Assembly (NCBI GenBank): GCA_028712695.1
Contig: JAQTQZ010000035.1
Coordinates: 1-36,298 of the forward strand
Source of the DNA: Methylovulum sp.
Lineage (GTDB): Bacteria; Pseudomonadota; Gammaproteobacteria; Methylococcales; Methylomonadaceae
Length of the DNA: 36,298 bases
Direction of reading: 5' to 3'
The notes beneath the pieces were generated by a model that had not been told where the DNA came from, searched no databases, and worked only from the letters and a program-made list of their open reading frames with translations. A program made the position numbers and the translations under genes. This document shows positions 1 to 36,298 of this stretch, in pieces; the first letter of the stretch is position 1; each line of letters starts with the position of its first letter.

Positions 1-378
1 CCCTGTATCGTCCACATGGCAAGGAATCCATTGCGGTTTGTTTCCTGGAAAGGCCGGAACCTTATTGCCGCAGACCCCAAGAAAATTTACCAATCCATCA
101 CGGTTGCCGGGGCCGAAAAGGAACTTGAAGCCTTTGCCCAAGCTTGGGACGGCAAATACCCGCCAATCAGCCAATCCTGGCGTAATCACTGGCCTAACCT
201 GATTGCTTTTTTTGATTATCCTGATGAAATCAGGAAGATCATTTGTACCACTAATGCCATTGAATCCGTCAACAGCGTGGTTAGGAAGGCGACCAACGCC
301 AGGAAAACATTCCCTAATGGCCAATTGGCAATGAAAGTCATTTATCTGGCTATAGGGGGCGCTTCGAAAAAATGTCCA
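1..378 (+). pseudogene. IS256-family (mutator-type) transposase, C-terminal fragment
   Basis: The frame is open from the first base, so the 5' part lies outside the window. The fragment reads CIVHMARNP near its start, then SQSWRNHWPNLIAFF and IRKIICTTNAIESVNSVVRK, which are the conserved C-terminal blocks of IS256-family DDE transposases. The family normally continues after a KKWTMP-like motif for about 30 more residues. Here the frame breaks right after ASKK, and the sequence runs almost at once into the terminal inverted repeat, so the end of the gene has been lost to a small deletion plus frameshift. The open frame continues to base 633 only by reading antisense through the end of rmuC. 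The element is probably dead, although the missing 5' part cannot be judged. Confidence 0.85.
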
Positions 379-379
379 T

Positions 380-407
380 GCCTTTACACAGATTTTTTTA
401 CACTCTC
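380..407. repeat. Right terminal inverted repeat of the IS256-type element
   Basis: This 28-base AT-rich stretch contains TTTACACAGATTTTTTTACA. Its reverse complement begins GAGAGTGTAAAA, the look of IS256-family ends as I remember them. It lies at the 3' edge of the transposase fragment and resembles the candidate left repeat at 34744-34771. The insertion boundary is therefore near base 407, about 55 bases beyond the stop codon of rmuC. Confidence 0.55.
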
Positions 408-461
408 CGTGCCCCACCCACACTACGCACTAGGCTGGGCTTGTTGCCCGTCCCATAATAC

Positions 462-2078
462 TTATTCGGCATCTCCCAACAACCCAATCGTTCCGGTCTC
501 ATCACCAATCTCCAACACCCCCACATCGCGCAATTTCCGCTCCATCGCCTTAGTCCGCGTTTCTTTCAATTTTTCCAGCGAGCCGGAGGCGGTGGTCAGT
601 TGTTTGTGCACTAACGCCAATTGGTCTGAATAACTGGCGAATTCGGTTTTGACTTCCGCCAGCACTTTCCATACTTCACTACTGCGTTTTTGTACCGCGA
701 GTGTGCGAAAGCCCATGTGCAAGCTGTTCAACAAAGCCGATAGCGTGGTCGGGCCGGTGATGGTGATGCGGTATTTGCGCTGGAGCAGTTCAAACATGTG
801 CGGATGCCGTAACACCTCGGCAAACAGGCTTTCAACGGGTAAAAACATGATCGCAAAATCGGTGGTGTGCGGCGGGTCGATGTATTTCGCGCTAATGTCT
901 TTGGCAAAACTTTCGATGGCTTTGAGCAGTATTTTTTGGGACTGGTCGATTTTAAGCGGTTCGGCTTCTTCATAAGCCTGCAACAGTATCTGGTAACTTT
1001 CTAACGGGAACTTGGAATCCATCGGCAACCAGACAGTTTTTTCATCGGACTTGCCGGGCAATTTGACGGCAAACTCGACATTCGCTTGGCTGCCTTGCTT
1101 GGTGGCGACATTAAGTGAATATTGCTCCGGCGACAGGATTTGTTCCAAGATATTGCCCAGTTGGTATTCGCCCAAGATGCCGCGCGTTTTGACATTGGCC
1201 AATACTTTTTTCAAATCGCCGACGCCAATCGCCAGCGTCTGCATTTCGCCCAAGCCTTTGTGGACTTGTTCCAGCCGGTCGCTGACTTGTTTAAACGATT
1301 CGCCCAGCCGTTTTTCCAGTGTGCTTTGCAGTTTTTCATCGACGGTTTTGCGCATTTCAGTCAATTGCTGGGTGTTGTCTTCGCGGATTGAGCGCAATTG
1401 TTTTTCAATCGTGTCGCGTATTTCGGTGATGCTGGTTTTGGCCTGCGCGGTGGCGTCGCTTTGTTGTTTGTTCAAATCGGCGAATTTTTGGCTTAATTGC
1501 CCGCTGAAGCCGTTGATGCTTTCGGAAAATTTGCTTTCGAACGACTTGAGCCCGTCATTGAGTTCTTTACGGTTGTCTTTGGCATCGTTGCCGATGCGCT
1601 CTTCAAAGCTATCCAGTTTGGCGACGGTTTTGTCCCTGAATTCATCCTGTTTTTTGTTCAAGGCTTCGCTGGAGGCGTGGAATGAGGTAATGACCGTTTG
1701 TTTGAAATCGTTGGAATGGCTGATCAGCTTTTCCGACAAATCATTTAACGCGGTTTTAAACAAATCCAGTTGCTGGTTTTGGGCATGGCTGTTTTCGGTG
1801 ATCCGGTTCAGCAACGTGTCTTGCAAGTTCTTAAAGACTTCGTGGGTTTCTTTACGGTTTTCAAAGCCCATGTCGCGCAATTCTTTGCGGGAGTCTAAAA
1901 AACCTTGGTTCAACGTGTCTTCATTTGCTTGCAATAGGCGGATCAGCTCATTTTGCAACGGTTCTGGCGGCTTGTCCGTCAGCTTGTTGATACGTTTTAG
2001 GATAAAAAACAGTGCCATCAGCACCAGTAGCAGCAGGACACACGCAATTGCCGTGGCTATTAAGAGGGGGTCAGTCAT
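462..2078 (-). CDS. rmuC: DNA recombination protein RmuC
   Basis: RmuC-family protein of 538 residues, thought to act as a nuclease-related factor that limits recombination at inverted repeats and stalled DNA. Residues about 4-28 form one strongly hydrophobic N-terminal membrane anchor. A long charged helical stretch rich in Gln, Lys and Glu (about 60-270) looks like a coiled coil. The C-terminal half carries the RmuC domain, with GILGEYQLGNILEQIL and later WLPMDSKFPLESYQ and FAIMFLPVESLFAEVL. I chose the ATG at 2078 (MTDPLLIA), which puts the anchor at the very N-terminus. A TTG 11 codons upstream is possible but less likely. The gene follows fhs on the same strand, separated by a strong hairpin. 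Its 3' end abuts the IS256 relic without visible damage. Confidence 0.93.
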   Translation of the reverse strand: MTDPLLIATAIACVLLLLVLMALFFILKRINKLTDKPPEPLQNELIRLLQANEDTLNQGFLDSRKELRDMGFENRKETHEVFKNLQDTLLNRITENSHAQNQQLDLFKTALNDLSEKLISHSNDFKQTVITSFHASSEALNKKQDEFRDKTVAKLDSFEERIGNDAKDNRKELNDGLKSFESKFSESINGFSGQLSQKFADLNKQQSDATAQAKTSITEIRDTIEKQLRSIREDNTQQLTEMRKTVDEKLQSTLEKRLGESFKQVSDRLEQVHKGLGEMQTLAIGVGDLKKVLANVKTRGILGEYQLGNILEQILSPEQYSLNVATKQGSQANVEFAVKLPGKSDEKTVWLPMDSKFPLESYQILLQAYEEAEPLKIDQSQKILLKAIESFAKDISAKYIDPPHTTDFAIMFLPVESLFAEVLRHPHMFELLQRKYRITITGPTTLSALLNSLHMGFRTLAVQKRSSEVWKVLAEVKTEFASYSDQLALVHKQLTTASGSLEKLKETRTKAMERKLRDVGVLEIGDETGTIGLLGDAE

Positions 2079-2137
2079 GTGTAAGGGATGATTTGGTGCA
2101 AAATGAGGCAAATTAACAGGGGAATTACCAATAGCGT

Positions 2138-2170
2138 AGACCTGGCAGGTTTTTGAAACCTGCCAGGTCT
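2138..2170. terminator. Perfect 15-bp hairpin between fhs and rmuC
   Basis: AGACCTGGCAGGTTT and its exact reverse complement flank a three-base loop (TTG). The stem-loop lies about 30 bases after the fhs stop. It has no long T-run on the minus strand beyond the T residues in the stem, so it could slow RNA polymerase, protect mRNA ends, or be a dispersed repeat of the REP or MITE kind. The structure is certain; calling it a terminator is inference. Confidence 0.55.
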
Positions 2171-2198
2171 TACTGGCTAGGGACTAACTAAAGTTTCC

Positions 2199-3872
2199 TT
2201 AAAACAACCCCGATATGACGCCATTGTCATCAATATCAATCCGTTCTGCGGCGGGCACTTTCGGTAGGCCCGGCATGGTCATCATGTCGCCGGCGATGGC
2301 GACAATAAAGCCGGCGCCATTGGCTAGCCTGACCTCGTTGATTTCTACCGTGTGCCCTGAGGGTGCGCCCTTGGCGCTAGGGTTGGTTGAAAATGACATC
2401 TGCGTTTTTGCCATGCAAATCGGGAAATGGCCGTAATCGCTTTGCCAAGCGGCCAATTGCGCTTTGACTTTGGCGTTGGCGGTGATATTGCCCGCCCCGT
2501 AAAGCTTGGTGGCAATGGCTTCGATTTTTTCCCACAGCCCCAAGTTTTCGTCATAGACATAACTGAATTCCGGCTCGCGCCCATCAACCAAGTCAAGCAT
2601 GGTTTGCGCCAGTTGCTCCGCGCCCGCGCCGCCTTGCGCCCAGTGCTTGCAAAGCACGCTGGTTGCGCCGATTGCTTGGCATTTGTCTTGCAACAACGCC
2701 AGTTCGGCTTCGGTGTCGAAAGTGAAATGGTTGATAGCCACCACGCAAGGCAGGCCGTAATGTTGGGTGATGTTGTGGTAATGGCGTTCCAAGTTGGCAA
2801 AGCCTTGTTCCAATGCGGTCAAGTTTTCTTGGTTTAACGCGTCCTTGGTGACGCCGCCGTGGAATTTCAGCGCCCGTACTGTGGCGACCAGCACTACCGC
2901 CGAAGGTTTTAGGCCGGACATGCGGCATTTGATGTCGATGAATTTTTCGGCACCCAAGTCGGCACCGAAACCGGCTTCGGTCACCGCGTAATCCGCCAGC
3001 TTCAGGGCGGTTTTAGTGGCGGTCACCGTGTTGCAGCCATGGGCGATATTGGCGAATGGGCCGCCGTGGATAATGGCGATGTTGTTTTCTAAAGTTTGCA
3101 CCAGATTGGGCTTGATGGCGTCTTTCAACAAGGCCGCCATAGCCCCGTGCGCTTTCAGGTCGCTGGCATAAACGGGGGTCACTTTGTCGGATTTGTAGCC
3201 GATGACTATCCGGCCTAAGCGTTCTTTCAAATCGGCGCGGCTGGTGGCCAAACATAAAATCGCCATCACTTCGGATGCGACCACGATGTCATAGCCGTCT
3301 TCGCGCAAGTAACCGTTGGCGGCGCCGCCCATGCCCACGACGATGTTGCGCAAGGCGCGGTCGTTCATATCCACGACGCGCTTCCATTGGATGCGGCGCG
3401 GGTCTATGTCCAGTTCGTTGCCGTGGTTGATGTGGTTGTCGATGAGGGCGGACAGCAGGTTGTGCGCCACGCCGATGGCATGGAAATCGCCGGTGAAGTG
3501 CAGGTTGATGTCTTCCATCGGCACGACTTGGGCATAACCGCCGCCCGCCGCGCCGCCTTTGACGCCAAAGCATGGGCCTAGTGACGGCTCGCGCAGGCAG
3601 ATGATGGTTTTTTTGCCCAGCCGGTTCATGGCATCGCCAAGACCCACCGTGGTGGTGGTTTTGCCTTCACCGGCGGGGGTCGGGCTAATCGCCGTCACTA
3701 AGATCAGTTTGCCATCGTCTTGGTCTTTTAAGCTATTGACGTATTCCAAAGAGAGCTTGGCCTTAAAATGGCCATAGGGTTCGAGATGTTCGGCGGCTAT
3801 TTTGTAGTTTTGTCTGGCCAGGTCAATAATAGGCTGCATCGTAGCCTGTTGGGCGATTTCTATATCAGACAT
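2199..3872 (-). CDS. fhs: Formate-tetrahydrofolate ligase
   Basis: Cytosolic enzyme of 557 residues that joins formate to tetrahydrofolate using ATP, giving 10-formyl-THF for the one-carbon pool. The family P-loop [12 protein letters not shown] is at residues 64-75, followed by [20 protein letters not shown] and the formate/THF-site block [17 protein letters not shown]. The length is that of the usual bacterial enzyme. The start is supported by an AAGGAATG ribosome site about three bases before the ATG. In a methylotroph this enzyme would link formate to folate-bound assimilation, but that depends on the host. The gene stands alone on the minus strand, ahead of rmuC. Confidence 0.97.
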
Positions 3873-4009
3873 TTACATTCCTTAAGGTGCTGATGTTTTA
3901 GGAGGTTTGTTAGGGATGGGGATCGCGCTAACGGTTCTTGAATTGCGGATGCCACCATTGTAAATGTTCAGGCTGTTTGTGTCTTGCCAGATGCGTATTC
4001 AGGGCAAGG

Positions 4010-4618
4010 TTAATGGCCTGTAGATGTGCCCCATAAGGCTTTTAAGCGTTGGTCCCTGCCACAATTGAAACGATAAAATTGGTAACGCAATGGGTTTTTT
4101 TTGTAGTAATCCTGATGATAGTCTTCAGCCGGGTAAAAGGTGGGTGCCGCGATGATTTGTGTTTTGATGTCATCCTTAAAGGGTTTGTTTTGTTGCCAAG
4201 CCGTTTTGGATTGTTCGGCCAGATGTTTTTGTGCTTCATTCTGGTAAAAGATGATGGACCGGTACTGGTCGCCTTTATCACAAAATTGGCCTGAAGCGTC
4301 GGTGGGATCTATGTTATGCCAATAAACATCCAACAATTTTTCATAACTGATTTTAGCGGGGTCATAGGTGATTTGTAGCGACTCGACATGCCCCGTACCC
4401 CCGGCTGACACTTGTTCATAAGACGGGTTTTCAGTTTTGCCTCCCGTGTAACCGGGCACGGTTTTTACCACGCCGGGCAAGGCGTCAAAAGGGGGCTGCA
4501 TACACCAGAAACAACCGCCTGCAAAAAGGGCGGTCGCCACGGGGGGCTGTTCCGGTTCGGCAGATGCAGTCATGGATGCGCCAATAGCAAGCATGATAAT
4601 AAACAAGCGCGTAAGCAT
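4010..4618 (-). CDS. msrA: Peptide methionine sulfoxide reductase MsrA, exported
   Basis: Reduces the S epimer of methionine sulfoxide in proteins. The protein has 202 residues, and the catalytic motif GGCFWC sits at residues 34-39 with Cys36 as the reactive thiol. QYRSIIFY and the C-terminal FNCGRDQRLKALWG, with its resolving cysteine, match the family. The first 20 residues (hydrophobic run, then ASMTASA) look like a cleavable Sec signal, so this MsrA should work in the periplasm, repairing oxidised envelope proteins. A GAGGAAAA ribosome site precedes the ATG. The gene appears monocistronic, with 137 unassigned bases before fhs. Confidence 0.95.
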   Translation of the reverse strand: MLTRLFIIMLAIGASMTASAEPEQPPVATALFAGGCFWCMQPPFDALPGVVKTVPGYTGGKTENPSYEQVSAGGTGHVESLQITYDPAKISYEKLLDVYWHNIDPTDASGQFCDKGDQYRSIIFYQNEAQKHLAEQSKTAWQQNKPFKDDIKTQIIAAPTFYPAEDYHQDYYKKNPLRYQFYRFNCGRDQRLKALWGTSTGH

Positions 4619-4659
4619 TGTATTTTCCTCGTTAATTATTATTTTAGTAGGTGGATGGT

Positions 4660-4824
4660 TTAATAAACAGCGGGATAATATCGCAAATGTGGCATTAAAA
4701 CCGGATGGGTTATAAATAGGATCAATTTTTTTGGAACATCGTCCCAGCTTTTAAGATGAGCATAATACCAATCTAAATAAAGTTTTCGCGATGTCAATTG
4801 TGCGGTGCTTTTAAACCGAAACAT
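4660..4824 (-). CDS. Unrecognised 54-codon ORF upstream of msrA
   Basis: An ATG-started frame of 54 codons ends 41 bases before msrA on the same strand. It contains many aromatic and basic residues (for example LYLDWYYAHLKSWDDV). I recognise no family, and the upstream GGATAAC is only a weak ribosome site. The frame continues upstream past its in-frame stop as FYPYRSLFDWQGQAG, so it might be the rest of a decayed gene, or simply chance. Confidence 0.18.
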   Translation of the reverse strand: MFRFKSTAQLTSRKLYLDWYYAHLKSWDDVPKKLILFITHPVLMPHLRYYPAVY

Positions 4825-5049
4825 TTGTTATCCGGCCTGTCCTTGCCAGTCAAACAAACTACGATAGGGGTAAAAGGTGGTTTTGGGAATTCTTGGAGAA
4901 TCTGCTGATTGCTTTCGCCGGTGAACGGTTCTTTGATAGTGCCCCACCTAGCTTTGGAAGTCGCTGAATTTCAACCTTTTACGGGCTTGCGACTTATCCC
5001 GAAATGGAAAAAGCAAAGGCGGCGCTTCTTATCCGCCCCGCTTGCTCCA
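4825..5049. other. Gene-poor stretch between msrA and the lipoprotein gene
   Basis: Together with the doubtful ORF below it, this makes about 430 bases with no convincing gene on either strand. On the minus strand, just after the lipoprotein stop, a GGCGG...CCGCC stem around 5017-5036 followed by T-rich sequence could be a weak terminator. Nothing else is recognised. Confidence 0.4.
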
Positions 5050-5592
5050 TCAATGCCAACCACCATACTGTTTAGTGGGATCGCCACGAAAGCCGGTCGA
5101 TGTTTTGTTGGCATCCGGCACGTTAACCCGATTTTCCGCCGCCATCACCATATTGGCACGGGTATAGCCGCCTAAGGCCTTGGCGGCTTCAGCAATGGCG
5201 GTTGTCAACGGGCTGATGTCGTACTGGGTGATGCTTGGCTCAATCACCACGGCGACCAGTTGGTCTGCCTCCAGGCTGTCTGGTTTGGGGTAATAACGCA
5301 GGATAATCGGCAATTCGGTGTTGGCGGCAATTTCCAACCGGTAATGGTTGCTGTCTTCCAGGTCTGTGCTCGCCAACAGCTTGCCGTCAATGCCGGTCAC
5401 TTTAATAGTACCGGTTTTCATCGGCGCTTCTTTGCCAACCACCAGTCCCGACAGAACAGTTGCCGTCCCGAATTTCTTAATGCTTTGCTGGATGGCTATC
5501 TTGGGTTTGTCAGTTTTGCCGCAGCTAGGCAAAAAACAGCCGATTATAAAGGCAGCCAGGATTATTTTTAGTGCAGAGTGTTTAATGCGCAT
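5050..5592 (-). CDS. Putative lipoprotein of unknown function
   Basis: A protein of about 180 residues that I do not recognise. The N-terminus has two Arg/Lys residues, a hydrophobic helix and then FIIGCFLPSC. IIGC (Cys19) and LPSC (Cys24) can both be read as a lipobox, so a membrane-anchored lipoprotein is likely. The middle part (TGTIKVTGIDGKLLAS and HYRLEI) resembles the beta-sandwich carboxypeptidase-regulatory-like fold found in many envelope proteins, which is a guess. The tail is polar and ends FRGDPTKQYGGWH. I chose the ATG at 5592 because GGAG lies ten bases upstream; an earlier start at 5619 is possible. It is divergent from the Ter operon, and whether it belongs to it functionally is unknown. 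Confidence 0.6.
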   Translation of the reverse strand: MRIKHSALKIILAAFIIGCFLPSCGKTDKPKIAIQQSIKKFGTATVLSGLVVGKEAPMKTGTIKVTGIDGKLLASTDLEDSNHYRLEIAANTELPIILRYYPKPDSLEADQLVAVVIEPSITQYDISPLTTAIAEAAKALGGYTRANMVMAAENRVNVPDANKTSTGFRGDPTKQYGGWH

Positions 5593-5805
5593 ATCAATTA
5601 ATCTCCAAAGTGTCGCCATCGTGGGGCAGGTAAAATCTTACTCTATCGGTAAGGGATAGTTTTGGCAACAAAACGCCGATTAACCCTTGAATGATTGGCA
5701 AATGCCAATCGGACAATTGCGACCGCTTCTTACATGCTTAGGCTTGGCAGGTTATCATTGCCTAGATATTTAGTTATCCTTTTTCCCGCCTACAACAATT
5801 AAATC

Positions 5806-7002
5806 ATGCAAAAAACAGTCACTGTTAAACTAGACACCGGCACGCTCCATCTTAAGTTGAAGCCGGGGCGTATCCCGCTCGACCGATTACTGGGCTTTGC
5901 CGCCCGCATCAGCAGCAAACGCAAGTTTTTGCTGGTCAGCAAAATATTGGGCAAGCATTATCCGGTGTCACCCAAAATGATGCGCTGGTCTTACCGTGCG
6001 TTGGCGCGATTGGTGCTGGACTGCGGCGCAGGCAGCAGTTCGTTGTGGATAGGTATGGCGGAAACCGCCACCGGACTGGGTTATGGCGTGTTTGCCGAAG
6101 CATGTGGGGCGGGGGTGCAGAACGCGCTATTTATGCAGACCACCCGCTATCATCTGGATGGCGTGGCGCGGCTGGCGTTTGATGAAGCACATAGTCATGC
6201 TACTGACTTTTTTCTGTATTATCCTGAGCATCCCGATTACCGGCGGCAGTTTTTAAGCGCTGAAACGCTGGTGCTGATTGATGATGAAATCAGTACCGGC
6301 AGGACTTTTTTGCGGCTGATTAATGCCTATCAAGCGGTTAACCCTAATCTGCAAAAAGTGTTTATTGTCAGTCTGGTGAATTTTGCCCATCTTGATGACC
6401 GCGCGTTGTTGGAGGCGCAAGCCGGTGTGGCGGTGGAATGGCTGTGTTTTCGGGAAGGTTTATTGGCCTTTGAAGACGGGCAAAATACGGCGCTCGACAA
6501 TATCGTGGTCAATGTGTCCGGCAATGATGCGTGTAAAAAAGCGTTGTTGGCCTGGCCGGGCCGTTTGGGTATCAATGCGCCGATCCAACTGGAAGGCGGT
6601 ATTGTCGATGCGTTTTTGCAACTGACCGCCAGTATAGATGACGATGCTCGCCCGATACTGGTGTTAGGCTCCGGTGAATGCAATGCCCCGGCTTATTTGC
6701 TGGGGTGTAAGCTGGAAGCCCAAGGTTTTAACGTAAAAGTGCAAAGTACAACGCGCTCCCCCATTCACCAAGGTAATGATATTAAGCAGGTTTGCCAGTT
6801 TGAGGATAACTACGGGGACGGCATTGCCAATTTTATTTATAACCTGAATCCTGAGGATTACCGGGAAATTATTCTGTGCCATGAAACGCCGCTGTGCGCA
6901 GCGCTGCTAGAGCGCTTAGACGCATGGCAAGCCGTCAGCGCACGTTTTGAACTTAACCCTAACGATAGACACCATGCAAAGTTATATTTTTTTAGACCTT
7001 GA
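5806..7002 (+). CDS. Ter-operon phosphoribosyltransferase (PRTase_2) with TRSP domain
   Basis: First gene of the Ter operon, 398 residues. The N-terminal two thirds match the PRTase family tied to Ter loci: RKFLLVSKILGKHYPV at residues 39-54, and the PRPP-binding loop LIDDEISTGRT at 157-167. The C-terminal third (about 275-398) fits the TRSP domain, named for a conserved Thr-Arg-Ser-Pro that is visible here as TTRSPI. The family is predicted to transfer ribose-5-phosphate from PRPP onto a base-like acceptor while building a nucleoside-like compound, but the substrate is not known. No good ribosome site precedes the ATG. The gene overlaps the HAD gene by 29 bases, implying coupled translation. 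Confidence 0.85.
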   Translation: MQKTVTVKLDTGTLHLKLKPGRIPLDRLLGFAARISSKRKFLLVSKILGKHYPVSPKMMRWSYRALARLVLDCGAGSSSLWIGMAETATGLGYGVFAEACGAGVQNALFMQTTRYHLDGVARLAFDEAHSHATDFFLYYPEHPDYRRQFLSAETLVLIDDEISTGRTFLRLINAYQAVNPNLQKVFIVSLVNFAHLDDRALLEAQAGVAVEWLCFREGLLAFEDGQNTALDNIVVNVSGNDACKKALLAWPGRLGINAPIQLEGGIVDAFLQLTASIDDDARPILVLGSGECNAPAYLLGCKLEAQGFNVKVQSTTRSPIHQGNDIKQVCQFEDNYGDGIANFIYNLNPEDYREIILCHETPLCAALLERLDAWQAVSARFELNPNDRHHAKLYFFRP

Positions 7003-7729
7003 CGACACCTTGTTCCAAACACTACGAAAATGCACGCCTGGCACCGATAGCACCGCGTTGCAGGCGCGGGCGTTTTTGCCGGATGGCACCCCTAATTCAT
7101 TTGCCACACGCAAACAACAATGGTTGTGGCAATGGCTGGCAAAAGGCTTCAAGGTTGTGCCGGTGACGGCGCGCGATGTGCAGGCGTTTTATCGGGTCAA
7201 TTTACCGTTTCAAGAAGAAGTGGTGCTCAATCACGGTGCGGTTATTTTGGATAAACAGGGGGTGATTGATACCGTCTGGATGGAAAGGATGCGCCAAGAA
7301 TTACCGCTATACCAAGAAAAATTGTTCGCACTCTGGGAAACGGTTGAGGCGTATTGCCATCTTCATAACGGCTATAAACCGCGCTTGGTCAATGATTTTG
7401 ACAACACGTGGTATGGCGTCATCAAACACAGCGACGGCACCGAAGCGACGCTGAAAAAGTTGTTGGATGAAAAGATCAAGCCGCATCCGCATATCCTTGA
7501 CGGCAGTTTGTATTGGCACATCAACGGCAACAACCTTGCCATATTGCCGCGCATCATCACTAAAGAAAATGCGGTCAGCTATCTGCTGGATAGTTATAAA
7601 CGGCAACATCCCGATGTTTTGACATTCGGTGCGGGCGATAGCCGCACCGATGCGCCCTTTTTAGCGTTATGCGACTATGCGCTGATCCCTAAAAACACCC
7701 AATTGTTTAACGCGATGGTGACGGCCTAA
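6974..7729 (+). CDS. HAD-superfamily hydrolase of the Ter operon
   Basis: Soluble phosphatase-type enzyme of 251 residues. Motif I is DLDDTL (Asp8 and Asp10, nucleophile and acid/base). VTARD is the motif II region, and GAGDSRTDAPF near the C-terminus is motif IV with the magnesium ligands. I chose the ATG at 6974 because it places motif I right at the N-terminus, as in the family; a start 27 bases upstream would add nine unrelated residues. It begins inside the preceding PRTase gene, and its stop overlaps the next start by one base (TAATG). By context it probably dephosphorylates an intermediate of the Ter metabolite pathway. The substrate cannot be read from sequence. Confidence 0.87.
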   Translation: MQSYIFLDLDDTLFQTLRKCTPGTDSTALQARAFLPDGTPNSFATRKQQWLWQWLAKGFKVVPVTARDVQAFYRVNLPFQEEVVLNHGAVILDKQGVIDTVWMERMRQELPLYQEKLFALWETVEAYCHLHNGYKPRLVNDFDNTWYGVIKHSDGTEATLKKLLDEKIKPHPHILDGSLYWHINGNNLAILPRIITKENAVSYLLDSYKRQHPDVLTFGAGDSRTDAPFLALCDYALIPKNTQLFNAMVTA

Positions 7730-8823
7730 TGGCGATATTAATGCCGCCCAGCGGTAGTTACGCCTCCGATGACGTCAGGTTTTTGCTCACGCCGATTAGC
7801 CTGCCGGACACGCCGGTCGCCGCTAAAGAAGCGTTAATCCAATCGGGCCAAAAACATTATTCGCAACTGTTGTCCCATGAGTCGCTGCCGACTGACGCGT
7901 ATTTGGCGTTGTTTCATCAGGCGATGGCGGCTAACAAAGCGCGTGTGGCAGAGCATGTCTGGACATTGGCCGGGCGTATTTTGGCAACCCGCCCGCACGG
8001 CATCACGCTGGTGTCGTTGGCGCGGGCCGGCACACCGGTTGGCGTGTTGCTTAAACAGGTGCTCAAGCGCCATTTCGACACCGAGGCGCCCCATTATTCC
8101 ATTTCCATCATTCGGGATGTCGGTATCGATGCAAATGCGTTGCGCCATATTGTCCGGCAGCATGCGCCGGAGACGTTGGTTTTTGTTGATGGTTGGACAG
8201 GAAAAGGCGTGATTGCCGGACAATTGGCCGATAGTTTGCAAGATTTTAGCCGGAGTGATAGCGTATTTATTCCCGCTGAATTGTACGTGCTGACCGATTT
8301 GTCAGGCTGTGCGGCGGAGGCGGCCTCGTCCGAGGATTACCTGATCCCCTCGTGCATTTTAAACGCGACGGTTTCGGGCTTGGTCAGCCGCTCGGTTTAT
8401 GATGAAGGGATAATGGCGGCGGGCGATTTCCACGGCTGTGTTTACTACGGGCAATTTAAACCGCATGACTTATCGCGCTATTTTGTTGATGAAATACTCG
8501 CTAGCGTTGCGCTTATTAGCCACGACCGCAAAAATAGCCCGGCGGTTGGGGTGGACCGGCAACACCTGCAATACGATTCCCAGCGCTTGTTGCAACAACT
8601 TGCCGTGCGTTATTCTGTAAGCCATGGACATTATATTAAACCCGGGATAGGTGAGGCGACCCGAGTGCTTTTGCGCCGCGAAGCCAAGTTGCTGTTGTTA
8701 CAAGATTTGGCTGCAGAAGCCACGTTGCATTTGCGTTGGCTGGCGGAGGCCAAGTCGGTTCCGGTCGTTGTCTGCGATGATTTGCCGTACCGCGCCGTGG
8801 CGCTTATTAAAGAGGTATTATGA
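7729..8823 (+). CDS. StiP-type phosphoribosyltransferase with C-terminal Pelota-like RNA-binding domain
   Basis: Second PRTase-type enzyme of the operon, 364 residues. SYASDDVRFLL near the start, VSLARAGTPVGVLLKQ at about 95-110 and the PRPP-loop-like LVFVDGWTGKGVI at about 150-162 match the StiP/PRTase_1 family (once called a cysteine protease). The last 80 or so residues (YIKPGIGEATRVLLRR to YRAVALIKEVL) look like the Pelota/L7Ae-type RNA-binding domain that this family carries in Ter loci. Its presence hints that the pathway touches RNA, but this is unproven. The stop overlaps the next start by four bases (ATGA). Confidence 0.85.
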   Translation: MAILMPPSGSYASDDVRFLLTPISLPDTPVAAKEALIQSGQKHYSQLLSHESLPTDAYLALFHQAMAANKARVAEHVWTLAGRILATRPHGITLVSLARAGTPVGVLLKQVLKRHFDTEAPHYSISIIRDVGIDANALRHIVRQHAPETLVFVDGWTGKGVIAGQLADSLQDFSRSDSVFIPAELYVLTDLSGCAAEAASSEDYLIPSCILNATVSGLVSRSVYDEGIMAAGDFHGCVYYGQFKPHDLSRYFVDEILASVALISHDRKNSPAVGVDRQHLQYDSQRLLQQLAVRYSVSHGHYIKPGIGEATRVLLRREAKLLLLQDLAAEATLHLRWLAEAKSVPVVVCDDLPYRAVALIKEVL

Positions 8824-9770
8824 TGACTATACAGTTGCCTGTCTTGGCAAAAGACTTTTCACCGTGGCAGTTGGGTGCGCCGCTTTATATGCCTGCGCAC
8901 CGTTTTGATTTGACGGCGATTGCCAATGGTGAAAAATTGCCCGGATTGCGTTCGATGATTTTTTGCACCGAAGATGCCGTTGCTTGCCATGAGATTGACA
9001 GTAGCTTGCGGCATTTAGGCTTATGTTTGCAAGGTTTTGAAGACACACCCGAACGCTTCCGCTTTATCCGCGCTAGAAACCCTGAAATTTTGGCGCGTTT
9101 GCTTGATTTGCCCGGCATTGAAAAAATCGACGGTTTTGTCTTGCCAAAATTCACTGAAAAAGTATTCCATGCCTATTTTGACCAATTGCAGGGGACTGCA
9201 TTCAAAGTCATGCCCACGTTGGAAACCCACGAGGTGTTTGATTATGCCGCGATGTGCGCCCTGCGGGACGGTTTATTGCAGGATGCTATTTTGCCGTCTG
9301 TGTTGATGCTACGGATAGGCGGCAATGACTTGCTGAACCTATTGGGGATACGTAGACCCAAAGGCCTGACCCTGTATGAGACGCCGCTAGGCAATGTCAT
9401 TTCGCAACTGGTGACGGTCTTCAAACCCTTTGGCTTTCCATTATCCGCACCGGTGTTTGAATATCTGAACGACGATAAGACCCTGCAAAAAGAGATCCGG
9501 CAAGATTTAGCTTACGGCTTGACCGGCAAAACAGCCATTCATCCGACGCAGATACCGCTAATCGAAGCGGCTTACGCCATTGACGAGGAGGATTATCAAA
9601 TGGCGCAGAGCCTGACGGCAGAGGAAGCGGAGGCGGTTTTTAGGATGCACGATGCGATGTGTGAAGTCGCGACCCACCAGCGTTGGGCGGTTGATCTTAT
9701 CAGCCGTGGGCGGTGTTATGGTGTTAATATGTCGGCTTCATTGAAGGAATGTGCTGGGCTATCCGTTTAG
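8820..9770 (+). CDS. TIM-barrel C-C bond lyase, HpcH/HpaI-CitE type, of the Ter operon
   Basis: Protein of 316 residues related to citrate lyase beta chain and HpcH/HpaI aldolases, in the subgroup found in Ter operons. Visible signatures are IFCTEDAV (equivalent of the LEDAV metal-site motif in CitE), GFVLPKF, a LRIGGNDLLNLLG strand-turn region and GKTAIHPTQIPLIEAAY near the C-terminus, which is the IHP...Q motif of CitE-like lyases. It should make or break a carbon-carbon bond next to a carboxylate in the Ter pathway. AGAGG precedes the doubled ATG at 8820 and 8823, either of which could serve. Translation is coupled to the preceding PRTase gene. Confidence 0.86.
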   Translation: MMTIQLPVLAKDFSPWQLGAPLYMPAHRFDLTAIANGEKLPGLRSMIFCTEDAVACHEIDSSLRHLGLCLQGFEDTPERFRFIRARNPEILARLLDLPGIEKIDGFVLPKFTEKVFHAYFDQLQGTAFKVMPTLETHEVFDYAAMCALRDGLLQDAILPSVLMLRIGGNDLLNLLGIRRPKGLTLYETPLGNVISQLVTVFKPFGFPLSAPVFEYLNDDKTLQKEIRQDLAYGLTGKTAIHPTQIPLIEAAYAIDEEDYQMAQSLTAEEAEAVFRMHDAMCEVATHQRWAVDLISRGRCYGVNMSASLKECAGLSV

Positions 9771-9798
9771 TTGTTTGGCAAACAAAAAAGGGGGGAAG

Positions 9799-10992
9799 GT
9801 GAATAGCAGAATTGATTTGGTTGCGGGTCAAAATTGTCCGCTTTCGACAACAGGGCTGCATGTTTCTGTCAGTCATGGGGCGTCGCCAACGGGTTTGACG
9901 GTTGATGTCAGCGCTTTTTTGCTGGATGCGGCCGGCAAAGTTGCCGGGGATGAAGATTTTATTTTTTTCAACCAACCGATACGGAGCGACCAAGGCGTTG
10001 AATTGGATATTGCCCAAAGCCGGTTTACGTTTCACCTTGACCGCTGTGCGCCGCGTATCCAAAAAATCGCCTTGACCCTCACTATTTCGGATGGCTTGTC
10101 AAAAGGGCAAAGTTTTAGCCTGCTGAAAAACGTCAAAGTGTTGGTTAAAGACTTTCTGACGGGCTTTGAACTGGCCTATTTTGCGTTGGATACGTCGGCT
10201 AACAAAGAAACGGCGCTGATTGTCGGCGAGCTCTACCGGCATCGGGATAAATGGAAGTTTCGGGCGGTTGGTCAGGGCTTTATTGGCGGTTTGCAGCCCT
10301 TGGCGGAATTCTACGGCGTGGATGTTGGCGAAGGCGAAGCGGGTGCAGAAGCCAAGCCTGAACCTGCTACCCCGTCCGCAAATAAAATTAATCTCAGCAA
10401 GGTCACGTTGGAAAAGAAGGGGCAGTCCATTTCTCTGGAAAAACAGCCCGGCGGCTTGGGCGAAATTTCAATAAATCTAAACTGGAATGCGACGCCGGTA
10501 AAGTCACTGGGCTTTTTAAAGCCGTCATCAGCCGGTATCGACTTGGATCTGGCTTGTCTTTGGGAATTGAATGACGGCACTATCGGTGGTGTCCAAGCGT
10601 TGGGCGGGCATTTTGGCTCATTACATCAGTTTCCCTTTATTGAGTTGGATCAAGATGACCGTAGCGGGCAGTCCATAGGCGGCGAAACGTTGCGTATTAA
10701 TGGCGGTCGTTGGCAAGAATTCCGGCGTATTTTGATTTTTACCTTTATCTATGAAGGCGTGCCTAACTGGTCGCATGTCGATGCGGTGGTCACCATCAAA
10801 AGCAATAACCAACCCTCTATTGAAGTCCGGCTTGATAGCCACCGTAATGACCAGTTTATGTGCGCCATCGCGATGCTGGAAAATATCAATAATCAACTAC
10901 GCATCACTAAACTGGTCGATTATTTTGCCGGTCACCAGCAACTTGATCAGGCGTATGGCTGGGGCTTAAATTATGTTAAAGGCAGTAAATAA
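9799..10992 (+). CDS. Tellurium-resistance TerA-like protein with two TerD-type domains
   Basis: Protein of 397 residues with two beta-sandwich TerD-type domains joined by a Pro/Ala/Glu linker near residue 175. The first opens IDLVAGQNCPL; the second opens VTLEKKGQSISLEK and includes AGIDLDLACLWEL, whose Asp pair matches the calcium-binding motif of TerD domains. Length and layout resemble TerA. TerD-family proteins are known for tellurite and phage resistance and are thought to be metal-dependent sensors or scaffolds at the membrane. I chose the GTG at 9799, after the AGGGGGG ribosome site, because family members begin just there. A GTG at 9751 would add 16 unrelated residues inside the preceding gene. 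Confidence 0.88.
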   Translation: MNSRIDLVAGQNCPLSTTGLHVSVSHGASPTGLTVDVSAFLLDAAGKVAGDEDFIFFNQPIRSDQGVELDIAQSRFTFHLDRCAPRIQKIALTLTISDGLSKGQSFSLLKNVKVLVKDFLTGFELAYFALDTSANKETALIVGELYRHRDKWKFRAVGQGFIGGLQPLAEFYGVDVGEGEAGAEAKPEPATPSANKINLSKVTLEKKGQSISLEKQPGGLGEISINLNWNATPVKSLGFLKPSSAGIDLDLACLWELNDGTIGGVQALGGHFGSLHQFPFIELDQDDRSGQSIGGETLRINGGRWQEFRRILIFTFIYEGVPNWSHVDAVVTIKSNNQPSIEVRLDSHRNDQFMCAIAMLENINNQLRITKLVDYFAGHQQLDQAYGWGLNYVKGSK

Positions 10993-11027
10993 CCACACCA
11001 CAAACCACATTCATAACGGAGAACACG

Positions 11028-11480
11028 ATGAGTTTCGACAATTTCCTTAACCAATTAAAAACTAAAGCCAATGAGTTAAAAACAGAGGCGTTAAAATTTA
11101 AAAACAAAGATTTTCTTAATGCCGCGATGGCGGGGTCGGCATTGATTGCCATGGCCGACGGCAGTGTCAGTTCGGAAGAAAAACAGAAAATGATCAAATT
11201 TATTGAAGGTAATGACGCGCTGTCGGTTTTTACCACCAGTGACGTCATCAAAGCCTTTCAAGATTTTGTCGGGCAACTGGAATTTGATAAAGACATCGGT
11301 GAAGCCAAAGCCTATCAGGCATTAGGTAAAATGAAGCCTAATGTCGAAGCCTCGCGTTTATTGATACGGATGATTATCGCTATTGCCGCTTCGGACGGGA
11401 ATTTTGATGTTTCCGAAAAAGCGGTGGCAACAAGAATAGCCAGGGAACTGGGGCTTAATCCAGCGGACTTTGAACTGTAA
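11028..11480 (+). CDS. terB: Tellurium-resistance protein TerB
   Basis: Protein of 150 residues, the usual TerB length, all-helical in pattern. It carries two matching acidic motifs, MADGSVSSEEKQKM and ASDGNFDVSEKAV, the pseudo-symmetrical TerB metal-binding repeat, and ends LGLNPADFEL much as enteric TerB does. TerB is cytoplasmic and in other bacteria binds the membrane partner TerC; no terC is present in this window. An AACGGAGAACACG ribosome site precedes the ATG. It lies 35 bases after the TerA-like gene and is the last gene of the operon. Confidence 0.93.
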   Translation: MSFDNFLNQLKTKANELKTEALKFKNKDFLNAAMAGSALIAMADGSVSSEEKQKMIKFIEGNDALSVFTTSDVIKAFQDFVGQLEFDKDIGEAKAYQALGKMKPNVEASRLLIRMIIAIAASDGNFDVSEKAVATRIARELGLNPADFEL

Positions 11481-11528
11481 GGTTTTTCGGGTAGATTTTG
11501 TTCGCTAAAAAACAGTTTAAAATAGAAT

Positions 11529-11568
11529 GCGAAAGGGTAGGGTTAACTTGTAATCTTATCCCTTTCGC
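11529..11568. terminator. Hairpin after terB
   Basis: GCGAAAGGG and CCCTTTCGC form a perfect 9-bp stem with a 22-base loop, 48 bases beyond the terB stop. There is no T-run after it, so it is not a textbook intrinsic terminator. It is the only strong structure between the Ter operon and the DUF4390 gene. Confidence 0.4.
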
Positions 11569-11742
11569 AACGTTGGCACGTTAACTGACATTTTGTAAAT
11601 GCCGTCATAATTAAAAAAGCGCCTATGTCGGCCAAAAATATCCGCTATTACCTTAGATTGCCCCCCTCGCCAGCTTCAACTATCTTGCTGCACCAGCCCG
11701 TTTCACTACATTCTGCAAGATTGGATGCCGGATTTGCTTATC

Positions 11743-12315
11743 ATGCGTACTGCTGTAAGTTATAAGCTCTGTCTGTGGCTGATCATTTTATTGTCGTTAT
11801 CGGCCTTTGAAGTCAATGCGGGTGATTTTGCTGCAGTCATTAAGGGCGTGCAAATGGATGTCCGCGATGACAGCTATGTGTTGTCGGCCGAGATAAGCTA
11901 TAAGCTCAGTGAACAAGTTAAGGAAGCGCTACAAAGTGGTGTGCCGCTATTTTGGAATATCCAGATTAAGGTTCACCGTCCCCGTCATATCCTGTGGCAA
12001 AAAACCTTGGCGGAAGAAACGTTGCGATACCGCTTGCAATATCATGCGTTATTAAATATGTACCGTGTCAGGAACGAAACTAGCGGCGAGATATATAATT
12101 TTTCCACCTTACCCGCAGCCTTGGATTTAATGTCAAACTTACACGACGTGCGCTTGGTTGACTGGGTAGGGCTGGCTCAGGAAAAGCAATTGCTAGTCGA
12201 GCTGAAGGTTGAGTTTGACCGAAGCGCCCTGCCTTTGCCATTACGCACGATTGCTTACCTTAATCGGCAATGGTATCTATCAAGTTATTGGACTGTATGG
12301 CCCTGGAAAAAATAA
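11743..12315 (+). CDS. DUF4390 family exported protein
   Basis: About 190 residues, with an N-terminal hydrophobic signal (YKLCLWLIILLSLSAF then EVNAG) suggesting export across the inner membrane. The body fits the DUF4390 family: an early VQMDVRDDSYVLSAEISYKL, then WNIQIKVHRPRHILWQ, and a C-terminal LRTIAYLNRQWYLSS. The function is unknown. In gammaproteobacteria the family typically sits directly before an ntrYX pair, as here. I chose the ATG at 11743, which gives a compact signal peptide; one at 11725 would add six residues. The 3' end overlaps ntrY by 19 bases, so the two are probably translated together. Confidence 0.83.
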   Translation: MRTAVSYKLCLWLIILLSLSAFEVNAGDFAAVIKGVQMDVRDDSYVLSAEISYKLSEQVKEALQSGVPLFWNIQIKVHRPRHILWQKTLAEETLRYRLQYHALLNMYRVRNETSGEIYNFSTLPAALDLMSNLHDVRLVDWVGLAQEKQLLVELKVEFDRSALPLPLRTIAYLNRQWYLSSYWTVWPWKK

Positions 12316-14453
12316 AACCACCGATCAACCTTTCTGTGCTGACTTTGTTCGGCCTGATTTTGCTGTCGTTACAGTTAATGAGTTCGGCCACGCAGGAATC
12401 GTCAGAGCTAGGGGAAATGTATTTTTGGCTGCTGGTGGTTAACGCGTCAGGGTCGGTGGTGTTGTTATGGCTGGTCGGTGCCAATATTTACACACTGACC
12501 AAGCAATTAAAAAAGCGTGAAGCCGGCTCTTTGCTGACGACGCGGATGGTGTCATTATTTGTTGTGCTGGCTTTGGCGCCGGCAGCGATTGTCTTTTATT
12601 TCTCAATGCAGTTTTTACACCAAGGCATTGACAGTTGGTTTAATGTTGAAATAGACCGCGCTATGGAAGATGCGTTGGAATTAAGCCAGTCCTCATTAGA
12701 CCAGCGGATGCGCTGGCATTTGAAGCAAACCCAGCAATTGGCGGCAACGCTGGAAAGCGCGCCAGCCAATTTGGTTGCGCTGGAAATGGAAAACCTGCGC
12801 AGACTTTCCGATGCGTCGGAAATGACACTATTCTCACGCCCCGGAAAAATTATCGCCTCCAGCAGCATTAATCCTGGTGATATTTTGCCTAATTTGCCCG
12901 ATGAAAATATCTGGTTGCAGTTACGCCAGAATAGCAATTATGTCGCGTTAGATCCGGTACGTGAAAATGAGTTGATGATACGGGTGATAGTCACCCTTAA
13001 GGGAAGTGAGCCTGAATATCTGCAGGCGCTTTATCCGGTGCCGGTGCGCATGGCCGATTTGGCGGATTCGGTGGAATTTGCCTTTTTACGCTATCAGGAA
13101 ATGGGCTTTTTACGCCATTCATTAAAATTAAGTTTTTCTCTGGTCTTGTCATTGGTGCTGCTGATGAGTTTGCTAGCGGCGATATGGGTGGCTTTTATCA
13201 GTATCCGCTCCATTATTGCGCCGGTAAAAGCGTTGGTTAAAGGGACGCAAGCAGTTGCTTCCGGACATTACGACCAGCAATTGCCGGTTATTGCGCAGGA
13301 TGACTTGGGTTTTTTGGTCGAGTCATTCAATGAGATGACCCAACGCATCGCCAGTGCGCGGGATGAAACCCGAATAGCCAGTGTTGAGGTGGAAAACCAA
13401 CGGGCTTATCTGGAAACTATCTTGGCCAATTTAACCGCTGGCGTCATTAGTTTCGATTCCGTTTATAGGATACGCACAGCAAATCAAGCGGCGTACCGGA
13501 TTTTCCATATCCCCGTTAACCAATTTATCGGCCATACGCTGCCAGCGCTTGTCCAATCGGCGCCTGAATTGGTTGAGCCTTTGAAATTAATACAGCGCCT
13601 ATTGGTGCAGGCCGATGATATTTGGGAGCAGCGCATTGCTTTTTTAGGCCATAATGGGCGGCAGGAATTATTGTGTCGTGGTACCCCGCTCTTTTCCCAA
13701 GAAGGGCTGCGGGTGGGGGCGGTCGTAGTATTTGACGATGTGACCGACTTAATCCAGGCGCAAAAGAACGCCGCATGGGGCGAGGTGGCGCGGCGTCTGG
13801 CGCATGAAATTAAGAACCCGTTGACACCTATCCAGTTGTCGGCAGAGCGTCTGCAACATAAGTTGGCTGATAAGCTGGATACGGCTGATGCGTCTATCCT
13901 GCAGCGTTCGACGACAACCATTGTGCAACAGGTTGAGGCGATGAAGGAAATGGTCGATGATTTCTCGGAATATGCCAAACCTTCGAAAAAACAAACGGTG
14001 GCTATTAATTTGGCCGCATTGGTGCAGGAGGTGCTGGTGCTTTACGGATTAAAATCCGGCGTTAAATTTAACGCCCATTATGAAAGTGGCTATTTAATGA
14101 TAAACGGCGATCCCGTAAGCATCCGCCAGGTGCTGCATAATCTGATTAAAAATGCGTTGGAAGCCATAGAAGATAAAGGGGTTATTGAAATTAATTTGCA
14201 TAGGGTGCAAAAAAACAGCACGGACTTTATCGAACTTGCCTTTTATGATGATGGGCCTGGCATTAAAGAAGGGCAAATAGAGAAAGTATTTGAGCCCTAC
14301 GTCACGACCAAAGCCAAAGGGACTGGCTTGGGGTTGGCGATTGTCAAAAAAATTCTTGAAGAACATGGCGGGGCTATTTGGGTCGATACTAGCCGCACAG
14401 TGGGTGCAGGTTTCATTCTTCAATTTCCTGCTTATACGCTTAATACACTGTAA
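12297..14453 (+). CDS. ntrY: NtrY-type sensor histidine kinase
   Basis: Membrane sensor kinase of about 718 residues. Two hydrophobic segments lie near residues 10-30 and 42-65, another pair flanks a periplasmic sensing region (about 85-105 and 275-300), then come a HAMP linker (IIAPVKALVKGTQAVASG), a PAS domain and the kinase core. His503, in RRLAHEIKNPLTPIQLSAE, is the phosphorylation site. The N box is NLIKNALEAI, and DDGPGIKEG and GTGLGLAIV form the ATP lid. The start at 12297 is inferred; upstream in-frame codons lie deep in the previous gene. It would phosphorylate the NtrX encoded seven bases downstream. The natural signal (nitrogen, redox or envelope state) is not visible in sequence. 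Confidence 0.92.
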   Translation: MALEKIKPPINLSVLTLFGLILLSLQLMSSATQESSELGEMYFWLLVVNASGSVVLLWLVGANIYTLTKQLKKREAGSLLTTRMVSLFVVLALAPAAIVFYFSMQFLHQGIDSWFNVEIDRAMEDALELSQSSLDQRMRWHLKQTQQLAATLESAPANLVALEMENLRRLSDASEMTLFSRPGKIIASSSINPGDILPNLPDENIWLQLRQNSNYVALDPVRENELMIRVIVTLKGSEPEYLQALYPVPVRMADLADSVEFAFLRYQEMGFLRHSLKLSFSLVLSLVLLMSLLAAIWVAFISIRSIIAPVKALVKGTQAVASGHYDQQLPVIAQDDLGFLVESFNEMTQRIASARDETRIASVEVENQRAYLETILANLTAGVISFDSVYRIRTANQAAYRIFHIPVNQFIGHTLPALVQSAPELVEPLKLIQRLLVQADDIWEQRIAFLGHNGRQELLCRGTPLFSQEGLRVGAVVVFDDVTDLIQAQKNAAWGEVARRLAHEIKNPLTPIQLSAERLQHKLADKLDTADASILQRSTTTIVQQVEAMKEMVDDFSEYAKPSKKQTVAINLAALVQEVLVLYGLKSGVKFNAHYESGYLMINGDPVSIRQVLHNLIKNALEAIEDKGVIEINLHRVQKNSTDFIELAFYDDGPGIKEGQIEKVFEPYVTTKAKGTGLGLAIVKKILEEHGGAIWVDTSRTVGAGFILQFPAYTLNTL

Positions 14454-14460
14454 AAATACG

Positions 14461-15822
14461 ATGAACAAACAAAATTTCCGCTTGTTAGTGGTTGATGATG
14501 AGCCTGATATTCGCGGCTTGGTTAGCGAAATTCTTGAAGATGAAGGCTATCAGGTCGCTATGGCAGACAACGCAAGCAGTGCCAAGGCATTAAAAAAATC
14601 GACTGCTCCTGATCTTATCCTGTTGGATATTTGGATGCCCGATACCGATGGCATCACGCTTTTAAAAGAATGGGTGGCAGAAGATGCCATGTTATGCCCG
14701 GTGATTATGATGTCGGGCCATGGTTCTGTAGAAGCGGCCGTTGAAGCGACCCGTCTGGGCGCTTATGATTTCCTCGAAAAGCCCTTGTCGATGGCGAAAT
14801 TATTGCTGATTGTAGCTAGGGCTCTGGAAGCAAGTAATCTGCAACGGGAAAATACGGGGCTTAGGCAGCAGTTGGCCGCTGACATTGAGCCAGTTGGTAA
14901 AAGCGCGGCGGTTGCCAGAACTAAAGACCAGTTAAAGCGGTTGGCCCAGCATGATACGCGGCTGCTTTTGGTTGGTGAAGCGGGCGTTGGTAAAGTGCTT
15001 TATGCCCGGTACTTGCACAATCACAGTGTGCGCCGTGACGGGCCGTTCATTAGCGTTGCCGTGGGCAGTATCTCGCCAGAAAATTCTGCGGTGGAGTTTT
15101 TTGGTAAAGAATATGATGGGAAAGTCTATCAGGGTTTGTTAGAGCGGGCGAATAGGGGGGTGTTGTTTTTGGGTGAAATTGGCGGCATGGACAAGGAAAC
15201 CCAGTTGCGCTTGCTCAGTGCGTTGCAGTCGCACTCTTTTTTGCGGGTGGGAGGTAGTGAGGCGGTGCGTGTTGATGTCCGTATTATTGCCTCAACGCGG
15301 GTTCCGCTTGAGGAGGAGGTTAAGGCGGGGCGTTTCAGGCAAGATTTGTACTATGTGCTAAACGAGGTTGCGATCACAATTGAACCCCTTAGAAATCATA
15401 GTGAAGATGTGCCTGCCTTGTTGGGTTTTTATGTCGATTATTTTGTCAATCAGGATAACCTGCCGTTTCGGCGGTTTTCCATGTCCGCACAAAACTTTTT
15501 ACGTAACTACAGCTGGCGCGGCAATGTGAGGGAATTAAAAAATTTAGTGCAACGTTTAATGATTTTAGGGGTTGGAGAGGATATCGAGTTGGATGAGGTC
15601 AAATCTGCCTTAGGTACTGTCAGCACCGATTCGCCTAATGCGCCCACAGTGCCTGATTTTTTTAACTTGCCTTTAAAAGATGCCCGCGATCATTTTGAAA
15701 AAGCCTATTTGGAATATCATCTTGAGCGCGCCGGTGGCAGTGTGGCAAAACTATCGGCAACGGTAGGTATTGAGCGGACGCATCTATACCGTAAATTACA
15801 CGCATTGAACATTAAGCTGTGA
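14461..15822 (+). CDS. ntrX: NtrX-type response regulator with degenerate AAA+ domain
   Basis: Regulator of 453 residues: receiver domain (1-120, phosphorylation site Asp56 in LLDIWMPD), AAA+ domain (about 145-375) and Fis-type DNA-binding helix-turn-helix (about 405-453, SVAKLSATVGIERTHLYRKL). The receiver and DNA-binding parts look intact. The AAA+ part does not. The GAFTGA loop that contacts sigma-54 is missing (FFGKEYDGKVYQ is in its place), the Walker B aspartate is Gly238 (LFLGEI instead of LFLDEI), and the arginine in DLYYRL is Val299. The protein probably binds DNA under NtrY control without driving sigma-54 promoters. The true start is the ATG at 14461; the longer frame begins inside ntrY. 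Confidence 0.9.
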   Translation: MNKQNFRLLVVDDEPDIRGLVSEILEDEGYQVAMADNASSAKALKKSTAPDLILLDIWMPDTDGITLLKEWVAEDAMLCPVIMMSGHGSVEAAVEATRLGAYDFLEKPLSMAKLLLIVARALEASNLQRENTGLRQQLAADIEPVGKSAAVARTKDQLKRLAQHDTRLLLVGEAGVGKVLYARYLHNHSVRRDGPFISVAVGSISPENSAVEFFGKEYDGKVYQGLLERANRGVLFLGEIGGMDKETQLRLLSALQSHSFLRVGGSEAVRVDVRIIASTRVPLEEEVKAGRFRQDLYYVLNEVAITIEPLRNHSEDVPALLGFYVDYFVNQDNLPFRRFSMSAQNFLRNYSWRGNVRELKNLVQRLMILGVGEDIELDEVKSALGTVSTDSPNAPTVPDFFNLPLKDARDHFEKAYLEYHLERAGGSVAKLSATVGIERTHLYRKLHALNIKL

Positions 15823-15839
15823 TTTAAGGATGGGTAAAA

Positions 15840-15857
15840 AAACAGCAATTGCTGTTT
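15840..15857. terminator. Short palindrome after ntrX
   Basis: AAACAGCAATTGCTGTTT is a perfect 18-base palindrome, preceded by A residues and followed by T-rich sequence, 18 bases beyond the ntrX stop. It may end transcription weakly before the rplM promoter. A perfect palindrome also suits a dimeric regulator, so the role is open. Confidence 0.4.
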
Positions 15858-15882
15858 CTTGAAAGGTGTTGATAAATAAACC

Positions 15883-15911
15883 TTGAAAAAAATAATAAAT
15901 TTTAGTAGAAT
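15883..15911 (+). promoter_or_regulatory. Sigma-70 promoter of rplM-rpsI
   Basis: TTGAAA and TAGAAT are separated by exactly 17 bases in an AT-rich stretch. The -10 box ends 42 bases before the rplM start. This is a close match to the sigma-70 consensus, as expected for a strongly expressed ribosomal operon. Confidence 0.75.
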
Positions 15912-15953
15912 TCTCGCTCTTTTATTGAGCCTTTACAGAAAGACTAAGTAACG

Positions 15954-16382
15954 ATGAAAACATTTAGTGCAAAACCAGCAGAAGTTAAGCGTGATTGGTA
16001 CGTAGTTGATGCAGAAGGCAAGACGCTAGGCCGCCTTGCTTCTGAAATTGCACGTCGTCTTCGCGGTAAACATAAACCAGAATACACGCCACACGTTGAT
16101 ACCGGCGATTATATTATTGTGGTGAACGTCGAAAAAATCGGTGTGACCGGTAACAAAGAAAATGACAAGCTTTATCATCACCACACTGGTTATACGGGGA
16201 ATTTAAAAACCGTTAGCTTAGGGAAGTTAAGAAAAACGTTCCCTGACCGTATTCTTAATACGGCTGTTAAAGGCATGTTACCCAAAAATCCACTAGGACG
16301 CGCTATGTTCAAGAAATTGAAAGTGTATGCCGGCCCTGAACACGATCATCAGGCTCAACAGCCAAAAGTTTTAGAATTATAA
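15954..16382 (+). CDS. rplM: 50S ribosomal protein L13
   Basis: Early-assembly protein of the large ribosomal subunit, 142 residues, the usual bacterial length. Recognised by [19 protein letters not shown] near the N-terminus (here [12 protein letters not shown]), the [20 protein letters not shown] block and [20 protein letters not shown] towards the end. It is followed after 11 bases by rpsI, the standard L13-S9 pair. A well-formed sigma-70 promoter lies upstream, and the whole pair ends at a strong terminator. Confidence 0.98.
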
Positions 16383-16393
16383 GCGAGTAGACC

Positions 16394-16786
16394 ATGGCAG
16401 CAGCTCAGTATTACGGAACCGGTCGTCGTAAAAGCGCGGTAGCACGCGTTTATGCAACTAAAGGCACCGGAAAAATTACGATTAATAAAAAAAGCCTTGA
16501 AGAATACTTTGGTCGGAAAACGGATCAAATGGTTTCACGGCAACCACTGGAATGTGTCGAAATGGAATCCGTGTTCGATGTCAATGTGGTTGTTAAAGGT
16601 GGTGGCCCGTCTGGCCAGGCTGGAGCTATTCGTCATGGCTTGACCCGCGCATTAATGGAATACGACGAAACATTGCGTCCTGCGCTAAGAAAGGCAGGGT
16701 TTGTGACCCGCGATTCACGCATTGTCGAACGTAAAAAAGTTGGCTTGCACAAAGCAAGGAAACGCCCGCAATACTCAAAACGTTAA
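16394..16786 (+). CDS. rpsI: 30S ribosomal protein S9
   Basis: Small-subunit protein of 130 residues whose C-terminal tail reaches the decoding centre. [15 protein letters not shown] at the N-terminus, [19 protein letters not shown] in the middle and the basic C-terminus [11 protein letters not shown] are diagnostic. It is cotranscribed with rplM and ends just before an intrinsic terminator. Confidence 0.98.
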
Positions 16787-16812
16787 GCTATTATTCAATA
16801 GCATTAATGCCG

Positions 16813-16847
16813 AAGGGCTGCATTCATAAGAATGCAGCCCTTTTTTT
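16813..16847 (+). terminator. Intrinsic terminator of rplM-rpsI
   Basis: GGGCTGCATTC and GAATGCAGCCC form a perfect 11-bp stem around an ATAA loop, followed directly by seven T residues, 26 bases after the rpsI stop. Two A residues before the stem can pair with the first Ts. It is the clearest rho-independent terminator in the window. Confidence 0.93.
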
Positions 16848-16967
16848 GTGGCTTAAATAGCGCTCTGTTTTTCATAAAAGTTTAACAAAACACAAAAACC
16901 TTTTACCATAACCGGTTCGGAGATAATCTTCGGCTGCTTCGCAGGAATCACATTAACAGGTTTAAAA

Positions 16968-18188
16968 ATGGCTCTTTATGTCTATAAATTTGGCGGCACG
17001 TCAGTAGGTACGGTTGAGCGTATCAAAGCAGTCGCTGAAAAAGTAAAAAAAGCCCATGAATTGGGCGATCAGATTGTCGTTGTCGTGTCGGCAATGAGTG
17101 GGGAAACTAACCGTTTGATCGGTTTGGCAAAACAAATACAGGCGCAGCCAACGGAGCGGGAGCTGGATGTTTTAATATCGACTGGCGAACAAGTTACGGT
17201 GGCCTTGCTAAGTATGGCGTTGCATGAGCTGGGCTGTGATGCGTGCTCGTACACTGGTGGGCAGGTGAAAATCTTGACTGACAGCAGCCATACTAAGGCG
17301 AGGATACGCAAGATAGACGATGCGCGTATCCGAGCTAGCCTCAAACAAGGTAAAGTCGTGGTGGTGGCGGGTTTTCAGGGTGTGGACGAGGATGACAATA
17401 TCACCACTTTGGGGCGAGGTGGTTCGGATACGACGGCGGTGGCTTTGGCGGCGGCATTAAAAGCCGATGAATGCCATATCTATACCGATGTTGACGGCGT
17501 TTATACCACCGATCCACGGGTGGAGCCTAAAGCGCGTCGATTGGATCGCATTACCTTTGAGGAAATGCTGGAAATGGCGAGTTTGGGTTCAAAGGTTTTG
17601 CAAATCCGCTCGGTCGAATTTGCCGGCAAATACAATGTTGCATTGCGGGTTTTATCATCATTTACAGAAGGGTGTGGCACACTCATTACTTACGAGGAAT
17701 TATCAATGGAAAGCGCTTTGATTTCGGGGATTGCGTTTAATCGTGATGAGGCAAAATTGACTATCACCGGCGTGCCGGATTTGCCGGGAGTGGCGTTTAA
17801 AATTTTAGGCCCGATTGCCGATGCCAATATTGAAGTGGATATGATTATCCAGAATATTGCCGATGATGCGACTACCGATTTTACCTTTACCGTACATCGC
17901 AATGATTTTCAGCGGGCTAAGGCCATATTGACGCAGACCTGCGCCGAACTGGGTGCGCGTGCGGTAACTGACGATGACCGTATTGTTAAGGTGTCTATTG
18001 TCGGGGTGGGGATGCGTTCACATGCAGGCATTGCCAGCACAATGTTTAAAACACTGGCTGCTGAAGGTATTAACATCCGCATGATTGCAACTTCGGAAAT
18101 AAAAATTTCAGTGGTTGTTGATGAAAAATATCTGGAGCTTGCTGTAAGGGCTTTGCATGCGGCATTTAATCTGGATAAGGCTGAATAA
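16968..18188 (+). CDS. lysC: Aspartate kinase
   Basis: Phosphorylates aspartate, the first step towards lysine, threonine, methionine and diaminopimelate. The protein has 406 residues: kinase domain 1-245 with the ATP-site motif YKFGGTSVG (residues 6-14) and GRGGSDTTAVALA, then two ACT domains for feedback control by amino acids (LTITGVPDLPGVAFKILG and VSIVGVGMRSHAGIAS). Length and layout match the monofunctional pseudomonad-type enzyme. An ATG at codon 247, with its own ribosome site, probably produces a separate regulatory beta subunit. No lysine riboswitch is seen in the 181-base gap after rpsI. Confidence 0.96.
   Translation: MALYVYKFGGTSVGTVERIKAVAEKVKKAHELGDQIVVVVSAMSGETNRLIGLAKQIQAQPTERELDVLISTGEQVTVALLSMALHELGCDACSYTGGQVKILTDSSHTKARIRKIDDARIRASLKQGKVVVVAGFQGVDEDDNITTLGRGGSDTTAVALAAALKADECHIYTDVDGVYTTDPRVEPKARRLDRITFEEMLEMASLGSKVLQIRSVEFAGKYNVALRVLSSFTEGCGTLITYEELSMESALISGIAFNRDEAKLTITGVPDLPGVAFKILGPIADANIEVDMIIQNIADDATTDFTFTVHRNDFQRAKAILTQTCAELGARAVTDDDRIVKVSIVGVGMRSHAGIASTMFKTLAAEGINIRMIATSEIKISVVVDEKYLELAVRALHAAFNLDKAE
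17694..18188 (+). CDS. Internal translation start for a LysC beta subunit (in frame)
   Basis: GAGGA at 17694-17698 lies seven bases before an in-frame ATG at 17706 (MESALISG, residue 247). Translation from there gives a 160-residue protein made only of the two ACT domains, the known beta subunit of alpha2-beta2 aspartokinases in Bacillus, Corynebacterium and relatives. The spacing is better than that of most true starts in this window. Use in this organism is inferred. Start coordinate given is that of the ribosome site. Confidence 0.5.
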   Translation, partial: EELSMESALISGIAFNRDEAKLTITGVPDLPGVAFKILGPIADANIEVDMIIQNIADDATTDFTFTVHRNDFQRAKAILTQTCAELGARAVTDDDRIVKVSIVGVGMRSHAGIASTMFKTLAAEGINIRMIATSEIKISVVVDEKYLELAVRALHAAFNLDKAE

Positions 18189-18197
18189 TAGGTTGCG

Positions 18198-18235
18198 GCT
18201 TAGCCCCTTTAGCCTACCAAGCTGAGGGGCTAAGC
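18198..18235. terminator. Hairpin between convergent lysC and the small lipoprotein gene
   Basis: GCTTAGCCCCT and AGGGGCTAAGC pair perfectly over 11 bases around a 16-base loop. The position, between two genes that face each other, suggests a shared bidirectional terminator. Neither side carries a good T-run. Confidence 0.5.
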
Positions 18236-18257
18236 AATGTGCTCAGCAGGCGAGTTG

Positions 18258-18446
18258 TTAAATGGGGATGTCGTCTACTGTTTCGGCTGCTTTGTCAATT
18301 GCATCGTGTGCAGTATTGCCAACGCCGGGCACGATAGAAACAACCGCGCCGCTTAGGCGCATAGGTACGGAAGCTATTTTCGTCAACACGCAACCTTGTG
18401 AAGTGCAGGCAATAACTGCCAGTAGCACGGCATTTTTTAACTTCAT
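18258..18446 (-). CDS. Small DUF6726-like lipoprotein
   Basis: Lipoprotein precursor of 62 residues: a Lys-rich start, a hydrophobic helix and the lipobox SQGC at residues 16-19. The mature part contains PMRLSGAVVSIVPGVGNTAHDAIDKAAETVDDIP, a pattern I know from a family of tiny proteobacterial lipoproteins of unknown function (DUF6726). An AAGGATG ribosome site lies five bases before the ATG. It is transcribed against lysC. Confidence 0.72.
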   Translation of the reverse strand: MKLKNAVLLAVIACTSQGCVLTKIASVPMRLSGAVVSIVPGVGNTAHDAIDKAAETVDDIPI

Positions 18447-18620
18447 TTTTGCATCCTTTAGTTAATTAGAAACGAAGGGTTACAATAACCTATGCTGTGT
18501 AGTGCTGCAACGGGTGCGGCTGTTGTCAGATAGTTCGCCTTTGTGTGTTGCTAATTTGCCAGCCTGATACATCATTGCAATCATTGTTAATTAATATAGA
18601 TCTTTAAAGCGGGTGCGGTC

Positions 18621-19121
18621 ATGGAAAAAATCAAGGTGTTGTTTGTTTGTATGGGCAATATATGCCGGTCACCGACAGCGGAAGGGGTGTTTGCCGAGCT
18701 TGTGAAGCGCCGCGGTTTGGCGCACTTTTTTTCTATCGATTCGGCTGGTACGCATGCTTATCATATAGGCGAGGCGCCTGATTTACGCGCCCAAAAAGCC
18801 GCTCTTGAACGGGGTGTTGCGTTGGCCGATATCAGGTCAAGAAAGGTCAAGCAGGGCGATTTTGAAGACTTTGATTTTGTGCTGGCGATGGACGGCGATA
18901 ATTATGCTATTTTGATCGACGCTTGCCCCGAGGCGCATAAAGGGAAGGTGCGTTATTTTCTTGATTACGCCCCGCACCTAAGTGCGCGCGAAGTGCCAGA
19001 CCCTTATTATGGTGGCCGTTATGGGTTTGAGCGGGTGCTGGATTTGGTGGAAGAGGCTTCCGAGGGATTTTTAATCGCCTTGCAAGAAATGGGGTGGATA
19101 ACAGCAAAAATCAACAAATAG
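18621..19121 (+). CDS. Low-molecular-weight protein-tyrosine phosphatase
   Basis: Cytosolic phosphatase of 166 residues. The active-site loop C-x5-R is CMGNICRS (Cys10, Arg16), right after the first beta strand as in the family, and the general-acid aspartate is in DPYYGG near residue 128. Bacterial members remove phosphate from tyrosine kinases of exopolysaccharide systems or from arginine in proteins. No such partner is nearby, so the target is unknown. Its stop lies 11 bases before the dienelactone hydrolase gene, and the two may be cotranscribed. Confidence 0.93.
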   Translation: MEKIKVLFVCMGNICRSPTAEGVFAELVKRRGLAHFFSIDSAGTHAYHIGEAPDLRAQKAALERGVALADIRSRKVKQGDFEDFDFVLAMDGDNYAILIDACPEAHKGKVRYFLDYAPHLSAREVPDPYYGGRYGFERVLDLVEEASEGFLIALQEMGWITAKINK

Positions 19122-19132
19122 TGAGGGGTGTT

Positions 19133-19852
19133 ATGGCAATAGTGGCAAATACAGTTACTTATTTGGATGATGGTGTTGTTTTGGAAGCATTTTTTGCTTT
19201 CGATGATGCGGTTTCAGGTCGCCGTCCAGCGGTTTTAATCAACCATGCTTGGGGTGGTAGGGATGATTTTGTTGCTGGGAAGGCTAAAAAGCTCGCTGAA
19301 CTGGGTTATGTCGGTTTTGCGTTGGATATGTATGGGAAAGGTGTGCTAGGTTCGTCGCCCGAAGAAAACGCCAGCCTGATGCAGCCGTTTATGGCTGACC
19401 GCGGGCTGCTGCAGAAACGTATTAAGGCCGCTGTTGCGGCAGTAAAGTTAATGCCTTGGGTTGATGATAGCAAAATCGCTGCGATAGGGTTTTGTTTTGG
19501 CGGGTTGTGTGTATTGGATTTGGCCAGGACAGGCGCTGATCTGAAGGGGGTGGTCAGTTTTCACGGATTGTTGGGGGCACCGGACAATATCCAAGATAAG
19601 CAAATTAAAGCCAAGGTATTGGCTTTGCATGGCCATGATGATCCCATGGCCCCACCTGAGCAGGTGTTGGCTTTTGAGCAAGAAATGACGGTGGCGGGCG
19701 CGGATTGGCAGCTGCATGCTTTTGGGCATACGATGCATGCTTTTACGAATCCGGTGGCTAATGACCCTGATTTCGGCACCGTTTATCAGCCTGGTGCGGA
19801 TAGGCGTTCTTGGCTGATAGTGCAAAATTTTTTGGCGGAAATTTTCGGGTGA
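19133..19852 (+). CDS. Dienelactone hydrolase family protein
   Basis: Alpha/beta hydrolase of 239 residues with a cysteine nucleophile: GFCFGG at residues 119-124 (Cys121), the acid in HGHDDPMAPP and the catalytic His in FGHTMHAFTNP. Many proteins of this family are general esterases, not part of aromatic-ring breakdown, and no catabolic genes are nearby. I chose the ATG at 19133, after a GAGGGG ribosome site; the longer frame starts inside the phosphatase gene. Confidence 0.9.
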   Translation: MAIVANTVTYLDDGVVLEAFFAFDDAVSGRRPAVLINHAWGGRDDFVAGKAKKLAELGYVGFALDMYGKGVLGSSPEENASLMQPFMADRGLLQKRIKAAVAAVKLMPWVDDSKIAAIGFCFGGLCVLDLARTGADLKGVVSFHGLLGAPDNIQDKQIKAKVLALHGHDDPMAPPEQVLAFEQEMTVAGADWQLHAFGHTMHAFTNPVANDPDFGTVYQPGADRRSWLIVQNFLAEIFG

Positions 19853-19869
19853 TTCCGGCGGCAACGCGG

Positions 19870-20235
19870 TTATAACCCCAATTCAAACAGCAGCCTGATC
19901 GAGACATAGGTAACCAGTCCCATTGTTAGTAAGTAGGCGCAGTAAGCTAAAGGTTGCTCTACAAGCTTTTGCCATAGGCCCTTATATTGGCCTGATTGTT
20001 TGCGCTGTAAGTAATCTTGCCGCGCGGTCAGGTAGCGTTGCTGCTGATAGTTGCCGATCAATTGGTGGGCTTTTTCCCATTCCGTTCTATCTCTTAGCCA
20101 CAGGGCAGGCATCGACACCCCCCAATGCCCCGCCGATGTTTCATAAAAATCAATCTGTTGCTCAGTGAGCAATTCGCGTACTTCAGCGGCTTCATCGTCA
20201 GGCACGCCGCGCAGGGGAAATAGTAATAACGCCAT
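19870..20235 (-). CDS. DUF6164-like small membrane protein
   Basis: About 121 residues. The N-terminal domain MALLLFPLRGVPDDEAAEV, followed by FYETSAGHWGVSMPALWL, resembles the DUF2007-type putative signal-transducing fold, and one transmembrane helix lies near the C-terminus (YCAYLLTMGLVTYVSIRLLF). The combination fits DUF6164, whose function is unknown. I chose the start at 20235 because the family begins MxxLLF; 15 extra codons lie upstream in frame to 20280. It is transcribed towards the dienelactone hydrolase gene. Confidence 0.7.
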   Translation of the reverse strand: MALLLFPLRGVPDDEAAEVRELLTEQQIDFYETSAGHWGVSMPALWLRDRTEWEKAHQLIGNYQQQRYLTARQDYLQRKQSGQYKGLWQKLVEQPLAYCAYLLTMGLVTYVSIRLLFELGL

Positions 20236-20369
20236 AGTCGAGAGGGGGGGCAGCAAATGGAATGCCACATTATAAGGCATTATAAATTACTGTGGGCAAG
20301 GTTGGCCGATAGGCCGTCAATAGCGCGTTCTATTGGCTTGCTGCTATGGATGCCGCTGGTTCAACAACT

Positions 20370-20398
20370 TCGACTCTATAATGACAATTTGTTATAAT
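20370..20398 (+). promoter_or_regulatory. Candidate promoter of gyrA
   Basis: TCGACT and a perfect TATAAT are 17 bases apart. A second TATAAT lies at 20377-20382 but has no fitting -35 box. The leader to gyrA would be about 120 bases. The AT-rich -10 region would suit supercoiling-sensitive control, as known for gyrA elsewhere, but this cannot be shown here. Confidence 0.5.
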
Positions 20399-20524
20399 GT
20401 TTGGCTACTTAAGTCGTTTGGTCGTGCTTACGACAACAACCAGAAGCTTGTGCGATTGCATTTAGCCGAGAAATACCGTGCCAGAGTCTGCTGTTATCCG
20501 GCACTTATGTTTATATAGGGATCA

Positions 20525-23137
20525 ATGTCAAACTTCGCTAAAGAAATTATTGCTGTTAATCTCGAAGATGAGATGAAGCAGTCCTATCTCGATTACGCCA
20601 TGAGCGTTATTGTCGGTCGAGCCCTTCCTGATGTCAGAGATGGCCTTAAACCGGTGCATCGCCGCGTGCTCTATGCGATGAGCGAGCTGGGCAACGACTG
20701 GAATAAGCCCTATAAAAAATCGGCGCGTATCGTCGGTGATGTCATTGGTAAATACCATCCGCATGGTGACACTGCTGTTTACGATACGATGGTGCGTATG
20801 GCACAACCATTTTCCATGCGTTATATGCTGATAGATGGCCAGGGTAACTTTGGTTCGGTGGATGGCGATTCGCCAGCGGCAATGCGGTATACCGAAGTCC
20901 GCATGGCAAAAATTGCCCACGAGCTTTTGGCTGACCTCGATAAAGAAACCGTCGATTTTATCCCCAACTACGATGAATCCGAATCCGAGCCGAAAGTCTT
21001 GCCGACACGGGTGCCTACTTTGCTGATCAACGGTTCATCGGGTATTGCCGTGGGTATGGCAACTAACATCCCGCCGCATAATATGGGCGAAGTCATTAGC
21101 GCCTGTTTGGCACTGATTGACCAGCCGGATGCTACAGTGCATGAGCTGATGGCACATATTCCCGGCCCGGATTTCCCTACTGCCGCAATTATTAACGGCG
21201 CGTCCGGTATTTATAACGCCTACACCACAGGGCGCGGCAAAATTTATCTCCGTGCCCGCTGCCACTTTGAAGACATCGGCGACAGTAGCCGACAAGCAAT
21301 TATCACTACTGAACTGCCGTACCAAGTCAACAAAGCGCGGCTTTTAGAGAAAATTGCCGAATTAGTCAAGGAAGGAAAACTTGAGGGGATTTCCGGTTTG
21401 CGTGACGAGTCCGATAAAGATGGTATGCGCATGGTGATTGAGCTTAAGCGCGGTGAGGTGCCTGAAGTTGTTTTAAATAATCTGTATAAACAGACCCAGT
21501 TTGAGACGGTGTTCGGCATTAACATGGTTGCTTTGCTGGATGGCCGTCCGCACTGCATGAATTTGAAAGACATTATCAGCGCGTTTGTGGATCATCGCCG
21601 CGAAATAGTGACGCGCCGGACCCTTTATCTGTTACGCAAGGCGCGGGAACGTGCGCACGTACTGGAAGGTCTGGCTGTTGCGCTGGCAAATATTGACGAA
21701 ATGATCGAATTGATCAAAACCTCCAGTAACAGGGAGGAGGCGAAAGAGGGCTTGTTGGCAAGAACTTGGCTGTCAGGCCTGGTCGCGTCTTTGCTGGAGA
21801 GCGCCGAGGCCGACCGGTCCAGGCCCGAAGATTTGCCTGCTGAATTCGGCATTCATGGAAGCGTGTATCAGCTGTCTGAAACCCAAGCGCAGGCAATCTT
21901 GGATTTGCGCCTGCACCGTTTGACGGGTTTGGAACAGGACAAAATTGTTGAAGAATACAAAGAACTGTTGGCGCAAATTGATGAGTATTTGACTATTTTG
22001 GGCAGTGATATTCGGTTGATGGAAGTTATCCGTGAAGAGCTTGTGGCTATTAAGGATCAGTATACCGATCCGCGCCGCACTGAAATCATGCAGAACCAAT
22101 CGGACTTGTCCGATGGTGATTTGATCACCGAAGAAGACATGGTCGTGACTATGTCCCACGAAGGTTATGTCAAATCTCAGCCGTTGACGGATTATAAAGC
22201 CCAGCGGCGTGGCGGGCGCGGCAAGTCGGCGACGGCGATGAAGGAAACGGATTTTATTGATAAGTTGATTGTTGCCAATACGCACGACACTATTTTGTGT
22301 TTCTCATCGTTAGGTAAGGTCTACTGGCTGAAAGTCTACCAGTTGCCAGTTGCCAGCCGTGCGGCGCGTGGCAAACCGTTTGTCAATTTGTTGCCTTTGG
22401 AAGAAGGCGAAAAAATCAATGCCTTGTTGCCTGTTCAAGAATTTAGCGACAGTAAATTCATTTTTATGGCGACTTCCCATGGAACGGTTAAAAAAACGCC
22501 GCTGAACGAATTTGAACGTCCGCGTAGTACCGGAAAAATGGCGATAGACATCCGCGAAGATGATGCGCTGGTCGGTGTTGCCATCACCGATGGTCAGCAA
22601 AATGTGATGCTGTTTAGCAGTGACGGCAAAACAATTTGCTTTAATGAGGCGGATGTGCGTTCCATGGGGCGGACGGCTACGGGTGTGCGTGGCATGCGCT
22701 TGCAAGATGGGCAGAAAGTCATTTCTTTAATTATTGCATCCGAAGGCACGGTGCTGAATATCACCGAAAATGGTTATGGCAAACGCACGTTGGTGGAAAA
22801 GTTCAATTGCCAAGGTCGTGGTGGTCTAGGAGTCATTGCTATGCAGACTTCAGAACGCAACGGCCGGGTAGTCGGTGCGTTGTTGGTCAATGACAACGAC
22901 GAACTGATGATTATCACCGATGGCGGCACGTTGGTCAGGACCCGCGTTGCTGAAATATCGGTAGTCGGCAGGAACACTCAGGGTGTGACAATTATCCGTC
23001 TGGATAATGGCGAAAAAGTGATTGGTGTTGACCGTATTGATGGCTTGGTCGGGGTTGATGATGCCGACACCGAAGATGATATTTTAGTGGATGATGTGGC
23101 GGTAGCCGGTGATGATCAGGAACCAGGAGAACAGTAA
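20525..23137 (+). CDS. gyrA: DNA gyrase subunit A
   Basis: Breaks and rejoins DNA in the gyrase A2B2 complex. The protein has 870 residues. The active-site tyrosine is Tyr122 in [10 protein letters not shown]. The quinolone-binding helix reads [17 protein letters not shown], with Thr83 and Asp87. Thr at 83 is the normal residue in some species (for example Pseudomonas aeruginosa), so it is not by itself a resistance sign. The GyrA box QRRGGRGK and the six-bladed C-terminal DNA-wrapping domain follow, and the acidic tail ([12 protein letters not shown]) is usual. The stop codon shares one base with serC. Confidence 0.99.
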
Positions 23138-24216
23138 TGTCCAGAGTTTATAATTTTAGCGCAGGCCCTTCAGCCTTTCCCGAATCCGTTTTGCTTAAAG
23201 CACAGCAAGAAATGCTGGAATGGCGTGATAGCGGCATGTCGGTGATGGAAATGAGCCATCGTGGCAAACATTTTTCCAGTATTGCCGAAGCGCTGGACAG
23301 TGATTTGCGCGAATTGTTGGCGATCCCTGACAATTATAATGTGCTGTTTTTACAAGGTGGCGCGTCAGCGCAGTTTTCGCTGATTCCGCAGAATATCCTC
23401 AATGGCAAAACTAAAGCCTGCTACGTCAATACAGGGGCTTGGTCAGACAAAGCGATTAAAGACGCTAAGGCGTATTGTGAGGTTGTTGTCAGCGCGAGTG
23501 CGGAAGACACGAAGTTCACCACTATCCCTGATGTGGCAAGTTGGGCAATCGACCCGCAAGCGGCTTATTTGCATTACACCTCCAATGAAACCATTCATGG
23601 CGTAGAATTTCAAAGTATCCCTGATGCTGGCGGCTTACCGCTAGTGTCTGATATGTCGTCGAATATTCTGTCCCGTCCGGTTGATGTCAGCCAGTACGGC
23701 TTAATTTATGCGGGAACCCAAAAAAATATGGGGCCGGCGGGTGTCACTGTCGTGATTGTTAGGGACGATTTAGTTGGTCATGCCACCAAGGCCACGCCCT
23801 CCGTATTTAACTATGCCGAGCAGGCAAAAAACCAGTCGATGCTGAATACACCGGCAACTTATAACTGGTATTTGGTTGGTCTGGTGTTGGCATGGTTAAA
23901 AGAACAAGGTGGTGTCGCCGCGATTGAGCAACGCAATATTGGAAAGTCGGTGAAACTCTATCAGGCGATTGACCAGTCTAGTTTGTACCACAACCCGGTT
24001 GAAGTGCCTTGCCGTTCGCGGATGAATGTGCCGTTTATCCTCGCCGATGAAAATTTGGACAAAGCCTTTCTCAGCGCCGCCGAAGCAAACGGCTTATATG
24101 AGCTTAAAGGCCACCGGTCAGTCGGTGGTATGCGTGCCAGTATTTACAATGCCATGCCCGAAGCTGGCGTGGATGCCCTGATTGCATTTATGAACGAGTT
24201 TGAAAGGACTCATTGA
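23137..24216 (+). CDS. serC: Phosphoserine aminotransferase
   Basis: PLP enzyme of 359 residues that makes 3-phosphoserine in the serine pathway, and also serves pyridoxal phosphate synthesis in many proteobacteria. It opens YNFSAGPSAFPESVL. The cofactor lysine is Lys196 in AGTQKNMGPAG, and the end reads GHRSVGGMRASIYNAMP. It starts on the last base of the gyrA stop (TAATG), so translation is coupled, an order shared with pseudomonads. Confidence 0.98.
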   Translation: MSRVYNFSAGPSAFPESVLLKAQQEMLEWRDSGMSVMEMSHRGKHFSSIAEALDSDLRELLAIPDNYNVLFLQGGASAQFSLIPQNILNGKTKACYVNTGAWSDKAIKDAKAYCEVVVSASAEDTKFTTIPDVASWAIDPQAAYLHYTSNETIHGVEFQSIPDAGGLPLVSDMSSNILSRPVDVSQYGLIYAGTQKNMGPAGVTVVIVRDDLVGHATKATPSVFNYAEQAKNQSMLNTPATYNWYLVGLVLAWLKEQGGVAAIEQRNIGKSVKLYQAIDQSSLYHNPVEVPCRSRMNVPFILADENLDKAFLSAAEANGLYELKGHRSVGGMRASIYNAMPEAGVDALIAFMNEFERTH

Positions 24217-24223
24217 GAATCAG

Positions 24224-25309
24224 ATGACTGCTATCAAGTCCTTAGCAGAGCTGCGCGAGACCATCGACAGCATTGACCAGCAACTATTAAGTTTGCTCAA
24301 TCAACGCGCCTGTTGTGCCCAGGATGTTGCCAAGACTAAACAGGCCGAAGGCGAGCAAGGCACGTTTTATCGGCCTGACCGCGAAGCGCTAGTGTTGCGG
24401 CGCATTAAGGAGCTGAATAGGGGGCCGCTAACGGATGAAACCGCGATGCGCTTCTTTAGGGAAGTGATGTCAGCTTGTTTGGCGCTGGAAAAGCCTTTGG
24501 ATGTCGCATTTTTGGGGCCGGAAGGCACGTTTACCCAGCAGGCGGCGTTCAAGCATTTTGGTCATGCGGTGCATACTATTCCAGTGAATAGCATTCATGA
24601 CATTTTTAGTAGCGTAGAACACCAGAATTGCCAGTTTGGTGTGGTGCCGGTCGAGAATTCTACTGAAGGTGTCATCACGCATACGTTGGACCGGTTTTTA
24701 TCGTCGTCATTGCAGATTTGTGGGGAAGTTGAAATTCGGGTGCATCAAAATTTGATGGCGAAGGTGGACAAGCTTGCTGAGATTACCGAAGTCCTGTCGC
24801 ATCAGCAATCCTTGGCGCAATGCCGTCGGTGGTTGGATAAAAATTTGCCTGATGTAAGTTGTACTGCAGTGAGCAGTAATGCGGAAGCGGCAAGGTTAGC
24901 GGCGGCTCAACCCGGTAAAGCGGCTATTGCCGGCAAAGTCGCCGCTGACCTTTACCAGTTGCCGATTCTGGAAAAAAATATCGAAGACGAACCAAACAAT
25001 ACCACGCGCTTTTTGATTATCGGTGAACAGCGTCCTTCCTCTACCGGCCAAGACAAAACCTCGTTGGTATTGTCTACCGGTAACCAGTCGGGGGCGTTGC
25101 ATAAAATCTTAGAACCTTTTGCCCGTTATGGTATCAGCATGACCCATATAGAGTCGCGTCCTTCGCGCCAAGGGTTGTGGGATTATGTGTTTTTTATCGA
25201 CATTGACGGACATCGCGATGACCAGAATGTTGCTGATGCGCTGAGCGCCCTGCAAAACAATGTCACGATGCTTAATGTATTGGGCTCTTATCCTAAGGCT
25301 GTGATTTAG
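24224..25309 (+). CDS. pheA: Bifunctional chorismate mutase/prephenate dehydratase (P-protein)
   Basis: Converts chorismate to prephenate and then to phenylpyruvate for phenylalanine. The protein has 361 residues: an AroQ-type mutase domain (1-95, LRETIDSIDQQLLSLLNQR), a dehydratase domain (about 96-275, FLGPEGTFTQQAAFKHFG and the catalytic NNTTRFLII) and a C-terminal ACT domain with THIESRPSRQGLWDY, the phenylalanine-binding motif. The ATG at 24224 is the true start; a TTG 24 bases upstream lies inside serC. It is seven bases beyond the serC stop. Confidence 0.97.
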   Translation: MTAIKSLAELRETIDSIDQQLLSLLNQRACCAQDVAKTKQAEGEQGTFYRPDREALVLRRIKELNRGPLTDETAMRFFREVMSACLALEKPLDVAFLGPEGTFTQQAAFKHFGHAVHTIPVNSIHDIFSSVEHQNCQFGVVPVENSTEGVITHTLDRFLSSSLQICGEVEIRVHQNLMAKVDKLAEITEVLSHQQSLAQCRRWLDKNLPDVSCTAVSSNAEAARLAAAQPGKAAIAGKVAADLYQLPILEKNIEDEPNNTTRFLIIGEQRPSSTGQDKTSLVLSTGNQSGALHKILEPFARYGISMTHIESRPSRQGLWDYVFFIDIDGHRDDQNVADALSALQNNVTMLNVLGSYPKAVI

Positions 25310-25359
25310 CAGTGCGCGTAGCCTAAATTTCTAAAAAATGACCAACCAAAGTTAAAACT

Positions 25360-26469
25360 ATGTCCTGTTGCAATGCTTTATTTGACCTTGCCCAGTTGGG
25401 CGTAAAACAATTAGTGCCTTATGTGCCGGGCAAACCGATAGAGGAGCTCGAACGGGAGTTGGGCTTAAGCCACATCGTAAAGCTTGCCTCGAATGAAAGC
25501 CCGCTAGGCGTCAGTCCGAAGGTGTTGGCGGCTATTAGCCAGGTGTTGCCGGATTTGACCCGTTATCCTGATGGCAGCGGATTTAAACTGAAAACGGCAT
25601 TGGCTGAAAAATACGCGGTAAACGTAAATCAGCTGACCTTAGGCAATGGCTCCAATGAGATTTTGGAGCTGGTCGCGCGTACTTTTTTAAGCCCAGAATT
25701 AAACGCGGTGTTTTCGCAACATGCGTTTGCCGTCTACCCGATTGTCACGCAAGCGGCGGGTGCCAGTGCGCGGGTCGTCCCTGCCCGCGATTACGGTCAC
25801 GATTTGCCCGCAATGCTTGCGGTGGTGGATGACAAAACCCGCATCGTATTTATTGCCAACCCTAATAACCCGACCGGCACTTTGTTGACGCCAGCAACTT
25901 TAAAAGCATTTTTGCAGGCTTTGCCGTCAACAGTGGCTTGTGTGCTCGATGAAGCCTATTCTGAGTTTGTCGCTGCAGAACACAAGGCTGACACTATCAG
26001 CTGGCTAGCAGATTTTCCAAACCTGATTATTACGCGCACGTTTTCCAAGGCTTATGGCTTGGCGGGGTTGCGGGTTGGCTATAGTTTATCCAGCCCTGAA
26101 ATCGCTGATTTATTGAACCGTGTCCGCCAGCCTTTCAATAATAATTCATTGGCGTTGGTCGCTGCGGAAACGGCTTTGCATGATGCAGATTACTTGCAGT
26201 CGGCGATTACCACCAATAATCAGGGTATGGCTCAGCTGACCGCCGCTTTTGCGGGACTGGGTTTGGCATGGATACCTTCTGCGGGTAATTTTGTGACCTT
26301 TGATTTAAAGTGTCCGGCAATGCCGGTGTACGAAGCCTTGTTGCAGCGCGGCGTCATTGTCAGGCCTATCGGCGTGTACGAAATGCCCAATCATTTGCGG
26401 GTGAGCATTGGCACGGAACAGGAAAACGCAGTCTTCATTGATGCGTTAAAGGCTGTATTGGATGTTTGA
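25360..26469 (+). CDS. hisC: Histidinol-phosphate aminotransferase family protein
   Basis: Fold-type I PLP aminotransferase of 369 residues. Signatures are KLASNESPLG (residues 41-50), ANPNNPTGT (166-174) and the cofactor lysine Lys230 in RTFSKAYGLAGLRVGY. By family it should transaminate imidazole-acetol phosphate in histidine synthesis. Its place between pheA and tyrA suggests that it also, or mainly, makes phenylalanine and tyrosine from their keto acids, a dual role known for HisC-type enzymes. It overlaps the next gene by eight bases. Confidence 0.92.
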   Translation: MSCCNALFDLAQLGVKQLVPYVPGKPIEELERELGLSHIVKLASNESPLGVSPKVLAAISQVLPDLTRYPDGSGFKLKTALAEKYAVNVNQLTLGNGSNEILELVARTFLSPELNAVFSQHAFAVYPIVTQAAGASARVVPARDYGHDLPAMLAVVDDKTRIVFIANPNNPTGTLLTPATLKAFLQALPSTVACVLDEAYSEFVAAEHKADTISWLADFPNLIITRTFSKAYGLAGLRVGYSLSSPEIADLLNRVRQPFNNNSLALVAAETALHDADYLQSAITTNNQGMAQLTAAFAGLGLAWIPSAGNFVTFDLKCPAMPVYEALLQRGVIVRPIGVYEMPNHLRVSIGTEQENAVFIDALKAVLDV

Positions 26470-28651
26470 TAAGCTGTGCATTATTGGTGTCGGGCTGATT
26501 GGCGGCTCTATCGCCAAAGCCGCAAGGCGCAAAGGCTTGGCAAAGACGCTGGTTGGTTATGGGCGGCCTCAGGATGTTGCCAATCTTGAGGCGGCGAAGC
26601 GTTTAGGGGTGATTGATGGTTACTCGCTGGAGTTGGCGGCAGCGGTTGCCGGTGCCGATTGCGTAGTCATTGCCACGCCAGTCGCCAGCAGCGAGAGTAT
26701 TTTCCGCATGCTCAAGCCGTTGTGGTCAGAAACCGCCGTTTATACTGATGTGGGCAGCACAAAGGCTAATGTGGTTGCCGCCGCAGAATCGGTGTTTGGC
26801 AACGTGCCAGATAACTTGATCTTGGCCCATCCCATTGCGGGCCGTGAGCAAAGCGGTGTTACTGCCGCAGTCGATAATCTATTTGACCGTAAACGTCTTA
26901 TCATTACCCCGTTGGCCACGACTTGCCCAGTTGCCCTGCAAAAAATAAGCTTGTTTTGGCAGGAGCTAGGTGCGGTTGTCAGCATGATGGATGTCCGGCA
27001 TCATGATGGTGTGCTGGCTGCAACCAGCCATTTGCCGCATATTTTGGCGTTCGCGCTGGTTGATATGCTGGGGCATAAAGACGAACAAAGCGAGATTTTC
27101 CAGTATGCCGCCGGTGGCTTTAACGACTTTACGCGGATCGCATCCAGTGATCCGGTCATGTGGCGGGATATTTGCCTTGCCAATAAAAATGAAATCGCCC
27201 CATTAATTGACCAGTTAAAGGACGAACTGGATAAAATACAACGGTTGCTGGAAGACGGTAATGCCCAGCAGCTTTTTGCAACCTTCACGTATGCCAACAG
27301 TGCCAGGCAACGTTTTCTTAATCAGTATCAAACTACCATGTCGAAATCAATTACATTCCAGATTCAGCCCGGCGGACAATTACAAGGTGAAGTGCGTGTG
27401 CCTGGCGATAAGTCCATGTCACATCGTTCTATCATGTTAGGTTCGTTGGCCGATGGCGTGACCCATGTCAAAGGTTTCCTTAACGCTGAAGATGCCATTT
27501 CCACGCTGGAAGCATTCCGGGCGATGGGCGTGAAGATTGACGGCCCGGTGAATGGCGAAGTGACTATTTATGGTGTCGGAAAACAGGGTTTGAAAGCTCC
27601 GGAAAAGCCATTGTATTTGGGCAATTCAGGCACTTCGATGCGCTTATTGAGCGGGTTGCTGGCAGGACAAGATTTTGATTGCACATTGACCGGAGACGAA
27701 TCGTTATCATCAAGGCCAATGCGCCGTGTCACTGAGCCCTTGGCGTTAATGGGCGCGGTTATTGAGACCCAGGAGCAAGGCACGGCGCCGCTTCATATTA
27801 AAGGGTGCGGCAAACTCAAGGGCATAGATTACGTGATGCCGATGGCCAGTGCGCAAGTCAAATCCTGCCTATTGCTGGCGGGCATGTATGCGGAAGGTGA
27901 AACTTCGGTCACCGAGCCGGCGCCGACCCGTGATCATACCGAGCGCATGTTAAACGGTTTTGGCTATCCGGTGAGGCGCGAGGGCAGTAAGGCCATCATC
28001 AATAGCGCCGGCAGGTTGACGGCAACCAATATCGACGTGCCTAGCGACATTTCTTCCGCCGCATTTTTTCTGGTTGGCGCGTCTATTGCGCCAAATTCTG
28101 ATGTCACCTTGCGGCATGTCGGCATTAACCCGACCCGTACCGGTGTTATCGATATTTTGCGTCTAATGGGGGCAAATATTGAAGTGATGAACGAGCGCGA
28201 AGTGGGGGGCGAACCTGTGGCTGATTTGCGTGTCACATCAAGTTCATTGAAGGGCATCGCTATTCCTGAGGCATTGGTGCCATTAGCCATAGATGAATTC
28301 CCTGTGTTGTTTGTTGCCGCCGCCTGTGCTGAAGGGCAGACCGTGCTGACTGGTGCGGAAGAGCTGCGTGTTAAGGAATGTGACCGTATTCAGGTGATGG
28401 CTGATGGACTTAAAATCTTGGGGATAGATGCCCAGCCTACTAAGGATGGCATGATTATCCAGGGTGGCCAGTTAGGCGGCGGTATTGTTGAGTCGCACGG
28501 CGATCATCGGATTGCCATGTCTTTTTCCATCGCTGGTTTGCGCGCCAACGGGCCGGTCACGATTCATAACTGCGCCAATGTGAACACTTCATTCCCGGAG
28601 TTCCGCGTTTTGGCAAAACAGCTCGGCTTGCAACTTGAGAGTCAAGAATAG
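26462..28651 (+). CDS. tyrA-aroA: Fused prephenate dehydrogenase/class II EPSP synthase
   Basis: Two enzymes in one 729-residue chain. Residues 1-290 are TyrA: the NAD-binding IIGVGLIGGSIAKA, then AHPIAGREQSG and ATSHLPHILAF. Residues about 295-729 are AroA, which makes 5-enolpyruvylshikimate 3-phosphate: GDKSMSHRSIM, GNSGTSMRLL, SAQVKSCLLLAG, RDHTERML and NPTRTG. These are the four motifs that define class II EPSP synthases. The glycine in GNSGT, an alanine in the glyphosate-tolerant CP4 enzyme, is kept here. The fusion joins the entry and a late step of tyrosine synthesis. An ATG at codon 293 lacks a ribosome site, so separate AroA is unlikely. It overlaps hisC and cmk. Confidence 0.97.
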   Translation: MFDKLCIIGVGLIGGSIAKAARRKGLAKTLVGYGRPQDVANLEAAKRLGVIDGYSLELAAAVAGADCVVIATPVASSESIFRMLKPLWSETAVYTDVGSTKANVVAAAESVFGNVPDNLILAHPIAGREQSGVTAAVDNLFDRKRLIITPLATTCPVALQKISLFWQELGAVVSMMDVRHHDGVLAATSHLPHILAFALVDMLGHKDEQSEIFQYAAGGFNDFTRIASSDPVMWRDICLANKNEIAPLIDQLKDELDKIQRLLEDGNAQQLFATFTYANSARQRFLNQYQTTMSKSITFQIQPGGQLQGEVRVPGDKSMSHRSIMLGSLADGVTHVKGFLNAEDAISTLEAFRAMGVKIDGPVNGEVTIYGVGKQGLKAPEKPLYLGNSGTSMRLLSGLLAGQDFDCTLTGDESLSSRPMRRVTEPLALMGAVIETQEQGTAPLHIKGCGKLKGIDYVMPMASAQVKSCLLLAGMYAEGETSVTEPAPTRDHTERMLNGFGYPVRREGSKAIINSAGRLTATNIDVPSDISSAAFFLVGASIAPNSDVTLRHVGINPTRTGVIDILRLMGANIEVMNEREVGGEPVADLRVTSSSLKGIAIPEALVPLAIDEFPVLFVAAACAEGQTVLTGAEELRVKECDRIQVMADGLKILGIDAQPTKDGMIIQGGQLGGGIVESHGDHRIAMSFSIAGLRANGPVTIHNCANVNTSFPEFRVLAKQLGLQLESQE

Positions 28652-29307
28652 TGAGCGTTCCTGTATTAACTATAGATGGCCCTAGCGGTGCCGGGAAAGG
28701 CACGGTCAGTCGGTTGGTGGCGAAAAAACTGGGTTGGCATTATTTGGATAGTGGCTCGATTTACCGTTCACTAGCCGTTGCCTTGGCAAAGCAATCTGTT
28801 GACTTAACGGATAAGGCCGAAATTGTCAAAATAGCACAAACCATGGGGCTGGAATTTGACTGTGGAGATGAGTTGGTTGTCAAGCTCAATGGTGAGGATA
28901 TTACCGGACAGTTAGGGTTGGAAAGTACGGGTAATACGGCTTCAGTTATTGCCGCTTACCCGGAAGTCAGGCAAGTTTTGCTAAAAAAACAGCAAGATTT
29001 TAAAAGGCCACCAGGTCTGGTCGCTGATGGCCGGGATATGGGGACGGTCATTTTTCCCGATGCTGAAAATAAAGTGTTTTTAACTGCCAGTGCCGAAAAA
29101 AGAGCGGAAAGGCGATATAAACAGTTGATAGAGAAAGGAATTGATGCTAATCTTAGCCGCTTAACCATCGAGATAGAAGAACGTGATCGCCGTGATATGG
29201 AGCGCACCAATGCACCGTTAAGTATGGCGAGAGGCGCGCTTTTTATTGATTCTTCTGAAATGGCCGTTGATGCTGTCGTTGCGGAAGTGCTGGATTTGAT
29301 CCGCTAA
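28651..29307 (+). CDS. cmk: Cytidylate kinase
   Basis: Phosphorylates CMP and dCMP with ATP. The protein has 218 residues with the P-loop GPSGAGKGT at 10-18, GWHYLDSGSIYRSLA for substrate binding, and VADGRDMGTVIFPDA. It starts with GTG on the last base of the aroA stop (TAGTG). It stands in the usual cmk-rpsA-ihfB order. Confidence 0.97.
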   Translation: MSVPVLTIDGPSGAGKGTVSRLVAKKLGWHYLDSGSIYRSLAVALAKQSVDLTDKAEIVKIAQTMGLEFDCGDELVVKLNGEDITGQLGLESTGNTASVIAAYPEVRQVLLKKQQDFKRPPGLVADGRDMGTVIFPDAENKVFLTASAEKRAERRYKQLIEKGIDANLSRLTIEIEERDRRDMERTNAPLSMARGALFIDSSEMAVDAVVAEVLDLIR

Positions 29308-29321
29308 GGGTTTTTACGTCG

Positions 29322-29346
29322 CTGCGTGATGTCATGCGGTTTTTTT
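29322..29346 (+). terminator. Possible intrinsic terminator between cmk and rpsA
   Basis: A 7-bp stem with two G-T pairs (CTGCGTG with CATGCGG) around a four-base loop is followed by seven T residues. It would end the gyrA-to-cmk transcript or attenuate read-through into rpsA. Confidence 0.5.
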
Positions 29347-29401
29347 AACTTTAAGATAAAAAAGGCTTGTTTAATCGTGGACAGGCTTGGGAAACAATAA
29401 A

Positions 29402-31063
29402 ATGAGCGAAAGCTTTGCTGAACTATTTGAAGAAAGTCTAACCAGAACAGAAATGCGTCCTGGTGCCATGCTAATGGGTACTGTTGTTGAAATAGAAAAC
29501 GACATGATTATTGTCAGTACGCATTCTAAATCGGAAGGTGTCATTCCAAAATGGCAATTTCTAAACAACAACGGCGAGTTAGAAGTCAAGATTGGCGACG
29601 AAATTGAAGTTGCTTTGGATTTGTTTGAAGATGGTTTAGGCGCTACGCTTCTTTCCCGAGATAAAGCGAAGAAAAACAAAGCTTGGTCTGAATTGGAACA
29701 CGCGTTTGAAAAAGACGAGACAGTTGTTGGCCGTATTAGTGGTAAAGTCCGTGGCGGCTTCACTGTGGATGTCGGGGCCTTGCGTGCCTTCTTGCCTGGT
29801 TCATTGGTTGATGTGCGTCCTATTAGGGACACTACCTTCTTGGAAAACCGCGATCTTGAATTCAAAGTTATCAAAATTGACCAAAAACGTAACAATGTCG
29901 TGTTATCACGTCGTGCGGTTGTAGAAAAAGAATACAGCGCGGAACGCGAAGAATTGCTGAAAACCCTTGATGAAGGTGCAGTTGTTACCGGTGTTGTTAA
30001 AAATCTCACCGATTACGGTGCATTTATTGATCTAGGTGGCATCGATGGTCTGTTACACATTACCGATATGGCTTGGAGACGGGTACGCCATCCATCTGAA
30101 TGTGTAGAAATCGGTCAAGAGATTAAAGTTAAAGTCTTAAAGTACGACAAAGATAAAAACCGTGTTTCATTAGGTATGAAACAAATGGGTGAAGATCCTT
30201 GGCAAAATATCGCCCGCCGTTACCCTGCTGGTTCCCGTGCATTTGGTAAAGTCAATAATCTGACTGATTACGGCTGCTTTGTGGAAATCGAAGAGGGTGT
30301 GGAAGGCTTGGTGCACGTTTCTGAAATGGATTGGACTAACAAAAACGTTAATCCATCTAAGCTCGTACAGTTAGGTGACGAAGTTGAAGTTATGGTGTTG
30401 GAAATCGACGAAGAACGTCGCCGTATTTCTTTGGGTATGAAACAATGCAAAACTAATCCTTGGGATGAGTTTGCAGCAACCCATAATAAAGGCGATAAAA
30501 TCAGCGGTAAAATCAAATCTATTACCGATTTTGGTATCTTTATTGGCCTTGATGGCGGCATTGACGGCTTGGTTCATATGTCTGACATTTCTTGGGCGGA
30601 TGATGGCGAAGCGGCTGTACGCGATTTCAAGAAAGGCGATGAGTTAGAAACTGTCATTTTGGCCGTTGATTCTGAGCGCGAACGCATTTCCTTAGGTATT
30701 AAGCAATTGGAGCAAGACCCTTTCCAAAACTTCTTGGCAACCCATGAGAAAGGTAGCTTAGTGAAAGGTACGATTAAAGAAGTCGATGCGAAAGGTGCGG
30801 TAATTACTTTGGCCGATAATGTCGAAGGCTATTTGCGCGCTTCTGAAATCCAACGTGACCGTGTTGAAGACGCCCGTACTTTATTGAAAGAAGGTGACAC
30901 TCTTGAAGCAAAATTCATCGGTGTAGATAAGAAAAGTAAAACGATCTCATTGTCTATTAAAGCCAAAGAGCAAGATGAAGAGACGCATACTATTAAAGAC
31001 CATTCTCAGCAATCAGTTGGCTCACCAACATTTGCTGATATCTTTAAGCAAATGGAAAAATAA
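29402..31063 (+). CDS. rpsA: 30S ribosomal protein S1
   Basis: RNA-binding protein of 553 residues that brings mRNA to the ribosome. It contains six S1 repeats; the last four show the [10 protein letters not shown]-like pattern ([60 protein letters not shown], then a divergent last repeat). The ATG at 29402 ([12 protein letters not shown]) is the family start; a TTG five codons upstream is rejected. Length is typical of gammaproteobacteria. Confidence 0.98.
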
Positions 31064-31134
31064 ATCGATGCGAGTCGGGGGGGGTGTTTATGGCCACATG
31101 CCCCCTGATTTTATTTTTTTCATTAGGATAGAAT

Positions 31135-31440
31135 GTGACAAAATCAGAATTAATTGAGGCTCTAGCTAGACAGCAGCCTCATCTTGCTCTTAAAGATGTT
31201 GAGCTGGCAGTAAAATGTATCATTGAAAAGATGAACCAAGCTTTGTCGTCGGGTGAAAGAATCGAGATCAGGGGGTTTGGCAGCTTTTCTTTGCACCTGC
31301 GGCCGCCACGCGTAGGACGTAACCCTAAAACAGGCGAGTCTGTAACCCTATCAAAGAAATATGTGCCGCATTTTAAACCAGGCAAAGAGCTTCGTGATCG
31401 TGTCGATGCTTCGCGCGAAAAATGTGACATAAGCGAATAA
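31135..31440 (+). CDS. ihfB: Integration host factor subunit beta
   Basis: DNA-bending protein of 101 residues that pairs with IHF-alpha. It begins [11 protein letters not shown] and has [20 protein letters not shown] and the intercalating-proline arm [10 protein letters not shown], all typical of IHF-beta. The start is GTG, with AGGATAG just upstream. The C-terminal tail is a few residues longer than in E. coli. It follows rpsA as in most gammaproteobacteria; the 71-base gap contains an imperfect G/C-rich stem and a T-rich run that might attenuate. Confidence 0.97.
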
Positions 31441-31740
31441 TTATCTATTCAGCGCAGTTTACAGTTGTTCTGTTGCTGCGTTGTTTTTGTTTGAAAATTT
31501 TTCTTCATCTGCACAGGCATTTCCATGCCACTCTAAAAAATCAAGCAGAAGTGATGCGTTTAGGCGTATTAAATTTCCCCTTTCTTAATTTATGCTTCTA
31601 TAGTGGGCGAAAGCGTCCCTTATCTCGTTTTTCTGCGCCGTAGAATAAAATTAGCTGATCTAATCAATTATTATATAAGCGTGTTACGTAGGTTTTTTCA
31701 ATATTAAATTGGTCTGGTTGTGTGGCTTAAAATAGCTTTG
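31441..31740. other. AT-rich non-coding stretch before the feo control region
   Basis: About 300 bases after ihfB without a convincing ORF, RNA gene or repeat. The feo promoter begins at its end. Confidence 0.5.
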
Positions 31741-31768
31741 TTGTAAGAATCCAATTATATGATATATT
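31741..31768 (+). promoter_or_regulatory. Promoter of feoABC
   Basis: TTGTAA and TATATT are 16 bases apart. The predicted transcription start falls on the Fur-like site that follows, an arrangement that would let bound repressor block initiation. Confidence 0.5.
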
Positions 31769-31772
31769 AATC

Positions 31773-31791
31773 CTTAATGAGAATTATTGTT
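31773..31791 (+). promoter_or_regulatory. Fur box upstream of feoA
   Basis: CTTAATGAGAATTATTGTT matches 13 of 19 positions of the classical Fur box GATAATGATAATCATTATC, including the central AATGA and ATTATT blocks. It overlaps the expected start point of the feo promoter. Fur loaded with ferrous iron would repress feoABC. Confidence 0.7.
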
Positions 31792-31834
31792 ATTCTTTTA
31801 TTGGCTTTTCCATATATAAATTACAGGATTAATC

Positions 31835-32068
31835 ATGGCTATCAATTTAAAAAATCTTAGTGCAGGTGATTTAGGGAAAATAGTCGGTTTTGAGCAGTCC
31901 GGCAAAGCATATCGTAAACGTTTGTTGGCAATGGGATTGACGCCTGGCACACCGTTTAGTGTGACTCGCTTTGCGCCCTTAGGTGATCCGGTTGAAATAA
32001 AATTACGTGGTTTTTCATTAACCTTACGGAAAGCTGAAGCCGATATTTTACTTATTGAGAAGCTGTAA
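31835..32068 (+). CDS. feoA: Ferrous iron transport protein A
   Basis: Small cytosolic SH3-like protein of 77 residues that helps FeoB take up Fe(II). LSAGDLGKIVGF, RLLAMGLTPGTPFSVTRFAPLGDPVEIKLRG and the closing RKAEADILL fit FeoA. It sits 43 bases after a Fur-type site and shares one base with feoB (TAATG). Confidence 0.95.
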   Translation: MAINLKNLSAGDLGKIVGFEQSGKAYRKRLLAMGLTPGTPFSVTRFAPLGDPVEIKLRGFSLTLRKAEADILLIEKL

Positions 32069-34395
32069 TGAGCGCGGATTTTACCGTCGGAGTAGTGGGT
32101 AATCCGAATTGCGGCAAAACTACGTTGTTTAATGCGTTAACAGGCGCTAATCAATATGTTGGTAATTGGCCTGGTGTGACGGTTGAAAAAAAAGTTGGTG
32201 GTTATTCTTTTGCCGGCAAAACCATTCAATTGGTGGATTTACCAGGCACTTACTCGTTGGAGGCCGCTGACGATACCGTATCATTAGATGAAAAAGTTGC
32301 CCGCGACTATGTGGCTTCTAGGCAGGCTGATTTAATCATTAATATTGTTGATGCGTCTAATATTGAGCGTAACTTATACCTCACGTCACAGCTGATTGAA
32401 ATGCGGGTGCCGATGATTTTGGTGCTTAATATGATGGATGCCGTTAAGCGGCGTGGTATCAAGATTGATATTGATGGTTTGGCGCAACAATTAGGTTGTC
32501 CGGTAGTACCTATTAGTGCGGCGGCAAAACATGGTCTGAACAGTTTAAAAAACACTATCAATAGCGCGGCGCCCAGCAGGCCGGTGCCCACCTCGGTTAT
32601 TAGTTATCCAGCTGTTTTAGAACAAGCGATAGAAGAGCTTGCTCCGAATCTGAATGCTATCGCAGAACGCTATCCTTGTGATGTGCGATGGTTGGCTGTG
32701 CGTCTATTAGAGAGCGATACGCTTGCCCAGCAAATTGCGGGAGAGGGCTTGTTGCCTAAGGTTGCTGATTTGCAGCAGCGCGTAGAAATGCAAGCCGATG
32801 ACGAAATCGACATTCTCGCCGCTGATGCCCGTTATGGATTTGTCAATGCCTTGACCCAAAGTGCGGTCTGTAAGTTGAATGAAGTTAGCCGCCATGTCAC
32901 CGAAAAAATTGACCATATCGTTTTAAACCGTTTTTTGGGTATCCCCGTATTTTTATTGGTGATGTATGCAATGTTTATGTTCACCATTAATATTGGCAGT
33001 GCCTTTGTCGATTTTTTTGATCAAGCAGTAGGCGCGGTGCTCGTCGATGGATTAGGTGCTGTGCTTGCCCAATGGCATTGGCCTGATTGGTTGGTTGTCT
33101 TAATCACGCAAGGTATTGGTGGTGGTGTGCAGGTGGTGGCGACCTTTATTCCTATAGTGGGGTTTTTATTTTTATTTTTATCTGCACTGGAAGATTCCGG
33201 CTACATGGCAAGAGCCGCATTTGTCATGGATCGGTTTATGCGCATGATAGGGTTACCAGGAAAATCCTTTGTGCCGATGATAGTGGGTTTTGGCTGTAAT
33301 GTGCCTGCAATTATGGCTACACGCACGCTCGAAAACCAGCGTGACCGGATTTTAACCAATTTGATGAACCCGTTTATGTCTTGCGGCGCGAGATTGCCTG
33401 TTTATGCGTTGTTTGCAGCGGCATTTTTTCCGGTGGGTGGCCAGAATCTGGTGTTTGGACTTTACTTACTAGGAATTGCGGTGGCAGTGCTCACAGGATT
33501 GATCATGCGCCATACCTTATTTAAAGGTGAGGCCACGCCATTTATTATGGAATTGCCTGCCTACCATTTGCCTACTGTAAATGGTGTTGTTATCAGGACG
33601 TGGGATAGGCTGAAATCTTTTTTAGTAAACGCTGGCAAGGTTATCGTGCCGATGGTATTAGTGTTGAATTTTCTTAATGCGTTAGGGACTGATGGAACCT
33701 TTGGCCAAGAGAACAGTAATAAGTCGGTGCTAAGCGAAATCGGCCGAAGTTTAACGCCGGCATTTAAGCCAATGGGGATAGAAAATGACAATTGGCCGGC
33801 AACCGTTGGCATTTTTACCGGTGTGTTGGCCAAAGAAGCCGTAGTGGGCACGTTGGACTCATTATACGGCCAGCTTGCCGACCAAGACGATGCGTCCAAG
33901 GTCGAGCAACCTTTTAGTCTAGGTAGCGCCTTACTCGGTGCTGTGTTGACGGTTCCAGAAAACTTGCGGGCAGTGGCCGATAATGTGCTGGATCCGTTAG
34001 GGCTAAATATTGGTAATGTCACCGACATGGCTGCAGCGGCTTCTGAGCAAAAAGTTAAAACCGATACTTTTGCCGCGATGCAACATAGTTTTGATGGTAA
34101 GGCGGCCGCATTTGCTTATTTGCTGTTTATTTTGCTCTATGCGCCTTGCGTGGCCGCAACAGCCGCAATTTATCGGGAAACCAACGTGGGTTGGACTGTT
34201 TTTGTGGTTTGTTGGACGACCGGCATTGCGTTTATGACCGCTACTATTTTTTATCAAGTGATGAGTTACAGCCAGCACCCAAGGTATTCATTGATTTGGA
34301 TCAATGGCTTGCTTATGGCGTTCGTGTTGGTGTTGTTCGGTTTATGGTTAACCGGCAGAAACACTGATAAAAAAACAAGGCAGGAGGTTATGTAA
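32068..34395 (+). CDS. feoB: Ferrous iron transporter FeoB
   Basis: Inner-membrane Fe(II) permease of 775 residues. The N-terminal G domain has G1 GNPNCGKTT (11-19), G3 DLPGTYSL (57-64) and G4 NMMD (121-124), followed by a helical domain with guanine-nucleotide-dissociation role. The membrane part holds two gate domains with GFGCNVPAIMATRT (which includes the conserved Cys of the gate) and a second GILTGVLAKEAVV-like block (here IFTGVLAKEAVVGTLDSLYG). Both ends overlap the neighbours by one base, so feoABC is a single coupled unit. Confidence 0.98.
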   Translation: MSADFTVGVVGNPNCGKTTLFNALTGANQYVGNWPGVTVEKKVGGYSFAGKTIQLVDLPGTYSLEAADDTVSLDEKVARDYVASRQADLIINIVDASNIERNLYLTSQLIEMRVPMILVLNMMDAVKRRGIKIDIDGLAQQLGCPVVPISAAAKHGLNSLKNTINSAAPSRPVPTSVISYPAVLEQAIEELAPNLNAIAERYPCDVRWLAVRLLESDTLAQQIAGEGLLPKVADLQQRVEMQADDEIDILAADARYGFVNALTQSAVCKLNEVSRHVTEKIDHIVLNRFLGIPVFLLVMYAMFMFTINIGSAFVDFFDQAVGAVLVDGLGAVLAQWHWPDWLVVLITQGIGGGVQVVATFIPIVGFLFLFLSALEDSGYMARAAFVMDRFMRMIGLPGKSFVPMIVGFGCNVPAIMATRTLENQRDRILTNLMNPFMSCGARLPVYALFAAAFFPVGGQNLVFGLYLLGIAVAVLTGLIMRHTLFKGEATPFIMELPAYHLPTVNGVVIRTWDRLKSFLVNAGKVIVPMVLVLNFLNALGTDGTFGQENSNKSVLSEIGRSLTPAFKPMGIENDNWPATVGIFTGVLAKEAVVGTLDSLYGQLADQDDASKVEQPFSLGSALLGAVLTVPENLRAVADNVLDPLGLNIGNVTDMAAAASEQKVKTDTFAAMQHSFDGKAAAFAYLLFILLYAPCVAATAAIYRETNVGWTVFVVCWTTGIAFMTATIFYQVMSYSQHPRYSLIWINGLLMAFVLVLFGLWLTGRNTDKKTRQEVM

Positions 34396-34622
34396 TGGTC
34401 TTGGCAGATTTACGTAGCTATTTAAAACAACAGCGTCGGGTTGCATTGAAGGATTTAGTCCACCATTTTAATATCGATGCCGATGCTTTGCGGGGAATGC
34501 TAGGTTTATGGATGAGCAAAGGCAACGTCCGTAAAATGCCAATGGAATCGGCCTGTGGCACGAGTTGTTGTAAATGTGACCCTGAGTTGACTGAGTTTTA
34601 TGAATGGGTGGATAAACACTAG
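34395..34622 (+). CDS. feoC: FeoC-like winged-helix protein
   Basis: Protein of 75 residues with an N-terminal winged helix (LADLRSYLKQQRRVALKDL) and a cysteine-rich loop CGTSCCKC (Cys54, 58, 59, 61), which in FeoC carries an oxygen-sensitive iron-sulphur cluster. FeoC regulates or protects FeoB. It starts on the last base of the feoB stop. Confidence 0.92.
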   Translation: MVLADLRSYLKQQRRVALKDLVHHFNIDADALRGMLGLWMSKGNVRKMPMESACGTSCCKCDPELTEFYEWVDKH

Positions 34623-34632
34623 TACTCAGTCA

Positions 34633-34743
34633 TTATTTTATTGTCGGGTAAAGTTTTTTCAATTTTACCCGAGCATCGTTATTAGTAAATCGCCATTCCA
34701 TAGGCTGAGCAACAGCATTTCTTTGTTCTTGCCATGCTGCAAA
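34633..34743 (-). pseudogene. IS630-family transposase, C-terminal relic
   Basis: Read on the minus strand, the stretch encodes AWQEQRNAVAQPMEWRFTN and NDARVKLKKLYPTIK and then stops. This is the typical end of IS630-family transposases (W-x-F-T...DARxKLKxLYP). The frame stays open further upstream, to about 34795, but a likely IS256 end at 34744 cuts it. The rest of the gene is missing. Confidence 0.55.
34644..34672. terminator. Hairpin after feoC
   Basis: TCGGGTAAA and TTTACCCGA form a 9-bp stem with an 11-base T-rich loop. It lies 22 bases after the feoC stop but inside the IS630 relic, so it may be part of that element's end. It could end the feo transcript. Confidence 0.4.
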
Positions 34744-34771
34744 GAAGGTGTAAATAATTTCGTGTAACCGC
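34744..34771. repeat. Candidate left inverted repeat of an IS256-type element
   Basis: GAAGGTGTAAATAATTTCGT followed by GTAACCGC resembles the inverted right end of the element at 380-407: 16 of 20 bases agree in the core. It lies 40 bases before the start of an IS256 transposase frame, the expected place. Confidence 0.5.
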
Positions 34772-34811
34772 TTATTTTCAATGCAGTAGAATTCCTTTAG
34801 GAGGAATGAAA

Positions 34812-35343
34812 ATGAGCGGGATCATCAAAGGCTCCGTTTTAGTTTCAGCGATCCAAGATTTGGCACGGGGCATTAAGCCCGAGGCAGGCCCCTCTCCGTT
34901 AACGAGGGAACTCCTCAAAATCACCGTGGAAGCCCCACTGAATGCAGGACTGTAAGCCCATCTAGGCAATCCCAAGCATTCACCGACGGGGCGCCGTTCC
35001 GGTAACGGCAGGAATGGCTATGGCAGCAAAATACCCAAAGATGATCATGGTGTGCTTGGGGTTGAAACGCCACGCGACGATAACGGCACCTTTGGGCCTC
35101 GGTTTGTACCCTAAAGGGCATAAATGACGTAAAAACCAAACCGCTGGCGCATTTTGCCGACAAGATCCTGGTCTGTGCGCGGAAGGCATGGCGGCTCGTG
35201 ATAGCGTCGATACCCTTCAAAAAATGTACGGTGCCGCCATTTCAGCCACCCAAGTTTCAAATATCACCGAAGCGGTTATGGGAAAAATCGTAAACGTCTA
35301 GCCAATCCACCTACGCAAACCCTATACGACCTGTCATCCTTGT
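34812..35343 (+). pseudogene. IS256-family transposase, N-terminal half, broken
   Basis: An ATG with a TAGGAGGAAT ribosome site opens LARGIKPEAGPSPLTRELLK, then a TAA at 34953 interrupts it. The reading continues as AHLGNPKHSPTGRRSGNGRN and PRDDNGTFGPRF, which are IS256-family landmarks. After a second break it continues in other frames as GMAARDSVDTLQKMYG and VSNITEAVMGKIV, and finally NPIRPVILVLLDG. At least one stop and several frameshifts make it dead. It ends where an IS66 gene begins, so the C-terminal half is missing. Confidence 0.85.
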
Positions 35344-35364
35344 CCTTTTGGATGGGGAATAACG

Positions 35365-35657
35365 ATGGCATTATCAAAGAAGTGGATTGGACATATTAAA
35401 GCATGGCAGGCCAGCGGTCTGGCGCAAGCGGATTATTGCCGGCAACAGCAGTTAAATCCCAAAACCTTTGGGGCACGTTTGTGTGAATATCGCCGGGGGC
35501 AACCAGTATCGCCGCCATCTCCGGCACCCATTCCGGTACAAGTCCAAGTGCCGGCATCCGAACCCTTGGTCTGCGGCACGCGGGCGGCCACCGGCTTGAG
35601 TTGCTGCCGGGCGTATCGGCGGCTTGGCTGGCGGAGCTGTGGCGATGCCTGGGCTGA
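35365..35657 (+). pseudogene. tnpA: IS66-family TnpA (accessory ORF 1), frameshifted
   Basis: Opens with WIGHIKAWQASGLAQADYCR and QQLNPKTFGARLCEYRR, the DNA-binding start of IS66-family TnpA. After residue about 68 (EPLV) the frame must shift to continue as RHAGGHRLELLPGVSAAWLA and reach the TGA at 35655, as in intact copies. Without the shift the frame runs on to 36144 through unrelated phases. Confidence 0.8.
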
Positions 35658-35970
35658 TCGCCAGCCCGCCGCACATTTGGTTGGCGGTGTCGCCCGTGGA
35701 CATGCGCAAGGGTGCCGATGGCCTGTCGGTCATCGTCCAGCAGGCGTTGGGTCATCCACCGTGTGCGGGCTCCGCGTTCGTGTCTTGTGCCCTGTGGGTA
35801 TCCGCAACCGGGCGGGCAACCGCCTGAAGCTGTTGCTGTGGGACGGCAATGGCGTTTGGCTATGCCAGCGCCGGTTGCACCGGGGCGGTTTCGTCTGGCC
35901 TACAACGGTCGACACGGTTTTCCAGGTCACGGAGGCGCAATGGCTCTGGCTGGTGGCTGGACTGGACAGT
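35645..35970 (+). pseudogene. tnpB: IS66-family TnpB (accessory ORF 2), frameshifted
   Basis: Starts at an ATG overlapping the end of tnpA, as in the family, and reads IWLAVSPVDMRKGADGLSVI, the hallmark of IS66 TnpB. An insertion of about 16 bases near 35790 disrupts it. The second half continues in another frame as NRAGNRLKLLLWDGNGVWLC and WLWLVAGLD. It is not expected to make a full protein. Confidence 0.85.
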
Positions 35971-35977
35971 TTAGATC

Positions 35978-36175
35978 TCGGCCCCTTACGCCAAAAGCCA
36001 AGTGGCGGCGATGTCCCAGGCACTGTTGGCACAGGCCGGGCGCGATGCCAAAACCATCCAGGCCAAAGACCTCAAAATCGAAGCCCTGACCCACGAGCTC
36101 GCCCAACTCCGGCGCATCCGCTTTGGCGTCAAAAGCGAAACTGATGTGTCAACACTTATCCGGACACAAAGTTAA
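35978..36175 (+). pseudogene. tnpC: IS66-family TnpC transposase, N-terminal stub
   Basis: Reads YAKSQVAAMSQALLAQ, then IQAKDLKIEALTHELAQLRR and IRFGVKSE, the leucine-zipper-like start of IS66 TnpC. About 55 codons in, at roughly 36142, the match ends and the frame runs into foreign sequence (DVSTLIRTQS) and a stop. The catalytic part is absent. Confidence 0.8.
36145..36166. repeat. Possible terminal repeat of another insertion sequence
   Basis: Where tnpC loses its homology the sequence reads GTGTCAACACTTATCCGGAC followed by AC, with complementary GTGTC and GACAC at its two ends. It looks like an element end, with a partial minus-strand ORF beyond it. Confidence 0.35.
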
Positions 36176-36194
36176 GGAATGTGCATAAAATAAC

Positions 36195-36298
36195 TTAGTC
36201 AATTGCTAAAGCCGTCTTTTCAGGGACTGCGGCATAGTTCCACTGCCTAAGGTGTTTATCAAAAACAATTCGCATAGATTCTTTAAATCCTGCCGCCA
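36195..36298 (-). CDS. 3' end of an unidentified ORF at the window edge, possibly a transposase
   Basis: An open minus-strand frame enters from the right window edge and ends KESMRIVFDKHLRQWNYAA then VPEKTALAID and a TAA. Its stop lies about 30 bases from the candidate IS end, the arrangement of a transposase gene. RQWNYA recalls the W-N-Y ends of some transposases, but I cannot name the family. Confidence 0.3.
   Translation of the reverse strand, partial: AAGFKESMRIVFDKHLRQWNYAAVPEKTALAID

Follow-up and report, generated by a model that had tools for sequence, protein, structure and literature searches.

Probable core enzyme operon of the predicted Ter nucleoside-like metabolite pathway in a Methylococcaceae-group methanotroph whose Ter genes lie on three contigs

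Introduction

The stress-linked biosynthetic module associated with ter genes was treated in 2012 by Anantharaman, Iyer and Aravind (Mol Biosyst 8:3142), whose account reportedly also covered the C-C bond lyase.

In the portions of the published descriptions available here, the enzyme set of the module comprises phosphoribosyltransferases (PRTases) and a HAD phosphatase, with TerB, TerD and TerC (PMC7824862), and its product is predicted to be a nucleoside-like metabolite (PMC7824862, PMC8115787). We found no report of the product itself in the portions of the literature searched, which included PMC7824862, PMC8115787 and PMC12054061. The layout of described loci differs. On plasmid pPNAP04 of Polaromonas naphthalenivorans CJ2 (NC_008760.1), the genes form one contiguous block, DUF475-TerD-TerD-TerD-ATPgrasp-PRTase-HAD-StiP-lyase-TerD family protein, with TerY-type genes behind it and TerB absent from the (incomplete) gene table. 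In the Klebsiella ter locus, as described in the text available to us, the biosynthetic cluster lies apart from the terC/terD-type operon (terZABCDEF), the two operons forming one locus on opposite strands (PMC8115787).

Here we describe a Ter operon on a contig of 36,298 nucleotides from a draft methanotroph assembly; this whole contig, C45, is referred to as the window. Its genome encodes the same kind of enzyme set as the Ter-associated module, as far as the module is described in PMC7824862, and, unlike that module, spreads the set over three contigs: the ATP-grasp clusters with terD genes on one of them, and TerC stands by itself on another.

Results and Discussion

The original prediction of a six-gene Ter set at positions 5806-11480 held, as all six genes lie on the forward strand and each encodes a Pfam domain above cut-off (Table 1). 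According to the open reading frame table, PRTase_2 and HAD overlap by 29 bp with the HAD start at 6974, or by 56 bp with an alternative TTG start at 6947 that would give 260 aa; HAD and StiP overlap by 1 bp, StiP and the lyase by 4 bp, and the lyase and the TerA-like gene by 20 bp, assuming that the latter starts with the GTG at 9751. A 35-bp gap precedes terB. Judged by this spacing, the PRTase_2-TRSP, HAD, StiP-PELOTA and C-C_Bond_Lyase genes appear to form a single operon-like run.

Table 1. Genes of the Ter operon in the window, with their Pfam matches and E-values
Product	Position	Strand	Pfam match
PRTase_2-TRSP protein, 398 aa	5806..7002	+	PF15609 3.5e-57, PF12500 (TRSP) 2e-16
HAD-family phosphatase, 251 aa from ATG	6974..7729	+	PF08282 (Hydrolase_3) 6.1e-07
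StiP-PELOTA_1 protein, 364 aa	7729..8823	+	PF11202 2.3e-98, PF15608 4.8e-26
CitE-like C-C bond lyase, 316 aa	8820..9770	+	PF15617 (C-C_Bond_Lyase) 2.3e-90
TerA-like protein	9751..10992	+	PF02342 (TerD) 2.8e-42, residues 21-188
TerB, 150 aa	11028..11480	+	PF05099 1.3e-21

The PRTase_2-TRSP protein is a predicted phosphoribosyltransferase on the basis of both its alignment and its structure model. It contains a PRPP-loop motif at residues 156-165, within which D159, D160, E161, T164 and G165 are conserved, and its model (pLDDT 92.3) matched PDB entries of which 47 of the 50 listed were titled as PRTase or PRTase-related. Of six window proteins searched with PADLOC, it alone was matched, weakly, to two PRTase_III-A models; NCBIfam gave only below-cut-off matches for the six operon proteins. 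Across 124 alignment rows of the HAD protein, two motifs, DLDDT and, late in the sequence, GDS..D, were conserved at a level of at least 95%. The lyase had solved relatives of the citrate lyase beta-like type, with a best E of 2.7e-05. In the HAD, lyase, PRTase_2 and StiP alignments, in which some genomes were entered twice (as unnamed and named copies), the window protein carried the common residue wherever conservation reached at least 95%. The TerA-like protein had been described as a double-TerD protein, and this description survived in part: Pfam detected one TerD domain, in the N-terminal half, and the C-terminal half was only weakly TerD-like, matching TerD profiles over short stretches at 19.4 and 10.0 bits.

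Neither an ATP-grasp nor a TerC domain was present among the 20 window proteins scanned against Pfam, which came from outside positions 1-4000 and 14290-16786, and the genome-wide matches to both lay on other contigs. This agreed with the earlier observation that the window lacks these partners, and also with the suggestion that they may lie elsewhere. A whole-genome profile search placed a match to PF15632, the ATP-grasp family that Pfam assigns to Ter biosynthesis, at C73:80876-81265 (E 2.2e-42), in a 345-aa gene that immediately follows two TerD genes with E-values of 1.2e-83 and 6.8e-56. PF15632 is unspecific at loose thresholds (14 of 14 control genomes match at E <= 0.1), and two further proteins of this genome, in frames of 588 and 1091 aa, exceed its cut-off with scores of 45.5 and 29.9 bits; at E <= 1e-20 the genome has a single ATP-grasp gene. 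It likewise has a single DUF475-type TerC gene, on C81 (PF04332 2.5e-113, PF03741 1.4e-19), away from other Ter genes. TerD-family (five matches, including the one in the window), TerB and TerC-family genes are thus all present in the genome, together with the Ter-type ATP-grasp outside the window. A second Ter cluster containing both partners, which had been foreseen as a possible outcome, was therefore found only in part, with the ATP-grasp beside terD on C73 and TerC present but alone, which makes the split a three-way one, with the Ter parts on three contigs and not at one locus.

We examined whether the ATP-grasp and TerC are in fact usual companions of these genes. Profiles for StiP, PRTase_2, lyase, ATP-grasp and DUF475 were searched across 201 genomes of the host order. 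StiP occurred in 59 of them at E <= 0.001. At E <= 1e-20, 58 genomes had PRTase_2, 56 had the lyase and 51 had the Ter ATP-grasp, and none of these three occurred outside the StiP-positive set. The co-inheritance Fisher p of 1.2e-39 treats genomes as independent and is uncorrected for shared ancestry. Among the control genomes, StiP, PRTase_2, lyase and ATP-grasp each matched 1 of 14, the same genome in every case. The expectation that an ATP-grasp usually accompanies these genes was broadly right: in 34 of the 51 genomes it shared contig and strand with StiP and preceded it by 2-7 kb, and a tblastn match lay near the locus in 47 of 80 named loci, a different set of 80 from that used for gene-order annotation. 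The corresponding expectation for TerC failed as regards neighbourhood, since TerC was found within about 9 kb per side (less at contig ends) in only 9 of the 59 StiP-positive genomes; the DUF475 gene itself was present in 58 of the 59, vs. 37 of 142 StiP-negative genomes.

Many relatives displayed the order terD-(terD)-terD-ATPgrasp-PRTase_2-HAD-StiP-lyase-(terA)-terB. The gene-order annotation of named loci comprised 82 loci minus two skipped as carrying no StiP label (L196 and L198), so that 80 remained, including the plasmid loci L170 and L171. The locus of Methylobacter tundripaludum SV96 (L174), whose StiP is 68% identical to that of the window in the best segment, is linked, unlike the window, as TerD-TerD-ATPgrasp-PRTase_2-HAD-StiP-lyase-TerB, and in it, unlike in the window, no TerA-like gene was found between lyase and TerB. 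A linked block was also found far outside the host order, and the StiP of the contiguous pPNAP04 block is 54.3% identical to that of the window.

In the other 17 of the 51 genomes the ATP-grasp was on a different contig from StiP, which was our definition of a split, and in some of these (e.g., G048, G164, G183, G190 and G118) contigs end near the genes. For this reason the 10 Fitch changes between linked and split states on the tree, which omits the eight StiP-positive genomes lacking the ATP-grasp, should be read as a maximum. The state at the root was ambiguous. The tree grouped G000 and G078 with a support of 1.0, and both with the linked G189 with a support of just 0.39, so that the tree alone is insufficient to call the split derived; the presence of the linked block far outside the order nevertheless suggests that the split is the later state. 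We rejected a contig-edge artefact as the source of the split in the window genome, because the operon is flanked by non-Ter genes on both sides and because G078 has the same two-part C45/C73-type layout. The DNA flanking the genes in G078 is homologous as well, with 79-88% identity in the larger aligned pieces and 74% in one.

From these data we conclude, with high confidence, that the window carries the operon for the core enzymes of the already known Ter pathway, whose product is predicted to be a nucleoside-like metabolite, in a genome whose gene set is split over three places. This is an ordinary split gene cluster, and since the same genome supplies all the parts, the split needs no new biology. 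Separate placement of the biosynthetic cluster and the terC/terD-type genes also has a parallel in Klebsiella, in the portions described (PMC8115787), where, in contrast to the different contigs seen here, both belong to one locus.

We consider it improbable that the C45 operon and the C73 terD-terD-ATPgrasp cluster are independent systems, the latter with an unrelated function. Their location on different contigs, each amid non-Ter genes, both here and in G078, would fit such independence, as would the eight genomes that carry the core but no ATP-grasp; against it stand the presence of StiP in all 51 order genomes with a Ter ATP-grasp, the upstream position of that gene on the same strand and contig in two-thirds of them (34/51), and the linked block far outside the order, which marks the split as the likely later state. 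The co-occurrence of the enzyme genes, even where the block is broken at different junctions, supports one shared pathway. Least probable of all is the reduced pathway proposed originally, one working without the ATP-grasp ligase and TerC, which the absence of both genes from the window and the existence of relatives lacking the Ter ATP-grasp (G037, G064 and G114, in one or two contigs, with TerC kept) might favor, but which is refuted for this genome by the C73 and C81 genes unless these contigs are contaminants (the assembly contamination value is 2.44%), and G078 repeats the C45 and C73 layout. This removes a false lead, in that the window does not represent a stripped-down pathway.

Within the split Ter pathway, the two PRTases would couple PRPP with base-like substrates, and the HAD phosphatase would then take off the 5′-phosphate. 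The CitE-like lyase would shorten or build a side chain of carbon atoms, the ATP-grasp ligase would link an acid to a group such as an amine, and TerD, TerA and TerB, at the membrane with TerC, might read the product or the metal stress that it reports. Eight of the 59 StiP-positive genomes lacked a Ter ATP-grasp at E <= 1e-20; the core (PRTase_2, HAD, StiP and mostly the lyase) was retained in genomes of this kind such as the one- to two-contig assemblies G037, G064 and G114, where most other genes, including TerC, were kept, but one genome, G163, encoded StiP without PRTase_2, lyase or ATP-grasp. Because the core operon is kept in ATP-grasp-less genomes, the ATP-grasp step may be optional tailoring, and in the lineage of the window the ligase may have come under separate control with terD sensors, a suggestion that we regard as speculative and rather unlikely. 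If it were true, the core product and the ligated product could form at different times. Comparison of the ATP-grasp-less genomes in one or two contigs with complete ones offers a natural contrast that could reveal which step the ATP-grasp carries out.

The scanned neighbors of the operon were mostly of housekeeping types (MsrA, DNA gyrase A, aminotransferases, EPSP synthase with prephenate dehydrogenase, an S1-domain protein and FeoB), which makes a mobile-element locus unlikely. Promoter and terminator scans of the window gave no clear excess over shuffled sequence (8 vs. 7.1 and 10 vs. 9.6, respectively), and tRNA and Rfam searches returned no matches. One IS66-type match was observed near the contig end.

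Pfam names StiP a "cysteine protease". Among 56 aligned sequences we found no position with an invariant Cys, the best-conserved being C237 (Cys in 48 of 56), which argues against a cysteine protease. The invariant residues included R99, G101, D154, T157, K159 and G160, and we read these residues as marking the putative PRPP-binding and pyrophosphate loops. The structure model (pLDDT 94.6) had a guanine PRTase as its top PDB match (best E 9e-05; TM <=0.30 by query length); 28 of the 50 matches listed were PRTases or PyrR, all weak, and 6 of the 11 at E <= 0.001 were non-PRTase. A sequence search of the PDB gave weak L7Ae-type matches only. StiP is probably a PRTase-like enzyme, its PRTase resemblance being weak, with a C-terminal L7Ae/Pelota-like domain, and the data count against the database name. 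In the viral fold library, the single match at E <= 0.001 was a phage PRTase.

Ter partner genes on other contigs

The six-gene Ter-type operon in the window had been read, in the original prediction, as either a reduced pathway or one whose partners lie elsewhere, with ATP-grasp and TerC the parts not seen. We found a Ter-type ATP-grasp gene on contig C73 of the same genome (PF15632, E 2.2e-42), immediately preceded by two terD genes, and a DUF475-type TerC-family protein (PF04332, 2.5e-113) on C81, the sole genome match to PF03741 at E <= 0.001. PF15632 also had four much weaker matches in this genome, with E-values from 1.5e-11 to 0.002; the two that exceeded the cut-off of the family lie in frames 588 and 1091 aa long. 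All 14 control genomes had a match to this family at E <= 0.1, but at E <= 1e-20 this fell to 1 of 14. The 19 kb surrounding the DUF475 gene contained no match to the nine other Ter seed proteins. The ATP-grasp and DUF475 genes thus account for every part that had been missed, at two further places in the genome, which bears out the possibility of partners elsewhere and speaks against a reduced pathway. We concluded that the operon is a real, ordinary, split case of a known predicted pathway.

According to passages in one source, PRTases and HAD phosphoesterases of the Ter system make nucleoside or nucleotide derivatives, which serve as signals of an incoming threat; TerB and TerD are described there as possible sensors, and TerC is placed in the membrane (PMC7824862). 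A passage in another treats the product of the biosynthetic cluster as predicted and calls the TerC link unclear (PMC8115787).

Composition of the operon

The window is the entire contig C45, one of 110 contigs in a draft genome of 3.79 Mb. All six operon proteins carried a Pfam domain above cut-off. MsrA and an ORF without Pfam match flanked the operon at one end, and at the other end lay a DUF4390 protein and an NtrY-like kinase. The nearest named relatives of StiP were from Methylococcaceae, Methylobacter, Crenothrix and one Methylovulum fragment, which makes an aerobic methanotroph of this group the most likely host.

The PRPP loop of PRTase_2 looked canonical and its structure model was confident (pLDDT 92.3), with 47 of the 50 PDB matches listed titled as PRTases or PRTase-related and three bearing titles without function. 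StiP has a Pfam name denoting a cysteine protease; none of its four cysteines was invariant among 56 sequences, and no cysteine protease occurred among its 50 PDB matches listed. The top match of the confident StiP model (pLDDT 94.6) was a guanine PRTase, and 28 of the 50 listed were PRTases or PyrR, every TM-score being low; the remaining 22 were chiefly PLP enzymes and sugar-isomerase-like proteins, and proteins of this non-PRTase/PyrR kind accounted for 6 of the 11 that reached E <= 0.001. The C-terminal domain of StiP showed weak sequence likeness to L7Ae, the HAD protein had conserved motifs, and the lyase was related to citrate lyase beta-like proteins.

Features in the window, in its genome (G000) and in extracted loci (L) of the order set
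Location	Strand	Feature	Remarks
Window:5806-11480	+	PRTase_2-TRSP, HAD, StiP-PELOTA_1, C-C_Bond_Lyase, TerD-domain (TerA-like) protein, TerB	Operon
Window:16968-36141		Ten more ORFs scanned	Chiefly housekeeping types; single IS66-type match at end
Window:35365-36144		Match to IS66 TnpB-like	Close to contig end
L015:701-3481 (G000 C110:701-3481)		TerD domain fused ahead of TerB_N-TerB-TerB_C	TerB_N-TerB-TerB_C part matches PADLOC model SngA, E 3.1e-94; contig just 3.5 kb, hence partners out of view
L014:8772-10358 (G000 C11)	-	TerD domain and transglutaminase-like domain fusion	DUF29 gene adjoining
L132:8959-10065 (G163)		StiP without other Ter enzymes searched for	By translation read, ABC1/UbiB-type kinase-like gene before, radical SAM-like after
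L095:11797-12621		AIM24-family protein	Within ter block
L098:14842-15540		AIM24-family protein	Within ter block

Occurrence across the order

Among 201 genomes of the order, G000 included, StiP was present in 59 (E <= 0.001). With the threshold set to E <= 1e-20, 51 genomes had the Ter ATP-grasp, 58 PRTase_2, 56 the C-C lyase and 95 DUF475. The ATP-grasp, PRTase_2 and lyase sets fell entirely within the StiP set. DUF475 occurred in 58 of 59 StiP-positive vs. 37 of 142 StiP-negative genomes. The significance of all these co-occurrences is overstated, since the tests take genomes as independent.

Eight StiP-positive genomes were without a Ter-type ATP-grasp at E <= 1e-20, and these relatives are a more useful by-product than the window itself. 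A permissive search of the eight returned weak matches only, none better than E 1e-06; several lay in frames 1077–1094 aa long, a length suggestive of carbamoyl-phosphate synthase. Their extracted StiP loci contained no tblastn match to any of eight ATP-grasp proteins. Two of these genomes, G037 (2 contigs) and G064 (1 contig), kept TerC, TerD, PRTase_2, TerA, TerB, HAD, StiP and lyase, and G114 (2 contigs) kept TerC, TerD, PRTase_2, HAD, StiP and TerB, without the lyase. G163 had StiP and DUF475, with PRTase_2 and lyase absent in genome-wide searches. For G148, the lack of ATP-grasp may reflect incomplete assembly, because its StiP contig is 4.9 kb long in a 240-contig assembly. An ATP-grasp match lay near StiP in 47 of 80 named loci and was lacking nearby in 33, 15 of which span at least 20 kb.

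Gene order and break points

The usual block reads terD-(terD)-terD-ATPgrasp-PRTase_2-HAD-StiP-lyase-(terA)-terB. Of the 51 genomes with both genes, 34 carried ATP-grasp and StiP on one contig in the same orientation, with ATP-grasp 2–7 kb upstream (linked), and 17, G000 included, had them on different contigs (split). The junction of the break varied between genomes: it fell ahead of PRTase_2 in G000, G078, G088 and G158, while G149, G124 and G130 were broken between HAD and StiP, and G082 and G198 had three parts, with PRTase_2 on a third contig. G078 shared the split of G000, and the DNA around both parts aligned between the two, mostly at 79–88% identity. They were sisters (support 1.0) in a tree of StiP and ATP-grasp proteins from the 51 genomes; their grouping with the linked G189 had support of only 0.39. 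Fitch parsimony gave 10 linked/split changes with an ambiguous root; as some contigs terminate close to the genes, this count is an upper limit. We consider the linked form the likely older one on the basis of its wide occurrence, which includes Polaromonas, Aromatoleum, Janthinobacterium and Chromatiaceae loci.

Five extracted loci of relatives (L083, L091, L095, L113, L124) carried inserted genes of about 350–440 aa and about 220 aa between ATP-grasp and PRTase_2, which in the first three resembled, by eye, an ATPase with its small partner, as in nuclease or defence pairs. In Aromatoleum, a TIGR00266 protein was located between the TerD genes.
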